The position numbers and the translations under genes were made by a program. DNA of 64,000 bases from NCBI RefSeq assembly GCF_016481275.1, contig NZ_JAEMNW010000007.1, positions 62,001 to 126,000 on the forward strand. The letters run 5' to 3'. Positions 1 to 64,000 of the stretch are shown here, piece after piece; the stretch's first letter is position 1; every line of letters begins with the position of its first letter. Source of the DNA: Antrihabitans auranticaus (lineage in GTDB: Bacteria > Actinomycetota > Actinomycetes > Mycobacteriales > Mycobacteriaceae). Below the pieces are notes generated by a model that did no database searches, was not told the DNA's origin, and worked only from the letters and a program-made list of their open reading frames with translations.

Positions 1-145
1 CGCAGACGTCGAGGACCACTTCGCCGGCACGTAGCTCGAGCGCGAACACCAGCGCATGACCGGCCACGTTCCAGACCCGCGGTGCGATCTTCGCGAAATC
101 GGAGTGCGCCGCGTTGAAGGTGGTCCGGTATTCCACGGTGGTCAT
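1..145 (-). CDS. Class I SAM-dependent methyltransferase, N-terminal part only
   Basis: Only the first 48 residues lie in the window; the rest runs off its left edge. The visible part starts MTTVEYRTTFNAAHSDFAKI and ends GEVVLDVC, which looks like the first Rossmann strand (motif I, hhDhGCG) of a class I methyltransferase. The start is an ATG at 145. On the coding strand a TAAGTT box (152-157) stands six bases before it, which suggests a leaderless transcript. The substrate cannot be inferred. The GNAT gene that follows upstream is on the same strand. The family call is moderate because the catalytic part is missing. Confidence 0.6.
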   Translation of the reverse strand, partial: MTTVEYRTTFNAAHSDFAKIAPRVWNVAGHALVFALELRAGEVVLDVC

Positions 146-154
146 GTCCCGAAC

Positions 155-667
155 TTACAGCCCGTAGAACGGTGCAGCGTAGCGGAATTCCCCGACGATC
201 GCCGAGTCGTAAGCCGCAAGCGTGCGGACTTGGAAATGGCTCGCCCACTCGGGTTCGCTCGGCGCAATGCCGACCGTGTCACCCGGCACGAACCCGAAGC
301 GCGGGTAGTACTCGAGATGGCCGAGTAGCCCGACAAGTGGCAGGTCGAGTGCGTCGGCAGCCGCCAGGACACCGTGCATGAGCGCCGACCCGATACCCCT
401 GCCCTGGATGTCGCTGCGTACGCCGATCGGTCCGAGGGCACCCACACGCTGCTGCCCGATCGTGGCCGCGGTGATGCACACATGCCCGACCGTCGCGCCA
501 TCGCGCACCGCGACCAACGAAAGCCGCGGCAGCCACGCCTCGCTCGCACGCAGGGCCGCTACTATCGCGACCTCACCGGGCTCTTCGCCGTCGGCCGTGG
601 CGAATGCACTTCGGTGTACCGCTGCGATGTCCTCGACATCCCCAGGTTGTTCTCTGCACACCAACAT
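155..667 (-). CDS. GNAT-family N-acetyltransferase
   Basis: This 170-residue protein resembles a YhbS-like GNAT acetyltransferase, which moves an acetyl group from acetyl-CoA to an unknown amine. The acetyl-CoA binding loop reads [12 protein letters not shown] near residue 100, after the usual beta strand [11 protein letters not shown]. The later segment [13 protein letters not shown] is typical of the family C-terminal half. ATG at 667 is chosen because [14 protein letters not shown] begins the GNAT fold, whereas a longer frame would run into deoC. It is transcribed divergently from deoC, with 27 bases between the starts. The substrate is unknown. Confidence 0.85.
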
Positions 668-694
668 AGGGCGAGTGTGACAGGCTCTGTCGTC

Positions 695-1351
695 ATGTCC
701 GACCGAATATTCACCCGTGCCGAAATCGCCGGAATGATCGACCACACCCTGCTCAAGCCGGAAGCCACCGGCGCAGACGTCGAGGCGCTGATCGCCGACG
801 CTCGCGACCTCGGTGTGTACGCGGTGTGTGTGTCGCCGTCGATGCTGCCGATCGATGCCCCGGGTCTCGCGGTCGCGGCCGTCGTCGGGTTCCCATCCGG
901 CAAGCACGACTCGTCGGTGAAAGCGGCCGAGGCCGCGCTCGCGGTGGCACGCGGCGCGGTCGAGATCGACATGGTGATCGATGTCGGTGCTGCGGTGGCG
1001 GGGCATTACGACGTCGTGCGCGACGACATCGCGGCGGTCCGCGCCGCGACGGACGGCGTTCTCAAAGTAATTCTCGAGTCAGCCGTTCTGAGCGACGACG
1101 CCATCGTCGCCGTGTGCCGCGCAGCCGAAGCGGCAGGCGCGGACTTCGTCAAAACCTCGACCGGCTTTCACCCGGCGGGTGGCGCGTCGGTCCACGCGGT
1201 TTCTCTGCTGGCCGAAACGGTCGGCGGGCGCCTCGGCGTCAAAGCGAGCGGCGGCATCCGCACCGCTGCGGCGGCACTCGACATGATCGCCGCCGGCGCG
1301 ACGCGGCTCGGGCTCTCCGCGTCGCGGGCGATTCTCGACGAACTCAGCTGA
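695..1351 (+). CDS. deoC: Deoxyribose-phosphate aldolase
   Basis: DeoC cleaves 2-deoxyribose 5-phosphate to acetaldehyde and glyceraldehyde 3-phosphate in deoxynucleoside catabolism. The 218-residue product has the family signature: [10 protein letters not shown] at the start, [10 protein letters not shown] in the barrel, and the Schiff-base lysine regions DFVKTSTGF and [13 protein letters not shown] 695 is used; an in-frame GTG at 677 would add six residues. The gene converges with the DUF2993 gene, and the two stop codons overlap in the 8-base palindrome TCAGCTGA (1344-1351). It matches the position of Rv0478 in M. tuberculosis. Confidence 0.95.
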
Positions 1352-2060
1352 GCACACCGCAGCTTTCGGTTCCGCTCGGCCGCGGCGGCATCGTGAAGTT
1401 GCCACCGGCAAGCGACATTTCGAGTCCTTCGTCGGTGACCTTCAACGACTTCGGCGTCATCCCGATCGGATAGACCTGCAGGCTGTCGGTGATCACCTTG
1501 ACGACGCCGTCGACCAGCTCGGTCGGCAAGCCGATTACCAGGACCCGCGCATTCATCGTCTCGACCTCGACGCGCCCGCCTTGGATGTAGGGCCGGACCG
1601 TGAGCTCAGCGAGTGGACCGACCTCGAAGCGGAGGGTGCCGTCGGTCTTGTTCGCCGTCACGCCGGTGATCATGCCGAACAGTGGCTGGTCCTGCATCGT
1701 CGCGGTGATGCCGGCGGTCGGCCAGTCGATATCGGCGGACGAGCTGCCGATCGTGCCGCTGCTGTTCGACGAGTCCGTGATGACGATGTCGTCGACCCGA
1801 GCGTGGACCTGCATGTCCTTCGCCGGACCGAAGGCGGTGTCATCACTGTCCACCGTGATGTAGGGGACTTCCTTGTCGACGAGCTGCAAAAGCATCGGCT
1901 TGGCGCTGAGCCCGATGTCGACGTTTGTGCCCAGGTCCGTTTCGAACTGCTCCGCCATGCACTTCTTGACGGTGTGCCTGGCCAGGAACTCGCCCGCGAG
2001 GAGGGCCGCGACCAACGCCACGACCACCAGACTCGATATCAGCACCACTCGATTTCGCAT
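1344..2060 (-). CDS. DUF2993 (LmeA-like) envelope protein
   Basis: This 238-residue protein has an uncleaved or cleaved N-terminal hydrophobic segment ([21 protein letters not shown], about residues 5-25) followed by an extracytoplasmic domain. The body matches the DUF2993 family: [20 protein letters not shown] followed by repeated beta-rich segments and a late [17 protein letters not shown]. In mycobacteria a DUF2993 member, LmeA, is a periplasmic phospholipid-binding protein linked to lipomannan elongation; the role here is only inferred. The ATG start at 2060 is preceded by CACACT six bases upstream, a possible -10 of a leaderless transcript. Confidence 0.75.
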
Positions 2061-2199
2061 TCGCCCAGTGTGCTCGATTTTTCTTAGGCGTCTCTGTGAA
2101 TGGTCTGGCAGCTGCGCTGTGATGGCCGACACAAATTTGCCCGCTTCGTCGCGCCGGGGATTGTTCGCGGAGGATCGGGTTTCGTGGCATGGTTCAGAA

Positions 2200-3690
2200 A
2201 TGGGCGAACTCGAGGACGCACCGGTCGGCATCGCACTCCCATTGAGCAGACCGGGCCGCAGCGCAACCGAGTTCGCCAAGGCTGTTCTTGCCGATGCCGT
2301 CCGTCCCTACGATGCGGACCTTTCGCAAGCGATCGAGTCGGCGCGGTCTTGGCGCTCGGAGTACATGAGTGCATTGCGCGCGATCACGGCTGTCTGTGCG
2401 TCGTCGCCCAGCGCGGCAGTCGGCATCGCGGCGGAAGGTCTGCGATCGGCGCACGCGCTGGTGCGCTTCGTCGACGGATCCGTCGAGGGACCGTTGAACA
2501 GTGAGTCGTGGCGGTCGGCACCCGACGACCCGTTCGAGACGGCTGTCGTCGAGGGCTCGAGCGAACCGCCCGACGAATTGCGGGTCCCGGTCGACGGCGT
2601 CGTGCTCAGCGGGCAAGCGCTGCGCGACAAGCTCGTCGACTGGCGCAATCGCGGCGTCGTGGAGCCGAGTTTCGTCCTCGCGCTCGAGCGCGTGATCGAG
2701 AATCCGAAATGGTTGCGGCTGCCCGGCTACCAAGCGATCGTCGTCGGCGCGAGCGAGGAACTCGGCCCGTACCGCTCGCTGGTCGAATGGGGTGCCGATG
2801 TGCTCGCGATCGATGCGGTCGGCCCGAACATGTGGCGCGACATACTCGACGTCGCCAAGCGCGGCGCGGGCACGGTCACCTATCCGACCGGCGTGCGCGG
2901 CCCGGGCGCCGACCTCGCCCACGAGTTCCCCAAGCTGCTGAAATGGATCTACGCCAACACGAGCAAACGCAAGAAACAGGTCCTCGGTACCTACACGCTC
3001 GGTGATCGCGGCGGCCACATCGAGGCCACGCTCGCTGCCGACGTCATCGCGTCCGATCTGCTCGAGAACCGGCCGAACACCACGTTGGCCTACCTCACGA
3101 CGCCCACCGACTGCTTCGCTGTGAAGGCCGATGTGATGGCCGAGGCGCGGCGGCGCTGGGCGGACCGCGGCATCAAGGGTCCGCTCGAAAACGCGCTGCG
3201 ATTCGCCTCGCGTTCGGCACTGTTCAAGCCCAACTACGTCGACGAGGTTGTGGACTACGAAGGCAACCACTGGGGGATGGCGAACGCGCTCATCGGGGCG
3301 CAGGGCCCCGAATTCGCGCTCGCGCGCCGGTTGCAACGATGGCGTGCCGCGCTTGCCCGCGACGCCGGCCGACCCGTGTCGTTCGGCGTGGCTCCGGCCT
3401 CGCTGACGAAGGCTGTCACGCGCAACAGACTGCTGACCTCCGCATATCACGGCGCTGGAAAACTGGGCGTCGAGGTTTTCGAGCCGGAAACGACGCGTGT
3501 GCTGATGGCCGCCAAGCTGGTCAGCGACCTGTTTGCGCCCGCCCCGGTCGACCCGCACTCGAACCCCGAAGAGCTGTTCTACGAGGGCGCCGCACACGGC
3601 GGGCTGTGGCGCCAGCCGTTCGAGCCGATGTCCGCGCTCTCGGTCGCCGTCGCGTCCGGCTACCCGTACTCGCTGTTTCGCCGGAAGTAG
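2200..3690 (+). CDS. Conserved protein of unknown function, Rossmann-like core
   Basis: I do not recognise this 496-residue soluble protein. A central stretch (about residues 175-230) reads LPGYQAIVVGASEELGPYRS, then a predicted strand and ADVLAIDAVG, which suggests a Rossmann-like nucleotide fold. Further on come GTYTLGDRGGHIEATLAADV and a late AYHGAGKLGVEVFEPETTR. No signal peptide or membrane segment is visible. ATG 2200 is preceded by CATGGT six bases upstream, fitting a leaderless start; an in-frame TTG at 2161 would add 13 residues. It converges on the acyl-CoA dehydrogenase gene with six bases between the stops. No function is assigned. Confidence 0.7.
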   Translation: MGELEDAPVGIALPLSRPGRSATEFAKAVLADAVRPYDADLSQAIESARSWRSEYMSALRAITAVCASSPSAAVGIAAEGLRSAHALVRFVDGSVEGPLNSESWRSAPDDPFETAVVEGSSEPPDELRVPVDGVVLSGQALRDKLVDWRNRGVVEPSFVLALERVIENPKWLRLPGYQAIVVGASEELGPYRSLVEWGADVLAIDAVGPNMWRDILDVAKRGAGTVTYPTGVRGPGADLAHEFPKLLKWIYANTSKRKKQVLGTYTLGDRGGHIEATLAADVIASDLLENRPNTTLAYLTTPTDCFAVKADVMAEARRRWADRGIKGPLENALRFASRSALFKPNYVDEVVDYEGNHWGMANALIGAQGPEFALARRLQRWRAALARDAGRPVSFGVAPASLTKAVTRNRLLTSAYHGAGKLGVEVFEPETTRVLMAAKLVSDLFAPAPVDPHSNPEELFYEGAAHGGLWRQPFEPMSALSVAVASGYPYSLFRRK

Positions 3691-3696
3691 CCGTGC

Positions 3697-5493
3697 CTAG
3701 AACCACGCGTCCTGCATGTCGAGGGCGGTGCGGTCGAGGCGCGCCAGGAGGTCGAGCCCCGGACCCGTCTTCGGTAGCTCGAAGGCGAAGAAGTACCGGC
3801 CTGCTTGACGTTTGCCGTCGTAGAAGTCGCCGGTCCGGCCCTCGGTTGCGAGCATCTGCTCGAGCCAGATCCAGGCGATGACGATGTGGCCGAAGGTTTC
3901 CAGATAGACGGAACTGTTGGCGAGCGCAGCTTCGATGTCGCCCGATCCGAACATCGCCGCGGTGGTCGAGACTAGCCGTTGCCACGATGAATCCAGTTGT
4001 GCCGCAAGGTCGGACAGCTCGCCGCCGACCTCCTGGGCTGCACCGATCGTGCCGCCGATCTTTGTGCCCAGCGCGGCAAGTGACGCACCCGATTGTGCAA
4101 CGACCTTCCGCCCCAACAGATCCAGGCCCTGAATGCCGTGCGTGCCTTCGTGAATCGGGTTGAGCCGGTTGTCGCGGTAGTGCTGCTCGACGTCGTACTC
4201 GCGGGTGTAGCCATAGCCGCCGTGGACCTGGATGGCGAGACTGTTCGCCTCCAGACACCATTGGGAGGGCCAGCTTTTCGCGATCGGCGTCAATATGTCG
4301 AGCAACAGGCCCTGCTGCCGGTGCTCTTCCTCGGATTCCGCGGTCTTCTCGAAATCCACCAAACGCGAGCAGTACAGCACCATCGCAAGTGCACCCTCGA
4401 CATAAGACTTCTGTGCCAGCAGCATTCGCTTGACGTCCGCGTGTGCCGTGATCGGGACCTGCTGTGCCGTCGGGTCTTTGGCCAGCGGCGATCTGCCTTG
4501 CAGGCGGGTCCGCGCGTAGTCCAGGGACTTGAGATAGCCGGTGTAGCCGAGTGCTGTGGCGCACAGGCCGACTCCGAGGCGGGCCTCGTTCATCATGTGG
4601 AACATGTAGGAAAGGCCACGGTTCGCCTCGCCGATGAGGTAGCCGACCGCCCCCGGCTCGCCGTCCGGTGTGAACTGACCCTCGCCGAAATTGAGTACCG
4701 TGTTCGTCGTTCCCCGAAAGCCCATCTTGTGATTGAGACCGGCGAGGACGACGTCGTTGTGCGGACCGACGCTGCCGTCGGGTTGCACAAGGAATTTCGG
4801 CACGATGAACAGCGAAATGCCCTTGGTACCAGGCGGACTGCCCGGAATCTTTGCCAGCACGAGGTGCACGATGTTCTCGCTGAGGTCGTGCTCCCCGCCC
4901 GAGATCCACATCTTCGAGCCGAACAGCCGGTATGTGCCGTCGGTGCTCGGCTCGGCGCGGGTGGTCACGTCGGCAAGCGACGAACCCGCCTGCGTTTCCG
5001 ACAGGCACATCGTGCCGAAGAACCGGCCTTCGATCATCGGCCGCACGAACGTGTCGATCTGTTCCGGCGACGCGTGTGCGAGTAGTAGATTGGCATTTCC
5101 GAGCGTGAGGAACGGATAGCCGGATGTTCCGACATTCGCAGCCTGGAACCAGGCGAAGCTCGCCGTCCCGACCGTGTGCGGCACCTGTGCGCCGCCGAAT
5201 TCCTCGTCCATGGTGATACCGAGCAGATCGGCCTTCGCGAAAGCCGCCAGTGCCTGCGCGACCTCCGGAATGATCGTCACGGTCTTACCGTCGAACGTCG
5301 GCTCGTGCGCATCGTTCTTCTTGTTGTGCGTCGCGAAATAGCGCGTCGCGATCTGTTCGGCGAGGTCCAGAACGCCGTCGAAAGTCTCGCGGGAATGCTC
5401 GGCGAAGCGTGTGCGCTTCGTCAGACCCTCGACGTCGAGCCACTCGTAGAGCAGGAAGTCGAGGTCACGGCGAGACAGCAGAGTCGAGCGCAT
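3697..5493 (-). CDS. Long-form acyl-CoA dehydrogenase (DmdC/AidB-like group)
   Basis: This 598-residue flavoprotein belongs to the roughly 600-residue acyl-CoA dehydrogenases that include 3-methylmercaptopropionyl-CoA dehydrogenase (DmdC). It would oxidise an acyl-CoA thioester using FAD. The FAD and substrate regions MCLSETQAGSSLADV and KMWISGGEHDLSENIVH are present, as is the C-terminal VHGGYGYTREYDVEQHYRD of the family. An extra C-terminal domain follows, ending GPGLDLLARLDRTALDMQ. ATG 5493 (MRSTLLSRRDL) is chosen over a start 10 codons upstream. It lies 10 bases downstream of a methyltransferase gene on the same strand. The natural substrate is unknown. Confidence 0.85.
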   Translation of the reverse strand: MRSTLLSRRDLDFLLYEWLDVEGLTKRTRFAEHSRETFDGVLDLAEQIATRYFATHNKKNDAHEPTFDGKTVTIIPEVAQALAAFAKADLLGITMDEEFGGAQVPHTVGTASFAWFQAANVGTSGYPFLTLGNANLLLAHASPEQIDTFVRPMIEGRFFGTMCLSETQAGSSLADVTTRAEPSTDGTYRLFGSKMWISGGEHDLSENIVHLVLAKIPGSPPGTKGISLFIVPKFLVQPDGSVGPHNDVVLAGLNHKMGFRGTTNTVLNFGEGQFTPDGEPGAVGYLIGEANRGLSYMFHMMNEARLGVGLCATALGYTGYLKSLDYARTRLQGRSPLAKDPTAQQVPITAHADVKRMLLAQKSYVEGALAMVLYCSRLVDFEKTAESEEEHRQQGLLLDILTPIAKSWPSQWCLEANSLAIQVHGGYGYTREYDVEQHYRDNRLNPIHEGTHGIQGLDLLGRKVVAQSGASLAALGTKIGGTIGAAQEVGGELSDLAAQLDSSWQRLVSTTAAMFGSGDIEAALANSSVYLETFGHIVIAWIWLEQMLATEGRTGDFYDGKRQAGRYFFAFELPKTGPGLDLLARLDRTALDMQDAWF

Positions 5494-5503
5494 GCACGCC
5501 ACC

Positions 5504-6283
5504 TTAGGCCTGCGGTGCGACACTGCTCCAGGGCACGGTCAGGACGCAATCGCGCATCCGGCGACGCGGATCGGCGAGACCGAGCAGTCGCAGCGTTTCG
5601 CGCCACCGCACGCGCGGCCCGAACGGTGCGTGGGTGGCCGCAGTCGCCCACGCGCGATCTGCCGCGATGAGCAGACCGTGGATGCGCTCGCCGGGAACGT
5701 TGCGATGAATCAACGCCTTCGGGAGTCGTTCGGCGATGTCGGACGGTCGGGCCGTCGTGAAGGGATCCCAGGCAAGGGTCAGCGACAGTGGTCCGTCGGC
5801 GTCCAGCACGATCCACGCGCAGCGGCGGCCCAGTTCGTCGCATGTGCCGTCCACGATCAGCCCGGACGGCCCCAGGGCGGCCTGCATCGTCGACCACGCC
5901 GTGCCTACCGCGTCTTCGGGGTATTGCCGCAGCACGTTGAAAGCGCGCACCAGCACCGGCCGCAGACCTGCCAACTCGAAGCCGCCCCTGGCAAAACTCA
6001 CACCGTCGCGACCCTCGACCACGCGGGCTGGGTCGATTTCCAGTCCGACCACGCGAGTGTCGGGCCGAACGGTCCGTAGGCGTGCGGCCAGCTCCAGCGT
6101 GGTCACGGGAAGCGCGCCGTAGCCGAGGTCGACGACCAGCGGATCGACAGCACCGAGCAACACCGTTCGGACCTGCTCGTTGTGGACGAGCCAGCGGTCA
6201 CTGCGCCTGAGCCGGTTGATTCCGGTCGTGCCGCGGGTGATGACTCCCTGCGGCGTCAGCCTGCTGTTAGCTTGTCCAGCCAC
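5504..6283 (-). CDS. Class I SAM-dependent methyltransferase-like protein
   Basis: The 259-residue product contains a clear SAM-binding strand, VDPLVVDLGYGALPVTTLEL (about residues 45-65), followed by RVVGLEIDPARV as the acidic loop that contacts SAM, and QAALGPSGLIVDGTCDELGR. The classic GxGxG is degenerate (DLGYGALP). The GTG start at 6283 overlaps the end of the upstream DUF2505 gene by 28 bases, so the two are probably co-transcribed and translationally coupled. The acceptor substrate is unknown. The corresponding M. tuberculosis locus also carries a small conserved gene here. Moderate confidence for activity, higher for fold. Confidence 0.7.
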   Translation of the reverse strand: MAGQANSRLTPQGVITRGTTGINRLRRSDRWLVHNEQVRTVLLGAVDPLVVDLGYGALPVTTLELAARLRTVRPDTRVVGLEIDPARVVEGRDGVSFARGGFELAGLRPVLVRAFNVLRQYPEDAVGTAWSTMQAALGPSGLIVDGTCDELGRRCAWIVLDADGPLSLTLAWDPFTTARPSDIAERLPKALIHRNVPGERIHGLLIAADRAWATAATHAPFGPRVRWRETLRLLGLADPRRRMRDCVLTVPWSSVAPQA

Positions 6284-6765
6284 CGGACGGTGACCTCGGC
6301 CTCGCCGCGGAAGAGATCGATCAGGTTGACGAGCATCATCTGCTCGAGCTTGGGCCCGACACCCGGGATGTAGACCTTTGCCTCGGACGAGGTCCGCAGC
6401 GTGCAGCCGGTATCGGTGCTGAACAGGCGCATGGTTCCGGTCAGGCTGCCCGGGCCTGCGGGGACCGAAGCCTCGTACTTGCCGGTCACCTCTTCACCGA
6501 ACGGGCCGAAGCTCTGCTTACGGGTGATGACCATGTCTTTGCGCATGACGACCTGCGCGATCTCAGGCAGCATCTCCCGCGGCAGGATGTGGTGGAACAC
6601 CAATTCGACGCCGGACTCGTCGGCTTTGAAGCTCTCGATGTGGTTCGGGGAGAACTTGCGCATCTCCTCGACGATCTCTTCCCAGTACGCCCGCTGCATG
6701 AGGGCGGAATACACCTGCTCTGGGGTGTACCGGTACCGGGCGGAGTAGTCGATTCGACGGGCCAT
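6256..6765 (-). CDS. DUF2505 protein, first paralogue
   Basis: This 169-residue protein matches DUF2505, a family of SRPBCC-like (START-related) lipid-cavity proteins common in mycolic-acid actinobacteria. It starts MARRIDYSARYRYTPEQVYS, which is the typical first strand and helix, and has a C-terminal long helix KLEQMMLVNLIDLFRGEAEV. No signal peptide is seen. The ATG at 6765 has TAACGT eight bases upstream on the coding strand (6774-6779), a likely leaderless promoter. A second, diverged DUF2505 copy lies 45 bases upstream. Ligand and function are unknown. Confidence 0.8.
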   Translation of the reverse strand: MARRIDYSARYRYTPEQVYSALMQRAYWEEIVEEMRKFSPNHIESFKADESGVELVFHHILPREMLPEIAQVVMRKDMVITRKQSFGPFGEEVTGKYEASVPAGPGSLTGTMRLFSTDTGCTLRTSSEAKVYIPGVGPKLEQMMLVNLIDLFRGEAEVTVRWLDKLTAG

Positions 6766-6810
6766 GGCTGTGTACGTTACCGGTCGACGCCACTCGAGCT
6801 GAACAAGCGT

Positions 6811-7314
6811 CTAGGAATGTGCCGCCGTCCAGGCCTCGGTGAAATCGTCTTCCTTGCGCATCAATCGCTTCAGCTGCTCCACGATTGCCTCCTCGATGCG
6901 CCCGCCGAAAAGGGGCACGCTGACCGAGACGTCGCCGTCGACGGTCAGCACCGAGCCCGAACCGGAGGCCGCGAGGGTGAGCGAGCCGGAGATCTTTCCC
7001 GGGGCACCGCTGACGTCGACCGTGAAGCTGCCCGTTGCTCTGTTGTCGATCAGTGGACCCCAGGCTTCGGTTCTGTTGATCTTCAAGTCGCCTCGCCTGA
7101 TTCGGGAAACCAGCGGCGGCAGGTACTTCTCGGCGACGACCTGGATCATCTCGACCCGGAACTGCCCATCGACTGTCTCGACCTTCCGCAGTTCCGCACC
7201 CGGACCGCCGATTTCTGCGAGCCGGTCGGTCCAGTAATTCTTGGCTGTGAACGCCGAGTGCACCGCGACAACAGCTTTCGAGTGCTGTGCCGAATGGTCG
7301 ATTCTGTGTCCCAT
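6811..7314 (-). CDS. DUF2505 protein, second paralogue
   Basis: The 167-residue product is a second DUF2505 (SRPBCC-like) protein, sharing the layout of its neighbour but with low identity: MGHRIDHSAQHSKAVVAVHS at the start and a C-terminal helix EEAIVEQLKRLMRKEDDFTE. It probably has a hydrophobic ligand pocket; the ligand is unknown. Its ATG (7314) has a TAGCGT box seven bases upstream on its strand, so it looks leaderless. It is divergent from murB, and the two -10 boxes overlap. Rv0481c holds this position next to murB in M. tuberculosis. Confidence 0.8.
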   Translation of the reverse strand: MGHRIDHSAQHSKAVVAVHSAFTAKNYWTDRLAEIGGPGAELRKVETVDGQFRVEMIQVVAEKYLPPLVSRIRRGDLKINRTEAWGPLIDNRATGSFTVDVSGAPGKISGSLTLAASGSGSVLTVDGDVSVSVPLFGGRIEEAIVEQLKRLMRKEDDFTEAWTAAHS

Positions 7315-7321
7315 GTGCGGC

Positions 7322-7331
7322 ACGCTACCGT
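7322..7331. promoter_or_regulatory. Overlapping divergent -10 boxes of murB and the DUF2505 gene
   Basis: The ten bases ACGCTACCGT hold two back-to-back -10 elements sharing the central TA. TACCGT (7326-7331) on the plus strand stands eight bases before the murB GTG at 7340. TAGCGT on the minus strand (7327-7322) stands seven bases before the DUF2505 ATG at 7314. Both spacings fit leaderless transcription, and the two promoters could not be occupied at once. Confidence 0.55.
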
Positions 7332-7339
7332 TTGCAATC

Positions 7340-8431
7340 GTGCTGCTTCCACAGGTCCGCGACGAGTTGGAACGATCCGGCGCGCAACTGCGCGCGAACG
7401 TGTCACTTGCCGGACTGACAACGCTTCGCGTCGGCGGACCGGCGCGTGTTCTCGCCGAATGCACGACGACAGACGCTCTGGTCGGCACGGTCCGTGCACT
7501 CGACGCCGCCGGGGTGCCCACGTTGGTGGTTGCCGGCGGTTCGAACCTGCTGATCGCCGATGCGGGATTCGACGGTGTGGTCGTCCGGGTCGCCACCACG
7601 GACGTGCGGATCGACGGCAGCCTGGTCACTGCGCAGGCGGGTGCGGAATGGGACGCGGTTGTCGCCCAGTCGATCGCCGCCGGTCTCGGCGGCATCGAAT
7701 GCCTGTCCGGGATTCCTGGCTCGGCCGGTGCGACGCCCGTGCAGAACGTCGGCGCGTACGGCGTCGAGATCTCGTCGGTCCTGCGCAGCGTCGATCTGCT
7801 GGACCGGACGACGGGCGAGGTCCGCCGTGTGGCGCCTGCCGAACTTGGCCTGGGCTACCGCACCAGCGTCCTCAAGCATTCCGATCGCGCACTGGTGCTG
7901 GCTGCCGAGTTCGAGCTGCGACGCGACGGGTCGAGTGCGCCGATCGCCTATCGCGAGTTGGCCGGGGTACTCGGGGTGGAGCAGGGCGACTCGCTTGCCC
8001 CCGAGAAGGTCCGCGAGGCGGTTCTGCGGCTGCGGCGCGGTAAAGGCATGGTCCTTGCCGCCGACGACAACGACACCTGGAGCGCGGGCTCGTTCTTCAC
8101 GAATCCGATCGTCACGCAGGACCACCTTCCCGGGGTTCTCGAGGCGATCGCGGCCAAGGTGGGCGATGTCACGGTGCCGCAATATCCGGCTGCCGGTGGC
8201 GTGAAACTGTCGGCAGGCTGGCTCATCGAGCGAGCCGGGTACGAGAAGGGATTTCCCGGGGTCGATGCGCCCGCTCGCCTGTCCACAAAACACACTCTGG
8301 CCTTGACGAACAGGGGCAATGCAAGCGCCGGTGACATCGTTGCGCTTGCGCAGACCGTACGCGACGGAGTGCGCGCCGTATTCGGGGTCACGCTCGAACC
8401 GGAACCGGTTGCCGTCGGCGTGACCGTGTAG
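7340..8431 (+). CDS. murB: UDP-N-acetylenolpyruvoylglucosamine reductase
   Basis: MurB reduces UDP-GlcNAc-enolpyruvate to UDP-MurNAc with NADPH and FAD, a committed step of peptidoglycan synthesis. The 363-residue product shows the FAD-domain motifs TTLRVGGPARVL, GGSNLLIADAGFDGVVVR and GIPGSAGATPVQNVGAYGVE, the YRTSVLK segment, and the C-terminal domain GSFFTNPIV and SAGWLIERAGYEKGF. GTG 7340 is chosen over the in-frame ATG at 7313 because that ATG would overlap the divergent gene, while GTG 7340 sits eight bases after a TACCGT -10 box. It is followed after 45 bases by the L,D-transpeptidase gene, so both envelope genes are adjacent as in M. tuberculosis. Confidence 0.95.
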   Translation: MLLPQVRDELERSGAQLRANVSLAGLTTLRVGGPARVLAECTTTDALVGTVRALDAAGVPTLVVAGGSNLLIADAGFDGVVVRVATTDVRIDGSLVTAQAGAEWDAVVAQSIAAGLGGIECLSGIPGSAGATPVQNVGAYGVEISSVLRSVDLLDRTTGEVRRVAPAELGLGYRTSVLKHSDRALVLAAEFELRRDGSSAPIAYRELAGVLGVEQGDSLAPEKVREAVLRLRRGKGMVLAADDNDTWSAGSFFTNPIVTQDHLPGVLEAIAAKVGDVTVPQYPAAGGVKLSAGWLIERAGYEKGFPGVDAPARLSTKHTLALTNRGNASAGDIVALAQTVRDGVRAVFGVTLEPEPVAVGVTV

Positions 8432-8476
8432 CTCGTTCGGGGTGCCGGGCGGTCGCGCGCAGGTACCGTGGAGCGG

Positions 8477-9706
8477 GTGTATATCCGAAAAGCTTGGCAT
8501 GCAACGTTTGCCGCGCTGGTCGCCCTACTGGCTGCGATCACGCTCGTTGCTGGCTGCTCGGACGGCGGAATCGGCGGTACGTCGGAGGGCCCGCCGGACC
8601 CGGAGATCACCTTCACTCCGGCCGACGAGGCCGAGGACGTCAGCCCGGTCGCACCGATCTCCGTGCAGGTGGAAGACGGCACGATCGCGCAGGTCGAGCT
8701 GACCAACCCGTCCGGCAAGGCGGTCAAGGGCGCGCTGAATGCCGACAAGACCAAGTGGACGGTCGGCGAGCCGCTCGGCTACGGCATCACCTATACGTGG
8801 TCGGGCAACGCGGTCGGCGCCGAGAACAAGACCGTCACCATCGAAGGCAGTTTCACGACCGTGTCGCCGGATTCGACGACGTCGGCCCAGGTGCAGCTTG
8901 CCGACGGGCAGGAGGTCGGCATCGCGGCGCCGATCATCATCCAGTTCGACGCCCACGTCGAGGACAAGGCCGCCGTCGAACGGGCGCTGAAGGTCACGAC
9001 GACCCCGCAGACCGAAGGATCGTGGGCGTGGTTGCCCGACGACAACGGTTCACGCGTCCACTGGCGGCCGAAGGAGTACTGGACGCCTGGCACCAAGGTG
9101 AACCTGGACGCGAAGCTCTATGGCGTGGATTACGGCGACGGCGCCTACGGCGATTCCGACGTCACCCTGGACTTCACCATCGGCCGCAGCCAGATCGTCA
9201 AGGCGAACGCGCCGAGCCATCGGATGCAGGTGATTCGCGACGGGCAGACGGTGTTCGACTTCGCCGTCAGCTACGGCGAAGGCAACGAAGCTCGCAACGT
9301 CACCCGCAGCGGGACACACGTGGTGTCGGAAAAACACGAAGACTTCCTGATGTCGAACCCACCGTTCTACGAGAACGTGCGCGAACGCTGGGCGGTCCGC
9401 ATCTCGAACAACGGTGAATTCATCCATGCGAACCCGGAGACGACCGGCGCGCAGGGCTCGGCGAACGTCACCAACGGGTGTATCAACCTCGCACCCGAGG
9501 ATGCCCAGGCCTATTTCCCGACTGCGCTGTACGGCGACCCGGTAGAGGTGACCGGAACGTCGATCGATCTCTCCGCGGCTGATGGCGACATCTTCGACTG
9601 GACGATGGACTGGGAGACCTGGAAGTCCTACTCCGCACTGGCCGAGGACCCGGGCCAATCGCTCACCGCAACTCCGCGCAAGCCGGAACCGGCCGGCGGA
9701 AACTAG
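8477..9706 (+). CDS. L,D-transpeptidase lipoprotein (LdtMt5/LprQ-like)
   Basis: This 409-residue cell-wall enzyme would make 3-3 peptidoglycan cross-links. It has a lipoprotein signal peptide with lipobox LVAGC (Cys about residue 26), two Ig-like domains (about residues 40-250) and a YkuD catalytic domain. The active-site region reads IHANPETTG followed by VTNGCINLA; the cysteine is present, but the usual S/T-H-G-C reads T-N-G-C. The C-terminal tail [19 protein letters not shown] resembles that of the mycobacterial LdtMt5 group. GTG 8477 is preferred over GTG 8468 because TACCGT ends seven bases before it. Its stop overlaps that of the convergent SDR gene in CTAG. Confidence 0.88.
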
Positions 9707-10440
9707 GTCCGTCGGTTGAACCGGCCCGATTCGGCCTGATCGCGCGGCTTGACGACGATCTGATCGAGGTTCACGTGCGGCGGTCGTGACGCGACGAATC
9801 CGACGATCTCGGCGATGTCGGAGGCCACTAACGGATCGATGCCCTTGTAGACGGCGGCGGCCCGCTCCGCGTCACCCTCGAAGCGCACGAGTGAGAACTC
9901 GGTTTCGACGGCTCCGGGTGCGATCTCGGTGAGCCGAACGGGCTGGCCGAGCAATTCGCCGCGCAAGGTCCGGTGCAGCAGTGCCTGCGCGTGTTTGGCA
10001 GAGGTGTAACCGGCGCCGTTGTCGTATGAGCCGAGCGCCGCGACCGAGGTGATCGTGACGATCAGACCGTCGCCGGATTCGATGAGCTTCGGCAGCAGTG
10101 CTTTCGTGATCCGAAGCGTGCCCATGACGTTCGTTTCCCACATCCAGCGCCAGTCGTCCAGGTCGGCTTCGGCGACCGGGGCCAAACCCTTTGCCCCACC
10201 GGCGTTGTTGACCAAAACGTCGACACGGGGAATGACTGCGGTGAAGGCCGCCACGGAATCCTCGTCGGTGACATCGAGTTGCAGCGCCGTTCCGCCGATC
10301 TCGGCGGCCAGTTCCTCGAGACGGTCGACCCGCCGCGCACCCACGACGACATGAAACCCCTGGGCGGCCAGCGTCCGAGCCGTCGCTGCGCCGATTCCAG
10401 AACTGGCACCGGTCACGACAGCTGTGCGGTTCGTAGTCAT
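9703..10440 (-). CDS. Short-chain dehydrogenase/reductase
   Basis: A classical SDR of 245 residues. The cofactor motif is [12 protein letters not shown] near the N-terminus, with [12 protein letters not shown] after strand 2, which suggests NADP(H) preference. NNAGGAKG, the catalytic serine in ITSVAAL, and the YTSAKHA tyrosine-lysine pair are all intact. ATG 10440 is preceded by TACGAT six bases upstream on its strand, so it is probably leaderless. It corresponds to the Rv0484c position. The substrate is unknown. Confidence 0.88.
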
Positions 10441-10498
10441 GCAGCGATCGTAGAGGGCACAGCACAGGGTGTGCTGGGTCACGCCGCAACGCCCTGGC

Positions 10499-10527
10499 TT
10501 GGCGTCACGCTCCACGTTTGCTAACTT
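10499..10527 (+). promoter_or_regulatory. Promoter of the polycysteine small ORF
   Basis: A -35-like TTGGCG (10499-10504) and a -10-like TAACTT (10522-10527) are separated by 17 bases. The -10 box ends six bases before an ATG at 10534, so transcription would start at or next to that ATG and give a leaderless message. The transcript then continues into the ROK regulator gene. Confidence 0.6.
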
Positions 10528-10533
10528 TGCGAC

Positions 10534-10641
10534 ATGTCTTCCGGCGTATCGACCGCGCTGCGGGTCACCTATGTGACGTCCGCATTGGGTTCGCGCCTGC
10601 CTTTTGCTCGGGAACTGTGTTGTTCCTGCTGTTGTCTCTGA
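10534..10641 (+). CDS. Leaderless small ORF with C-terminal polycysteine (putative cysteine attenuator peptide)
   Basis: A 35-codon ORF lies in the 302-base gap before the ROK regulator. The peptide begins MSSGVSTALRVTYVTS and ends ELCCSCCCL, with five cysteines in the last seven residues directly before the stop. The ATG has a well-spaced promoter and no leader. In mycobacteria, leaderless short ORFs ending in consecutive cysteines are known to act as cysteine-responsive attenuators of the operon downstream, through slow translation at the Cys codons. This ORF has the same design. The 101 bases to the ROK gene include CCCC/GGGG around 10710-10725 that could pair. The peptide itself may have no function. 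Confidence 0.65.
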   Translation: MSSGVSTALRVTYVTSALGSRLPFARELCCSCCCL

Positions 10642-10742
10642 GGCTGATTCACGTTCTCTGAACGACCTCATTTCGACGCAGCTTCGGATGCCGTCAGCAC
10701 GACATTTCCCCCCGATTCGTGGGGTCTCGAGCAAGGAATTTC

Positions 10743-12008
10743 ATGTCTACGCCTACTCTCGCATCGCCGGCACTGGTCACTCGACTGGGCGCTACCGGCC
10801 GACCTGCCGCGCGAATCCAGTTGGTACCACCGGACTTTCGGATCGCTGACAACCCCACCGCCGCGGTTCTGCGCGCCGCATCCGCGCACGGACCCATCTC
10901 GCGCGATGCCGCAGCCAGGGCAACGGGGTTGAGTATTGCAACGGTGAACCGGCAAGTCGCGGGGCTGCTCGGAGCAAACCTGCTCCGCGAGCGCGCCGAC
11001 CTCACGGCGGCCGGCGCCATCGGCCGGCCACGGGTGCCGTTCGAGGTGAACCACGAGCCGTACCTGACGGTCGGCATCCACATCGGTGCCGTGGTCACGA
11101 GCATCATTGCCAGCGACTTGCGCGGCCGCATTCTCGGCGGTGTCGAAATCCCGACACCGCGCACGGGTCAGGACGCCGCACTCGCCGTCATTGCCCGCAG
11201 CGCAAAGACATTCACCGCCCGCTGGCACCGGCGCCGTCCGCTGTGGGTGGGCGTCGCACTCGGCGGCCGCGTCGATTCGGCGACCGGCACAGCTGACCAC
11301 CCCCGCCTCGGTTGGCGCCGCGCCCGAATCAGCGCGATCGTCGGCGAATCGCTCGGCCTGCCAGTCTCGGTATCGGCGCACGTCGAAGCGATGGCCGCCG
11401 CCGAACTGCTGCTCGCCCCGAAGACCGCCGAAGAGCGGACGCCCGGCGCGGCCTCGCTCTACTTCTATGCACGTGAAACGGCGGGAATCGCGCTCACCAT
11501 CGACGATCGGGTCCACACCCCGAACAACGGTCCGGGCTCGATCGTGCACCTACCGACCGGCTCCGACGCCGTGTGCGAATGCGGCAAGCGCGGCTGCCTC
11601 GAGGCGACCGTCAGTGACCGGGCGGTGCTCGACAAAGCGCGCAGCCTCGGCATCCTGACCGGCGACTCGCGGCCTGCGATCAGTGCGCTCTACGAAGCGG
11701 CGCGCGGAGGTTCCCTTGCGGCGCACAGGCTTCTGGTCGAGCGTGCCGAAGTGCTCGGCCGGACGGTCGCAATGCTCCGCGACCTCTTCAACCCCGACCG
11801 CGTAGTTCTCGGCGGGCAGGCGTTCACCGAATACCCGTCGGTGATTCCTCATGTCGCGGAAGCATTTGCCGGGGCTTCGACGTTGGCGCACAAAGATATT
11901 CGCATCAGCGGCTTCGGTAACCGGGTCCAGGAGTTCGCCGCGAGCGTGACGTCGCTGAGTGCGATCTATGCGGATCCACTCACCTCGATGCGACGCGCGG
12001 TGTCGTAG
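10743..12008 (+). CDS. ROK-family transcriptional regulator
   Basis: A 421-residue ROK repressor homologous to Rv0485. An N-terminal winged helix-turn-helix (about residues 45-85; SRDAAARATGLSIATVNRQV) is followed by a sugar-kinase-like ROK domain. The zinc motif CECGKRGCLEA is present. The phosphate-binding loop of active kinases is not obvious, so a regulator rather than a kinase is likely. ATG 10743 has a ribosome binding site AAGGA (10733-10737). The gene sits on a transcript that begins with the polycysteine small ORF and ends at a perfect hairpin (12055-12080). The effector is unknown. Confidence 0.85.
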   Translation: MSTPTLASPALVTRLGATGRPAARIQLVPPDFRIADNPTAAVLRAASAHGPISRDAAARATGLSIATVNRQVAGLLGANLLRERADLTAAGAIGRPRVPFEVNHEPYLTVGIHIGAVVTSIIASDLRGRILGGVEIPTPRTGQDAALAVIARSAKTFTARWHRRRPLWVGVALGGRVDSATGTADHPRLGWRRARISAIVGESLGLPVSVSAHVEAMAAAELLLAPKTAEERTPGAASLYFYARETAGIALTIDDRVHTPNNGPGSIVHLPTGSDAVCECGKRGCLEATVSDRAVLDKARSLGILTGDSRPAISALYEAARGGSLAAHRLLVERAEVLGRTVAMLRDLFNPDRVVLGGQAFTEYPSVIPHVAEAFAGASTLAHKDIRISGFGNRVQEFAASVTSLSAIYADPLTSMRRAVS

Positions 12009-12054
12009 GCCCCGCGCTTCGGGCGCAACGGCTTTCACGCTCGCGGTTTGGTGT

Positions 12055-12080
12055 CCCGCTCGCGTAATAACGCGAGCGGG
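12055..12080. terminator. Bidirectional hairpin terminator
   Basis: A perfect 10-base-pair stem, CCCGCTCGCG and CGCGAGCGGG, encloses the loop TAATAA. It lies between the convergent ROK and tocopherol-cyclase-like genes, 46 and 30 bases from their stops, and could serve both strands. No long T tract follows, as is usual in this group. Confidence 0.75.
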
Positions 12081-12110
12081 CCGCAAGAAGGCGAGCGCGG
12101 TGGTGCGCCC

Positions 12111-13136
12111 CTAGGCAACAGGCGGAGCTGCCGCGGGATCGGTACTCGCGCGACGCTCATGTTCCTCCCGGGCGCGCTCGAAACCGCCGTATTCCAGTGC
12201 GGCGATAGTTGATTCGCCACTCCACGAGATCTCGGCACGCCGCCGCAGCGTCACGTGCATTCGGGCGCCGAGGTGGACGATCGCGGCGGGTGCGTTCTTC
12301 TCGTCGTCGAGGGATGGCGCGGGCAACACGAACGCCGCGTCGAGGGGTGAACTACCTTCGATCTCGATGCCGGACATCGGACTTCGACCGTGCAGCGAGA
12401 ACTTCTCTTCGTCGACGTGTGCTCGGACGTGGGAGGTGCGCGGACCGCCGAACCGCAGTACGGCGCCGTTCGGGAGTCGGATGACGACGAGGGTCGTCTC
12501 GATTCGCATCCTGCCGGAAGTGAAGGCGCCACCGGCGAAGGAGACGCAAGTGCCGTCGTCGAAACCCTGCGCCTGACCGCACCACCATTTCTCGGGGAAA
12601 GCGCCTGACCCCCAGCGCTTTTCGGCGTAGACCTCGGCGCCCGTGAGGTCCCATGTCTCGCCTCCGACGACGGCGGTCCCTTCGACCTTTCCGCCGAACA
12701 ACCACGGGTGCCAGCGGTGCGCGACGCCGGGGATCGACTGGAAGAAGCTGGCGCCGCCGAATGCGCGCCGTGGCCATTCGATCCGGTCGGTGATACGAAC
12801 GTCGAGTTGCGCGTCCGGCCCGAGATCGACCTGCACGCCGTCGACGTCAGCCCTCAGTACTTTCCCGGCTTCGGCGCCCAGGCGATGCGGGTCGGCAACG
12901 CCTTCGGGTACTGCCGCTGTGCGGACGAACCCGTTCGGGTGGGCCGCGAAACTCACAGTCGACCAGGGGCCGTCGGCGCCGCGGTTCACCCCGACGAAGA
13001 CGGTCAGCGAGCGCCCGGTGCCCGGCTGGCTGAACCGCCAGAAGTAGCCCTCCGACGCAACGCCGTGGGCGGGCAGCGGATCGCCGAACGGCAGATCCGC
13101 GCCGGTGGACCGGAAACGGTCGAGAAGACTCGGCAT
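12111..13136 (-). CDS. Tocopherol-cyclase-like family protein
   Basis: The 341-residue protein resembles plant VTE1-type tocopherol cyclase (Pfam Tocopherol_cycl): EGYFWRFSQPGTGRSLTVFV in the first half, then AEVYAEKRWGSGAFPEKWWC and a GFDDG segment, which correspond to the AEK-WG-GFP-KWWW region of the plant enzymes. Actinobacteria are not known to make tocopherol, so it may act on another prenylquinone or lipid, or bind rather than cyclise. No signal peptide is visible. ATG 13136 lies seven bases after TAGCCT on the coding strand, pointing to a leaderless start. It faces the ROK gene across a shared terminator. Confidence 0.7.
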   Translation of the reverse strand: MPSLLDRFRSTGADLPFGDPLPAHGVASEGYFWRFSQPGTGRSLTVFVGVNRGADGPWSTVSFAAHPNGFVRTAAVPEGVADPHRLGAEAGKVLRADVDGVQVDLGPDAQLDVRITDRIEWPRRAFGGASFFQSIPGVAHRWHPWLFGGKVEGTAVVGGETWDLTGAEVYAEKRWGSGAFPEKWWCGQAQGFDDGTCVSFAGGAFTSGRMRIETTLVVIRLPNGAVLRFGGPRTSHVRAHVDEEKFSLHGRSPMSGIEIEGSSPLDAAFVLPAPSLDDEKNAPAAIVHLGARMHVTLRRRAEISWSGESTIAALEYGGFERAREEHERRASTDPAAAPPVA

Positions 13137-13160
13137 GTACGACAGGCTAACCACCCGAAC

Positions 13161-13313
13161 CTATCTCGGGGTGAGCACGGCCTGGGATTGCGTCGCCCGG
13201 GCGACTGCGCCCATGGTGTCGGCGAGGGTCATGATCGCGCCACCGTGCATACCACCGCCGGTCCTCGTGAGGGGTTCGGCCCGGCATCGTCGAGATACGT
13301 CTGCGAGGTTCAT
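13161..13313 (-). pseudogene. Remnant of a PaaI-like hotdog thioesterase
   Basis: This 50-codon frame contains LTRTGGGMHGGAIMTLADTM, which matches the hallmark helix of PaaI/hotdog acyl-CoA thioesterases (HGGxxxxLAD). A full member has about 130-150 residues; here translation stops 14 residues after the motif and no continuation is visible in the other frames before the next gene. No ribosome binding site is obvious. It is probably a decayed gene left between the tocopherol-cyclase-like gene and the divergent SDR gene. A tiny expressed protein is possible but unlikely. Confidence 0.5.
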
Positions 13314-13382
13314 GACCTCGAAGGATGGCCAGAAAAGTAAACGAGGGTTCGCATTCCGGCGACGGGCTGATACGGTGCGGAA

Positions 13383-14240
13383 ATGACATCGAAGTCGGAT
13401 CAGCTCAACGGTCGTGTCGTCGCCATCACCGGCGGCGCACGGGGTATCGGCAAGGCCACCGCGGAGGCGCTGGTGGCTGCAGGCGCCAAGGTCGTGATCG
13501 GCGATCTCGACGCCGACCTGGTTGCGGCGTCGGCCGCGGAGATCGGCGGCGGAACTGTCGGTTTGCCGCTCGACGTGACCGATCGGGAATCCTTCGAGCA
13601 GTTCTTCGACGCTGCCGAAGCTGCCTCGGGCACGATCGACGTCTTGATCAACAACGCGGGCATCATGCCGGTCGGGCGGTTCTTGGAAGAGGACGACGCC
13701 ACGGCTCGCAGGCAGATCGACGTCAACGTCCACGGCGTCCTGTTCGGTATGAAGATCGCGCTGCCACGGTTCGTCGAGCGCGGCAACGGCCACCTGATCA
13801 ATATCGCTTCTGCGGCCGGCAAGGGCGGCTTCCCCGGCGTCGCGACCTATTCCGGAACCAAACACTTCGTGGTCGGCGTGAGCGAAGCGGCACGGCTCGA
13901 GTTGCGTGGTTCCGGCGTCGACATCTCGTGTGTGATGCCGAACATCGTCAACACCGACCTCGGTTCCGGCATCGGTCAGGCGCGGTTCGTGCCCAAGAGC
14001 GAGCCGCAGGACGTGGCGAACGCGATCGTCGCGACCATCAAGAAGCCGCATTTCGACGTGTACGTCCCGGCGTTCCTCGGCCCGCTCGCGCAGGTCGTGA
14101 ACACGTTGCCGCGGTCCGGTCGCGAAGGACTCATGCGGTTCCTGAAGGCTGACACCGTGATCCTCGACGGCGACTGGGACGCGCGGAAGTCCTACGAGGA
14201 TCGCGCATCGAAGTCGGATCCGAAGCACGAAAAGCTCTAG
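13383..14240 (+). CDS. Short-chain dehydrogenase/reductase
   Basis: A 285-residue classical SDR with ITGGARGIGKATAEAL as cofactor loop and GDLDADLV after strand 2, which favours NAD(H). NNAGIMPVG, the serine in NIASAAGKGG and the YSGTKHF Tyr-Lys pair are intact. A C-terminal extension of about 40 residues ends SKSDPKHEKL. The ATG is preceded by TACGGT (13371-13376) six bases upstream, so it looks leaderless. Its stop overlaps the GTG start of an alpha/beta hydrolase by one base, so the two probably form an operon. The substrate is unknown. Confidence 0.88.
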   Translation: MTSKSDQLNGRVVAITGGARGIGKATAEALVAAGAKVVIGDLDADLVAASAAEIGGGTVGLPLDVTDRESFEQFFDAAEAASGTIDVLINNAGIMPVGRFLEEDDATARRQIDVNVHGVLFGMKIALPRFVERGNGHLINIASAAGKGGFPGVATYSGTKHFVVGVSEAARLELRGSGVDISCVMPNIVNTDLGSGIGQARFVPKSEPQDVANAIVATIKKPHFDVYVPAFLGPLAQVVNTLPRSGREGLMRFLKADTVILDGDWDARKSYEDRASKSDPKHEKL

Positions 14241-15079
14241 TGCCGATCGCGGAGGTCCTGTCCGGTGACGGGACACCCATCGTCTATCACGTGAGCGGTC
14301 CCGTCGACGGCCGGCCCATCGTGCTCCTGCACGGGTGGGCGGCATCGATGCGGTGCTGGGGCGACGACGTCGTCGGCCCGCTCACGGACCGCTATCGCGT
14401 CATCACGGTCGACCTGCGGGGGCATGGCTACTCGGGCGCTCCGGAGGCGGGTTACGACGACCCGGAGAACTGGGCGTCCGATGTCGCCGCAGTCCTGGCC
14501 GCCGAGCAGATCACGACCGGCGCGGTGCTTCTCGGTTGGTCCTACGGCGGCCTCGTCGTCTCCGACTACCTTGCCCGCCGCGGCACGTCCGCGGTCGCTG
14601 GGATCGTTCTCGTCAGTGCGATCACGGCCATCGGACGTGGTCGATCGGGCGGTCGGGTCGGCTCAGCCATGCGCGCGGCAATACCCGACGTCTACTCGGA
14701 GAAACCGGGCCACGCGCTGCGCGGATTCATGAAGTTCGGCGACGCGAACACGGGTTCGGCCACCGACAAGGGTGCGACCGCCCAGTTGCTCTTCGGGATC
14801 AGTTTGAGCACGCCGCCGCGGGTTCGCCAAGCCCTGTTCGACCGGACGGCGGGCAACGACGACCTGCTTCGGAGTCTCGACGTGCCGGTCCTGGTAGTGC
14901 ATGGAACGGCCGACCCCGTCGTCGAGATCAGTGCGGGGGAGTACGCCGCAGCGACGATTCCGAACGCGCGGATATCGGTCTGGGACGGCGCCAAACATGC
15001 GCCGTTCGTCGAAGATCCAGCGCGGTTCGTCGCCGATGTCACCGGGTTCGTCGACTCGTTGGTTCAGCGATTCCACTGA
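14240..15079 (+). CDS. Alpha/beta-fold hydrolase
   Basis: A 279-residue alpha/beta hydrolase with the oxyanion motif [12 protein letters not shown], nucleophile elbow LGWSYGGLV (serine in GxSxG), acid residue in [12 protein letters not shown] and the catalytic histidine in [10 protein letters not shown]. It is cytoplasmic by appearance. GTG 14240 overlaps the SDR stop (TAGTG). The fold is that of haloperoxidase-like and esterase enzymes; the substrate is unknown. mshA starts 17 bases downstream. Confidence 0.85.
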
Positions 15080-15096
15080 CAGTGCACTATGGAGTG

Positions 15097-16440
15097 GTGA
15101 GTTCGTTGCCAAGCAGCCGGTGCAAGCGAGTTGCGGTGCTTTCGGTACACACCTCACCACTTGCGCAACCAGGCACCGGCGACGCGGGTGGCATGAATGT
15201 CTACGTGCTCCAGACCGCCATTCAAATGGCGCGCCGGGGCGTCGAAGTGGAGATCTTCACGAGAGCGACATCGTCGACGGATCCCGCGGTGGTCGAAGCT
15301 GTGCCCGGCGTTCTGGTTCGAAACGTCGTCGCCGGACCGTTCGAGGGACTCGACAAGCATGACCTGCCGACCCAGCTGTGTGCGTTCGCCGCCGGGGTGC
15401 TGCGCGAAGAAGCGCGCCACGAGGTCGGTCACTACGACATGATCCACTCGCACTACTGGCTGTCGGGGCAGGTCGGCTGGCTCGCGCGCGACCGCTGGGG
15501 TGTCCCGCTCGTCCATACTGCGCACACGCTGGCCGCGGTCAAGAACGCGGCGCTCGCCGAGGGCGATACACCGGAGCCCGCGGCCCGTGAGATCGGCGAG
15601 CGGCAGGTCGTCGTCGAAGCGGATCGCCTGATCGCGAATACCGACGAAGAAGCAAAGCAGCTGATCGAGACATACTCGGCACCACCCGACAAGATCGATG
15701 TGGTCGCCCCCGGTGCCGATCTGACGCGGTACAGCCCCGGTGACCGTCTCGCCGCGCGGAAACGCTTCGGGATCAGGCCGGACGAATCGGTGGTTACCTT
15801 CGTCGGCCGGATTCAGCCGTTGAAGGCACCGGACGTGCTGTTGCGCGCCGCTGCCCATTTGCTGACGAAGAAATCGAACAGCACGTTGCGTGTGCTGGTC
15901 GTGGGCGGGCCGTCGGGTACCGGGCTCGCACGACCGGATTCGCTGATCGACCTGGCTCGATCGCTCGGAATCACCGATCACGTAACGTTCCTGCCGCCAC
16001 AACAGCCCGAGCAGCTTGTCGAGATCTACCGCGCGTCCGATCTTGTTGCGGTACCCAGCTATTCGGAGTCCTTCGGCTTGGTGGCGATCGAGGCGCAGGC
16101 CTGCGGAACGCCGGTTGTCGCGGCCGATGTCGGCGGCCTCGGTACCGCTGTGAAGAATCGCGAGACCGGGCTCCTGGTGCAGGGCCACCGGACCGACGAC
16201 TGGGCCGCAGCCATTGGCTGGCTACTTGCCGATCGAGAGGAATTGACGCGAATGGGGGAACGCGCGCATCGGCACGCATCGAACTTTTCCTGGGAGCGGA
16301 CCGCCGAGGGTCTGCTCGCGAGCTACGCCAAAACCAGCGAGACCTATCACGGACCCGCCCGCCAGCAGACCACGTCGAAGGCCGACACCGCGCCGCGCAT
16401 GGCGTGGTTGACGAAGCTGCGACGTGGAGTGCGCACATGA
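15097..16440 (+). CDS. mshA: D-inositol-3-phosphate glycosyltransferase
   Basis: MshA moves GlcNAc from UDP-GlcNAc to 1L-myo-inositol 1-phosphate, the first step of mycothiol synthesis. The 447-residue GT4 enzyme shows [20 protein letters not shown] at the N-terminus, [22 protein letters not shown] in the nucleotide domain, and the E-x7-E region [23 protein letters not shown] 15097 is used; CACTAT ends six bases before it, and a second GTG lies at 15094. It overlaps the YbjN gene by four bases (ATGA). The order mshA-ybjN-gpmA agrees with Rv0486-Rv0489. Confidence 0.93.
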
Positions 16441-16955
16441 CGGACACCCTGAACGACGTCGTCGATACAACGCTGCGCGATCGGGAACTCGAGTTCTCCC
16501 GGCCTGGCGCAGACACGTTCGTCGTCGAACTGCCTGGCGAGAAGAAGCTCAAGACGACCTGCATGCTGACGCTCGGGAATCACGGGCTGCGCATCGAAGC
16601 GTTCGTGTGCCGGCGGCCGGACGAGAACGACGGTGCAGTGCACCGCTACCTGCTGCGGCGAAATCGGCGCCTGTACGGCGTCGCGTACACGATCGACCGG
16701 ATCGGCGACATCTACCTGGTCGGGCGGGTCGCGGCACACGCCGTGACGCCCGAGGAACTCGACCGCATACTGGGCCAGGTCCTCGAGGCGGCGGACGGTG
16801 ACTTCAACACGCTGCTCGAGCTCGGGTTTGCGGAATCGATTCGCCGCGAATGGAAATGGCGCGTGTCGCGCGGTGAGTCGCTGGCGAATCTGAAAGCCTT
16901 CGAGCACCTCGTGGACGATGCGCAAGACGGGCACAACAACGGCATGCCAGGATAA
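16437..16955 (+). CDS. YbjN-domain protein
   Basis: A 172-residue cytoplasmic protein with the YbjN fold, homologous to Rv0487. Recognisable parts are [20 protein letters not shown], then [19 protein letters not shown], and a helical C-terminus. YbjN-like proteins are small type III-chaperone-like domains with no firm biochemical role. The ATG overlaps the mshA stop as ATGA, so translation is coupled to mshA. gpmA follows after five bases. A role connected with mycothiol is only guilt by association. Confidence 0.8.
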
Positions 16956-16960
16956 AGGTC

Positions 16961-17701
16961 ATGACTGGCACTCTTGTGTTGCTGCGCCACGGCGAAAGCG
17001 AATGGAACGCGCTGAACCTGTTCACCGGCTGGGTGGACGTCCACCTCACGGACAAGGGAATCGGCGAGGGCAAGCGCGCCGGGAATCTCATGAAGGACCA
17101 GGGCGTCCTTCCCGACATCGTCTACACGTCGGTGCTGCGCCGTGCGATCAACACGGCGAACATCGCGCTCGATGCCGCGGACCGGCACTGGATTCCCGTG
17201 GTTCGCGACTGGCGTCTGAACGAGCGCCACTACGGCAAGCTCCAGGGCCTCAACAAGGCGCAGATCCGGGACGAGTACGGCGACGAGCAGTTCATGCTGT
17301 GGCGCCGCAGCTACGACACGCCGCCACCGCCGATCGAGCCCGGCACGGAGTACGCACAGGACGGCGACCCGCGCTACGACGGCATCCCGGTCCCCGAGAC
17401 CGAGTGCCTGAAGGATGTCGTCGCACGCATGATCCCGTACTGGGAGGAGACGATCTCGCAGGACCTGCTCGCGGGGAAGAACGTTCTCGTCGCCGCCCAC
17501 GGCAACTCGTTGCGTGCGCTCGTCAAGCATCTCGACGGCATCTCCGACGACGACATCGCGGGTCTGAACATCCCCACCGGCATTCCGCTGCGCTACGACC
17601 TCGACGAGAACTTGACGCCGCTGAACCCGGGCGGCACCTACCTCGATCCGGAAGCCGCGGCGGCAGGCGCGGCCGCGGTCGCCAACCAGGGCGCGAAGTA
17701 G
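16961..17701 (+). CDS. gpmA: 2,3-bisphosphoglycerate-dependent phosphoglycerate mutase
   Basis: The enzyme interconverts 3- and 2-phosphoglycerate in glycolysis through a phosphohistidine. The 246-residue product carries [18 protein letters not shown] with catalytic His10, [27 protein letters not shown] and the second histidine in [15 protein letters not shown]. The length matches the family. ATG 16961 has AAAGG just upstream. It ends an mshA-ybjN-gpmA unit and is followed by a long inverted repeat. Confidence 0.95.
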
Positions 17702-17715
17702 CAGCCGCCGAGCAA

Positions 17716-17765
17716 TTCACCGGTTGTCGGCCCGTTCGCCCTGAGCTTGGCCAACAACCGGTGAA
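17716..17765 (+). terminator. Long inverted repeat after gpmA, probable terminator
   Basis: The arms TTCACCGGTTGT (17716-17727) and ACAACCGGTGAA (17754-17765) are perfectly complementary over 12 bases. After one mismatch, GGCC (17729-17732) can pair with GGCC (17749-17752), leaving a 16-base loop. There is no T tract. It lies 15 bases after the gpmA stop and about 80 bases before the senX3 promoter, so it could end gpmA transcripts or control read-through into senX3. Confidence 0.55.
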
Positions 17766-17858
17766 CGCGGGGCGAATATTGGCGATCAACCATGTGACCT
17801 GGGCCAAAATGGCTGCACCCTGCGTTTGTGGGCTCGCAATCGAACGTACGATTCTGTC

Positions 17859-19091
17859 GTGAGTGTCGTTCAAGCGGTGTTGCTGGCGTTGGTCGTCGGT
17901 GCCGTCGGCGTCGCTGCAGGAGCCCTCATCGCCCCGCGTTTTTCCAGCAAACAATCGGAGAAGCGGCAGGCGCAGTCCGGACTGACGATGTCGCAGGTGC
18001 TGGACCTCATCGTGCTGGCCTCCGAGAGCGGCATCGCAGTCGTCGACAAGCATCGCGACGTAGTCCTCTTCAATCCCCGTGCCGAAGAACTCGGGATGGT
18101 GCGGAACCGGTTGATCGACGAACGGGCCTGGCTCGCTGCGCAGCGTGTGCTGCAGACCGGCAATCCCGCCGAAGCCGATCTGAGCACGAAGAACAGGTCC
18201 GGACGCGAGCGAATCGCGGTCCGCTGTGTCGCTCGGATGCTGAGCCGGGAAGAGACGAGTTTCGTGGTGCTTTTCGCCGACGACGACTCCGAGCAGGTAC
18301 GCATGGAGGCGACGCGCCGCGACTTCGTCGCGAACGTCAGCCACGAACTCAAGACGCCGGTCGGGGCAATGGGGTTGTTGGCCGAGGCTTTGCTGGAGTC
18401 TGCCGACGACCCCGATTCGGTCCGGCATTTCGGCCAGCGCGTCCTCGCGGAATCCATTCGGTTGGGCAGCATGGTCAACGAACTCATTGCCCTCTCCCGA
18501 CTGCAGGGCGCGGAGAAGTTGCCCGACCTGGACGTCGTCGATGTCGATCAGGTCGTTGCCGAAGCGGTGGACCGGTCGCGAACCACAGCCGAGGCCGCCG
18601 ATATAACGGTCAACACCGATCACCCGAGTGGGCTCGAAGTACTGGGCGATCAGACCCTCCTCGTGACCGCGCTGTCGAACCTTGTCGAGAACGCAATTGC
18701 CTACTCGCCCAAGGGTTCCTTCGTGTCGGTCAGCCGGTCGATCCGGGCCGGGAAAGTTGCGATCGCCGTCACGGACCGTGGCATCGGCATCGCGAAGGAA
18801 GATCAGGAGCGCGTGTTCGAGCGCTTCTTCCGAGTCGACAAGGCGCGATCGCGCGCGACCGGCGGCACCGGCCTCGGACTGGCGATCGCCAAACATGTAG
18901 CGGCCAACCACAACGGCGAGATCACGCTGTGGAGCAAGCTCGGGACCGGGTCCACGTTCACCCTGCGCATCCCAGCGCATCTCGAGGAAGACCACGACGA
19001 GCACGAACCTGTGCGAGCTGTAGAGAAGAGAGACGTGATGTCACAAGCGCGCGGTAACACGATGAACAAGAGTGCGGAGGCGAACAGATGA
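17859..19091 (+). CDS. senX3: Sensor histidine kinase SenX3
   Basis: SenX3 is the phosphate-responsive sensor kinase of the SenX3-RegX3 system. The 410-residue protein has a short N-terminal membrane region ([20 protein letters not shown]), a PAS-like domain (about residues 45-140), the phosphoacceptor His162 in NVSHELKTP, and an ATPase domain with [21 protein letters not shown] and [14 protein letters not shown] 17859 has TACGAT (17847-17852) six bases upstream, fitting a leaderless start. regX3 starts 73 bases after its stop. The gap does not show the MIRU-type repeats known from M. tuberculosis. Confidence 0.93.
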
Positions 19092-19164
19092 CTTCCGAAG
19101 GCGACGTAGTAGTGAGCATCGCAGCGCGGAACGAGCGCGGCCCGCAGCGACGAGGAGCCGGGAA

Positions 19165-19854
19165 ATGACATCGGTTTTGATCGTGGAAGACGAAGAGTCG
19201 CTGGCAGATCCGCTGGCGTTTCTGCTCAAGAAGGAAGGCTTCGAGGTAACGGTCGTCGCCGACGGGCCGTCGGCCCTCGCCGAATTCGACCGGTCCGGTG
19301 CCGACATCGTCCTGCTCGACCTGATGCTGCCCGGCATGAGCGGCACCGATGTGTGCAAGCAGCTTCGGACCAGGTCCGGGGTTCCGGTCATCATGGTGAC
19401 CGCGCGGGACAGCGAGATCGACAAGGTCGTCGGGCTCGAACTGGGTGCCGACGACTACGTCACCAAGCCGTACTCCGCGCGTGAACTCATCGCGCGGATC
19501 AGGGCAGTGCTGCGGCGCGGTACCGACAACGACCTCGACGGCGGTAGCGATACCGGTGTGCTCGAGGCGGGCCCGGTGCGGATGGACGTCGAGCGGCACA
19601 TCGTGCTGGTCGGCGGTCAGCAGGTTACGTTGCCGCTCAAGGAGTTCGACCTCCTCGAGTACCTCCTGCGTAATTCGGGCAGGGTGCTGACGCGCGGTCA
19701 GCTGATCGACCGGGTCTGGGGCGCGGACTACGTCGGCGACACCAAGACGCTCGATGTCCACGTCAAGCGCCTGCGCTCCAAGATCGAGGCGGATCCAGCC
19801 AAGCCGGAGCATCTCGTGACGGTCCGCGGGCTGGGGTACAAGCTCGAGGCGTAG
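19165..19854 (+). CDS. regX3: Response regulator RegX3
   Basis: A 229-residue OmpR/PhoB-family response regulator, partner of SenX3. The receiver domain shows acidic residues in VEDEESLAD, phospho-acceptor Asp52 in IVLLDLMLPGMSG, T-loop VTARDSE and Lys in ADDYVTKPYS. The winged-helix domain includes LPLKEFDLLEYLLRNSGRVL and DVHVKRLRSKIE. In mycobacteria it drives the phosphate-starvation response. GGAG (19153-19156) precedes the ATG by eight bases. The stop codon lies in the first unit of a 16-base tandem duplication. Confidence 0.95.
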   Translation: MTSVLIVEDEESLADPLAFLLKKEGFEVTVVADGPSALAEFDRSGADIVLLDLMLPGMSGTDVCKQLRTRSGVPVIMVTARDSEIDKVVGLELGADDYVTKPYSARELIARIRAVLRRGTDNDLDGGSDTGVLEAGPVRMDVERHIVLVGGQQVTLPLKEFDLLEYLLRNSGRVLTRGQLIDRVWGADYVGDTKTLDVHVKRLRSKIEADPAKPEHLVTVRGLGYKLEA

Positions 19855-19874
19855 CGTCCTCGAGGTGTAGCGTG
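19843..19874. repeat. Tandem 16-base duplication spanning the regX3 stop
   Basis: CTCGAGGCGTAGCGTC (19843-19858) is followed directly by CTCGAGGTGTAGCGTG (19859-19874), identical at 14 of 16 positions. The first unit contains the regX3 stop and the second fills the gap to the convergent gene. It looks like a recent slippage duplication. Confidence 0.6.
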
Positions 19875-19875
19875 C

Positions 19876-20685
19876 TCAGTGCCGCTGGGCGTGGACTGTC
19901 GCCGGGTGAATAGCGATGAGCCCCAAGCCTTCACGCCGTTTGCAGAGGCGCGCGAGCTCCTTGTAGGCGGCCTTGCCGATGAGTTCGGTGAGTTCGGGCC
20001 CGTACGACTGCCAGACGGGTCTGGTGCCGACGTGTGCGTCGGGTGAGCCGCTGCAGTACCAGTTCAGGTCGGCGCCCCCCTCGCCCCAACCGCGTCGGTC
20101 GTACTCGGAAATCGTGGTGCGCAGAATGTCGACGCCGTCGGGGCGGGTGACCCAGTTCTGGGTTCGCCGAATCGGCAACTGCCAGCACACCTCTGGCTTC
20201 ACCTCGAGCGGTTCGATGCCTTTCCGCATCGCCATGATGTGCAGCGAGCAACCGAGTCCGCCCTCGAACCCCGGGCGATTGAGGAAGATGCACGCGCCGT
20301 CGTAGCGGCGCGTCCTGTCGGCGGGTTCGTCTTCGAGTTCGTCCTGCTCGACGTAGCCCTTTTTGCCGAGGCCCTTGTCCATGAACTGCCAGTCGTCGCG
20401 TGTGAGCATCTTCACTGCGCGATCGAGCTTCGCGCGATCCTCGTCGTCGGACAGAAACGCGCCGTGGCTGCAGCAGCCGTCGTCGGGTCGGCCGGCGATG
20501 ATTCCTTGACACGCGGGTGTGCCGAAGACGCAGGTCCAGCGCGAAAGCAGCCAGGTCATGTCGGCTGCGATGAGATGTTCGTCGTTGTCGGGATCCAGGA
20601 ACTCGATCCACTCACGCGGGAAGTCCTGGTCGACCTCGGGCGTGGGAGTCATCTTGCGTGAACCCTGACCTGCACCTGCTGTCAC
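19876..20685 (-). CDS. Conserved cysteine-rich protein (Rv0495c-like)
   Basis: A 269-residue soluble protein homologous by position and motifs to Rv0495c; its biochemical function is unknown. Cysteines and histidines cluster in [12 protein letters not shown] and [11 protein letters not shown] (about residues 52-78), in [13 protein letters not shown] and in PEVCWQLPI, so metal binding is plausible. GTG 20685 is chosen because a TACGGT box (20699-20694) stands eight bases upstream; an in-frame ATG at 20652 would drop 11 residues. It converges on regX3 and diverges from ppx, with 33 bases between the starts. Confidence 0.8.
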
Positions 20686-20693
20686 AGTGCCCG

Positions 20694-20712
20694 ACCGTAG
20701 ACCCAGTACCGT
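20694..20712. promoter_or_regulatory. Paired divergent -10 boxes for ppx and the Rv0495c-like gene
   Basis: ACCGTA (20694-20699), read on the minus strand as TACGGT, lies eight bases before the GTG at 20685. TACCGT (20707-20712) on the plus strand lies six bases before the ppx GTG at 20719. Both fit leaderless transcripts. The two boxes are seven bases apart. Confidence 0.55.
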
Positions 20713-20718
20713 AGCTGT

Positions 20719-21672
20719 GTGCGCCTAGGGGTACTCGACGTCGGAAGTAACACCGTTCACCTGCTTGTGGTGGACGCGCATCGTGGTGGGCACCCACTGC
20801 CGATGAGTTCCACGAAGGCCACCCTTCGCCTTTCCGAGAGCCTCGATGACGAGGGCCGAATCACCCGCGATGGCGCCGACAGGCTCATCGCAACGGTCGA
20901 CGAGTTCGCGAGCATCGCGAAGACATCCGGCTGCGGCGAGTTGATGGCATTTGCCACCTCGGCGGTCCGTGACGCGGACAACTCGGAGGCCGTCCTTGCG
21001 AAGCTGCGTGACAAGACGGGGGTCGACCTGCAGGTGCTCGCGGGTACCGACGAAGCGCGACTCACCTTCCTCGCCGTGCGCCGCTGGTACGGCTGGAGCG
21101 CCGGGCGGATTCTGAATCTCGATATCGGCGGCGGCTCGCTCGAATTGAGCACGGGCGGCGACGAAGACCCGGATGTCGCTTTCTCACTGCAACTCGGCGC
21201 AGGCCGGTTGACGCGGGACTGGCTGCAGGCCGATCCGCCCGGCAAGCGCCGCGTCAACGTTCTGCGCGACTGGCTGGATGCCGAACTGGTCGAGCCCGTC
21301 AGGGAACTGAGGGCAGCCGGCGCACCGGACCTCGCGGTCGGTACGTCCAAGACCTTCCGATCATTGGCCCGGCTTACGGGTGCAGCGCCGTCGGGGGCGG
21401 GTCCGCGGGTGAAGCGGACGCTGACCAGCAACGGGCTGCGGCAACTTATTGCGTTCATATCCCGGATGACGTCGGCGGACCGTGCAGAATTGGAAGGCGT
21501 CAGCGTCGACAGGTCGCAACAGTTGGTGGCAGGCGCGCTGATAGCGGAGGCCAGTATGCGTGCGCTTGCCCTGGATTCGATCGATATCTGTCCGTGGGCA
21601 CTTCGTGAAGGATTGATTCTGCGCAAGCTTGATACCGAGCCGAGCGACGAGCTTTTGGTGGCTGTCGAATGA
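20719..21672 (+). CDS. Ppx/GppA family phosphatase (exopolyphosphatase-like)
   Basis: A 317-residue member of the ASKHA-fold Ppx/GppA family, homologous to Rv0496. It opens with [18 protein letters not shown], the phosphate-1 loop, and has the second loop [13 protein letters not shown] and the [11 protein letters not shown] motif. Family members hydrolyse polyphosphate or pppGpp. Being only the core length, it lacks the C-terminal HD-like domain of longer exopolyphosphatases. GTG 20719 gives a leaderless start. It overlaps the next gene by four bases. The location next to senX3-regX3 supports a phosphate role, which is inference. Confidence 0.88.
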
Positions 21673-22562
21673 CGGGGCGCGAGACCGGGAAGGGAACTGT
21701 GACAGGCGAGGGCGCAGAAGCCGATACAGGACAGATATCCGTCGCTGAATTGTTGGCGCGGAACGGGCAGAAGGCAGCAACGCCGCCGGGAGGTCGCCGT
21801 CGACGCGGATCGCCGGGCGGCATTTCGGTTGCCGAGCTGACGGGCGATATCCCGATCGTTCGGGATACGAGCCACGCAATCGCCGAAGTCGCAGAACCCG
21901 AGGTCGTTGCCGAGCCGGCCCCGAAGCGTAAGGATCGCCGGGCGGAAGAACCCGTGCCATCGGTGCTGAAGCCGGAGATCAAGGAACCCGAAGCGCCCGC
22001 GGCCGAGGCCGTCGAAGCGAAGCCGGAACCTGCGGCGGAACCATTAGCCGAACCTGCGAAGGAACCGCAGCGCGAGCAGCCGGCGGCGTGGTCGTCGAAC
22101 GAACGCGAGCCGCAGCTCCTGTCGGGTTCGACGGTCGCCGGTGATCTCATGCGCAAGGGCGCCCAGGACCGCGACGAGGCTGCTGAAAAGGCGGCTGAAC
22201 AGGCCGCTGCACCGGCGCCTGCAACAGCGCCTGTTGCCGAGCGAGCGACGCGGTCGTCGCGCAAAGCGAAGGACAAGGACGCGGCGAAGGCCGAACGAAG
22301 CGCCGCACACCAGTGGTTGACGCTCGGCGCTCAGGCGGTCGTCGCAATTGTGGCTGGTGCGTTGATGTTCAAGGGCTTCGAGCGGCTGTGGGACATGATG
22401 CCCTGGGTGGCACTGGCCTTGTCGTTCATCGTGATCATCGGGCTCGTTGCCGTGGTGCGCGTACTCCGCAAAACCGACGACATGCTCAGCACAGTGATCG
22501 CAATTGTGGTGGGCTTGTTCGTGACGTTAGGTCCGCTCGCGTTCATGTTGAGTACTAGTTGA
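21669..22562 (+). CDS. Proline/alanine-rich membrane protein (Rv0497-like)
   Basis: A 297-residue protein with a long, low-complexity, Ala/Pro/Glu-rich cytoplasmic region (residues about 1-215) and three C-terminal membrane segments (AVVAIVAGALMFKGF; WVALALSFIVIIGLVAVVRV; VIAIVVGLFVTLGPLAFML). The motif ISVAEL occurs twice near the N-terminus (ISVAELLARNG and ISVAELTGDIP), perhaps a docking element. It is coupled to ppx by ATGA. The function is unknown; it is conserved in this gene order across mycolic-acid bacteria. Confidence 0.8.
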   Translation: MTGRETGKGTVTGEGAEADTGQISVAELLARNGQKAATPPGGRRRRGSPGGISVAELTGDIPIVRDTSHAIAEVAEPEVVAEPAPKRKDRRAEEPVPSVLKPEIKEPEAPAAEAVEAKPEPAAEPLAEPAKEPQREQPAAWSSNEREPQLLSGSTVAGDLMRKGAQDRDEAAEKAAEQAAAPAPATAPVAERATRSSRKAKDKDAAKAERSAAHQWLTLGAQAVVAIVAGALMFKGFERLWDMMPWVALALSFIVIIGLVAVVRVLRKTDDMLSTVIAIVVGLFVTLGPLAFMLSTS

Positions 22563-22572
22563 GGCAGGTGCA

Positions 22573-23487
22573 ATGACTGGGCAGCCCCGGCGGCGCGAGG
22601 TTCTCGTGGGCTTGTCCACAGCGTCCGTCTATCCGCAGAACACAGAGGCGGCGTTCAGATACGCGGCCGAACTCGGATACGACGGCGTCGAACTCATGGT
22701 GTGGGCGGAGTCGGTCAGCCAGGACATCAACGAAGTCCGCGCGCTGGTCCGCAAGTACGCGGTACCGGTCCAGGCGGTCCATGCGCCGTGCCTGTTGATC
22801 TCGCAGCGCGTCTGGGGTGCTGATCCGGTCGCGAAGCTGGAGCGGTCGGTGCGCACAGCCGAAGCGCTCGGCGCGGGCACTGTCGTCGTCCATCCGCCGT
22901 TTCGGTGGCAACGGCGTTACGCCGAGGGGTTCGCCGCTCAGGTCGAGGAACTCGAAGCCGGCAGTGACGTCGTCGTCGCCGTGGAGAACATGTTCCCGAT
23001 GCGGGCGGACAGCTTCTTCGGCCGCCGTGAAGCCGCGGTGGAACGGCTCAAGCGCCGCGGCGGTCCGGGGCTGGGACTGTCCGCGTTCAGCCCGTCCTAC
23101 GACCCGACCGACTCCGATCATCAGCACTACACGCTCGACCTCTCGCACACCGCGACCGCGGGGATGGACGCCATGGCGTTGGCGGCCCGTATGGGAGGTC
23201 GGCTGGTGCACCTGCACCTCGCCGACGGTCGCGGCGCCGCGTACGACGAGCACCTGATTCCCGGCCATGGCACCCAACCCTGCGTCGAAGTCTGCGATTA
23301 CCTGGTCAAGCGCGGTTTCGAGGGGCAAGCGGTCGTCGAGATCAATACGCAGAATGCCAGGACCACAGCCGAGCGGGCCTCGATGCTGCATCAGGCCCTG
23401 ACGTTCGCGCGTATTCACCTGAACGGGCACACCCACCTCGCGATGTCACAGGTCGCCGATGCCAGCGACGAGGACGGAAACTCCTGA
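22573..23487 (+). CDS. Sugar-phosphate isomerase/epimerase-like TIM-barrel protein
   Basis: A 304-residue AP_endonuc_2/xylose-isomerase-like TIM barrel, homologous to Rv0498. Motifs seen are GLSTASVYPQNTEAAFRYAA, ELGYDGVELMVWAE, VVAVENMFPM and LVHLHLADGRGAAYDEHLIP, where His, Asp and Glu residues could bind a divalent metal. The substrate is unknown. The ATG follows GAGGCAGG. The last 42 bases overlap the 3' end of the convergent membrane gene. It probably belongs to the ppx transcript. Confidence 0.8.
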   Translation: MTGQPRRREVLVGLSTASVYPQNTEAAFRYAAELGYDGVELMVWAESVSQDINEVRALVRKYAVPVQAVHAPCLLISQRVWGADPVAKLERSVRTAEALGAGTVVVHPPFRWQRRYAEGFAAQVEELEAGSDVVVAVENMFPMRADSFFGRREAAVERLKRRGGPGLGLSAFSPSYDPTDSDHQHYTLDLSHTATAGMDAMALAARMGGRLVHLHLADGRGAAYDEHLIPGHGTQPCVEVCDYLVKRGFEGQAVVEINTQNARTTAERASMLHQALTFARIHLNGHTHLAMSQVADASDEDGNS

Positions 23488-23862
23488 CAGCACCAGCCCT
23501 GCTGTCAGGGCTGCGGCGCCGACCCAGATCATGGCGACCGACTTGTTCGGACGTTGTGGGTCGCTGCCGAGGACCGACAGGAAGAATCCGGCCGGTATGA
23601 AGATGGCGGCGGACAGCACCGTGATGGTCCCGGCGGCGGCCCAGGCGGCCGAGACGCCGGCAGCGCTCGTCAGCAGTCCGACTGCCACACCGAGCGTGAC
23701 GAGCACGCCCGCATGTGCGTGACCGGCGCGGAAGAACGTCTTCTGCAGTTCGTTCGCGGGCTGACTGCCGGTCACGACGCGCAGCATGAACGTTCCGCCG
23801 AAGGCTATGCCGACCACGGTGAGAAGAGTCGCTCCGAGTACGACGGAGAGGAAGGGCGACAT
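23446..23862 (-). CDS. Four-helix membrane protein, unknown function
   Basis: A 138-residue integral membrane protein with four predicted helices (about residues 5-27, 46-70, 73-97 and 108-133) and a conserved-looking FRAGHAHAGVL between helices 1 and 2. I do not recognise the family. AGGAGG lies four bases before its ATG. It is divergent from a MerR-type regulator, and the 83-base gap contains inverted and direct repeats, so it may be that regulator's target. Confidence 0.7.
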   Translation of the reverse strand: MSPFLSVVLGATLLTVVGIAFGGTFMLRVVTGSQPANELQKTFFRAGHAHAGVLVTLGVAVGLLTSAAGVSAAWAAAGTITVLSAAIFIPAGFFLSVLGSDPQRPNKSVAMIWVGAAALTAGLVLSGVSVLVAGIGDL

Positions 23863-23887
23863 CAGGCCTCCTGCGAGAGATACGATC

Positions 23888-23927
23888 GGATAGTGCTACT
23901 CTCCAATAATGGATAGTGCAGGTATCC
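23888..23927. promoter_or_regulatory. Operator-like repeats between the membrane gene and the MerR regulator
   Basis: ACTCTCCA (23898-23905) and TGGATAGT (23910-23917) form a 20-base inverted repeat with one mismatch and a four-base centre. In addition GGATAGTGC occurs twice (23888-23896 and 23911-23919), and TATCC follows at 23923-23927. This spacing fits a MerR dimer site in a divergent promoter. Confidence 0.5.
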
Positions 23928-23945
23928 AATGTCAAGGGAGCTAAC

Positions 23946-24569
23946 GTGCGGGTGTCCGAGCTGGTCGCGCAGACCGGTGTGCCGCTGGCGACCGTCAAGT
24001 ATTACTTGCGTGAGGGCCTGCTCATGGCTGGCGACGCGACGAGCGCGACCCGAGCCGAGTACGGCGAGCGGCACGTGCACAGGCTCGTTCTGATCAAGGC
24101 CCTGTCGGGGTTGGGCCTGCCGATACCCAAGATCCGCGTTGTGCTGCAGTTGATCGATCACCCGCAGGATTCGCTCTTCGACACCCTGGGCGCGGCGATC
24201 GCCGCGCTGCCCCCGTACGTCGACGCGAATGCGGCCGAATTTCCCCGCGCAAAGTCGGTTCTCGATCGGCTGGGTCAGATCTACGACCCACAGTTCGTTG
24301 CCGTCGCGCAACTGGAAAGCGCCCTCGCCGCTGCAGAGGGCATCGGCATGCCGATGACCGGCGAACGAATCGATGCGTACGGTCGGCATATCCGCGGGAT
24401 CGCAGAGGCCGACCTGGCACCGATCCCGCCGTCGACGGAAAGTGCGATCGAGTACGCAGTGCTCGGCACGGCGATCTACGAGCCGGTCATCGCGGCGATG
24501 CGCCGGCTCGCCCACCAGGACCTGATGTCGAAGATGCTCGATCCGAACCGAAAGGCGCCAACCTCGTGA
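23946..24569 (+). CDS. MerR-family transcriptional regulator
   Basis: A 207-residue protein with an N-terminal MerR-type winged helix (VSELVAQTGVPLATVKYYLR, then EYGERHVHRLVLIKALSGLG) and a long C-terminal effector region. GTG 23946 is chosen because AGGGAG (23935-23940) lies five bases upstream and MRVSELVAQ is the usual beginning of the domain. It overlaps a thioesterase-like gene by four bases, so regulator and enzyme are co-expressed. The effector is unknown. Repeats just upstream probably form its operator. Confidence 0.82.
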   Translation: MRVSELVAQTGVPLATVKYYLREGLLMAGDATSATRAEYGERHVHRLVLIKALSGLGLPIPKIRVVLQLIDHPQDSLFDTLGAAIAALPPYVDANAAEFPRAKSVLDRLGQIYDPQFVAVAQLESALAAAEGIGMPMTGERIDAYGRHIRGIAEADLAPIPPSTESAIEYAVLGTAIYEPVIAAMRRLAHQDLMSKMLDPNRKAPTS

Positions 24570-25441
24570 CCGCTGAGCTGAGTGTGGAGACCAAGAACGA
24601 CGCTGCGCCGTTTCGGACGCTGTGCACGCTTACCGACCTCGACGGCGGCTACGGTGCCGTCATAGATCCGATCTGGACGATCGGCAGCAAGGTCCACGGC
24701 GGCGCCATGCTCGCCGTGTGCGCAGCCGCCGCACGCAGGAAGCTGCGCGAAAGCGACGGACCCGCCGCGGCGCTGCAGCCGATCTCCGTCAGCGTCGACT
24801 ATCTGGGCGCGCCGGATCCGGGCGAGGTCACCCTGACGGTCGCGGTGCGGAAGATGGGCCGCCAGATCTGTCTCGCCGACGTGGACCTGATCCAGAACGG
24901 CCGTACAGCGGTCCGCGCGGTCGTGACACTCGGCAACCTCGACATCGATCCACCCGTCCATCAGCTGGAGGCGTTGACCGACATGCCACCGGAACCGCCG
25001 CACGACGCGTTCCGCTACGACGGGGACAGCCCACTCGGCAAGGTGGTGAATATCGCCAAGGGGTGTGAGCTTCGGCTCGATCCGACGTCTGCGCCCTTCA
25101 TCAAGGGCAAGATCGGCGAACCGACGCTGCGGCTCTGGGTGCGTCCCTTCGCCGACGACGAGGCCGATCCCGACATCGTTGCGCTGTTCGCGATGATGAC
25201 CGGCGACATCAGTCCGCCGGTGGTATTCAATCTCGGAATGTTCGGGTGGGCGCCCACAATTCAGCTCACGACCTACCTGCAACGCCGGCCTGCGCCGGGC
25301 TGGCTGCGGGTCTTGTCGAGCAGCAAATCCATCGGCTCACGCATGTTCGACGAAGATCACCTGATTCTCGATTCGACCGGGGCGGTCGTCGTCCAGAGCC
25401 GTCAACTCGCGTTGGCTCCCGCGGCACCCACCCGCCGGTAG
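24566..25441 (+). CDS. Acyl-CoA thioesterase family protein (double hotdog)
   Basis: The 291-residue product resembles TesB-like double-hotdog thioesterases: IWTIGSKVHGGAMLAVCAAA in the first hotdog, VSVDYLGAPDPGEVTLTVAV, and GMFGWAPTIQLTTYLQRRPA in the second. It would hydrolyse acyl-CoA esters in the cytoplasm; chain-length preference is unknown. GTG 24566 overlaps the stop of the MerR gene (GTGA). proC begins 20 bases downstream on its own promoter. Confidence 0.78.
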   Translation: MTAELSVETKNDAAPFRTLCTLTDLDGGYGAVIDPIWTIGSKVHGGAMLAVCAAAARRKLRESDGPAAALQPISVSVDYLGAPDPGEVTLTVAVRKMGRQICLADVDLIQNGRTAVRAVVTLGNLDIDPPVHQLEALTDMPPEPPHDAFRYDGDSPLGKVVNIAKGCELRLDPTSAPFIKGKIGEPTLRLWVRPFADDEADPDIVALFAMMTGDISPPVVFNLGMFGWAPTIQLTTYLQRRPAPGWLRVLSSSKSIGSRMFDEDHLILDSTGAVVVQSRQLALAPAAPTRR

Positions 25442-25461
25442 GGCGGCTACGCTCCCCACCC

Positions 25462-26277
25462 ATGACGAGAATCGCAGTAGTCGGTGGGGGCAAGATCGGT
25501 GAGGCATTGCTCGCGGGTCTGCTCGAGGCGGGGACCGCAACCAAGGATCTTGTTGTCGCCGAGCCGATGGCGGCACGCGCGGAGGAACTCGCGCGGCTGT
25601 TCGGGATTCGGGTCACGACGGTCGCCGATGCGGCCGAGGGTGCGGACATCATCGTCGTCGCGGTGAAGCCCAGCGATGTGGACTCGGTGCTTGCCGACCT
25701 CTCCAGCGTCGACCTCGACAGCGAGCGCGAGCAACTCCTCGTGTCGCTCGCAGCGGGTGTGCCGACGAGCAAGTTCGAGCCGAAGCTGCCCGCCGGCTTC
25801 CCGGTCATTCGCGCGATGCCGAACACGCCGATGCTCGTCGGCGAGGGCATGACTGTGATCGCGCCCGGCCGGTATGCGAAGGATTCGCATCTGGCGCTGG
25901 TGCGAGACGTGATGAGCTCGGTCGGCAAGGTCGTCGTTGTCGCCGAGCATCAAATGGATGCCGTGACGGCGGTATCCGGGTCCGGTCCGGCGTACTTCTT
26001 CCTGATCGTCGAGGCCATGATCGACGCCGCGGTAAGCCTCGGATTGACCCGGAAAACGGCCGGTGAATTGGTTGTTCAGACCCTGATCGGGTCCGCTGCG
26101 ATGCTCGACCGGTCCGATGAGAGCCCGCAGGACCTCCGGGCGGCGGTAACTTCGCCCGCTGGCACAACGGCGGCGGCTCTGCGAGAATTCGAGCGAAACG
26201 GCCTCCGATCAGGCTTTATGGAGGCAATGCACGCTGCGCGCGACCGATCGGCCCAGCAGGGCGCGCAATCTGATTGA
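25462..26277 (+). CDS. proC: Pyrroline-5-carboxylate reductase
   Basis: ProC reduces pyrroline-5-carboxylate to proline with NAD(P)H. The 271-residue product has the dinucleotide loop VVGGGKIGEALLAGLL, VAVKPSDV, RAMPNTPMLVGEG, and the C-terminal signature with AVSGSGPAYFFLIVEAM and LRAAVTSPAGTT. The length is standard. TACGCT (25448-25453) ends eight bases before the ATG, so the start is probably leaderless. It is followed by the HTH gene as in Rv0500-Rv0500A. Confidence 0.95.
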   Translation: MTRIAVVGGGKIGEALLAGLLEAGTATKDLVVAEPMAARAEELARLFGIRVTTVADAAEGADIIVVAVKPSDVDSVLADLSSVDLDSEREQLLVSLAAGVPTSKFEPKLPAGFPVIRAMPNTPMLVGEGMTVIAPGRYAKDSHLALVRDVMSSVGKVVVVAEHQMDAVTAVSGSGPAYFFLIVEAMIDAAVSLGLTRKTAGELVVQTLIGSAAMLDRSDESPQDLRAAVTSPAGTTAAALREFERNGLRSGFMEAMHAARDRSAQQGAQSD

Positions 26278-26401
26278 GATCTTTTCCCCACACCCGTCGC
26301 AGTAACCCCACTAGTCCCGCTAAGCTCCATACAGCACGTGCGTGTCTGTTCCGTCGGTGGGGAAGCCGATGGCGCGAGACGTGCCGGAGGTATGTGACTT
26401 A

Positions 26402-26644
26402 ATGGCGCCTGTAAACAAGCCGCCGCAGGGCCCGGGTTCGTCTTCGGACGGACAATCGGGTCTGGGCGCAACGCAGTTCTTGACCGTCGCAGAAGTGGCA
26501 AGCCTTATGCGGGTTTCCAAGATGACGGTCTACCGACTCGTACACGGTGGTGAACTTCCGGCAGTGCGTGTCGGTCGGTCATTCCGCGTGCACGCTAAGG
26601 CGGTGCACGACTACTTGGAAACCTCGTACTTCGACGCCGGCTGA
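26402..26644 (+). CDS. Excisionase-type helix-turn-helix protein (Rv0500A-like)
   Basis: A small (80-residue) MerR/excisionase-like DNA-binding protein. The domain FLTVAEVASLMRVSKMTVYR is followed by LPAVRVGRSFRVHAKAVHDY, as in Rv0500A. ATG 26402 gives the family-like length; GGAGG (26386-26390) is 11 bases upstream. An alternative ATG at 26369 has GGGGAAG close by and would add 11 residues. The protein is a likely nucleoid or regulatory factor of the BldC type; targets are unknown. Confidence 0.82.
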   Translation: MAPVNKPPQGPGSSSDGQSGLGATQFLTVAEVASLMRVSKMTVYRLVHGGELPAVRVGRSFRVHAKAVHDYLETSYFDAG

Positions 26645-26679
26645 TCCACCTCGGTTTCGTTTCGCGACCGATGCCCCGG

Positions 26680-26685
26680 TACGAT
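26680..26685 (+). promoter_or_regulatory. Possible -10 box upstream of the bS22 gene
   Basis: TACGAT stands about 110 bases before the bS22 start codon, in the only sizeable gap before that gene. It would give a transcript with a leader of about 100 bases. No clear -35 box is visible. Confidence 0.3.
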
Positions 26686-26793
26686 GAACTCTCGTCGTGG
26701 CGCCGGTCGATTCAGTCCGCGCTAAGCAGTAAGCACGTGTGCGCGGATCGGCGTACGCAGCCAGGCCAACAGAGAACGTGAGGGTTGCCCACC

Positions 26794-26895
26794 ATGGGTT
26801 CAGTGATCAAGAAGCGCCGCAAGCGCATGTCGAAGAAGAAGCACCGCAAGCTGCTTCGTCGCACACGCGTTCAGCGTAGGAAACTCGGTAAGTAG
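26794..26895 (+). CDS. Small ribosomal protein bS22
   Basis: This 33-residue, extremely basic protein ([19 protein letters not shown], then [14 protein letters not shown]) is the AURKAIP1/COX24-like 30S protein bS22 found in actinobacterial ribosomes, equal to Rv0500B. It is shorter than most gene-calling cut-offs. The ATG at 26794 follows a GTGAGGGTTG stretch that may be its ribosome binding site. A hairpin follows 12 bases after the stop. Confidence 0.93.
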
Positions 26896-26907
26896 CCCGA
26901 GTGACTT

Positions 26908-26941
26908 CGATGCCCGTTGCCGATCACGGCAGCGGGCATCG
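26908..26941 (+). terminator. Hairpin terminator after bS22
   Basis: CGATGCCCG-T-TGCCG pairs with CGGCA-G-CGGGCATCG around an ATCA loop: two perfect stem blocks separated by one T-G position. It ends the proC-HTH-bS22 segment. Only a short, weak T-rich stretch follows. Confidence 0.7.
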
Positions 26942-27000
26942 GCGCTTGTTGGTCGTCTGCCCAATTTTTGGACACGATTCTCATGATGTGGACCGCGCAC

Positions 27001-27033
27001 ATTAACTCTTCGTTAGAACTCGGTTAAGACCTG
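27001..27033 (+). repeat. Three 11-base direct repeats upstream of the epimerase gene
   Basis: ATTAACTCTTC, GTTAGAACTCG and GTTAAGACCTG follow each other with a period of 11 bases. One helical turn per repeat is typical for OmpR-family response-regulator sites. A possible -10 box TAGGCT lies at 27055-27060, 30 bases before the epimerase GTG. Confidence 0.4.
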
Positions 27034-27089
27034 TCGACACCGGATTCCAATGGCTAGGCTCTATGCGGTAACGACAGCAAGGGGAATGA

Positions 27090-28163
27090 GTGACTACGAA
27101 CGAACGGGGTGTGCACACACCCAAGGTCGTGCTTGTCACTGGAGCCAGCCGCTACATTGCGGGCTATCTCGTGTCGAAACTCGCGCAGAACCCATCGATC
27201 GACCGGGTCATCGCCGTCGACATGAAGTCGCCGAGCAAAGACCTGCTCCGCAAGATGGGCCGGGCGGAATTCGTTCGCGCCGATATTCGCAATCCCCTTA
27301 TCAGCAAGGTGATTTCGACGAACCTGGTCGATACGGTCGTGCATGCGTCGATGCTGACGCACCCCCCCAAAGCCGGCAGTCGCGCGGCAATGAAGGACCA
27401 GAACGTCCTCGGTGCGATGCAGCTCTTCGCGGCCTGCCAGAAGGCGCCGAGCGTCCGCAAGGTCGTCCTCAAATCGTCCAGCGCGGTCTACGGCTGCAGT
27501 GCCAAGGACCCGATCAAATTCTCCGAACAGATGAGTGCGCGCAAGCCACCTCGTGGCGGCTTTGCCCTCGACACCATCGAAGTCGAAGCTTTCGCGCGCG
27601 GGCTGGGGCGGCGCCGTCCCGAAATTGCGGTGTCGACGTTGCGGCTGAGCCCACTCGTCGGGCCACGGTTGAACTCCGCGGTCTCGCGGTACTTCGCGTC
27701 GCCGGTCGTTCCCACAATTCTCGGCCGCGACGCCCGAATGCAGCTGTTGCACGAGGAAGACGCGCTGGCGGTGCTCGAACACGGAACTGTGTCGGGACCC
27801 GCAGGTACCTTCAACGTCGCAGGTGACGGCGTGATCATGATGTCGCAAGGGGTCAGGAGGGCTGGACGTGTCGAGGCACCGATGCCGTTCTTTCTCTTCA
27901 AGAGTGCCGGGCGCGCATTGATGGGTCCGATCATGCGCGAGTTCTCGAAAGAACAGCTCGACTACTTCAACTTCGGCTGTGGTCTGGATACGACCAGAAT
28001 GCGGACCGAGTTGGGTTTCGAACCGCGCTGGACGACGCTCCAGGCGTTCGACGACTTCGTCAAGGGCGCATCGCTGCGACCGGTGATCAAACCCGAATGG
28101 ATCGATTCGGCTCAGGACAAACTTTTGGAGCTCGTAGGAGCTCCCGTGGGAGCACAGCGATGA
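27090..28163 (+). CDS. NAD-dependent epimerase/dehydratase family protein (Rv0501-like)
   Basis: A 357-residue extended-SDR protein, homologous to GalE2 (Rv0501). The cofactor loop reads LVTGASRYIAGYLVSKLA, then VIAVDMKSP; KSSSAVYGCS and a conserved-like PPRGGF follow. The usual YxxxK catalytic pair is not evident after the serine strand, so epimerase activity is uncertain. The GTG start follows AAGGGGAATGA. The ATG of the acyltransferase overlaps its stop. Three 11-base repeats and a -10 box lie upstream. Confidence 0.8.
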   Translation: MTTNERGVHTPKVVLVTGASRYIAGYLVSKLAQNPSIDRVIAVDMKSPSKDLLRKMGRAEFVRADIRNPLISKVISTNLVDTVVHASMLTHPPKAGSRAAMKDQNVLGAMQLFAACQKAPSVRKVVLKSSSAVYGCSAKDPIKFSEQMSARKPPRGGFALDTIEVEAFARGLGRRRPEIAVSTLRLSPLVGPRLNSAVSRYFASPVVPTILGRDARMQLLHEEDALAVLEHGTVSGPAGTFNVAGDGVIMMSQGVRRAGRVEAPMPFFLFKSAGRALMGPIMREFSKEQLDYFNFGCGLDTTRMRTELGFEPRWTTLQAFDDFVKGASLRPVIKPEWIDSAQDKLLELVGAPVGAQR

Positions 28164-29173
28164 ACGAAGTAGCAAAAGTAATTCAGCTGCGTACCGACGC
28201 AGCCGAGTCGCCACCGCGCGCGCGTCGACGCAGTTCGCTCGAACGTGTGGACGTCCTGCGCGAGGTCACGTCCATCACCGAGCGCATCGAAGAGGCGAAT
28301 CCGCCGCAGACGCTCGGCGAGGCCGCGCGCCGCAGACTGACGCGGACCATCACGGGCACCGCTGATTTCCTGCGCCGCCGCATCACCGGTGACTACCACG
28401 TCGACGAGTTCGGCTTCGATCAGCACTGGCTCGAATCGGTGCTGCTGCCGGTCGTCCGGCCCATCTACGACGCCTGGTTCCGGGTCGAGGTGCGCGGCAT
28501 CGAGAACCTGCCGGTGCGTGGCGCCGGCCTCGTCGTGGCGAACCATGCCGGTGTCGTTCCGCTCGACGGCCTGATGATGTCTGTCGCGGTGCACGACAAC
28601 CATCCCGTGCACCGCGCGCTGCGCCTCCTCGCGGCGGACCTCATCTTCGAGACGCCTGTCGTAGGCACGATCGCCCGCAAGGCCGGGCACACGCTGGCAT
28701 GCACCGCAGACGCCGAGCGTCTGCTCCGCAGCGGCGAATTGACCGGCGTCTTTCCAGAAGGCTTCAAGGGTGTCGGCAAGCCCTACAGCGAGCGCTACAA
28801 GCTGCAGCGGTTCGGCCGTGGTGGCTTCGTGTCGGCCGCCATCAAGACCGGTGCGCCGATCATCCCGTGCTCGATCGTCGGATCCGAGGAGACGTACCCG
28901 AAGCTCGGCGATCTCGCGCCGTTGGCGCGCTTGCTGGGGCTGCCCTACTTCCCGGTCACCCCGCTGTTCCCGCACCTTGGTCCGCTGGGCATGATCCCGA
29001 TGCCGTCGAAGTGGTACATCGAGTTCGGCGAGCCGATCCCGACCGACTCCTACGACCCGTCCGACGCTGACGACCCGATGGTGACCTTCGAGGTCACCGA
29101 CCAGGTGCGGGAGACGATCCAGCAGACGCTCTACCGCCAATTGGCAAAGCGCCGCAGCGTCTTCCTGGGCTGA
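28160..29173 (+). CDS. Lysophospholipid acyltransferase family protein (Rv0502-like)
   Basis: A 337-residue PlsC-like acyltransferase. Motif I appears as NHAGVVPLDG, the family variant with a longer gap between His and Asp; motif III is GVFPEGFKGVGKP and motif IV is APIIPCSIVGSEETYP. It would acylate a lysophospholipid or glycerophosphate at the membrane. ATGA overlap couples it to the epimerase. Its stop abuts the stop of the convergent HAD gene (TGATCA). Confidence 0.85.
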   Translation: MNEVAKVIQLRTDAAESPPRARRRSSLERVDVLREVTSITERIEEANPPQTLGEAARRRLTRTITGTADFLRRRITGDYHVDEFGFDQHWLESVLLPVVRPIYDAWFRVEVRGIENLPVRGAGLVVANHAGVVPLDGLMMSVAVHDNHPVHRALRLLAADLIFETPVVGTIARKAGHTLACTADAERLLRSGELTGVFPEGFKGVGKPYSERYKLQRFGRGGFVSAAIKTGAPIIPCSIVGSEETYPKLGDLAPLARLLGLPYFPVTPLFPHLGPLGMIPMPSKWYIEFGEPIPTDSYDPSDADDPMVTFEVTDQVRETIQQTLYRQLAKRRSVFLG

Positions 29174-30190
29174 TCAGCTCGCGATCGGTACTTTCCGCCG
29201 TGTGATCACGGCGGCAAGTGCGCCGCCGGCGGCACCGAGGACCAGGGCGGTCGGCACGCCGACCTTGGCGGCCTTGCGTGCGGTCCGGAAGTCACGGATT
29301 TCCCAACCGCGATTCTTGGCCAGTTCGCGCAGGTCCGAATCAGGGTTGATGGCGACCGCGGTGCCGCACAGCGAAAGCATCGGTACGTCGTTGTGGCTGT
29401 CGGAATACGCGGTACAGCGCTTGAGGTTCAGGCCTTCCCTGATCGCCAGCGTGCGGACCGCGTGGGCCTTGCCGAGGCCGTGCAGAATGTCGCCAACGAG
29501 CCGACCGGTGAAGAGTCCGTTCTCGCTTTCGGCAACTGTGCCGAGAGCACCCGTGAGGCCGAGTCGTTTGGCGATCACCTGCGCGAGTTCGACCGGTGTG
29601 GCGGTGACGAGCCAGACCTGCTGGCCCGCGTCGAGATGCATCTGCGCCAGCGCGCGCGTGCCAGGCCAGATCTTGTCGGCGATGATCTCGTCGTAGATCT
29701 CCTCGCCGAGCCGGGCAAGCTCCGCGGTGGACCTGCCCCGGATGAACGACAGCGCCTTCTCGCGGCCGCTCGCCACGTCGGTGCTGCTCTCCTTGCCGGT
29801 CACACGGAACTTGACCTGCTTCCACGCGAAGTCCACGAGGTCTGCGGTGTTGAGGTATTTGCGCGCCGCAAGTCCGCGGGCGAAGTGCACGATCGACGCG
29901 CCCTGCACCATCGTGTTGTCGACGTCGAAGAAGGCTGCCGCTGTGAGGTCGCGGGGGACTGCGGTCTCATCGGCTGCGGGCTCGGCAGGTGTGATACTGC
30001 TCTCGAGTTCGTGCAGCGCAAGGGCGGCGTCCGCACTCGCCTCACCGGCGAGGTTCGCGCGCACCTCGGCCTCGGTAGGACCCAGCGGGTTGCGGTTGCG
30101 GCGCCGGCCACCGTCGAACACGCCGACCACCGACACCCCGAACACAGTCACACGTAACAGCGTGGCCATTGGCCCCGTATGCCCCGGCAC
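29174..30190 (-). CDS. HAD-family phosphatase (SerB1-like)
   Basis: A 338-residue HAD-IB hydrolase homologous to Rv0505c. Motif I is [16 protein letters not shown], motif II lies in [13 protein letters not shown], and motif III/IV is [18 protein letters not shown]-terminal hydrophobic segment ([20 protein letters not shown]) suggests membrane anchoring. Phosphoserine is a possible substrate but is not shown. GTG 30190 is chosen because GGGAGG (30201-30196 on its strand) lies five bases upstream; a GTG two codons earlier overlaps that site. Confidence 0.85.
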
Positions 30191-30260
30191 TCGCACCTCC
30201 CGTTAGCAACCCAAGACAACAGTAGCCCGGTTCACAGACGGTGATGGCAGAGTGATCGCC

Positions 30261-30521
30261 ATGAGTCCGGCCACACATTCCGTCGTTCTTCTGACCCGTG
30301 CTGGTTGCAGCCTTTGCGACAAGGCAGCGGTGACTTTGCAGGCGATTTGCGACGACTTCGGGATCGCGGTCGAGAGCATCGACATCGATGCAATTGCACA
30401 GGTAAAGCCGCAATTGCGCGCAGAATACGGCGATCGTGTTCCCGTCGTGTTGCTCGACGGTGCAGAGCACAGCTATTGGGAAGTCGACGAACCGCGCTTG
30501 CGAAGCGACCTTCGCAGCTGA
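30261..30521 (+). CDS. Glutaredoxin-like thioredoxin-fold protein
   Basis: An 86-residue glutaredoxin-like protein with the redox motif RAGCSLCDKA near residue 15, homologous to Rv0508. The cis-proline region is DRVPVVLLDG. It probably exchanges disulfides in the cytoplasm. ATG 30261 is used; a GTG nine bases earlier is possible. It lies divergent to the HAD gene and upstream of the rex-hem operon. GTTCACA at 30230-30236 resembles a Rex half-site. Confidence 0.82.
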   Translation: MSPATHSVVLLTRAGCSLCDKAAVTLQAICDDFGIAVESIDIDAIAQVKPQLRAEYGDRVPVVLLDGAEHSYWEVDEPRLRSDLRS

Positions 30522-30606
30522 CGGTATCTGCGCAATCTTGCGTCGCGAATCCGGTCCGCGAGCGCCCTTGCAGGTGGGAATGTAGATCGGCAGGAAATCC
30601 GCCGAC

Positions 30607-30645
30607 TTTGGGAATGGCTTCACAAGCAGTTACCGTGGTGTGAAC
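30607..30645 (+). promoter_or_regulatory. rex-hem promoter with Rex-like half-sites
   Basis: TTGGGA (30607-30612) and TACCGT (30630-30635), 17 bases apart, form a good promoter. TTCACA (30618-30623) sits in the spacer, and TGTGAACG (30638-30645) sits just after the -10 box. TGTGAACG is a perfect left half of the Streptomyces Rex operator TGTGAACGCGTTCACA. Rex bound here would block RNA polymerase. The right half after 30645 is not conserved. Confidence 0.45.
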
Positions 30646-30703
30646 GATTCCCCGGATCAGCGTTGTCTCCGGCGAAAAACCTCCCGGACGAGGAGCTACA
30701 AAC

Positions 30704-31456
30704 GTGACAGAAGAGCACCAGACGCCTCGGACTCGTGGCATGTCTGGAGCACTGCACGACAGCAAGGACATACCGCCGGCGACTGTGTCCCGGCTCGCGA
30801 CCTACCTTCGTGTGCTCGGCGTCATGGTCGACGCTGGAACCCTCATCGTATCGAGTGAGGAACTGGCTGCCGCAGCGGGTGTCGGCTCGGCGAAGTTACG
30901 TAAAGATCTCTCTTTTCTGGGACCCAACGGTGTTCGCGGCGTCGGCTACGACGTTGCTCGGCTGCGCTCGCGGATCGAACGCGCGCTCGGCCTCGAGCAG
31001 GGCCACCGCGTGATCCTCGTCGGTGTCGGCAACCTCGGCCGCGCGCTCGCGGGATACGGCGGTTTCGCCCGGCGCGGCTTCACGATGGTCGGCCTCTTCG
31101 ACACTGCTCCTGAACTGATCGGTACCTCCGTCGGTGAGCTGCCGGTCCGCGACGTCGCAGACCTCATGCCCGCGTGCGTCGAACTCGAACCGACAATCGC
31201 CGTCGTCGCGGTTCCCGACGAAGCCGCACAGCTCACCTGCGATCGATTGGTCGAAGCGGGTGTGCGTTGCGTGCTCAGCTTCTCACCGCTCGCGTTGGAT
31301 GTGCCCGGCCACGTCGAGGTTCGCAGGGTCGACCTGGCGGTCGAGATGCAGATGTTGTCTTTCAGCAATACCCGGAATGGGCTGGCAGCGAGCATGGGGG
31401 CTTCGCGCCTCGCGCATCGCCGCGGCCTGAGTGAGGGATCGGTGGTATCGCAATGA
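30704..31456 (+). CDS. rex: Redox-sensing transcriptional repressor Rex
   Basis: Rex senses the NADH/NAD+ ratio and represses respiratory genes when NAD+ is high. The 250-residue protein has the N-terminal winged helix ([18 protein letters not shown], then [20 protein letters not shown]) and a Rossmann domain with [19 protein letters not shown] and the late [23 protein letters not shown] 30704 has GAGGAG about 10 bases upstream. It is coupled by ATGA to hemA, as in Streptomyces. From memory, M. tuberculosis lacks rex at this place, so its retention here marks a difference. Confidence 0.92.
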
Positions 31457-32868
31457 GTGTTCTGCTCGTCGGGATCTCGCATCGGAGCGCCCCCGTCGCA
31501 GTGCTGGAGCGCGTCGCGATCACCGACACGGACCGGCCGAAGATGACGGAGAAGATGCTGGCCTCGAGCCACATCTCGGAGGTCATGATCGTTTCGACCT
31601 GCAACCGCGTGGAGATCTACGCGGTGGTCGACGCCTTCCACGGTGCACTTGCGGAGGTCGGCGAACTGCTGGCCAAGCATTCGGGCATGCCGCTCGCGGA
31701 CCTCACCAAGCACGCTTATGTGCGTTACAGCGAGGCCGCGGCGGAACATCTGTTCGCAGTGGCGAGCGGCCTCGATTCGATGGTGATCGGCGAGCAGCAG
31801 GTCCTCGGTCAGATTCGCGCCGCGTACGCGTCTTCGGATGCGCAGCAGGCGGCGGGACGGGTACTGCACGAGCTCGCGCAGCAGGCGCTTCGCGTCGGTA
31901 AGCGAGTGCACTCGGAGACCGGTATCGATTCGGCGGGTGCGTCGGTCGTTTCGGTCGCGCTCGAACGCGCGTCGGCGCAGCTGGCAGTGACCGGTGGTAG
32001 CGACCTTGTCGGTCGGACCGGTGTCGTCGTCGGTGCCGGTGCCATGGGCGGCCTGGCGGTCGCCCACCTGATTCGCGCGGGCATCGGCGAGATCGTGGTC
32101 GTCAACCGCACACAGGACCGTGGCCAGCGGCTCGCGGACACGGCAAGTGCGCAGGGCGTTACCGCCCGCGCCGTCGCGCTCGACCACCTGACCGAAGCGA
32201 TGTCGAACGCCGACGTGCTGATCACCTGTACCGGCGCGGTCGGTGCGGTTGTGACGCTCGCCGATGCGCATCGCGCGCTGGCAAAGCGTGACTGTGCCGA
32301 CCGCCTGATGGTGATCTGTGACCTCGGTCTGCCGCGCGATGTCGAGCACGCGGTAGCGGGTCTGCCGGGAATCTTCGTCATCGACATGGAGACGCTGCAG
32401 CACGATCCTGCTGCCGGCGCTGCTGCGGCGGATGCGGAGGCAGCGCGCGAGATCGTCGCCGGTGAGCTCGCGCAGTACCTCGCCAGCCAGCGCCTCGCGG
32501 AGGTCACACCGACTGTCACCGCGCTGCGCCAGCGCGCGGCGGAGGTCGTCGAGGCCGAACTCATGCGGCTCGAGACGCGCCTGCCGGGCCTGGACAATCC
32601 GCAGCGTGACGAGGTCGCACGGACCGTGCGCCGCGTCGTCGACAAGTTGCTGCACGCGCCGACGGTCCGCATCAAGCAGCTGGCCTCGTCGCCCGGTGGC
32701 GATACCTACGCGGAAGCCCTGCGTGAACTCTTCGAACTGAAACCCGGTGCGGCCCAAGCAGTTGCGACGCCGATGGAGATCAGCGCGGTCGAGCTGGCCG
32801 ACGATTTCACCATCGCCCGGGAACAGCTCTTCGGTGATATCTCCGGTCTCGATCGGGGGGCTCTGTGA
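31453..32868 (+). CDS. hemA: Glutamyl-tRNA reductase
   Basis: HemA reduces glutamyl-tRNA(Glu) to glutamate-1-semialdehyde with NADPH, the first step of the C5 heme pathway. The 471-residue protein has [14 protein letters not shown], catalytic Cys50 in [28 protein letters not shown], and the NADPH loop [17 protein letters not shown]. The C-terminal dimerisation helix is intact. The ATG overlaps the rex stop and its own stop overlaps the hemC GTG, so rex-hemA-hemC are translationally coupled. Confidence 0.96.
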
Positions 32869-33848
32869 GTATTGCTCCCGACACCGCCGACGTGGCCGTC
32901 TCGGAGCGTCCCGTGTGGCGTATCGGCACGCGTGGCAGCCTGCTCGCGACCACCCAGGCCGGGACTGTGCGTGACGCATTGATCGCCGCCGGGCACAGCG
33001 CGGAGTTGGTCATCGTCAAGACCGCCGGTGACGAGTCGAGCGAACCCGTCGCGACGATCGGCGTCGGCGTCTTCACGACCGCCCTGCGCGATCAGCTCGC
33101 CGCAGACGCTGTCGACATCGCCGTGCACTCGTACAAAGACCTGCCCACAGCGCCGGACGAGCGATTCGAGATCGCCGCCATCCCGCAGCGGGAAGATCCG
33201 CGCGACGCGCTCGTCGCGCGCGACGGTCTCGTCCTCGGTGAACTGCCCGCCGGCTCGAAGGTCGGCACGTCCGCACCGCGGCGTATCGCGCAACTGCTCG
33301 CACTCGGCCTCGGGCTCGAGCTCGTTCCGCTTCGCGGCAACCTGGACACTCGACTGCGGAAGGTCGCCGACGGCGAACTCGATGCCGTCGTCGTCGCTCG
33401 CGCGGGCCTTTCGCGGATCGGCCGCCTCGACGCAGTCACCGAAGCGCTCGAACCCGTCCAGATGCTGCCTGCGCCTGCGCAGGGCGCGCTCGCGGTCGAA
33501 TGCCGAGTCGCGGACACAGACCTCGTCGCCGCGCTGTCGGCACTCGACGATGCGCCGACGCGGGCTGCGGTCGTCGCAGAGCGCGCCGTTCTTGCCGAGC
33601 TCGAAGCCGGTTGTACCGCGCCCGTCGGTGCACTGGCAGAGGTAGTCGAATCGTTGGACGACGACGGTCGGATCTTCGACGAGCTGTCACTGCGCGCGTG
33701 CGTCGCAGCCGTCGACGGGTCCGATGCGATCCGCGCGTCCATCGTCGGTGCACCCGACGACGCCGAACAGTTGGGCCGGGCCCTGGCCCGGGAATTGCTG
33801 GACCTGGGAGCACGTGACCTGATGGTCGGGGGTGGGGGAGTTGCCTGA
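32865..33848 (+). CDS. hemC: Porphobilinogen deaminase (hydroxymethylbilane synthase)
   Basis: HemC polymerises four porphobilinogen units into hydroxymethylbilane. The 327-residue enzyme contains [48 protein letters not shown], and Cys250 in [12 protein letters not shown], the attachment site of the dipyrromethane cofactor. The GTG start overlaps the hemA stop (GTGA). hemD follows after 102 bases that hold a small GC-rich hairpin (33885-33899). Confidence 0.96.
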
Positions 33849-33950
33849 TCCGGTGCCCCGAATAGCCGACGGCGCTAAACCGGACCGCCCAGTGGGCGGA
33901 CCCCCGATCCCGAAGAATGCTCGAGAAACAAAAGCACTGGAGAACAATCG

Positions 33951-35498
33951 ATGAGCCGAGCCCGTAAGAACACCCCTGGACGGATCCTGTTCGTAGGATC
34001 CGGCCCAGGCGATCCGGCCCTGCTCACCGTACGAGCACGGGAAGTGCTCGTCGGCGCGGAGCTGGCTTTCACCGATCCTGATGTCGACAGCGGGGTTGTC
34101 GCACTTATCGGCGCCGCGGCGCCCGAGGATGCGCCCGCCGAGGTGCGGCCCGCCCTGGGTGACCCGGGTGAGGTCGCCAAGACACTTGTCACCGAGGCGC
34201 GCAACGGCCACGACGTGGTCCGCGTTGTTTCCGGCGACCCGCTGACCACCGATTCGGTGATCGCCGAGGTCACCGCCGTGGCCCGCACGAACGTGCATTT
34301 CGAGGTCCTCCCGGGTCTGCCGGGCGGGTCGGCTGTGCCGAGCTACGCGGGCATGGCGCTCGGTTCGACGCATACCGAAGCGGATGTCCGCGGCGAGGTC
34401 GATTGGGCCGCGCTCGCGTCGGCTCCCGGTCCGCTCGTCCTGCACGCAACGTCGGGTCACCTCGCAGAGACGGCAAGCGCGCTCGTCGAGCACGGCCTTG
34501 CACCACAGACTCCGGCGGCGATCACCGTTCGCGGTACGACGCGGCAGCAGCGGACCATCGAGGCGACGCTCGCGACGCTGAACGATTCCGGTGCCGAGCT
34601 GGTCGGTCCGCTGGTCGTCACGGTCGGCAAGATCGTGACGCAGCGCGCCAAGATGTCGTGGTGGGAGTCGCGCGCGCTCTATGGCTGGACCGTCCTCGTG
34701 CCGCGCACGAAGGATCAGGCCGGCGAAATGAGCGAGCGTCTCGTGACGCACGGTGCCGTGCCGATCGAGGTTCCGACCATCGCGGTCGAGCCGCCGCGCA
34801 GTCCCGCGCAGATGGAACGCGCGGTCAAGGGCCTGGTCGACGGCCGCTACCAGTGGGTCGTCTTCACGTCGACCAACGCGGTCCGCGCCGTGTGGGAGAA
34901 GTTTGCCGAGTTCGGCCTGGACGCCCGCGCGTTCTCGGGCGTCAAGATCGCGTGCGTCGGGGAAGCGACCGCGGACAAGGTGCGCTCGTTCGGCATCAAT
35001 CCGGAACTCGTGCCGAAGGGTGAGCAGAGCTCGCTCGGTCTGCTCGAGGAGTTCGCCGAGTACGACGAGGTCTTCGACCCGGTCAACCGGGTCCTGCTGC
35101 CGCGCGCCGACATTGCGACGGAAACGCTCGCCGAAGGACTGCGGGAACGCGGCTGGGAGATCGACGACGTCACCGCCTACCGCACGGTCCGGGCTGCTCC
35201 GCCGCCGGCGCAGACGCGCGAGATGATCAAGGCCGGCGGGTTCGACGCCGTTCTGTTCACCTCGTCGTCCACGGTCCGGAATCTGGTCGGCATCGCGGGC
35301 AAGCCGCATGCGCGGACGCTCGTCGCGTGTATCGGCCCGAAGACCGCCGAGACCGCGATCGAGTTCGGTCTGCGCGTCGATGTCCAGCCCGAGCTTGCTC
35401 AGGTCGGACCGCTCGTCGAGGCGCTCGCCGAGCACGCTGCGCGACTGCGCGCCGAGGGTGCGCTGCCGCCGCCGCGTAAGAAGAGCCGCAGGCGGTAA
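33951..35498 (+). CDS. hemD: Fused uroporphyrinogen methyltransferase-like / uroporphyrinogen-III synthase
   Basis: A 515-residue two-domain protein. The N-terminal part (about 1-230) resembles the CobA/SUMT methylase, with [20 protein letters not shown] and [16 protein letters not shown]. The C-terminal part (about 240-505) is HemD, with [34 protein letters not shown] and [17 protein letters not shown], and cyclises hydroxymethylbilane to uroporphyrinogen III. The methylase half looks more divergent than free-standing SUMTs and may be inactive. GGAG nine bases upstream supports ATG 33951. hemB begins five bases after its stop. Confidence 0.92.
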
Positions 35499-35503
35499 GC
35501 GCT

Positions 35504-36493
35504 CTGTTCCCCCTGGACCGCCCGCGGCGACTTCGCCGGACACCTGCACTGCGGCGCCTCGTCGCCGAGACGTCAGTGGAGCCGAGGCATCTTGTGCTCC
35601 CGATGTTCGTCGCCGACGGCATCGACGAGCCACGCGCAATTTCGTCGATGCCGGGTGTCGTGCAGCACACTCTCGATTCGCTGACGAAGGCCGCCACCGA
35701 TGCAGTGTCGGCTGGTGTCGGTGGGCTGATGCTGTTCGGCGTTCCGACACCCGCGGACAAGGACGCAGACGGCTCCGCCGCGTCGGATCCCGACGGGATT
35801 CTGAATCGCGGACTCCGTACCTTGCGTGACGAGCTCGGGGACTCGACGGTCTTGATGGCCGACACCTGTCTCGACGAGTTCACCGATCACGGACATTGCG
35901 GTGTGCTCGCCGCGGACGGGTCGGTCGACAACGACGCGACTCTGCGCCGGTATGTCGACATGGCGCTCGCGCAAGCCGACGCCGGTGCGCACCTGCTCGG
36001 CACGAGCGGGATGATGGACGGCCAGGTCGGTGCGATTCGTGAAGCGCTCGATTCTTCCGGGCGCTCGGGTACGGGGATCATCGCGTACGCAGCGAAGTAC
36101 GCGTCGGCGTTCTACGGACCGTTCCGCGAAGCCGTCGGGTCGTCGTTGCAAGGTGACCGCCGAACCTATCAGCAGGACGCGGCGAATCGACGCGAATCCT
36201 GGCGAGAGGTCGATCTGGACCTCGCCGAGGGTGCTGACATCGTCATGGTGAAACCCGCGATGAGCTACCTCGACGTCCTGCGAGAGGTCGCGGACCGATC
36301 GTCGGTTCCTGTTGCCGCATATCAGATTTCGGGCGAGTACGCGATGATCACCGCCGCCGCAGAGCGCGGCTGGATCGATCGCGATGCAGCGATTCTCGAA
36401 TCGTTGACGAGTATCCGCCGTGCCGGCGCAGACATCGTCCTCACCTATTGGGCGGCGGAAGCTGCTCGCTGGCTGGGTAATTCGAGGTCGTAG
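35504..36493 (+). CDS. hemB: Delta-aminolevulinic acid dehydratase, probable CTG start
   Basis: HemB condenses two aminolevulinate molecules to porphobilinogen. Schiff-base lysines lie in [16 protein letters not shown] and [13 protein letters not shown]. The metal loop [15 protein letters not shown] keeps two cysteines but has Asp at the third position. The conserved N-terminus [18 protein letters not shown] is encoded before the first in-frame GTG (35576); between it and the in-frame stop at 35477 there is no ATG, GTG or TTG. CTG 35504 gives 329 residues, the length I recall for M. tuberculosis HemB, and has AGGCGG eight bases upstream. CTG 35513 is an alternative. Confidence 0.88.
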
Positions 36494-36969
36494 TGGAAGT
36501 GCGGAAAGACGTTCGCGACGAACGGCCGGTGCCGGTCGACGTTACGACCGCGGCTCAACTCTGGTGGGGAGTAATAGCTTTCGGTGTCGTCAGTATGGCT
36601 GCGGGTGTCGTCGAGGGATACGGTCACCGCGCGGACCTTGCCGGTGCGAACGGGTCGACCCGGTTGGTCGTCATGATGCTCGGTGTATCGGTTGTGCTCG
36701 GCCTGCTCTTGTCGGCAGCGTTTCTTCTCGTACTCCGCAAATTGCAGCGAGCGCGCAATTGGGCGCGCATGATCGTCACGCTCGTCGGCGGGATTCTTGT
36801 GCTGGGTGCGCTGTTCAATGTGGTCGGTCTGGTTTCGCCCGACGGCCCTGTGTCCCTGGTGATCGGTGCGGCGGGGATCATTCAGGGCGTACTCGCGGCA
36901 GGGGCGATCTTTTTGTTGCACCGGGGTGAATCGAACTCGTATTTCCTGCGATTTCCGCCGTCGCAATAG
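36493..36969 (+). CDS. Four-helix membrane protein, unknown function
   Basis: A 158-residue membrane protein with four hydrophobic segments (about 22-42, 58-82, 93-115 and 120-142) and a short cytoplasmic N-terminus. Its GTG overlaps the hemB stop by one base (TAGTG), so it is probably the last gene of the hem operon, similar in place to Rv0513. The family is unrecognised. A similar four-helix protein follows at 37282. Confidence 0.7.
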   Translation: MEVRKDVRDERPVPVDVTTAAQLWWGVIAFGVVSMAAGVVEGYGHRADLAGANGSTRLVVMMLGVSVVLGLLLSAAFLLVLRKLQRARNWARMIVTLVGGILVLGALFNVVGLVSPDGPVSLVIGAAGIIQGVLAAGAIFLLHRGESNSYFLRFPPSQ

Positions 36970-37118
36970 GTTGCGGGCGCGCGGCCCGATTGGCTGCATC
37001 GAGCGGGCGCATGTAGTGTGAGAGGTATCACAAGGTTCGGTATTGGGCCAGGTACGCGACACGGAGTTGGTTATTGTCGCACGGTGGCCATGCTGGCCAC
37101 GACGCGAAAGGGTGAGGT

Positions 37119-37238
37119 ATGCGGGTTGTGATCCAGCAGCATCAGAGTCTGCGACGCGAGTTGCTGATCATCGGCCTTATCGTGTTGATAGGCATTTTGA
37201 CAGTCGTATTGCTGATTGCCCCCGGGATGTTCGCCTGA
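37119..37238 (+). CDS. 39-residue single-span membrane protein
   Basis: A short ORF starting MRVVIQQHQSLRRELLIIGL and continuing through one hydrophobic helix to LLIAPGMFA. AGGG (37109-37112) lies six bases before its ATG. Charged residues at the N-terminus and one transmembrane span suggest a real small membrane protein. It sits between two four-helix membrane protein genes in a 312-base interval. The function is unknown. Confidence 0.55.
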   Translation: MRVVIQQHQSLRRELLIIGLIVLIGILTVVLLIAPGMFA

Positions 37239-37281
37239 CCCTAGGTCGGCCGTATGTCGTTCGATACAGCAAGATTGACGC

Positions 37282-37719
37282 GTGACCACCCCTTCCGACA
37301 GTCGTCCGAAACTCGTTTCAATTGCCTATTGGCTCTGGCTCGTTGCCGCAATTGCCCTGTTTTTGTTCGGCATTCTTGCTGCCAGCGCGAACGGTGATTC
37401 GATTCGTGAGCGTTTGGCCGATCTCGACTACAGCACCGAAACCGCCGACGCATTTGTGCTGATGCTTCGCGTGACCGGCGGCATGTCGGTCGTCGTCGGA
37501 TTGGCAATCGGATTCATGGCCGGACCGGTCCGTAATGGGCATTACCGCTTTCGGAGAGCCCTAGTCGCACTTTCTGCCATATTCGCGCTTTTTCAAGCGG
37601 GCGCGGTGCTGACAGGGATTAGCCCGGTGATCCTGTTGGTAGTTCCGGTGCTACTCGTCGCGGCGTCGGTTCTCGTTTATCGGCCCGGTGCGAAGGAATG
37701 GTTCGTGGATGAAACCTGA
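37282..37719 (+). CDS. Four-helix membrane protein, unknown function
   Basis: A 145-residue membrane protein with four hydrophobic segments (about 14-34, 59-82, 92-108 and 113-132) and a DSRPKLVSIAYWLWLVAAIA start. Its layout resembles the protein encoded at 36493, so the two may be diverged paralogues. The 3' end overlaps the next gene by 11 bases. No family is recognised. Confidence 0.68.
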   Translation: MTTPSDSRPKLVSIAYWLWLVAAIALFLFGILAASANGDSIRERLADLDYSTETADAFVLMLRVTGGMSVVVGLAIGFMAGPVRNGHYRFRRALVALSAIFALFQAGAVLTGISPVILLVVPVLLVAASVLVYRPGAKEWFVDET

Positions 37720-38191
37720 ACCTCCCGTGCGATACCGCGAACCCGGCGCGAGGTGGCGTTCGGTCGCCTACGGCCCAGTCTTCTGCGCGGTAATACTCGT
37801 GATCGAAATTTCTTTCGGTGCGCCTGTGCACTGGTTCGGGTTGATTGCGTTTGCGGCACTCCTGGCGGGATTTGTCGCGCTGCAGGTGGTGGCCGGCAAG
37901 AAACACGTCAGTGTCGAACTCACGGACACGACGTTGCGGCAGGGCACCGAGGTGATTTCGCTGGCCGACATCGCGTATCTCTATCCCGAGGCCGACGACT
38001 ATCGGCGACGGGAAGAGCCGTGGGAGGAAGCTCGTGCGTTGGGCGAGCTTTCGGATGTTCCGCGGGGTCGCACCGCGATCGGAGTGAAAATGCGCGGGGA
38101 CATCATGGTCCGCGCGTGGGCGCGTAACGACGAGCGGTTGCGCGAGCATTTGACGAGCGCGCTGGAGCGCTTGCGTAAGGAGTCGTCGTGA
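37709..38191 (+). CDS. Two-helix membrane protein, DUF3093-like
   Basis: A 160-residue protein with two adjacent membrane helices (about residues 20-58) and a C-terminal cytoplasmic domain of about 95 residues (GKKHVSVELTDTTLRQGTEV and so on). The layout of YRE start, helical hairpin and beta-rich tail resembles DUF3093 of actinobacteria, but the match is tentative. ATG 37709 overlaps the upstream gene by 11 bases, and its stop overlaps the GTG of the next gene (GTGA). Confidence 0.62.
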   Translation: MKPEPPVRYREPGARWRSVAYGPVFCAVILVIEISFGAPVHWFGLIAFAALLAGFVALQVVAGKKHVSVELTDTTLRQGTEVISLADIAYLYPEADDYRRREEPWEEARALGELSDVPRGRTAIGVKMRGDIMVRAWARNDERLREHLTSALERLRKESS

Positions 38192-38421
38192 AGCGGATCG
38201 TGATCGATGTCGTGGCCTGTGTGGTGCTCGTCGGGCTCGGTGTCTGGTGCTGGAACATCGGCGTCCAAACCACGCCGTTGTCCCCTGAGTTCGTCGGTGC
38301 ATCGGGCGCAGACGGCACGTACTACTCCGGCGGCTGGATCGCCCTCGCTGCATGCCTGGTTGCGGCCGGCGGAGCGTTCCTCGTGGACGCGGTCGGGCGG
38401 CTGGTTCGACCCTCGCCTTAA
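38188..38421 (+). CDS. Small two-helix membrane protein
   Basis: A 77-residue protein with one helix at residues 5-25 and another at about 48-70. No family is recognised. It is coupled by GTGA to the gene before and ends the run of membrane genes. The CsoR promoter begins directly after its stop. Confidence 0.62.
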   Translation: MKRIVIDVVACVVLVGLGVWCWNIGVQTTPLSPEFVGASGADGTYYSGGWIALAACLVAAGGAFLVDAVGRLVRPSP

Positions 38422-38422
38422 G

Positions 38423-38441
38423 TACCTAAGGGGGGTATGGT
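38423..38441 (+). promoter_or_regulatory. csoR leaderless promoter and CsoR-like operator
   Basis: TATGGT (38436-38441) stands six bases before the csoR ATG. Overlapping it, TACC (38423-38426) and GGTA (38434-38437) frame a run of G residues, resembling the G/C-tract inverted repeats bound by CsoR-family proteins. Autoregulation is likely. Confidence 0.5.
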
Positions 38442-38447
38442 AGTGCC

Positions 38448-38729
38448 ATGAATTCGTACTCCCCCGAGAAGGACGAGCTGCTCAAGCGGCTGCGCCGAAT
38501 CGAAGGGCAAGTTGCCGGCATCTCGCGCATGGTTGCCGACGATCGCTACTGCATCGACGTCCTGACGCAGGTCGCGGCGGCCACCTCGGCGCTGCAGTCG
38601 GTGTCGCTCAAGCTTCTGGACGCCCACATGGCGGGCTGCGTGGTCGAGGCGGCGAAGCGCGGTGGACCCGAGGCGGACGCAAAGATCAAGGAAGCGTCCG
38701 ACGCGATTGCCCGGCTGGTGCGCTCGTAG
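38448..38729 (+). CDS. csoR: CsoR-family copper-sensing repressor
   Basis: A 93-residue DUF156 protein that represses DNA until Cu(I) binds. The three Cu ligands of CsoR are in place: Cys35 (DDRYCIDV), His60 and Cys64 (DAHMAGCV). The N-terminal RLRRIEGQVAGISRMV is the family signature. The start is probably leaderless. No copper ATPase, chaperone or metallothionein gene is adjacent, so its targets beyond itself must lie elsewhere. Confidence 0.9.
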   Translation: MNSYSPEKDELLKRLRRIEGQVAGISRMVADDRYCIDVLTQVAAATSALQSVSLKLLDAHMAGCVVEAAKRGGPEADAKIKEASDAIARLVRS

Positions 38730-38747
38730 CCGAGTAGCGTTGGCGTG

Positions 38748-39263
38748 ATGAAGGCGCTTCCGTTCGTGGCTGTCGTAATTGCGAGTTTCGGGCTGGTCGC
38801 GTGCAGTTCCAGCGACGACGACGGTTCGGCCGCAATGAGTTCCGCCGTCGAGCGACCCGGCGCGCCGACTGCGGAGGACGCAACCACCATCGACGCGTGC
38901 GGCCTGCTCACCAGTGCCGATATCCAGAAATACATCGATGTCGACGTCGCAGGCAATCCGAACACAAGCGTTCCGGAAGCGCCGGGGTGTGTCTGGGAAA
39001 ACCCTGACACCTACACATCGGTGACGGTCGACATCGGCGCGCCGGACACCGCCATCAACGGCACCCTGCCCGACCCGGAACCCGGTTTCGAGGGAAGGCC
39101 AGCTCCGGACGGAATGCGCTATTTCGCGACCGGCGTCGTCGACTTCGCTGCCGACAAGCGCGCCAACTCGGTTCAGGTCGCGAACCCGAACCTGTCGGCG
39201 GACGAAAGCGACGCGGCGGCGTTGGAACTGGCTCGCAAGGTTCAGGAACGACTTCAGCAGTAG
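38748..39263 (+). CDS. DUF3558-type lipoprotein
   Basis: A 171-residue secreted lipoprotein. The signal peptide ends in lipobox GLVAC (Cys about residue 20), followed by a Ser/Asp linker. The body matches DUF3558: DACGLLTSADIQKYID, then EAPGCVWENPDTYTSVTV with a second conserved cysteine. ATG 38748 lies seven bases after TAGCGT, so it is probably leaderless. The stop lies in a palindrome shared with the convergent gene's stop. The function is unknown. Confidence 0.78.
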   Translation: MKALPFVAVVIASFGLVACSSSDDDGSAAMSSAVERPGAPTAEDATTIDACGLLTSADIQKYIDVDVAGNPNTSVPEAPGCVWENPDTYTSVTVDIGAPDTAINGTLPDPEPGFEGRPAPDGMRYFATGVVDFAADKRANSVQVANPNLSADESDAAALELARKVQERLQQ

Positions 39264-39268
39264 CCGGG

Positions 39269-40414
39269 CTACTTCATCGAGCCTTCCGAGGTCCAGCCCG
39301 CGTCTCTGCGCCGATTTCCGCGCCGCGACGGCAACACCACAACCCGCAGCGCCGCCCGCAGACTCTCGTGGGTGTTGGCCCATGCCTCGGCCTCGTGTTC
39401 GCATGCGGCGGCTTCTTCGGCGTCGAGTGCGTCGCTCGCCGACCGTCGCCAGGAGATCTCCTGCTCCGAGCAGATCAGTAGGTATTCGAGGATCGAGTCG
39501 CGGTCGTTGTCGCAGATCGCCGCGACCTCGGACGCGTCCAGCTGATCGAGATGCAGGAGGCACTGCAGTGCCGCCGGCAAGCTTTGCGCCACATTGTCGA
39601 CCTCGAGCTCGGAAGCAATGACCGGCGCGCCTTCGCGCATGAAGTGGATCCACTTCGCGAATGCAGATTCGAGGTTCTTCGCCACGAACACGGTCGCTTC
39701 GAGGCGCAGGACGCCGACCACCGCGTCGTCGACGATCCGCAGGTTCACGTCCGGCCACACCTGGCTGTGCTCCTCGAGTACGGCGGCCGCGTTGGTGGCG
39801 TCGCCGAGCACCGCATAGAACGCGATCGTGGGCTCGTCCACCCGCACGCACAGCAGTGACGACATGTCGCCGATCGTCAGCGGGATGTCCCCGTCTTCGT
39901 CACGCAGCACCGGTTCGCTCACGAGATCGCTCACGACCGCGGCAGCCAACTCCTGCAGATGGTCGCGGCCCCGCGGGGCAACTGCCACGATCGGCTCCGG
40001 CTCAGCCGGACCGCCCTCGGTCAAGAACGCGGGGTGAGGCACTTCCCACATGTCCCGAACGACGACGACGGCCAGCGCAGCGAGCTTGTCCGAGTACCGC
40101 CGGCCGAACTCGAGAACGACGCGCCCGTCCTTGCGTTGTTTCCACCCAGCCTCGAACATTGCGTCGAGGTCGGCGGTTTCCATGAATCGCAGCCGCGGGC
40201 CGGCGGGAATCTCGCACCGCACGCGGTTGGCCCCGGTGACAGTGAAAACTACCTCGGGCAGCGGGTAGATCACGTCGTAGCTGCAGGTCAGAACTATTTT
40301 TTCGCCCTTCGGCAGAGCAGCGAGGCGGTCGGCAAGGCAAGTGCGGAAGTCGGTCCATGCGGCGACGACAGTGGTATCGAAGTGTTCGAAGTCGGACTCG
40401 TTGAAATTGGACAC
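39269..40414 (-). CDS. TY-Chap/YbjN-like protein
   Basis: A 381-residue cytoplasmic protein. The first part (about 10-125) resembles the TY-Chap domain (WTDFRTCLADRLAALPKGEK and MFEAGWKQRKDGRVVLEFGR). The second (about 150-265) resembles a YbjN-like domain (DEDGDIPLTIGDMSSLLCVR). A helical C-terminus follows. Such domains are thought to act like type III secretion chaperones, but no partner is known. GTG 40414 is chosen because AAGGAG lies five bases upstream; longer frames would include that site. Confidence 0.6.
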   Translation of the reverse strand: MSNFNESDFEHFDTTVVAAWTDFRTCLADRLAALPKGEKIVLTCSYDVIYPLPEVVFTVTGANRVRCEIPAGPRLRFMETADLDAMFEAGWKQRKDGRVVLEFGRRYSDKLAALAVVVVRDMWEVPHPAFLTEGGPAEPEPIVAVAPRGRDHLQELAAAVVSDLVSEPVLRDEDGDIPLTIGDMSSLLCVRVDEPTIAFYAVLGDATNAAAVLEEHSQVWPDVNLRIVDDAVVGVLRLEATVFVAKNLESAFAKWIHFMREGAPVIASELEVDNVAQSLPAALQCLLHLDQLDASEVAAICDNDRDSILEYLLICSEQEISWRRSASDALDAEEAAACEHEAEAWANTHESLRAALRVVVLPSRRGNRRRDAGWTSEGSMK

Positions 40415-40556
40415 GGGCACTCCTTGCACTAGGGACGCGGGGGAGCTGACCCAGGCTCCGACCCGCACCTACAACGTAGCGGGATGGTCCGACATATGCG
40501 CGGCACAGGTTTGCGCGACGGCCAGCCGGTGAATCCATAGGCGAAAGGTGGCGACC

Positions 40557-41369
40557 ATGTCCCAAGAGACCAGTGATACCGATAAAGGCTCCCGTGCGGC
40601 GGATGCTGTCCAGCACCCGTGGTTCGAGAAGCTCGCGCGCGCCGGGCACGTCGTCAACGGCGTCCTGCACATCCTGATCGGCTACATCGCGATCCGGTTG
40701 GCGTTCGGCAAGGGCGGGAACGCCGACCAGTCCGGCGCGCTCGGCGAGCTGGCGTCGAAACCGGGCGGAGCCGTCGCCCTGTGGGTGGCCGTGGCCGCAT
40801 TCGTCATGCTCGCACTCTGGCGGCTTGTCGAAACGGTCGGCGGCAAGGCGTCCGAATCCGATTCCGGCGATGCATTCGACAAGGTAAAGGCGCTTTCGCT
40901 GGCCGTCGTGTACTTCGCGTTCGCTTGGACCGCGTTCACGTTCGCGCGCGGATCCGGCAAGTCGAGCAGCGAGCAGAACGTCGGCCTCACTGCGCGCCTG
41001 ATGGAGAACGGGTTCGGAAAGTTTGTCCTGATCGTCGCGGGTGGAGTAGTCATCGGCGTCGGTGGATACTTCGCCTACAAGGGCGCGACGAAGAAGTTTT
41101 TGAAAGATCTGTTGCCGACACGCAGTCGGTACGCCGAGCCTATCGGATTCGTCGGTTACATCGCCAAGGGTGCGGCGCTGCTCGGCGTCGGGACTTTGAT
41201 CATCACGGCCGTCGTCACCGCAGATCCGGCCAAAGCCAAGGGCCTCGATGGCGCCATCAAGATCCTCGGTGAGCAGGCGTTCGGGACGGCACTGCTCGTC
41301 ATCGCGGGTCTGGGTATCGCGGTCTACGGCGTCTACTCCTTCGTCATGGCGAAGGACGCGAGAATGTAG
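40557..41369 (+). CDS. DUF1206 membrane protein
   Basis: A 270-residue integral membrane protein with six hydrophobic segments arranged as three helical pairs, which fits the triplicated DUF1206 family. It contains EKLARAGHVVNGVLHILIGY and repeats of the same pattern at FVLIVAGGVVIGVGGYFAYK and PIGFVGYIAKGAALLGVGTL. AAGG nine bases before the ATG supports the start. The function is unknown. Confidence 0.8.
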   Translation: MSQETSDTDKGSRAADAVQHPWFEKLARAGHVVNGVLHILIGYIAIRLAFGKGGNADQSGALGELASKPGGAVALWVAVAAFVMLALWRLVETVGGKASESDSGDAFDKVKALSLAVVYFAFAWTAFTFARGSGKSSSEQNVGLTARLMENGFGKFVLIVAGGVVIGVGGYFAYKGATKKFLKDLLPTRSRYAEPIGFVGYIAKGAALLGVGTLIITAVVTADPAKAKGLDGAIKILGEQAFGTALLVIAGLGIAVYGVYSFVMAKDARM

Positions 41370-41378
41370 CCTTCTTGC

Positions 41379-41588
41379 ATGCCCCGTTACGAATACCGAT
41401 GCCGGAGCTGCGGCGACACGTTCGAAGTGACCCGCTCGATGTCCGAGTCCTCGATCGATACGCCGTGCCCGCAGGGGCACGACGACACGGTCAAGCTGCT
41501 GACCACCTTGGGACTGGCCGGCAAGTCGGCACCCGCGCCACAGCCGCAGGGCGGCGGTGGGTGCTGTGGCGGCGGTTGCTGTTCCTAG
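41379..41588 (+). CDS. FmdB-type zinc ribbon protein
   Basis: A 69-residue protein with an FmdB zinc ribbon (MPRYEYRCRSCGDTFEV, later CPQGHDD) and a glycine-cysteine tail GGGGCCGGGCCS that may bind metal. TAGCCT six bases before the ATG fits a leaderless start, and that box overlaps the stop of the DUF1206 gene. The last four bases (CTAG) also hold the stop of the convergent DoxX gene. Confidence 0.85.
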   Translation: MPRYEYRCRSCGDTFEVTRSMSESSIDTPCPQGHDDTVKLLTTLGLAGKSAPAPQPQGGGGCCGGGCCS

Positions 41589-42001
41589 ACCCGGACGGCC
41601 TTGCCGAAGCTCGCGTCGATACTGAACTTGCCTGCACCGGTGACGGCGATCAGCAGCGCGCCCACACCCAGGGCGACGACGAGCTCGTAGCCACCACCGC
41701 TGACGAAGACGCCGTTCTCGATGTGTACAAATGCGAATGCGCCGAGCATGTTCGCGAACAGGAGCAGGCCGGCGATCGAGGTCAGCACACCCGCGATCAA
41801 CGCGATGCCGCCACCGAGTTCGACTGCTGCGGCGAAGATCGCCGATGCGCGCGGGGCGGGGATGTCCATGCCCCGAAAGCCTGTCGTCACGTTGTCCAGG
41901 CCAGTGGTGAAGAACTTCTGCCAGCCGTGCGCGACGAACACCACGCCGAGGCCTACGCGGGCGATCAGCAGGGCCAGGTCACGTTGTGTAGACGAATTCA
42001 T
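41585..42001 (-). CDS. DoxX-family membrane protein
   Basis: A 138-residue DoxX protein with four membrane helices and the family stretch ARVGLGVVFVAHGWQKFF, followed by FAAAVELGGGIALIAGVLTS. Mycobacterial DoxX works with SodA and SseA in detoxification, but such partners are absent here. Its stop overlaps that of fmdB in CTAG. It is followed on the same strand by the alarmone synthetase gene upstream. Confidence 0.85.
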   Translation of the reverse strand: MNSSTQRDLALLIARVGLGVVFVAHGWQKFFTTGLDNVTTGFRGMDIPAPRASAIFAAAVELGGGIALIAGVLTSIAGLLLFANMLGAFAFVHIENGVFVSGGGYELVVALGVGALLIAVTGAGKFSIDASFGKAVRV

Positions 42002-42060
42002 GCACCAAGGGTGTCAAAATCTAATTCAATCCTCAACTAAAGTGCCCGGCCTCACTCGCT

Positions 42061-42786
42061 CTAGCGCCTGCGGGCCAGAGATTCGAGCAGCTCGATCGGC
42101 ATCGGCAACAACAGCTGTCCGTCGGCGAAGTCGGACTCCGCTTTGGCGGCCGCGAACTCTTCGTGCAGCCGTTCCATCTTGACGTCCAACTTGTTGGCTG
42201 CCTCGGCCGCTTCCGTCAGCTCTTCGAGCAACGACGGCGGAATGTTGCCGCCGTACTTGTAGTAGATCTTGTGCTCGAGGCTCGCCCAGAAGTCCATGGC
42301 GATGGTCCGGATCTGCAGTTCGACGGGCACCTGCTGGACCCGATCGCTCATGAACACAGGAATCTCGGCCAGGATGTGCAGGCTCTTGTAGCCGTTGGGC
42401 TTGGGTGCGGCGATGTAATCGCGCACTTCGGTGACGGTGATGTCGTTCTGGCCGGTCAGCATGTCCGCGATGCGGTAGGTGTCCTTGATGAAGCTGCACG
42501 TGATGCGGACGCCTGCGATGTCGACGATCTGCTTTGCGAGGTCGTCGAACGTGATCGGGCAATTCTTGCGGTAGGCCTTCTGCAGGAGGCTCTCCGGCGA
42601 TTTCAGGCGAGAGGCTACGTGCTCGATCGGGCTGTAGTGATGGATGTGGGTGAACTCGTCCTTGAGGATGTTCACCTTCGTCATCATCTCCGCGATGCCG
42701 AATTGGTACGGCATCATGAAGCGCGTGAACTCGGCGCGGTAGTGCGCCAGATCCTCCGCCCACACGCCGTCCAGAGATTCGGTCAC
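42061..42786 (-). CDS. Small alarmone synthetase (RelA/SpoT synthetase domain)
   Basis: A 241-residue single-domain (p)ppGpp synthetase without HD hydrolase or TGS domains. The synthetase motifs look intact: SRLKSPESLLQKAYRK (ATP side), VDIAGVRITCSFIKDTYR, PNGYKSLHILAEIP, and VELQIRTIAMDFWASLEHK. It would transfer pyrophosphate from ATP to GDP or GTP. The GTG start at 42786 has no clear ribosome binding site; TTGACA lies about 55 bases upstream. A short C-terminal helical region completes it. Confidence 0.85.
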   Translation of the reverse strand: MTESLDGVWAEDLAHYRAEFTRFMMPYQFGIAEMMTKVNILKDEFTHIHHYSPIEHVASRLKSPESLLQKAYRKNCPITFDDLAKQIVDIAGVRITCSFIKDTYRIADMLTGQNDITVTEVRDYIAAPKPNGYKSLHILAEIPVFMSDRVQQVPVELQIRTIAMDFWASLEHKIYYKYGGNIPPSLLEELTEAAEAANKLDVKMERLHEEFAAAKAESDFADGQLLLPMPIELLESLARRR

Positions 42787-42884
42787 GTTTATCGCCCGCC
42801 CTAAGTTGTCCGTTTTGTCGCAGTACAGTCTTTCATGTCAAGCTGAGACGGCACTGAGATCAGAAACGCACAGCCGCTGTCGGG

Positions 42885-44792
42885 CTACGGCTCCAGCATT
42901 GCGGCGTTGAGCAGATTATCGGGAACGCCGAGGCCGTCGACCAGTGACCGAGCGCGCGGGCGCAGCGTTCGGCACCGCTCGTTGATGGCCCGTCCGACAG
43001 CCTTCGACCGCTCGACCGAGATCAGGCGATGCTCCATGAACCAGGCTTTGTCCTCCTCGATGACCGACAGTGCGTACAGGTCACAGAGGTCCTCGAGCAG
43101 CTCCTTTGCCGCCTTGTCCTTGCACGCTTCGATGCCCGCGATGAACGCCTCCAGCGTCACTCGATCGATGTGTGCGCGCGCGGTGTGCATGACGTGGTCC
43201 TGCACGAAGTTGAACGCGTCGAACGGATCCTTCTCGCGTTTGGACGCACCCTGTAGACGCCGGGCGGCGGTCGAGATCAGGTATTCCTCACGATCCTCGA
43301 ACATTCCGAGCTGGGTGCCGCGATTGAAGAGGCTGCCGTCTTCCTCGTTGTCCTGCCGCGTGTCGAGGAGCGTCTGAATGATCTGGAGTGCGGCGGTCCG
43401 GGTCTTGACGACGTCGCTGACCGTGACCGTCGCAAACTTCATCCACTCGACCGGGCTCATCCCGCGGACCTCGTCGGCGTAGGACGTCAGCAGTTCCTTC
43501 GCGACGAGCTGAGTCAGAACGTGGTTGTCGCCCTCGAACGTCGTGAACACGTCGGTGTCCGCCTTGAGCTGCACCAGACGGTTCTCCGTCAGATAGCCTG
43601 CGCCGCCGCATGCCTCGCGGCATTCCTGGATCGCACGCGTGGCGAATGCGGTGTTGGCGACCTTGAGCCCCGCCGCGCGGCTTTCCAGCTCGCGTTGGTC
43701 CTGCGGATCGGGCTCCTCGTCACTGCCTTGCAGGTCCTGCAGCTTGGCGATCAGCTCGTTCTGCGCGAAGCCGAGCGCATACGAGCGCGCGATCAACGGC
43801 AGCAGCCGGCGCTGGTGCACGAGGTAGTCCATGATGGGCACCTCGTCGTCGCTCTTCGGTGCACTGAACTGCCTGCGCTGCAACGCATATCGCGTCGCGA
43901 TCGTCAACGCGACCTTCGCCGCAGCGGCAGCCGAACCGCCGACCGTGACGCGGCCGCGCACAAGCGTGCCGACCATCGTGAAGAACCGGCGGTTCGAACT
44001 TTCGATGGGAGAGCTGTAGACGCCGTCCGCGTCTACGTCGCCGTAGCGATTGAGCAGGTTGTCGCGCGGGATCCGGACATGGTCGAACATGATCCGGCCG
44101 TTGTCGACGCCGGTGAGCCCGCCCTTGTAGCCGCAGTCCGACGTCGTCACCCCTGGCAGATCGTTTCCGTGCTCGTCCCTGATCGGGACGACGAGACAGT
44201 GCACCCCATGGTTCTCGCCGGCCACGATGAGCTGCGCGAACACTGCTGCGACGGTGGCGTGCAGTGCCGCGCCGCCGATGTAGTCCTTGCGTGCGGAGGG
44301 CGTCGGCGAATGGATGACGAACTCGCCCTTCGCGGCGTCGTAGGTGGCCGTGGTCTCGAGTTCCTGGACGTCGCTGCCGTGACCCGTTTCGGTCATCGCG
44401 AAACAGCCGAGCAGTCCGAGGTTGATGGTGGGTTTCACATACAGCTCGTGGTGGCGCGCGGTGCCGAGATTCTCGATCGCGCCGCCCCAGAGACCCCACT
44501 GCACGCCGGCCTTCACCATCAGTGAAAGGTCCGCCATGGCAAGCATTTCGATGCTCGTGACGGCAGCGCCCGCGTCGCCGGTGCCGCCGTGTTCGGTCCG
44601 GAACCCGTTTGCCGCGTAACCGTCGCCCGCGAGCAGTTGCATCTGTTCGAGCGCGTGGGCGCGCGCTTCTTCGAGATCGGGAATGAAGCGCGGCGTGAAC
44701 TGCTCGCGGCTCAGATCCACGCGTACCTTTTCGCGGGTGTCGTGGAACGGTCCGTCGAGCGTGATGCGCAAATGATCCGCGGTGATGGCCAT
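42885..44792 (-). CDS. Acyl-CoA oxidase-like acyl-CoA dehydrogenase
   Basis: A 635-residue flavoprotein closer to acyl-CoA oxidases than to short acyl-CoA dehydrogenases. It has CFAMTETGHGSDVQELETTA in the FAD domain, and ECREACGGAGYLTENRLVQL then TTFEGDNHVLTQLVAKELL, the acyl-CoA oxidase signature. A C-terminal helical domain of about 180 residues follows. It would oxidise acyl-CoAs with transfer of electrons to oxygen or ETF. ATG 44792 is chosen; the globin gene ends 52 bases upstream on the same strand. Confidence 0.85.
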   Translation of the reverse strand: MAITADHLRITLDGPFHDTREKVRVDLSREQFTPRFIPDLEEARAHALEQMQLLAGDGYAANGFRTEHGGTGDAGAAVTSIEMLAMADLSLMVKAGVQWGLWGGAIENLGTARHHELYVKPTINLGLLGCFAMTETGHGSDVQELETTATYDAAKGEFVIHSPTPSARKDYIGGAALHATVAAVFAQLIVAGENHGVHCLVVPIRDEHGNDLPGVTTSDCGYKGGLTGVDNGRIMFDHVRIPRDNLLNRYGDVDADGVYSSPIESSNRRFFTMVGTLVRGRVTVGGSAAAAAKVALTIATRYALQRRQFSAPKSDDEVPIMDYLVHQRRLLPLIARSYALGFAQNELIAKLQDLQGSDEEPDPQDQRELESRAAGLKVANTAFATRAIQECREACGGAGYLTENRLVQLKADTDVFTTFEGDNHVLTQLVAKELLTSYADEVRGMSPVEWMKFATVTVSDVVKTRTAALQIIQTLLDTRQDNEEDGSLFNRGTQLGMFEDREEYLISTAARRLQGASKREKDPFDAFNFVQDHVMHTARAHIDRVTLEAFIAGIEACKDKAAKELLEDLCDLYALSVIEEDKAWFMEHRLISVERSKAVGRAINERCRTLRPRARSLVDGLGVPDNLLNAAMLEP

Positions 44793-44844
44793 GCCATGCA
44801 CGTTACCGACGGATACGCTCAGTGGGCCGGAGTTCTCTGTGAAT

Positions 44845-45312
44845 TCAGCCTCGATACGGCGGCGCGACGCCCCAGCCCCACCGTGGGACGGGCGCATGTG
44901 CGACGACGGCCGCGCCCTTCTGCGAGTTCTCCAGCGCGAGCCGGGTGCCCCACTCGACATACGCCATGAACGCGGAGCGAAATTCAGGGTCGGCGGGGAG
45001 GTCGGCGTCGTCGGCGGCGAGGCTCATCGTCGTGGCGAAGCGGTGCCGCTGCTGCGGGGTGATCCCGAGGTCGATGTGGTGAGCCAGCATGCGCTCGTAG
45101 CCGCCGAGCTCGTCGGTGTACCGCGGCGGACCGCCGAAAACCTCGCCCCACCACAACGTCACGTGCGCGCGATGGTCTTCGCTGACGCCGCCTGGAAACA
45201 GAGCGGAGAGAAGGTCGTCCTGCTCGACGCGGTCGTAGAAGGCGTCGATCAGCCGCCGGAAGGCGTCCCCGCCGCCGGCCCACTCGTAGAGGCTCGGATC
45301 TTCGTCAGCCAC
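44845..45312 (-). CDS. Group II truncated hemoglobin
   Basis: A 155-residue globin-like protein of the trHbO type: YEWAGGGDAFRRLIDAFYDR, FPGG, HVTLWWGEVFGGPPRYT with the distal region, and the proximal histidine in ERMLAHHIDLGITPQQRHRF. It would bind O2 or NO in the cytoplasm. GTG 45312 lies seven bases from TACTCT (45325-45320 on its strand), so the start looks leaderless. The extended C-terminal tail (VPRWGWGVAPPYRG) is seen in mycobacterial GlbO. Confidence 0.88.
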   Translation of the reverse strand: MADEDPSLYEWAGGGDAFRRLIDAFYDRVEQDDLLSALFPGGVSEDHRAHVTLWWGEVFGGPPRYTDELGGYERMLAHHIDLGITPQQRHRFATTMSLAADDADLPADPEFRSAFMAYVEWGTRLALENSQKGAAVVAHAPVPRWGWGVAPPYRG

Positions 45313-45349
45313 GGGATCGAGAGTATCGCCTACTCCGTAGGGTGGCTGC

Positions 45350-47443
45350 GTGACTTCTGGACTTGATCAGGATTCGTTTCCCCGCCAGTACGCGCGCACC
45401 GTTCGGTACACGGTCGGCGCGCCGCGTTCGTTCGCGGTTGCGGGCACCAAGGTCGTATTTCTGCGGTCGCGGTCGGGCAGCGACCGGGCGAACATGCTGT
45501 GGACTCTCGATACGGTTTCCGGGAAGGAACGCATCGCCGCCGACCCCGCGGTGCTGCTGCACGGCGGCGCGGAAGAACTCTCCGCGGCCGAGCAGGCCAG
45601 GCGGGAACGCAGCCGTGAAACGTCGGCGGGGATTGTCGGATTCGCGCTCGACGACGCCGGACGCCAGGCAGTGTTCGCGTTGTCCGGGCGATTGTTCGTG
45701 ACCGATCTGGACAAGCGGGCCACGTCGGAGCTGCGTGTGCCGGGCCCGCTCGTCGATCCTCGCCTGTCGCCGGACGGCGCCTACGTCGCGTATGCGACTG
45801 TCGACGGCGAATTGCGGGTCATCGGCACGGACGGGTCGGGCGACGCGGCGCTCGGGCGTCCTGAACATCCCGGAGTCGTATGGGGCCAAGCCGAATTCAT
45901 CGCCCAGGAGGAGATGGGCCGCAGCCGTGGCTACTGGTGGTCGCCCGACAGCGACAGGCTCCTCGCCGAGCGCTCCGACGACACTCCGGTCCGGCGCTGG
46001 TGGATTGCCGACCCCGCCAATCCCGAGCGCAGGCCCGCTGAGGTTGCCTATCCGGCTGCCGGGACTCCCAACGCCGACGTCGACCTGTGGTTATTCGATC
46101 TCGCTGGTTCGCGAACCGAAATAACCTGGGACAAAGCCGAATTCCCGTATCTGGCCCATGTGCACTGGTCCATCGGCGGACCTCCCCTGCTGCTCGTCCA
46201 GGCCCGGGATCAACGCAGTCAGCGCGTGCTGACCGTCGATATCGATTCGGGTGCAACGGATGTGGTGCTCGAAGAGAGTGACGACACCTGGCTCGATCTG
46301 TTTCCGGGCGTGCCGGCGTGGACGCCGGGCGGGGACGTGGTCCGCATCTCGGACGCGACAGGGGTGCGTTGCCTGGTGGTCGGGGACAGGGCGTTGACGG
46401 GTCCGGAGCTACATGTGCGGTCTGTTGTTGCGACGACAGAATCGACCGTCTACTTCACCGCATCGGGCGGAGTCGAGGAGACGGGGCCACGGCCCGGCTG
46501 GGTCGGTGTGGCGCGAATCGGTCTGGACGGTTCGGGCTTCGAGTGGGTGTCGACGACCGACGGCGTGTCGACCGCAGTGGTCGGCGACGGGATCACCGTC
46601 GTCTCGACGGCCCGCGTGGATAGGCCGGGCACGCAGGTGCGGGTGCTCGAAAGTGGTGCGACGATTGCGTCCCACGCCGAGCAGCCGATACTCGTCGCCC
46701 GGCCGCAGTTCCGATTTGCCGGCGCGCGCCGGATCCCGTCGGCGGTTTTCCTGCCGAGTGATTACGACGGTTCGGCGCTTTTGCCCGTCCTCATGGACCC
46801 CTACGGCGGGCCGCACGGGCAGCGTGTAGCGGCGGCCCACAATCCCCACCTGACGTCTCAGTGGTTCGCTGACCAGGGCTTTGCGGTGGTTGTCGCGGAT
46901 GGGCGCGGTACGCCGGGGCGCAGTCCGGAGTGGGAGAAATCGATCGCGTTCGATTTTGCGGGTGCAACTCTCGACGATCAGGTCGAGGCGTTGCACGCGC
47001 TGGCGGAAGAGTTCCCGCTGGACCTCGGACGCGTCGGAATTCGGGGGTGGTCCTACGGCGGCTACCTGGCTGCGCTCGCGGTGCTGCGGCGTCCGGACGT
47101 GTTCCATGTCGGGGTCGCCGGCGCGCCGGTCACAGACTGGTCCCTGTACGACACGCACTACACGGAGCGCTACCTCGGGATGCCGGACAGCAAGGTCTAC
47201 CCGGCCAATTCGCTCATCGACTATGCCCCCGAACTGGAACGGCCGTTGCTGCTCATTCACGGTCTTGCCGACGACAACGTGGTCGTCGCACATACCCTTC
47301 GCCTCTCGTCGGCGTTGCTGGCGGCAGGGCGGCCGTATTCGGTGCTGCCGCTTTCGGGGGTCACGCACATGGCCTCTCAGGAGGACATCGCGGAGAATCT
47401 GTTGAAGCTGCAGGTCGATTTCATCAAGAAGGGGCTCGGGTAA
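45350..47443 (+). CDS. S9 family peptidase (dipeptidyl-peptidase IV-like)
   Basis: A 697-residue serine peptidase. The N-terminal beta-propeller (about 20-440; includes VVWGQAEFIAQEEMGRSRGY with the double-Glu motif of DPP IV enzymes) is followed by an alpha/beta hydrolase domain with the catalytic serine in GWSYGGYLAAL, Asp in HGLADDNVV and His in GVTHMASQ. No signal peptide is seen, so it is probably cytoplasmic. GTG 45350 has TAGGGT six bases upstream, fitting a leaderless start. It is divergent from the globin gene over 37 bases. Confidence 0.9.
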   Translation: MTSGLDQDSFPRQYARTVRYTVGAPRSFAVAGTKVVFLRSRSGSDRANMLWTLDTVSGKERIAADPAVLLHGGAEELSAAEQARRERSRETSAGIVGFALDDAGRQAVFALSGRLFVTDLDKRATSELRVPGPLVDPRLSPDGAYVAYATVDGELRVIGTDGSGDAALGRPEHPGVVWGQAEFIAQEEMGRSRGYWWSPDSDRLLAERSDDTPVRRWWIADPANPERRPAEVAYPAAGTPNADVDLWLFDLAGSRTEITWDKAEFPYLAHVHWSIGGPPLLLVQARDQRSQRVLTVDIDSGATDVVLEESDDTWLDLFPGVPAWTPGGDVVRISDATGVRCLVVGDRALTGPELHVRSVVATTESTVYFTASGGVEETGPRPGWVGVARIGLDGSGFEWVSTTDGVSTAVVGDGITVVSTARVDRPGTQVRVLESGATIASHAEQPILVARPQFRFAGARRIPSAVFLPSDYDGSALLPVLMDPYGGPHGQRVAAAHNPHLTSQWFADQGFAVVVADGRGTPGRSPEWEKSIAFDFAGATLDDQVEALHALAEEFPLDLGRVGIRGWSYGGYLAALAVLRRPDVFHVGVAGAPVTDWSLYDTHYTERYLGMPDSKVYPANSLIDYAPELERPLLLIHGLADDNVVVAHTLRLSSALLAAGRPYSVLPLSGVTHMASQEDIAENLLKLQVDFIKKGLG

Positions 47444-47477
47444 CAGCCCTGGTCAGAGGGTCGTTCTTCTGATAGTG

Positions 47478-47493
47478 TAGAACGTATGTTCGA
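47478..47493 (+). promoter_or_regulatory. LexA (SOS) box over the HNH gene start
   Basis: TAGAAC-GTAT-GTTCGA matches the mycobacterial SOS box TCGAAC-N4-GTTCGA at 11 of 12 positions. It overlaps the ATG (47486) and adjoins a TAGTGT -10 box (47473-47478), so LexA would cover the start of a leaderless message. Confidence 0.7.
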
Positions 47494-49198
47494 GCAGGGG
47501 GATTGGGGATCTGCTGCCGACTGGGCCGTCGCCCCGGTGGATCATTCGCGTCTGAAGCATCCGGTGCAGGCGCTGACGGCGATGGTGCTCGTCGCGCGGC
47601 AGGAGAATGCCGCGGCAGCGCAGAAGGTGTTCACTGCCGTCTGCGCCTACAGAATGGGAATCGCCGAAGACTTCGACCGCCTCGGTGAACAGGCCGCCGA
47701 CTGGCTGGGGGTCGGCGCGGAAATGGAAGTCGCGCTCGTCCTCGGGGTCTCTGTGGGTACGGCCAGGAAGCTGATTTCCGTCGGCGTGACTCTCGACACG
47801 CGACTGCCGCTGGTGAAGGCGGCGTTCGTCGCGGGTGAGCTGGATTTCTCCAGGGTTCGGACGATTGTCGACGCGGTCGACGGTGTTTCGGAAGCGACCG
47901 TTTCCGCCGTCGAGGCGGCGATTGTCGACGCCGCTCTGCAGCGACCGCCGCGCGCGCTGGCAAACGAGATTGCGCGGCTGCTGATCGCAGCAAATCCCGA
48001 CGACGCCGCAGAATCGCGCAAGAAGCGCGAAAAGCACTCACGCACTGTGAAAATTACGCCCGACTCGCACGGCATGGCCGCCCTGTTCGCAACCATGACA
48101 GCCGCGGAAGGTGTCGTGGTGTCGACCCGAATCGACGAGATGGCCGCGACCGTATGCCGACGGGATCCGCGCACGCCTGCAACGCTCCGCACGGATGCAT
48201 TCGTCGCGCTTATCAATTGCGAAACGCATCTGGCGTGCAGATGTGAGACTGCGGACTGCCCATTCGCCCATCTGCCCGCGGCCGAACCCGCGACCGTCCA
48301 CCTGCACGTGCATGTCGACGTGGAGACTCTGCTCGGCTTCGCGGACAATCCGGCGAACCTCGAAGGTCACGGCCCGATCGACCCGGACCTCGCCCGACGC
48401 TTCGCGCAGGACGCGACGTGGCAGGCAATCGTTGAAGAGACGCGTTCGCGGTGCCCGGCCAAAGCTCATCCGGCAGGCTTTGTGCCCACCGCGACAAAGC
48501 TTCTTCCACCGCCCGTACCGAGCGGAATCGGCGGCGCGATCGCCGACATCAAGGCGGCAATCGATGCGGACCCGAAGGTCCTCGACGGTGAGTTTCCCGA
48601 CGGCCACGGCGGACTCGACGAACCACCACCCGGTGCGCTGTCGTATCGACCGCGCAAGGAGGTCAAAGACAAGGTCTACGCCAAGTATTCGACGTGCACC
48701 TTCCCGAATTGCTATGTGCCGGTCCGGAAATGCCAGTTCGATCACATCGAACCGTTCGACCACTCGGATCCTGAGCGCGGCGGTTGGACTATCGAATCGA
48801 ACGGACATCCCGCGTGTCCGTACCACCACCAGGCCAAGACCGACGGGATCTTTCGCGTCGTCAGGATGGCGGGCGACGCCATCGTCTGGGTGTCGCGGAA
48901 CGGCGCAGTCGGAATCACAATCCCGGAGGAGCTGGGCGGTAGCCACGAGCCCGAAGCGCGCAAGCCCGTCAAGCTGACTCGACCAGCGCCGGCCGAAGAT
49001 CCGCCCGACGACGCCATCTACGACCCCACCTGGTGGGAGCAGCACATGCAGTCCGGCGACCGACCTCCGACACTGGCGGATATGGCGCAACTCACCGACC
49101 GGCGGCTGGCGGTTATCTATCGGGAACTCGGAACCCACTACGAAGAACACCTGGCGATACTCGCCGCGCGTGATCGCCATATGCCGCCGCCGTACTGA
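47486..49198 (+). CDS. DUF222/HNH endonuclease domain protein (13E12 type)
   Basis: A 570-residue protein of the 13E12 repeat family, with DUF222 in the N-terminal two thirds (about 20-370) and a C-terminal HNH nuclease motif: CTFPNCYVPVRKCQFDHIEP, then HPACPYHHQAKT. Family members in M. tuberculosis, including Rv0515 in the matching gene interval, belong to the LexA regulon. The ATG lies inside a LexA box and seven bases after TAGTGT. It is a nuclease candidate with unknown target; it may be a mobile or DNA-repair element. Confidence 0.88.
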   Translation: MFEQGDWGSAADWAVAPVDHSRLKHPVQALTAMVLVARQENAAAAQKVFTAVCAYRMGIAEDFDRLGEQAADWLGVGAEMEVALVLGVSVGTARKLISVGVTLDTRLPLVKAAFVAGELDFSRVRTIVDAVDGVSEATVSAVEAAIVDAALQRPPRALANEIARLLIAANPDDAAESRKKREKHSRTVKITPDSHGMAALFATMTAAEGVVVSTRIDEMAATVCRRDPRTPATLRTDAFVALINCETHLACRCETADCPFAHLPAAEPATVHLHVHVDVETLLGFADNPANLEGHGPIDPDLARRFAQDATWQAIVEETRSRCPAKAHPAGFVPTATKLLPPPVPSGIGGAIADIKAAIDADPKVLDGEFPDGHGGLDEPPPGALSYRPRKEVKDKVYAKYSTCTFPNCYVPVRKCQFDHIEPFDHSDPERGGWTIESNGHPACPYHHQAKTDGIFRVVRMAGDAIVWVSRNGAVGITIPEELGGSHEPEARKPVKLTRPAPAEDPPDDAIYDPTWWEQHMQSGDRPPTLADMAQLTDRRLAVIYRELGTHYEEHLAILAARDRHMPPPY

Positions 49199-49225
49199 TC
49201 CCAACTCTCTGAGAGACTGGACCCC

Positions 49226-50542
49226 GTGACTGTCTCTTCCGCCGCCTCTGCTCAATTGTTCGAGCGTGCGTCCGCGGTCATCCCTGGCGGCGTGAATTCG
49301 CCGGTCCGGGCCTTTCAATCGGTCGGCGGAACACCCCGCTTCATCAGCAAAGCTTCCGGTTACACGCTGACCGACGCGGACGGCAACGACTACGTCGACC
49401 TGATCTGTTCGTGGGGTCCGATGATCCTCGGCCACGCCCACCCGGCTGTGGTCGAAGCAGTGCAGAAGGCGGCATCGAGCGGGCTCTCGTTCGGCGCACC
49501 GACCGAGGCCGAGATCGAACTCGCCGAGGAGATCGTGGGCCGCGTCGAGCCGGTCGAGCAGGTTCGTCTCGTCAACTCCGGAACCGAAGCGACGATGAGC
49601 GCTGTGCGCCTCGCTCGCGGGTTCACCGGAAAAACCAAGATCATCAAGTTTGCCGGCTGCTACCACGGCCACGTCGACGCGCTTCTCGCCGACGCGGGGT
49701 CCGGCGTCGCGACCCTCGGCCTGCCGACCTCCCCAGGCGTCACCGGCGCGCAGGCGGCGGACACAATTGTCTTGCCCTACAACAACCTTGACGCGGTCGC
49801 GGACGCATTCGCGACGAACCAGGGCGAAATCGCGTGCATCATCACCGAAGCCGCCGCGGGCAACATGGGTGCGGTCGCACCGGCTGCCGGTTTCAACGAA
49901 GGGCTCCGGCGCCTCGCGAACGCTCACGACGCCCTGCTCATCATGGACGAGGTTATGACCGGTTTCCGGGTCAGCCCGTCGGGTTGGTACGGCCTCGAAG
50001 GCGTCGCGGGCGACCTGTACACGTTCGGCAAAGTGATGTCGGGTGGACTTCCCGCAGCAGCATTCGGCGGTCGTGCAGACGTGATGAGCCGCCTCGCGCC
50101 GGTGGGACCGGTCTATCAGGCAGGCACGTTGTCGGGTAACCCCGTGGCGGTCGCGGCTGGTTTGGCAACCCTGCGGGCAGCTGATCAGGAGGTCTACGCG
50201 GCCCTCGACCGCAACGCTGCGCGACTCGGGCAGCTGATCGGCGATTCGCTGACCGCGGAGGGCGTCGAGCACGTCGTCCAATTCGCGGGCAACATGGTGA
50301 GCGTGTTCTTCGCCGCCGACCCGGTCACCGACTACGCCGCCGCCAAGGCCAGCCAGACCTGGCGGTTCCCAGCCTTCTTCCATGCCCTGCTCGAACGCGG
50401 CGTGTACCCGCCGCCCAGCGCGTACGAGGCGTGGTTCGTTTCCGCGGCAATCGACGACCGCGCATTGGGCATCATCGAAGACGCACTACCTGCTGCCGCC
50501 AAGGCAGCCGCACAAGCGACAAAAGAGGGATCTACGACGTGA
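49226..50542 (+). CDS. hemL: Glutamate-1-semialdehyde 2,1-aminomutase
   Basis: HemL converts glutamate-1-semialdehyde to 5-aminolevulinate, completing the C5 route begun by HemA. The 438-residue PLP enzyme has [57 protein letters not shown] and the cofactor lysine Lys269 in [12 protein letters not shown]. The GTG start has no clear ribosome binding site. Its stop overlaps the GTG of the phosphatase gene, starting the coupled hemL-ccs run known from Rv0524-Rv0529. Confidence 0.96.
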
Positions 50543-51189
50543 CGTCACTCGACCAGCCAGCCATCAAGACGATCGTGCACGTTCTGCGGCACGGCGAGGT
50601 CCATAACCCGGACGGGATTCTGTACGGCCGGATCCCCGGCTTCCAGCTGTCCGACAACGGCCGCGCTCAGGCCGAGGCAGTTGCGAAAGTGCTTGCCAAC
50701 CACGACATCACGCTGGTCGTAGCGTCACCGCTGCAGCGCGCCCAGGAAACGGCGGCGCCGATCGCGGCCGCCCACGGCCTGGAGATCCAGACCGACGACA
50801 ACCTCATCGAAGCCGGGAACGCGTTCGAAGGTCTGCGTGTCGCTGTCGGCGACGGTGCCCTGAGCCGCCCTCGGCACTGGTGGAAGTTGCGCAACCCGTT
50901 CACGCCGTCGTGGGGCGAGCCGTACCTGCACATTGCGCATCGCATGCTCGCCGCGATCAACAAGGCGCGCGTGGACGGTGCCGGGCACGAGGTCGTGTGT
51001 GTGTCGCACCAACTCCCCGTGTGGACGCTGCGCAGGTTCCTGCAGGGCGAGCGCCTATGGCACGACCCCCGCCACAGGCAGTGCGGACTGGCCTCGTTGA
51101 CGTCGTTGGTCTACAAAGGCGACACGCTTGTCGACATCATCTACTCCGAACCTGCGGGCGCATCGGATCCGAGGGTGACCGGCGCATGA
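50539..51189 (+). CDS. Histidine phosphatase family protein
   Basis: A 216-residue member of the phosphoglycerate-mutase-like superfamily, homologous to Rv0525. The phosphohistidine motif is [14 protein letters not shown], with the second histidine in [15 protein letters not shown]. It is more likely a phosphatase than a glycolytic mutase. GTG 50539 overlaps the hemL stop (GTGA), with AGAGGGA eight bases upstream. Its stop overlaps the start of the TlpA-like gene. The substrate is unknown. Confidence 0.87.
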
Positions 51190-51773
51190 AGCGGTTGCGG
51201 GCCGCGTGTTGCCTGCTCCTGATCGGGCTGGCCACGGCCGGCTGCGCTGGGACCGACGCGGTCGCGCAAGGCGGCACGTTCGACTTCGTTGCGCCGGGCG
51301 GCAAGACCGAGATCTTCTACGACCCGCCGGCGGACCGTGGCACGGTCGGCAAGCTGTCGGGTCCGGACCTCATGGTCGACGACAAGACGACGGCGCTCTC
51401 GGACTTCGCCGGTGAGGTCGTGGTGATCAATCTGTGGGGTCAGTGGTGCGGTCCGTGCCGGGGTGAGGCCGACGATCTCGAGCAGGTCGCCGAAGCGACG
51501 CGCAATCTCGGCGTGGCGTTCCTCGGCATCAACGTCCGCGACTATGCGAAGGACAAGGCGCAGGACTTCGTCAAGGACCGCGGCGTCAGCTACCCCTCGA
51601 TCTACGACCCCGAGATGCGGACCGTCCTCGCGCTCGGTGGTGTGCCGACGACGACCCTGCCGACCACGCTGGTCCTCGACCGCCAGCACCGCGTCGCCGC
51701 TGTGTTCCTGAAGGAACTGCTCGCCGAAGATCTGCAGCCGGTCGTCGAGCGGATCGCGGGGGAGACCTCGTGA
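51186..51773 (+). CDS. TlpA/ResA-like thioredoxin lipoprotein (cytochrome c maturation)
   Basis: A 195-residue secreted thioredoxin-fold protein, homologous to Rv0526 (CcsX/ResA type). The signal peptide ends in lipobox ATAGC (Cys about residue 20). The redox motif WCGPC has Cys88 and Cys91 ([17 protein letters not shown]), and the cis-proline region is [14 protein letters not shown]. It would keep apocytochrome c cysteines reduced for heme attachment, fed with electrons by CcdA. It is coupled by four-base overlaps to both neighbours. Confidence 0.9.
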
Positions 51774-52576
51774 ACCTCGCGAGCATCGGCGACACCTTCG
51801 AGTCCACCGCGTCCAGCGGTCCGTTGCTGCTCGCCCTCGGTGCCTGCGCGTTGGCCGGTCTCGTGTCCTTCGCTTCGCCCTGTGTGGTTCCGCTCGTCCC
51901 CGGTTACCTCTCCTACCTGGCGGGACTGGTCGGCGCGGACGCTCCGCCGGTGACTGCCGCCGAAGCTGTCGCGACCAAAACACGGACCGGACGCGCTCGG
52001 GTTGTCGGCGCATCCGCCCTGTTCGTCGCAGGGTTCACGGTGGTCTTCGTTCTCGCGTCGGTCACCGTCTTCGGGGTCGTCGAAACTCTTGTCATCAATC
52101 GTGAAGTGCTGCAACGCGTCGGCGGCGTGATCACGATCATCCTGGGCCTCGTGTTCGTCGGCCTGATACCTGCGCTGCAGCGGGACGTCCGATTCGAGCC
52201 ACGCCGCGTCGGCAGTCTCGTCGGTGCGCCGTTGCTCGGCGCCGTGTTCGCACTCGGCTGGACGCCCTGCCTGGGCCCCACCCTGGGCGGCGTCATGTCT
52301 GTCGCGTCGGGAACCGAAGGCACTACCGCGGCGCGCGGAGTCGTGCTCATCATCGCGTACTGCGCGGGCCTGGGACTGCCGTTCGTGATCCTCGCCTTCG
52401 GGTCTGCGGGAGCGCTGCGCGGCGTCGGCTGGCTGCGCCGCCATGCACGCACTATCCAGATCTTCGGCGGGATCCTGCTGATCGCCGTCGGGATCGCCCT
52501 GGTGACGGGCCTGTGGGACCAGTTCGTCACATGGGTGAGGGATGCCTTCGTCTCGGATGCTGTTCTGCCGATATGA
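51770..52576 (+). CDS. ccdA: Cytochrome c biogenesis protein CcdA
   Basis: CcdA carries electrons across the membrane to the extracytoplasmic thioredoxin-like protein. The 268-residue protein has six or more helices, the cysteine motifs [17 protein letters not shown] and [13 protein letters not shown], and the usual length. It is coupled by GTGA to the tlpA-like gene and by ATGA to resB. This matches Rv0527. Confidence 0.93.
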
Positions 52577-54213
52577 CGACCACACAACTGCGGCCCGCAG
52601 CGCCGACCCCACCCCGCAAGCAATCCGCCTTCGGACGTGCCATCGCCCTGATCCGCAACACTTGGCGCGCGCTCACGAGCATGCGGACAGCGTTGATGCT
52701 GCTCTTCCTGCTCGCACTCGCAGCGATCCCTGGCGCTCTACTGCCCCAACGGAGCCTCAACCTCGGCAAGGTCGACGAATACATCGCCGATCGCCCGACC
52801 CTCGGTCCTTGGCTGGACCGCCTCGAACTGTTCGATGTCTTCTCGAGTTTCTGGTTCACGAGCATCTATGTGCTGCTGTTCATTTCGCTCGTCGGCTGCA
52901 TCGTCCCGCGTTGCTTCGACCACGCGAAAGCCCTGCGGACGCAGCCCGTGCCGGCGCCCCGCAATCTCGGCCGGCTCCCGCACCATCACCGGACTGTCCT
53001 CGACGAGTCTCCCGAAGTTGTTGCAGAGCACATCCGTTCGGGCTTGCGCGGCTGGCGGGTCACGGTGCGGTCCAGCGAGACGGAGACGACGGTCTCGGCG
53101 GAGAAGGGCTACCTGCGCGAACTCGGCAACCTCGTCTTCCATCTCTCGCTGGTCGGTCTGCTGGTGGCGATCGCGGTCGGGAAGCTGTTCTCGTACGAGG
53201 GCAACGTCATCGTCATTGCCGACGGCGGTCCGGGGTTCTGCACGACGACGCCTGCGGTGTTCGACTCCTTCCGGGCGGGCAATATCGAGGACGGCACCGG
53301 ACTGACCCCGATCTGTATCCGCGTCAAGAACTTCCACGCCGACTATCTCGACAACGGTCAGGCCGAGCAGTTCACGTCCGATATCAGCTACCAGGCCGGC
53401 GCGGACCTCGAGAACAACACCTGGCGCGATCAGACGCTGCAGGTGAACCATCCGCTTCGCGTTGCCGGCGACCGTGTCTACCTGCAGGGCCACGGCTATG
53501 CGCCGACGTTCACGGTCACGTTCCCGAAGGGTGAGACCCGCACCGAGACATTGCAGTGGCGGCCCGACGACGCGCGGACCTTCCTGAGCAGCGGCGCCAT
53601 GCGGTTCGACCCGCCCGGCGGTCTGTATCCGAGCGAAGAAGAGCGGCGGAAGAACCAGATCGCGATCGAGGGCCTGTTCGCGCCGACCGCCGTCCTGCAT
53701 GGTGAGCTGCTCTCGTCAGGTTTCCCCGAGATGATTCGACCTGCTGTCGCCATCGACATCTATCGCGGCGACACCGGCCTCGATACCGGGCTTCCGCAGT
53801 CGCTGTTCTCGCTGAACAAGGAACTGATCAACCAGGGCCGGCTCACCAAAGAGGCCCGCAAGAATCTCGAGCCCGGCCAGAGCGTCACCCTGAACGACGG
53901 CAAGACGACGGTCCGTTTCGACGGTGCGAAGGAGTTCGTCAACCTGCAGGTGTCCCACGACCCCGCGCAGCAGTGGGTACTGGTATCGGCGATCACGATG
54001 ATGCTCGGTCTGCTCGTGTCGCTCGTCATCAAGAGACGCAGGGTCTGGGCGCGGATCCACATCGGCGAAGCCGTTGACGACGAGTCGAAACGACGTACTG
54101 TAGTAGAGCTTGGTGGGCTGGCCCGAACAGATCAGGCCGGTTGGGGCGACGAGTTCGATCGATTGTGCACACGCCTTTTGCCCACCACATCGTCTGGAAA
54201 AGCAGGAGACTGA
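52573..54213 (+). CDS. resB: Cytochrome c biogenesis protein ResB
   Basis: ResB (Ccs1) forms with CcsB the System II heme lyase. The 546-residue protein has membrane helices near residues 38-58 ([20 protein letters not shown]), 95-115 and 180-200, a large extracytoplasmic domain (about 205-470) and a final helix ([20 protein letters not shown]). The ATG overlaps the ccdA stop. ccsB follows four bases after its stop. This matches Rv0528. Confidence 0.92.
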
Positions 54214-54217
54214 ACTG

Positions 54218-55177
54218 ATGCCGATCAACGAGAACCTTGCCGCGTTCAGCGACCTCGCGTTTCGGACCGCCTTTCTGATCTACTTCCTCGCCTTCTGCCT
54301 GCTGATCGGTCAGTACGCGACGTCGCGGGTGAACAAGGTCGAAGCACGCGAACTGGTCGGCGTAGGCGCGGGTTCCGCTGTCCCGGGCCGCGTGATCGAA
54401 GCGCCTGCCAAGTCGTTGTCGGAGCGCCTCGGCAATATGAGCGTCTCGGTTCTGGTTGTCGGTTTCGCCTCGCACATTGCGTCGATCGTGCTGCGCGGAT
54501 TCGCGACCGAACGGTTCCCGCTCGGCAACATGTACGAGTTCGTAACGATGGCCTGCGCTGCCGCCGTCGCTGTCGGACTGGTGATCATGCGCGGTCAGAA
54601 GTACCGCTCGATGTGGGTGTTCCTGCTCCCGCCGGTGATGATCCTGATGTTCCTCGCGGCGACCGTGCTCTATGCGGATGCCGCTCCGGTCGTGCCTGCC
54701 CTGCGGTCGTACTGGCTCCCGATCCACGTGACGATCGTGAGTGTCGGCAGCGGTGTGTTCATGGTCGCAGGCGTGGCGAGTGCGCTGTACCTGCTGCGCA
54801 TGCGACAGCCCGCAGGGTCCGAAGCCGACGGGTTCGTCGGCAAGATTGCCCGCCGACTGCCCGATGCGCAGACCCTCGACCGCCTTGCCTACAAAACGAC
54901 CATCATCGGCTTCCCGCTGTTCGGCGCCGGCGTCATCCTGGGTGCGATCTGGGCCGAGTCCGCGTGGGGCCGGTTCTGGGGTTGGGATCCCAAGGAGACG
55001 ATGGCGTTCATCGCCTGGGTGATCTACGCGGCGTACCTCCACGCGCGCGCGACCTCCGGTTGGCGAGACACCAAAGCCGCGTGGATCAACGTGGCAGGAT
55101 TCGTCGCGATGATCTTCAATCTCTTCGTGATCAACATGGTGGTGCAGGGGCTGCACTCGTACGCAGGACTGACCTAG
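54218..55177 (+). CDS. ccsB: Cytochrome c biogenesis protein CcsB (CcsA/CcsB heme handling)
   Basis: A 319-residue multi-span protein of the CcsA family that handles heme and, with ResB, joins it to apocytochrome c outside the membrane. The heme-binding WWD motif is ESAWGRFWGWDPKETMAFIA; flanking histidines occur in YWLPIHVTIVSVG and AYLHARATSGW. AGGAGA (54204-54209) lies eight bases upstream of the ATG. This matches Rv0529. Confidence 0.93.
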   Translation: MPINENLAAFSDLAFRTAFLIYFLAFCLLIGQYATSRVNKVEARELVGVGAGSAVPGRVIEAPAKSLSERLGNMSVSVLVVGFASHIASIVLRGFATERFPLGNMYEFVTMACAAAVAVGLVIMRGQKYRSMWVFLLPPVMILMFLAATVLYADAAPVVPALRSYWLPIHVTIVSVGSGVFMVAGVASALYLLRMRQPAGSEADGFVGKIARRLPDAQTLDRLAYKTTIIGFPLFGAGVILGAIWAESAWGRFWGWDPKETMAFIAWVIYAAYLHARATSGWRDTKAAWINVAGFVAMIFNLFVINMVVQGLHSYAGLT

Positions 55178-55187
55178 GAGACTCGCC

Positions 55188-56345
55188 TTGGCGCTCGCGG
55201 ATTTTCAGAACGAAATCTACTTCCAGGGCCTGGGCGGCGTAAGACCGGAGTTCCCAACAGATCTCACGAAACTGGAGGCGCTCGCCGAGCGGAAGTTGCC
55301 GCCCGAGGCGTTCGGTTACATCGCTGGATCAGCAGGTACGGAGTCGACCGCGCGCGCGAACCGCGAGGCATTCGACAAGGTCAAAATCGTGCCGCGAATG
55401 CTGCGCGACGTCGGTGTCCGGGACCTGAGCGTCGAGTTGTTCGGCCAGAAGCTGCCGGCGCCCGTCCTGCTTGCGCCGATCGGTGTGCTGTCGATTCTGC
55501 ATCCCGAGGGCGAGTTGGCCGTCGCGAAAGCTGCCGCTTCCACGGGCGTGCCCATGATCCTCAGCACGGCCGCGTCGAACACGATGGAGGATGTCGCCGA
55601 AGCGAACGGCGACGGCTTGCGCTGGTACCAGCTGTACTGGCCGAAGGATCGCGAGCTTGCCGCCAGCTTCATGGCGCGAGCCAGAGCTGCGGGCTATACC
55701 GCGCTGGTTGTCACCCTGGACACTGTGAGCCTGGCTTGGCGTCCGCGTGATCTCGACCAGGCCTACCTGCCGTTCCTGCAGGGAATCGGCGTTGCGAACT
55801 ACTTCGCCGATCCCGTGTTTCAGAAGGCCATCGGTGGACCCGTCACCGCAACGAATCGGCCGCAGGCGTTGCTGCACTGGATCGCGAATTTCAGCGACCC
55901 GACCAACACGTGGGACGACCTCGCGTTCATCCGCGAGCACTGGGATGGACCGGTCGTCCTCAAAGGCGTCCAGCACCCCGACGACGCGCGCCGAGCGGTC
56001 GATGCAGGCATGGACGGCGTGATCGTCTCCAACCACGGCGGACGTCAGGTGGACGGCGCGGTCGGGTCGCTCGAGATGCTCCCGGAAGTTGTCGCTGCGG
56101 TCGGCGATCAGACGACTGTGCTGTTCGACAGCGGAATCAGGTCCGGCTCCGACGTCGTCAAGGCGCTTGCAATCGGCGCACGGGCGGTGCTGCTCGCACG
56201 GCCCTACGGGTACGGCCTCGCGCTCGGGGGTGAGGCAGGTGTCCGCCACGTTGTCCGGTGTCTGCTCGCCGAGTTGGAACTGGCCATGACGCTGACCGGC
56301 GTCAAAGACATCGGCGAGCTGACGCCCGAAATTTTGCGGTCCTAG
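55188..56345 (+). CDS. Lactate 2-monooxygenase-like FMN enzyme
   Basis: A 385-residue member of the FMN-dependent alpha-hydroxy-acid oxidase family, closest in layout to lactate 2-monooxygenase: FQNEIYFQGLGGVRPEFP, GYIAGSAGTE, LRWYQLYWPKDRELAASF, GVQHPDDARRAVDAGMDGV and the active-site signature VSNHGGRQVDGAVG with the catalytic His and Arg. It would oxidise an L-2-hydroxy acid. The start is TTG 55188, with AGGAG seven bases upstream. It probably rides on the ccs operon. Its stop overlaps a small convergent gene in CTAG. Confidence 0.88.
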   Translation: MALADFQNEIYFQGLGGVRPEFPTDLTKLEALAERKLPPEAFGYIAGSAGTESTARANREAFDKVKIVPRMLRDVGVRDLSVELFGQKLPAPVLLAPIGVLSILHPEGELAVAKAAASTGVPMILSTAASNTMEDVAEANGDGLRWYQLYWPKDRELAASFMARARAAGYTALVVTLDTVSLAWRPRDLDQAYLPFLQGIGVANYFADPVFQKAIGGPVTATNRPQALLHWIANFSDPTNTWDDLAFIREHWDGPVVLKGVQHPDDARRAVDAGMDGVIVSNHGGRQVDGAVGSLEMLPEVVAAVGDQTTVLFDSGIRSGSDVVKALAIGARAVLLARPYGYGLALGGEAGVRHVVRCLLAELELAMTLTGVKDIGELTPEILRS

Positions 56346-56545
56346 TTCACCGGATCGTTCGGCCCGGCTTCCGGTGTGTCCTTACCCGATCGCCGGGACT
56401 CGCGGTTCAAGCGCCACAGAAACTCGGGGTCGTCGTCCGGTCCCAGCGTGCGTCGCTGGTCGGCCGGCCTTATGTCCGGCCCGAATGCCTTCCAGAACAG
56501 CACCACGACTGTCACCAGTCCGACGGCTGCCAAAAGATAGATCAC
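56342..56545 (-). CDS. Small single-span membrane protein
   Basis: A 67-residue protein with one N-terminal helix (IYLLAAVGLVTVVVLFWKAF) and a charged tail (RRTLGPDDDPEFLWRLNRES). GTG 56545 has GGAGGTG about seven bases upstream. Such short anchored proteins are conserved in related genomes but have no function. It lies downstream of bldC on the same strand. Confidence 0.68.
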   Translation of the reverse strand: MIYLLAAVGLVTVVVLFWKAFGPDIRPADQRRTLGPDDDPEFLWRLNRESRRSGKDTPEAGPNDPVN

Positions 56546-56619
56546 GACGCTTCACCTCCTTGACATGAGGGTAGTCGCGAACTGCTCAGTCGGCATCCAG
56601 CTGTTGAACGCCGAGTGGA

Positions 56620-56829
56620 CTAGTGCCGCGCCTCGGTCGTCAGCGAGGCCAGAAGTTCCATGACTTCGGACTCACGGAACCGGCGGTGGCCACCGGGAGT
56701 GCGGAGCGAACCGAGCCGGCCTGCGTGCGCCCAACGGGTAACCGTCTTCGGATCGACGTGGAAGAGGGTAGCTACTTGACCAGGGGTCAAGAGTGCTTCG
56801 GAGCCTCGGTTGATTGCGGGTGCACTCAT
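56620..56829 (-). CDS. bldC: BldC-type MerR-like DNA-binding protein
   Basis: A 69-residue protein almost entirely made of the BldC fold: ALLTPGQVATLFHVDPKTVT, then RWAHAGRLGSLRTPGGHRRF. In Streptomyces BldC delays development by binding head-to-tail on direct repeats; in non-sporulating relatives its targets are unknown. AGGAGG lies before the ATG at 56829. A 165-base gap separates it from the divergent DUF4229 gene. Confidence 0.88.
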   Translation of the reverse strand: MSAPAINRGSEALLTPGQVATLFHVDPKTVTRWAHAGRLGSLRTPGGHRRFRESEVMELLASLTTEARH

Positions 56830-56994
56830 GGGACGGTCCTCCTGTGCTGACTGTTCTGCTCAGACACGCCCATATTGTCACCGGGACCCCTAGGTACTCG
56901 AACGATCTAAAGTTAGTAAAGGGGAGGTAATTCGCAAATCGGATAAGTGCGACAGGTCGAAATCAGGCGTTCGCGACGTATGTAACCTGATCGC

Positions 56995-57327
56995 GTGAGC
57001 GATGCGACCCCTGATCGAACCGCCCCAGCGTCGGCGGGAAGCAAACTTTTTCGCGACCTGGCGATCTTCACAGCCGCGCGGCTGCTTCTTGTGGCGGCCA
57101 TCGCGGGGATCATCCTCGGCATCGGCAAGATCGTCGACGTCGAAATTCCGGGCCTCGTAGCCCTGATCTTTGCGATCGTCATCGCGCTGCCGTTGTCGAT
57201 GGTCCTGTTCGCTGGGCTGCGCCGGAGGGTGAACGAGAGCATCGCGGCCGTCGACGAACGCCGAAGGCGCGACAAGGCCGATCTGCGCGCCAAGCTTCGT
57301 GGCGAAGACCGGACGGCCGAAGAGTGA
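56995..57327 (+). CDS. DUF4229 membrane protein
   Basis: A 110-residue protein with two membrane helices (about 30-50 and 52-74) and a charged, coiled tail ([20 protein letters not shown]), fitting DUF4229. TAACCT ends six bases before GTG 56995, so it is probably leaderless. Its stop overlaps the GTG of the Cds1-like gene (GTGA). The function is unknown. Confidence 0.75.
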
Positions 57328-58406
57328 ACGTCTGCGACCGCAGTGGCCCCCGCGAGTGGGTGGACAACGCGGTCCGGCTCATCGACGCCGATACGCAACG
57401 CAGTGCGGACACGCACCTGCTCCGTTATCCGCTGCCGATCGATTGGAACGTGCAGCTTTACCTCAAAGACGAATCCACGCACATCACGGGCAGTCTGAAG
57501 CATCGGCTCGCGCGATCGCTGTTTCTGTACGCGATCTGCAACGGCTGGGTGAAGGAAGACACGACGGTCGTCGAGGCGTCGTCCGGATCGACCGCGGTCA
57601 GCGAGGCGTACTTCGCGAAGCTCCTCGGCCTGGACTTCGTCGCGGTGATGCCGGCGACTACCAGCCCGCAGAAGGTCGCGTTGATCGAAGCCCAGGGCGG
57701 CAGATGCCATTTCGCCAAGAATCCGGCGAAGCTGTACGAAGAGGCGGCCGACCTCGCCGCCGAGCACGGCGGTCACTACATGGACCAGTTCACGCACGCC
57801 GAGCGCGCAACGGACTGGCGGGGCAACAACAACATCGCCGAGTCGATCTTCCAGCAGATGCAACTGGAACGGCATCCGATACCCGATTGGATCGTGGTCG
57901 GCGCCGGGACCGGTGGCACAAGCGCGACGATCGGTCGCTACATCCGCTATCGCCGCCACGAGACCCGGCTGGCCGTTGTCGACCCGGAGAACTCCGCATT
58001 CTTCGGCGGCTACGAGGCGGGTAATGCGCGGTTCGAAACGGGAATGTCCTCACGCATCGAGGGAATCGGGCGACCACGTGTGGAGCCGTCCTTCGTCGGT
58101 CAGGTGGTGGACCGGATGATCCGGGTGCCCGACGCCGCATCGATCGCGACGGCCCGCCGCGCAAGCGAGGTGCTCGGCAAGCGGGTCGGCGGGTCGACGG
58201 GGACGAATCTGTGGGGTGCGTTCGGTGTGGTCGCCGAGATGCTCGCCGCAGGCCGCGGCGGCAGCGTCGTCACGTTGCTGTGCGATGGCGGTGACCGTTA
58301 TGCGGGAACGTATTTCGACGACAGCTGGGTGGCGGCGCAGGGGATGGACCTGACCGTGCCGACGGCTGCGCTACTGGAGTTCGAAGCCACCGGTACCTGG
58401 GGCTGA
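57324..58406 (+). CDS. PLP-dependent L-cysteine desulfhydrase, Cds1-like
   Basis: A 360-residue fold-type II PLP enzyme related to mycobacterial Cds1 (Rv3684), which turns L-cysteine into H2S, pyruvate and ammonia. The PLP lysine is in [20 protein letters not shown], and [33 protein letters not shown] and a C-terminal [13 protein letters not shown] are present. A role as cysteine synthase cannot be excluded from sequence. It is coupled to the DUF4229 gene and ends 61 bases before the HTH-ClpN pair. Confidence 0.83.
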
Positions 58407-58420
58407 CGCCGACCGAAGGG

Positions 58421-58465
58421 TGTCAACCTGCCTTGACAACTCGTCGTTGTCAACCTAAATTGACA
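58421..58465. promoter_or_regulatory. Twin palindromic operators before the HTH-ClpN pair
   Basis: TGTCAA-N6-TTGACA occurs twice: 58421-58438 (spacer CCTGCC) and 58448-58465 (spacer CCTAAA). The centres are 27 bases apart, and the second ends two bases before the ATG of the HTH gene. The arms also form the composite TTGACAAC/GTTGTCAA between them. Co-operative binding by a dimeric regulator, probably the HTH protein, is likely. Confidence 0.7.
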
Positions 58466-58467
58466 GC

Positions 58468-58680
58468 ATGACCGAAGCGACAACTCTTGCGGCAGCCGCC
58501 GGCAGTCCCGATCCGCAGGTGGGCTTGCGCGCCGTTCTCGCCTTGCGCCGCCTGCTCGAACGGCTCGAAGCCATTCAGGTTGCCAACGCGCGCAACCAGG
58601 GCTGGTCGTGGCAGGCGATCGCGGACTCGCTCGAGGTCAGCAGGCAGGCAGTCCACCAGAAGCACAACAGGAGACGCTGA
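58468..58680 (+). CDS. Small helix-turn-helix protein
   Basis: A 70-residue protein with an N-terminal helical part (QVGLRAVLALRRLLERLEAI, probably for dimerisation) and a C-terminal HTH: QGWSWQAIADSLEVSRQAVH. It is paired with a Clp-N domain gene through a one-base stop/start overlap (TGATG) and has twin palindromes before its ATG. It is probably an autorepressor of the pair. The signal is unknown. Confidence 0.78.
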   Translation: MTEATTLAAAAGSPDPQVGLRAVLALRRLLERLEAIQVANARNQGWSWQAIADSLEVSRQAVHQKHNRRR

Positions 58681-59252
58681 TGTTCGAAAAGTTCAGCAGA
58701 CCAGCACGAGTCGCTGTCGTCATCGCGCAAGAAGAAGCGCGGCAACTGGATTCGCCACAGATCGGGGTGGAGCACGTGCTGCTCGGCGTGCTCTACCAAC
58801 CGGATGCACCCCTCCGTGCACTGCTGCGCGACGTCGGCCTCACGCTCGACGACGCCCGCGCACACTTGCGTACCCAACGCGCCGCAGAACCTTTCGGCGA
58901 GGAAGATGCCGAGGCGCTCAAGTCGATCGGTATCGACCTCGACGCGATCCGGGCGAGCCTCGAGGCCAGCTTCGGCGAGAACGCGCTCGACCGGGAAGCG
59001 CCCGGTGAGAAACGGGGATGGTTCGGCCGCGTCGGGTCGGGTCACATCCCCTTCACGCGCGAGGCGAAGAAGACTCTCGAACTCGCTCTGCGGGAAGCTC
59101 TGCTGCACAAGGACAGTCGCATCGGCTCCGAGCATGTCCTGCTCGGGATCCTCCGAGCGCCCAGCCCCGCGGCGCGCACGATCATCGAGGCACGCATTCC
59201 GTTGGCGGACTTGCGTGATCGGGTGGAGCAGTTGCTGGATCGAGCTGCTTGA
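58680..59252 (+). CDS. Clp-N domain protein without ATPase
   Basis: A 190-residue protein with two Clp-N repeats, QIGVEHVLLGVLYQPDAPLR and RIGSEHVLLGILRAPSPAAR, as in the N-domain of ClpC/ClpA. No AAA+ module follows. It could be an adaptor, a decoy or a sensor of protein damage. AGGAGA (58668-58673) lies seven bases upstream of the ATG. It is coupled to the HTH gene, and this gene pair recurs in actinobacteria without a firm role. Confidence 0.82.
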   Translation: MFEKFSRPARVAVVIAQEEARQLDSPQIGVEHVLLGVLYQPDAPLRALLRDVGLTLDDARAHLRTQRAAEPFGEEDAEALKSIGIDLDAIRASLEASFGENALDREAPGEKRGWFGRVGSGHIPFTREAKKTLELALREALLHKDSRIGSEHVLLGILRAPSPAARTIIEARIPLADLRDRVEQLLDRAA

Positions 59253-59280
59253 ACCGCGATGTTTGTGCCACCATTGACGC

Positions 59281-59682
59281 ATGGTCCATCTGGTTCGGTT
59301 GGCAATCACCGCCTTTGCGATTTGGCTTGCGGCCCAATGGGTCAACGGCATCGACATCAAGGTTCCCGAAGATGCGGAGACGATTCAGAAGATAGCGGTC
59401 GTCGTCGGCATCGCCATCGTCTTCACGATCGTGAATGCGCTGGTCAAGCCGATAGTTCAGCTGCTGTCGCTCCCGCTCGTCATCCTCACCCTCGGTCTCT
59501 TCCTGCTGGTGATCAACGCACTGATGCTGCTGCTGACAGCGAGCATCACCGATGCGATCGGTAGGGACTACGGGCTCGACGTCGACGGATTCTGGACCGC
59601 AGTCTGGGGCGCGATCATCATCGCCCTCGTCAACTGGGTTCTTGGCGTACTCGTTCCGGATGAGGACAGACGTAGCCGTTGA
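59281..59682 (+). CDS. Phage-holin family 4 (DUF360-like) membrane protein
   Basis: A 133-residue protein with four membrane helices (about 5-22, 37-58, 62-87 and 108-126), matching the PF04020 family, named holin 4 but found in many bacterial chromosomes with no prophage. It includes NALVKPIVQLLSLPLVILTL and WGAIIIALVNWVLGVL. The ATG lies 28 bases after the Clp-N stop. Its 3' end overlaps the SDR gene by 23 bases. The function is unknown. Confidence 0.78.
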   Translation: MVHLVRLAITAFAIWLAAQWVNGIDIKVPEDAETIQKIAVVVGIAIVFTIVNALVKPIVQLLSLPLVILTLGLFLLVINALMLLLTASITDAIGRDYGLDVDGFWTAVWGAIIIALVNWVLGVLVPDEDRRSR

Positions 59683-60556
59683 CTCGGTAGCCGCGCGGGC
59701 GGACATTGGTGAGCATGAGAAATCTGCTGAGCGCGTAGCCCTCGTCACCGGCGCAACCGGCGGGATCGGTCCGGACATTGCACGTGCGCTCGCCGCGCAG
59801 GGAGTGCATCTTGCGATCTCGGGTCGCCGCGAAGACGTGCTCGAAACGCTCGCGAAACAGTTGCGCGCCACGGGTGTTCGGGTCGCTCCGATACCAGCGG
59901 ACCTCGCCGACTTCGATCAGATCGACCCGCTGGTCGACCGGTCCGAGGACGCGCTCGGGCCGATCGACATTCTCGTGAACAATGCGGGCGTCGAGAACGT
60001 CGCCCGGTACGCGGATCTGACTCGGGCCGAACTGCAAGCGATGATCGACATCAACCTGACGTCACCGATGCTGCTGACGCATCGGGTGTTGCCGGGGATG
60101 GAACGGCGCGGGGACGGCCACGTCGTCTTCGTCGGTTCGCTCAACGGCAAGCGCGGGCTCGCGTACACGGGTCCGTACGCGGCAACGAAAGCCGGACTGT
60201 CGCTGCTCACCCAATCGCTGCGCGACGAGTACCGCCAGACGCAGATCGGTTTCTCGGCGGTCTGCCCGGGTTTCGTGCTCGGGGGTGGCATGTACCAGCG
60301 GCTGCTCGACCAGGGTCTGCGGGCGCCGGGGATGCTCGGCAGCACGACGACCGAACGGGTCGCAGCAAAGGTCGTGAAGGTGATCAAGCGAGATTTGCCG
60401 GAGGGCTACGTCAACACGCCGCCGATGCGGCCGACCCTCGTGCTGGCCGAGATGGCGCCCAAGTTCGTCGAACGGCTGCTGCCGATCTTCGGCGGTGGCG
60501 AGTTCTTCCGGCAGGTCGGAGCGAAACGGCAGGCCGACGCCGACGTCGTCAGCTGA
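59660..60556 (+). CDS. Short-chain dehydrogenase/reductase
   Basis: A 298-residue SDR with LVTGATGGIGPDIARALAAQ as cofactor loop (the first G-rich turn is slightly unusual), SGRREDVLETLA, NNAGVENVARYA, the serine in VGSLNGKRG and the YAATKAG pair. ATG 59660 lies inside the holin-like gene; no good ribosome binding site is seen, and the true start may be a few codons later. Its stop abuts the menA stop (TGATCA). The substrate is unknown. Confidence 0.82.
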   Translation: MRTDVAVDSVAARADIGEHEKSAERVALVTGATGGIGPDIARALAAQGVHLAISGRREDVLETLAKQLRATGVRVAPIPADLADFDQIDPLVDRSEDALGPIDILVNNAGVENVARYADLTRAELQAMIDINLTSPMLLTHRVLPGMERRGDGHVVFVGSLNGKRGLAYTGPYAATKAGLSLLTQSLRDEYRQTQIGFSAVCPGFVLGGGMYQRLLDQGLRAPGMLGSTTTERVAAKVVKVIKRDLPEGYVNTPPMRPTLVLAEMAPKFVERLLPIFGGGEFFRQVGAKRQADADVVS

Positions 60557-61426
60557 TCAGCCGAGCCACAGCGCGAGGCCGGTCGTCGCCGCCCACACCA
60601 GCATGGCGAGGCCGGAGTCCCGTAGCGCCGGAATGAGTTCCATACCGCCGCGGCCGTTGCGCACGGGCGCGTTCGCCCGGACGGCGAACGGCAGCGCGAG
60701 GAGTCCGACAAGAGCCCACGGCGTCCGCGCCACCAGCACGGCGCTGGCGAAGAACGGAACCACCAGCAACGTGAGATGCAACGCGCGGGTGCGGGTATCG
60801 CCGATCCGAACCGCGAGTGTCAGCTTGCCCGAATCGGTGTCGGTGGGAATATCGCGCAAGTTGTTGGCGACGAGCACCGCGCTCGAGAAACAACCCACCG
60901 CCACCGCGCAGACCACGCCGACCCAGTCGACACGCTCGGCTTGCACGAACTGGGTGCCGGTCACGGCGATCAGGCCGAAGAACACGAAGACCGCGACCTC
61001 ACCGAGCCCGCTGTAGCCGTACGGTTTCGAGCCTCCGGTGTAGTACCAGGCTCCAGCAATGCAGAGGGCACCGACGAGGACGAGCCACCACGCGGACGTC
61101 AGCGACACAACGAGACCTGCCGCTGCTGCTACACCAAGACTGACGGCCGCAGCGTTGCGAACGGCCGCAGGCGACGCCAGCTTCGAGCCGACGAGCCGAA
61201 TGGGCCCGACCCGTTCGTCGTCGGTGCCGCGGATGCCGTCGGAATAGTCGTTCGCGTAATTCACTCCGATGATCAGGGCGAGGGAAACCACGAGCGCGAG
61301 CAGGGCCTTCCACCACACAAAACCATCGAGTGACGCTGCCGCGCCGCTGCCTGCGAGCACCGGTGCGATCGCGTTCGGCAGTGTCCGTGGACGGGCACCT
61401 TCGATCCATTGAGCAACTGAAGCCAT
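60557..61426 (-). CDS. menA: 1,4-dihydroxy-2-naphthoate octaprenyltransferase
   Basis: MenA joins a polyprenyl chain to 1,4-dihydroxy-2-naphthoate to give demethylmenaquinone, the precursor of the respiratory quinone. The 289-residue UbiA-family membrane enzyme has about eight helices, the first Asp-rich motif [17 protein letters not shown], and the second [20 protein letters not shown]. The ATG is at 61426. It matches Rv0534c at the end of the shared gene order. The convergent SDR stop is directly adjacent. Confidence 0.95.
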
Positions 61427-61474
61427 ATGGGGAAGCTAGCCCATGTCATCGCGAGTGAATACGATCGGATACCG

Positions 61475-64000
61475 GTGCATCCAGAATTGAGCGTCCCCAA
61501 TTCGCTGACGCCCGCAGGCCAATCAGTGATTGTGGCTCTGCTGGGCGAGGTTTCCACGCGCCGTGACGGTGCGCTGGTCGTCTTGCCGGGTGCACGAGCC
61601 CGCAGCCTGCTGGTTGCGCTGGCGGAGCAGCCTGGCCGGAGCCGGACCGCGCAGGCACTGATCGACGACGTCTGGGGCGAGGAGCCGCCACGCTCGCCGA
61701 TGAACGCGCTGCACACCCAGGTGTCCCGTTTGCGCGCAGCTCTGCCGGAGGGCGTTCTCGAAGCCGGGCCGGGCGGGTACCGGCTTGCGCTGACCAAATC
61801 GCAGGTGGACGTGACCCTCGCGCGGTTGCTCGAGCAGCGGGCGCAGCAGCGGCATGCAGAAGGCGACCACCGCGGTTGCCTCGACGTGGTCGACCAGGCG
61901 AAGGCACTGTGGCGCGGCGACCCGGGTGCGGACCTCGCGGACGGCCCGCTGGCACGCCAACTCCGTGCGGAGGCCGATGCGCGGCGGGCTGCGCTGGACG
62001 CGGTCGAGGTGGCGGCTCTACTTGCGCTCGGCGAGTTCGGTGCGGCACTGCCCACCGCACGGGCACGCGCAGCGCACGATCCACTCGACGAGGCTGCGCA
62101 CTCCGAACTGATGCAGGTGCTCGTCGGAATGGGTTGCGAGGGGGACGCTCTCGAAGTTTTCGCGACGTTCCGGACCCGGCTTGCCGACGAATTGGGCGCG
62201 GACCCGTCGAAGTCGCTTGTCGAACTGAACACCGCAATCTTGCGCGGCGAGAACGCAACCCGCCCGCCGGTGCGCGCCATCCCCAGTGCAATCGGTCTCC
62301 GCGCGGCCCCGAATGCGCTCCTGGGACGTGCTGTCGACATCGCTGCCATCGAAGAACTGCTCGCCTCTGCTCGCGTCACGACCGTTCTCGGACCGGGCGG
62401 TACCGGAAAGACGCGTATCGCCAACGAAATAGGTACGCGTTCAGCCAAGCGCAAGTCGGTCGTGCTGGTCGAACTCGCATCTGTGCGCAGTGGAAACGAC
62501 GTCGTCGCGGCGATCAGCGCAACACTCGGTGTCAGCGAAGTCGTCGTCGAACCCGGAAGCTTGACGCGAGCGCGGGTCCACACGATCCGGGAACGCCTGC
62601 GCGAGGCCGTATCCGCGCGGCCGATGGTGCTGATTCTCGACAACTGCGAGCACGTGATCGACGACGTCGCGGAGGTCGTCGCCGACCTCGTGTCCGTCAG
62701 CACCGGACTCACCGTCCTGACAACCAGCCGAGCACCGCTGATGATCACCGCGGAAGCGGTGTACCCGCTGCCGCCGTTGCAGATTGCCGAATCCGGATCG
62801 CCGGCAACCGATCTGTTTCGGGCCCGCGCCAAAGCGGTGCGCCCCAACGCGCGGCTTGACCCCGCAGAGGTGACTCGGCTCTGCCGCACCCTGGACGGCT
62901 TACCGCTCGCGATCGAACTGGCGGCCGCACGCGTCCGGACGATGAGCGTCGAGGACATCAACGTCGGCCTCGGTAATCGATTCGCGTTGCTCCGCAGCGG
63001 CGATCGCAGTTCGCCCGAGCGGCATCGCACGTTGCATGCCGTGATCGATTGGAGCTGGAATCTTCTCGACGCTGCTGAGCGTGCGGCGTTACGTCGATTG
63101 TGCCGATTCCCAGCGGGATTCACGCTCGACGCCGCCATCGCGACCGCAGAGTGGGGCGAGGTCGACGACGTCCACGCATCGCTGGACGGTCTCGTCAATC
63201 AGTCGATGCTCGCATTGACCGAACACGACGATCCGGTCGGCGTCCGCTATCACATGCTGGAAACCGTCCGCGAGTTCGGCGAGGAGCAACTCGTCGAAGC
63301 CGACGAAGTGATGGCGCGAATGTCCTCCTGGGCGCAGGATTTCGCAATCGGCATGGCAGGTGCCGTCCATTCGAACCGGCAGGTCGCAGCGGCGCTGCTC
63401 GTCGAGGCGGAGCACGACAACCTGCTCGCCGTCCTCCGGCACGCACTCGAGGTCGAGGATGCGCGAACCGTCTACACGGTCTTCGCCGCGCTCGGCGTGT
63501 TGTGGGCTGTGCGTGGCGCGCACTCGGAGGTTTTCACCTGGGCGCCAAGGATTCTCGCGATCGATCTGCGAGGCGCGGACGAAGCAGCAGTTCCAGCGAG
63601 CATGCTCGTCGCAAGCTACATGCTCGCCGGGATGCACCTGCTGCTCGGCGGCAACGTGCGGGCGGTCGCTCTGGCGCGCACGCGAATCCGGCGCAGCCGG
63701 CAACGTACCGACATGGACAGCGTGACTCGCCTGCACGCCGACCTCCTTCTGAGCCCCGTGAGTGGAAAGGGCGTCGCGCGGACGCTCGCCGTCGCAGTGC
63801 GGTCCGCGGACGAGTGGACCAGGACTACCGCCCTCGGGGCGAGGGCCAACATTCGGGAGAACATCGGCGACGTTCGCGGCTCCATCCGCGACGCAGAGAT
63901 GGTGCTGAAGCTGGCGACCGCTCGCGGAGACCGCTGGACCGCGTCGATGATCTGCCAGCATCTCGGCAGCGTGTACGGCCAGTCGGCACGGTACGCGGAG
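61475..64000 (+). CDS. SARP/BTAD regulator with NB-ARC ATPase, C-terminus cut by window
   Basis: 842 residues are visible and the frame is still open at the window end. The order is an OmpR-type winged helix (ALLGEVSTRRDGALVVLPGA, about 18-100), a BTAD domain (about 105-255), an NB-ARC/AAA domain with Walker A LGPGGTGKTRIA and Walker B MVLILDNCEHV, and a helical TPR-like tail. This is the AfsR architecture. GTG 61475 is chosen with TACGAT nine bases upstream. The frame was found by hand since no stop lies inside. It diverges from menA with 48 bases between; the targets are unknown. Confidence 0.82.
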   Translation, partial: MHPELSVPNSLTPAGQSVIVALLGEVSTRRDGALVVLPGARARSLLVALAEQPGRSRTAQALIDDVWGEEPPRSPMNALHTQVSRLRAALPEGVLEAGPGGYRLALTKSQVDVTLARLLEQRAQQRHAEGDHRGCLDVVDQAKALWRGDPGADLADGPLARQLRAEADARRAALDAVEVAALLALGEFGAALPTARARAAHDPLDEAAHSELMQVLVGMGCEGDALEVFATFRTRLADELGADPSKSLVELNTAILRGENATRPPVRAIPSAIGLRAAPNALLGRAVDIAAIEELLASARVTTVLGPGGTGKTRIANEIGTRSAKRKSVVLVELASVRSGNDVVAAISATLGVSEVVVEPGSLTRARVHTIRERLREAVSARPMVLILDNCEHVIDDVAEVVADLVSVSTGLTVLTTSRAPLMITAEAVYPLPPLQIAESGSPATDLFRARAKAVRPNARLDPAEVTRLCRTLDGLPLAIELAAARVRTMSVEDINVGLGNRFALLRSGDRSSPERHRTLHAVIDWSWNLLDAAERAALRRLCRFPAGFTLDAAIATAEWGEVDDVHASLDGLVNQSMLALTEHDDPVGVRYHMLETVREFGEEQLVEADEVMARMSSWAQDFAIGMAGAVHSNRQVAAALLVEAEHDNLLAVLRHALEVEDARTVYTVFAALGVLWAVRGAHSEVFTWAPRILAIDLRGADEAAVPASMLVASYMLAGMHLLLGGNVRAVALARTRIRRSRQRTDMDSVTRLHADLLLSPVSGKGVARTLAVAVRSADEWTRTTALGARANIRENIGDVRGSIRDAEMVLKLATARGDRWTASMICQHLGSVYGQSARYAE

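Follow-up and report, generated by a model that had tools for sequence, protein, structure and literature searches.

A conserved leaderless-type cysteine-codon leader ORF as a likely cysteine-responsive attenuator of a ROK-family regulator in Antrihabitans, Rhodococcus and Nocardia

What is the role of a very short open reading frame (ORF) that ends in cysteine codons and stands just ahead of a gene for a ROK-family regulator? The question is raised by a 64-kb window, the whole stretch of DNA analysed here, from a 6.5-Mb genome of Antrihabitans. An initial annotation had described the ORF, its promoter geometry and the peptide end ELCCSCCCL upstream of ROK, and this description agrees exactly with the sequence and the coordinates (Table 1). 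The hexamer TAACTT occupies positions 10522-10527, and six bases separate it from the leader ATG at 10534. The leader peptide reads MSSGVSTALRVTYVTSALGSRLPFARELCCSCCCL, with five Cys among its final seven residues, and the two Cys codons that are conserved in relatives lie seven and six codons ahead of the stop. ROK begins 101 nt after that stop, in the same orientation and in a different reading frame. A promoter scan of the E. coli type gave no report at the leader promoter. From the comparisons described below, we consider it likely that the leader is a cysteine-responsive attenuator of ROK that works, most likely at the level of translation, through a leaderless leader peptide.

Table 1. 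Features of the leader-ROK locus (window coordinates)
Feature	Position	Strand	Details or basis
Promoter: TTGGCG 10499-10504, N17, extended -10 TGC-TAACTT 10519-10527	10499..10527	+	Sequence
Leader peptide ORF, P0001, leaderless-type	10534..10641	+	35 codons
H1, inverted repeat GTCAC-CTAT-GTGAC, codons V11-T15	10564..10577	+	Near-invariant Val codons
Conserved peptide core LG-RLP--RE, codons 18-27	10585..10614	+	Invariant residues in 86 aligned cores
Predicted anti-SD UUGCUCG, pairs with 10728-10734 CGAGCAA	10604..10610	+	Folding
H2, predicted hairpin CGGGAAC-UGUGUU-GUUCCUG, first Cys codon in loop	10609..10628	+	Window pairing
Cys codons 29, 30, 32, 33, 34 (TGT TGT tcc TGC TGT TGT)	10618..10635	+	Conserved pair is 29, 30
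ROK Shine-Dalgarno (SD) region, AAGGA 10733-10737, in predicted pairing	10728..10737	+	Sequence, folding
ROK-family regulator P0002, PF00480, proposed controlled gene	10743..12008	+	Pfam

The composition of the leader ORF is exceptional within the window. Among 638 distinct short ORFs (15 to 60 codons, ATG or GTG start, both strands), it is the one ORF with at least four Cys in its last seven residues. Five short ORFs of the window have TANNNT 5 to 7 nt before their start, and only the leader ORF among them has at least three Cys. In 30 first-order Markov windows, no ORF with at least five Cys at this end was found.

To follow the leader in relatives, ROK genes homologous to P0002 were collected, and the regions before them were searched. 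At E <= 1e-40, 81 of 151 genomes have a match to P0002. The locus set took in 90 of 94 ROK places, leaving out G032, which is cut off by a contig end, and the weaker places G042:C1, G029:C193 and G025:C14; another 80 named loci were added. Of the 150 loci with the best matches, from Antrihabitans, Rhodococcus, Nocardia and others, 138 have the core VTYVTxALGxRLPxxRELCC in a leaderless-type ORF before ROK. These 150 loci (L001-L070 and L092-L171; tblastn, at least 295 bits) contain duplicates, as the window is counted two times and some genomes appear under two identifiers. Ten of them carry a different leaderless-type Cys-rich ORF instead of the core, L046 is without any leader ORF and L035 has only a doubtful one. 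The core was absent from all 21 weaker ROK loci (at most 284 bits; 33-45% identity), one of which, L086, has a Cys-rich ORF. The weaker loci comprise other families, second hits and five same-family best hits (L085-L089), and they are divided from the 150 by tblastn score and not by identity, L071 and L072 being 45% identical.

Since the core finder required TANNNT 4 to 9 nt ahead of the start, the presence of this box is given by construction and its spacing is not. That spacing is 7 nt in 58, 6 nt in 26 and 8 nt in 5 of the 89 non-redundant leaders, and the box is preceded by G at a distance of two bases in 85 leaders and by T at a distance of three in 79. A scan that did not demand TANNNT found one extra core, in L215, where TAAATT stands six bases before the start. 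For 130 of the 138 leaders a start of ROK could be assigned, and it lies 59 to 185 nt from the leader stop; the remaining 8 are unassigned. Searching with a profile of 22 leader peptides gave a single strong match in the genome of the window (E 1.5e-19; next match, 0.675) and no further leader copies there. Thirty of 397 genomes of the order were matched at E <= 0.01, with one match each; this search scored 19 candidates per genome, and a missing match does not prove that the leader is absent. The strong matches (E < 1e-12) fall in 27 genomes, again one each. Of the 22 of these whose coordinates were compared, 21 have ROK beside the match; in the remaining one, G032, the match and the truncated ROK are on different contigs. 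The leader was found in nine of nine genomes of a Gordonia-like genus. Genus labels of this kind are inferred (Mycobacterium-like, g29; Gordonia-like, g9/g11; Corynebacterium-like, g3).

What recurs in related genomes is a pair of Cys codons rather than the long terminal run. Of the 89 non-redundant leaders, 88 keep the first Cys and 80 keep the second, 80 have a CC pair, and 84 have the first Cys 5 to 10 codons from the stop (full range, 2 to 19). Many Nocardia leaders end in RELCCSRPRS and have two Cys only. A polycysteine run was ruled out as the conserved feature, since the tail is variable. The first Cys codon is TGT in 108 of 110 distinct leaders and in 85 of 86 aligned cores; at these loci, the coding sequences of the matched ROK genes contain 296 TGC and 5 TGT codons.

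Selection also appears to act outside the Cys codons. The alignment of cores (A4) holds 86 of the 89 leaders; L062, with no first Cys in register, and L066 and L069, with no second Cys in register, were left out. Residues L18, G19, R21, L22, P23 and R26 are invariant in it, and at most of these positions the synonymous codons vary, as at Gly19 (GGT 46, GGC 25, GGA 12, GGG 3) and Pro23 (CCG 50, CCT 19, CCC 12, CCA 5). This invariance is partly built in, because the core set was selected by the pattern LG.RLP..R; looser scoring of all loci brought up one missed core (L215) and two degenerate ones (L234 and L238). Since the residues are invariant and their codons are varied, the peptide itself may matter; selection seems to extend from the control codons to the body of the leader peptide.

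Leaders of another type precede ROK in the Mycobacterium-like genus, in which ROK is present in 57 of 60 genomes. In each of the 32 loci examined in this genus, ROK is preceded by a Cys-rich ORF of the leaderless type; the finders for core-less leaders asked for at least three Cys in eight at these loci and at least two in ten at other loci. The core is missing in 31 of the 32 leaders, which mostly carry a CCC or CCCC run. The sole Mycobacterium-like locus with the core is L215 (RVTFVIAGIGSRLPLARELCC), where LG is replaced by IG, and the leaders of L234 and L238 resemble decayed versions of the core. The core in L215 and the decayed appearance of L234 and L238 suggest that the mycobacterial leader type is derived. 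With relatedness ignored, the densest eight residues contain two or three Cys in 73 of 94 core leaders and four Cys in 25 of 34 core-less leaders.

The identity of the downstream gene and its surroundings bears on what such a leader would control. Sub-threshold Pfam matches suggest a winged helix at the N terminus of P0002. The protein scores far below the cut-offs of the NagC and Mlc models, and "sugar-type" is therefore a family label only. A cysteine attenuator had been proposed for a sugar-type regulator linked to mshA; of this proposal, the attenuator remains the best reading of a leaderless leader with a kept Cys pair, and the link to sugar and mshA is not supported. In the window, a minus-strand gene (12111-13136) lies between ROK and mshA. 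In the flanks of 33 named Nocardia loci (up to about 7 kb per side, some shorter), neither mshA nor the upstream SDR gene was found, although the leader is present. mshA was thus ruled out as the true leader target for Nocardia and for the window. Elsewhere, the search covered 46 named loci outside Nocardia, and 35 of them have mshA 0.9 to 6.8 kb downstream of ROK. Of the 32 Mycobacterium-like loci, 30 have mshA after ROK, 27 of them at a distance of no more than 200 nt, and the two genes may therefore be linked in an operon in that group. Locus L102 (less than 7 kb) was outside the searches for mshA and for neighboring genes.

Genes of organosulfur metabolism are frequent neighbors of ROK. 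At least one gene of the TauD, sulfatase, SsuA or NtaA type is found in the flanks of 52 of the 80 named loci, a count that has no random-region control. The TauD-, sulfatase- and SsuA-type neighbors score below the curated NCBIfam cut-offs, and these are therefore family-level assignments. Five genomes picked by hand gave 18 TauD matches in total, and in every one of the five the best match is at most 0.5 kb from ROK. Three of these genomes belong to the genus of the window; the window itself has an SDR gene at that place. Locus L107 (Rhodococcus sp. P-2) has genes for an SDR, a sulfatase (PF00884) and a TauD-like dioxygenase in this order, followed by a divergent leader-ROK unit. This order agrees with that of IGTS8_peg5938-5940 as described in the relevant section of PMC8557817, and gene order together with the nearby mshA makes peg5940 of R. 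qingshengii IGTS8 the apparent orthologue of the window ROK. The proteomics section of that source gives an 18- to 33-fold rise of the IGTS8 ROK protein in dibenzothiophene (sulfate-starved) cultures, a rise that could be transcriptional. The organosulfur neighbors, the Nocardia leaders without mshA and the rise under sulfate starvation make the sugar/mshA link doubtful and suggest that ROK is a sulfur-linked rather than a sugar regulator.

To ask how the leader might reach ROK, RNA pairing in the leader and at the ROK SD was predicted by folding and compared across loci. The Val codons of H1 are almost fixed: Val11 is GTC in 86 of 86 aligned cores and Val14 is GTG in 75 of 75 Val codons, and the exceptions at Val11 among 108 cores are GTG in L028 and GTT in L167. 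The third bases of the Glu and second-Cys codons in H2 covary in 20 distinct rows of Nocardia group B (G-C 10, A-U 9, other 1), and H2 cells are paired in 82% over the 86 cores, versus at most 50.5% in slid controls. Covariation is indecisive as proof of H1 and H2 across all cores, because the +3 slid control scores equally (0.125 for H1/H2 versus 0.124).

In the window, folding gives an SD accessibility of 0.12 for the free RNA, 0.43 with a ribosome at Cys29, 0.12 with a ribosome at the stop and 0.20 with a ribosome in mid-ORF, and the SD pairing ranks 25 of 200 shuffles, which is not significant. The other three Antrihabitans loci are unlike the window: accessibility (free/stalled/stop) is 0.62/0.37/0.37 in L003 and 0.42/0.56/0.46 in L005, and it is flat at 0.43 in L004. 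Over all 89 leaders, mean accessibility is 0.26 free, 0.32 stalled, 0.30 at the stop and 0.30 in mid-ORF, with stalling bringing a rise of more than 0.1 in 27 leaders and a fall in 9.

The SD of relatives is mostly (G/A)CAAGGA, and 24 of the 89 leaders are complementary to it at rank 10 or better among 200 shuffles. This rank is reached by 19 of the 24 named Nocardia leaders (mean z, -2.38) and by 5 of the 65 others (mean z, -0.36), for which about 3.6 would be expected; three of these five belong to the 10 Gordonia-like leaders. In Nocardia group B, an 8-bp helix between CCUUGUUG and the SD sequence CAACAAGG is paired in 98.7% of cells; five of its eight base pairs are invariant, and there are no double changes. 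In Nocardia group A, UCCUCGCUGC pairs with GCAGCAAGGA in 89.2% of cells, also with no double change. From sequence only, a leader-stop block, GCAGC-U-GAGAA, could compete for the adjacent UUCUCGCUGC. In Prescottella-type and several Gordonia-like loci, the best SD duplex is with the Cys-codon region, mostly without significance. A single RNA structure for all clades was rejected, the best SD partners varying by clade. RNA evidence for SD sequestration is therefore good in Nocardia, where helix and rank support it, and weak in the other clades; for the window, sequestration is only suggested by its folding, from which its Antrihabitans relatives differ.

The preferred reading of the leader as a translational attenuator can be laid out as a sequence of steps. 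Promoter spacing suggests that the transcript would start at, or next to, the leader ATG, so that a ribosome could load at once. When Cys-tRNA is short, the ribosome would halt at the two conserved Cys codons and block the pairing of leader RNA with the ROK SD, and ROK would be made. When cysteine is plentiful, the ribosome would reach the stop codon and leave, the SD would be sequestered and ROK would stay low. We infer that ROK would then act on organosulfur scavenging, that is, on genes for taurine, sulfonates and sulfate esters. The leader would probably act, in this way, as a gauge of cysteine supply for sulfur scavenging.

The leader may do more than present codons. Tentatively, and with a probability that we regard as low, it could be a nascent-chain-assisted cysteine sensor in which the invariant LG-RLP--R segment primes the ribosome to arrest. 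With the ribosome at the first Cys codon, this segment would be inside the exit tunnel at a distance of 3 to 11 residues, and two Cys codons led by the rare UGU would suffice, with the mycobacterial-type leaders that are without the segment mostly using four. If true, the gauging of cysteine by an arrest peptide would be a new mode of sensing, one that feeds an organosulfur-scavenging switch and not a biosynthetic operon.

Other explanations of the leader were weighed against translational attenuation. The least of them, to which we give almost no credence, is a chance reading frame; it has the small size of the ORF in its favor and nothing more, and it was ruled out by conservation and by the Cys statistics. 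Rather unlikely is a cysteine sensor that acts on transcription, in which a ribosome-free stretch would lead to Rho-dependent or intrinsic termination before ROK and stalling would prevent it. Rho was proposed for the Cys leader peptides of cys operons, because conserved terminator hairpins were not seen, in the account of these operons by Seliverstov et al. (2005, PMC1262725), and the weak SD pairing outside Nocardia would fit such a sensor, but the SD pairing within Nocardia points to translation. H2 and its T-rich tail form one terminator-like site in the window (shuffles, mean 0.4); however, H2 is placed within the leader ORF over the Cys codons and not ahead of ROK, and one such site against 0.4 expected is no evidence.

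The conservation of LG-RLP--R as amino acids over varied synonymous codons would also be expected of a small Cys-rich protein that works in trans, for example in metal or redox binding, and not as a sensor in cis. We hold this to be very improbable, as 31 of 32 Mycobacterium-like loci have a leader without the core at this place, the Cys tail differs between leaders, many of which have two Cys only, and the fixation of the first Cys codon as UGU is not needed for protein function. The H1 dyad, GTCAC-N4-GTGAC, might instead be a DNA operator, e.g., for ROK autoregulation, with the leader secondary to it. Its near-invariance in nucleotides and the compensated variant GTCTC..GAGAC in L057 are in keeping with this, as is the action of the ROK regulators Mlc, NagC and CysR at inverted repeats, as mentioned in PMC2580772. 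Yet we find the operator improbable: the exact pattern occurs in its own genome at the leader site only, which makes H1 as a DNA operator alone unlikely, and the core-less Mycobacterium-like leaders displayed are without the VTYVT segment. The dyad is also unlike the C. glutamicum CysR motif TGAAtnnAAt given in PMC2580772, and an operator would supplement the Cys-codon evidence and not displace it.

If attenuation by cysteine is correct, it places cysteine sensing above sulfur-scavenging genes in Rhodococcus, Nocardia and their relatives, including a desulfurizing strain whose apparent orthologous regulator rises under sulfate starvation. A sulfur rather than a sugar role is suggested for the Rv0485-type ROK protein, and the leader offers a testable case of a leader peptide whose body, besides its control codons, is apparently under selection.

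Classical trp-type attenuators have control codons close to the leader stop and alternative pairings. They differ from the system proposed here in that their outcome is termination and a 5' untranslated region (UTR) precedes the leader; here the predicted outcome is SD exposure, and no 5' UTR is expected. Closer at hand is the Ms4527A family (NF042936), a Cys-rich leader upstream of nirA and cys genes in the same genome. The nirA leader of this genome scores above the NF042936 cut-off (49.5 versus 45 bits); a strict TANNNT leaderless scan of the sulfate operons misses it, and a looser scan finds it. The ROK leader had no match to NF042936 at E <= 10, and its peptide matched no NCBIfam or Pfam family. 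Rfam gave, for window positions 9500-12100, one sub-threshold snoRNA match (E 0.29), outside the leader. A description of the Rhodococcus/Nocardia leader peptide was not found in full-text searches of open-licence papers.

Cys leader peptides were predicted for actinobacterial cys operons by Seliverstov et al. (2005, PMC1262725). The leaders they present resemble the ROK leader in having Cys-codon runs near the stop and no clear terminator, and differ in their targets, which are cys operons and a cbs gene there and a regulator here. CysR and SsuR of Corynebacterium glutamicum are likewise ROK-family proteins of sulfur assimilation; according to the transcript mapping in PMC2580772, their McbR-controlled transcripts begin at the coding start and therefore, unlike the ROK transcript proposed here, have no leader ORF. 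Among 61 Corynebacterium-like genomes, 46 gave a match to ROK at E <= 1e-15, the best of them at 2.4e-30, with identities of only 28-37%.

The nearest relatives are mycobacterial. The initial annotation had held that no ROK target of this kind was described; in fact, the legend to Fig 7 of Shell et al. (2015, PMC4633059) already gives conserved leaderless Cys-rich small ORFs at three loci, Rv0485/Msmeg_0932 included. Papers citing Canestrari (2020) state that polycysteine leaderless ORFs attenuate in response to cysteine in M. smegmatis. The leader class is thus already known, even for a ROK-type gene in mycobacteria, and the ORF at Rv0485/Msmeg_0932 shares with the window leader its leaderless type, Cys codons near the stop and a ROK gene downstream. 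In contrast to the mycobacterial polycysteine ORFs, the window-type peptide has the conserved body, which 31 of 32 Mycobacterium-like leaders lack, and it usually keeps two Cys codons; furthermore, ROK is here not directly before mshA. To this class the present analysis adds the window-type peptide and the constraint on its residues, the fixation of the first Cys codon as UGU, and the sulfur setting.

The genome that holds the window carries a further cysteine-rich leader (MTGAGVRLVARRHVDFKRVCSSCCLPSSLC), which sits 5' of nirA and cys genes (cysD, cysN, and APS reductase) and matches the NCBIfam Ms4527A leader family above its cut-off, with an E value of 2.2e-13. Counting this nirA leader together with that of the ROK regulator gene, candidate cysteine leaders in the genome number at least two.

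Coordinates of the nirA leader and of the gene between ROK and mshA
Feature	Position	Strand	Match
nirA Cys-rich leader	L287:17224-17316 = G000:C19:310723-310815	minus	NCBIfam Ms4527A family
Tocopherol-cyclase-like protein	window 12111-13136	minus	PF14249, E 1.7e-9

The tocopherol-cyclase-like gene lies on the strand opposite to both ROK and mshA, and homologues occupy a comparable position in several relatives. Immediately 5' of the ROK leader, the window has an SDR gene in place of the TauD-like gene that is divergent from the leader in three relatives of its genus (G001 to G003).

In the leader of locus L057, the VSYET codons form GTCTC-N4-GAGAC, a compensated form of the GTCAC-N4-GTGAC inverted repeat. 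Further leaderless-type cysteine leaders precede ROK at loci L032, L033, L038, L041, and L043, and these share another recurrent ending, of the CRMCC or CRMYC type. Among Mycobacterium-like leaders, the Rhodococcus-type core is kept in L215 and half-kept in L234 and L238; these three leaders hint at how the mycobacterial peptide arose.
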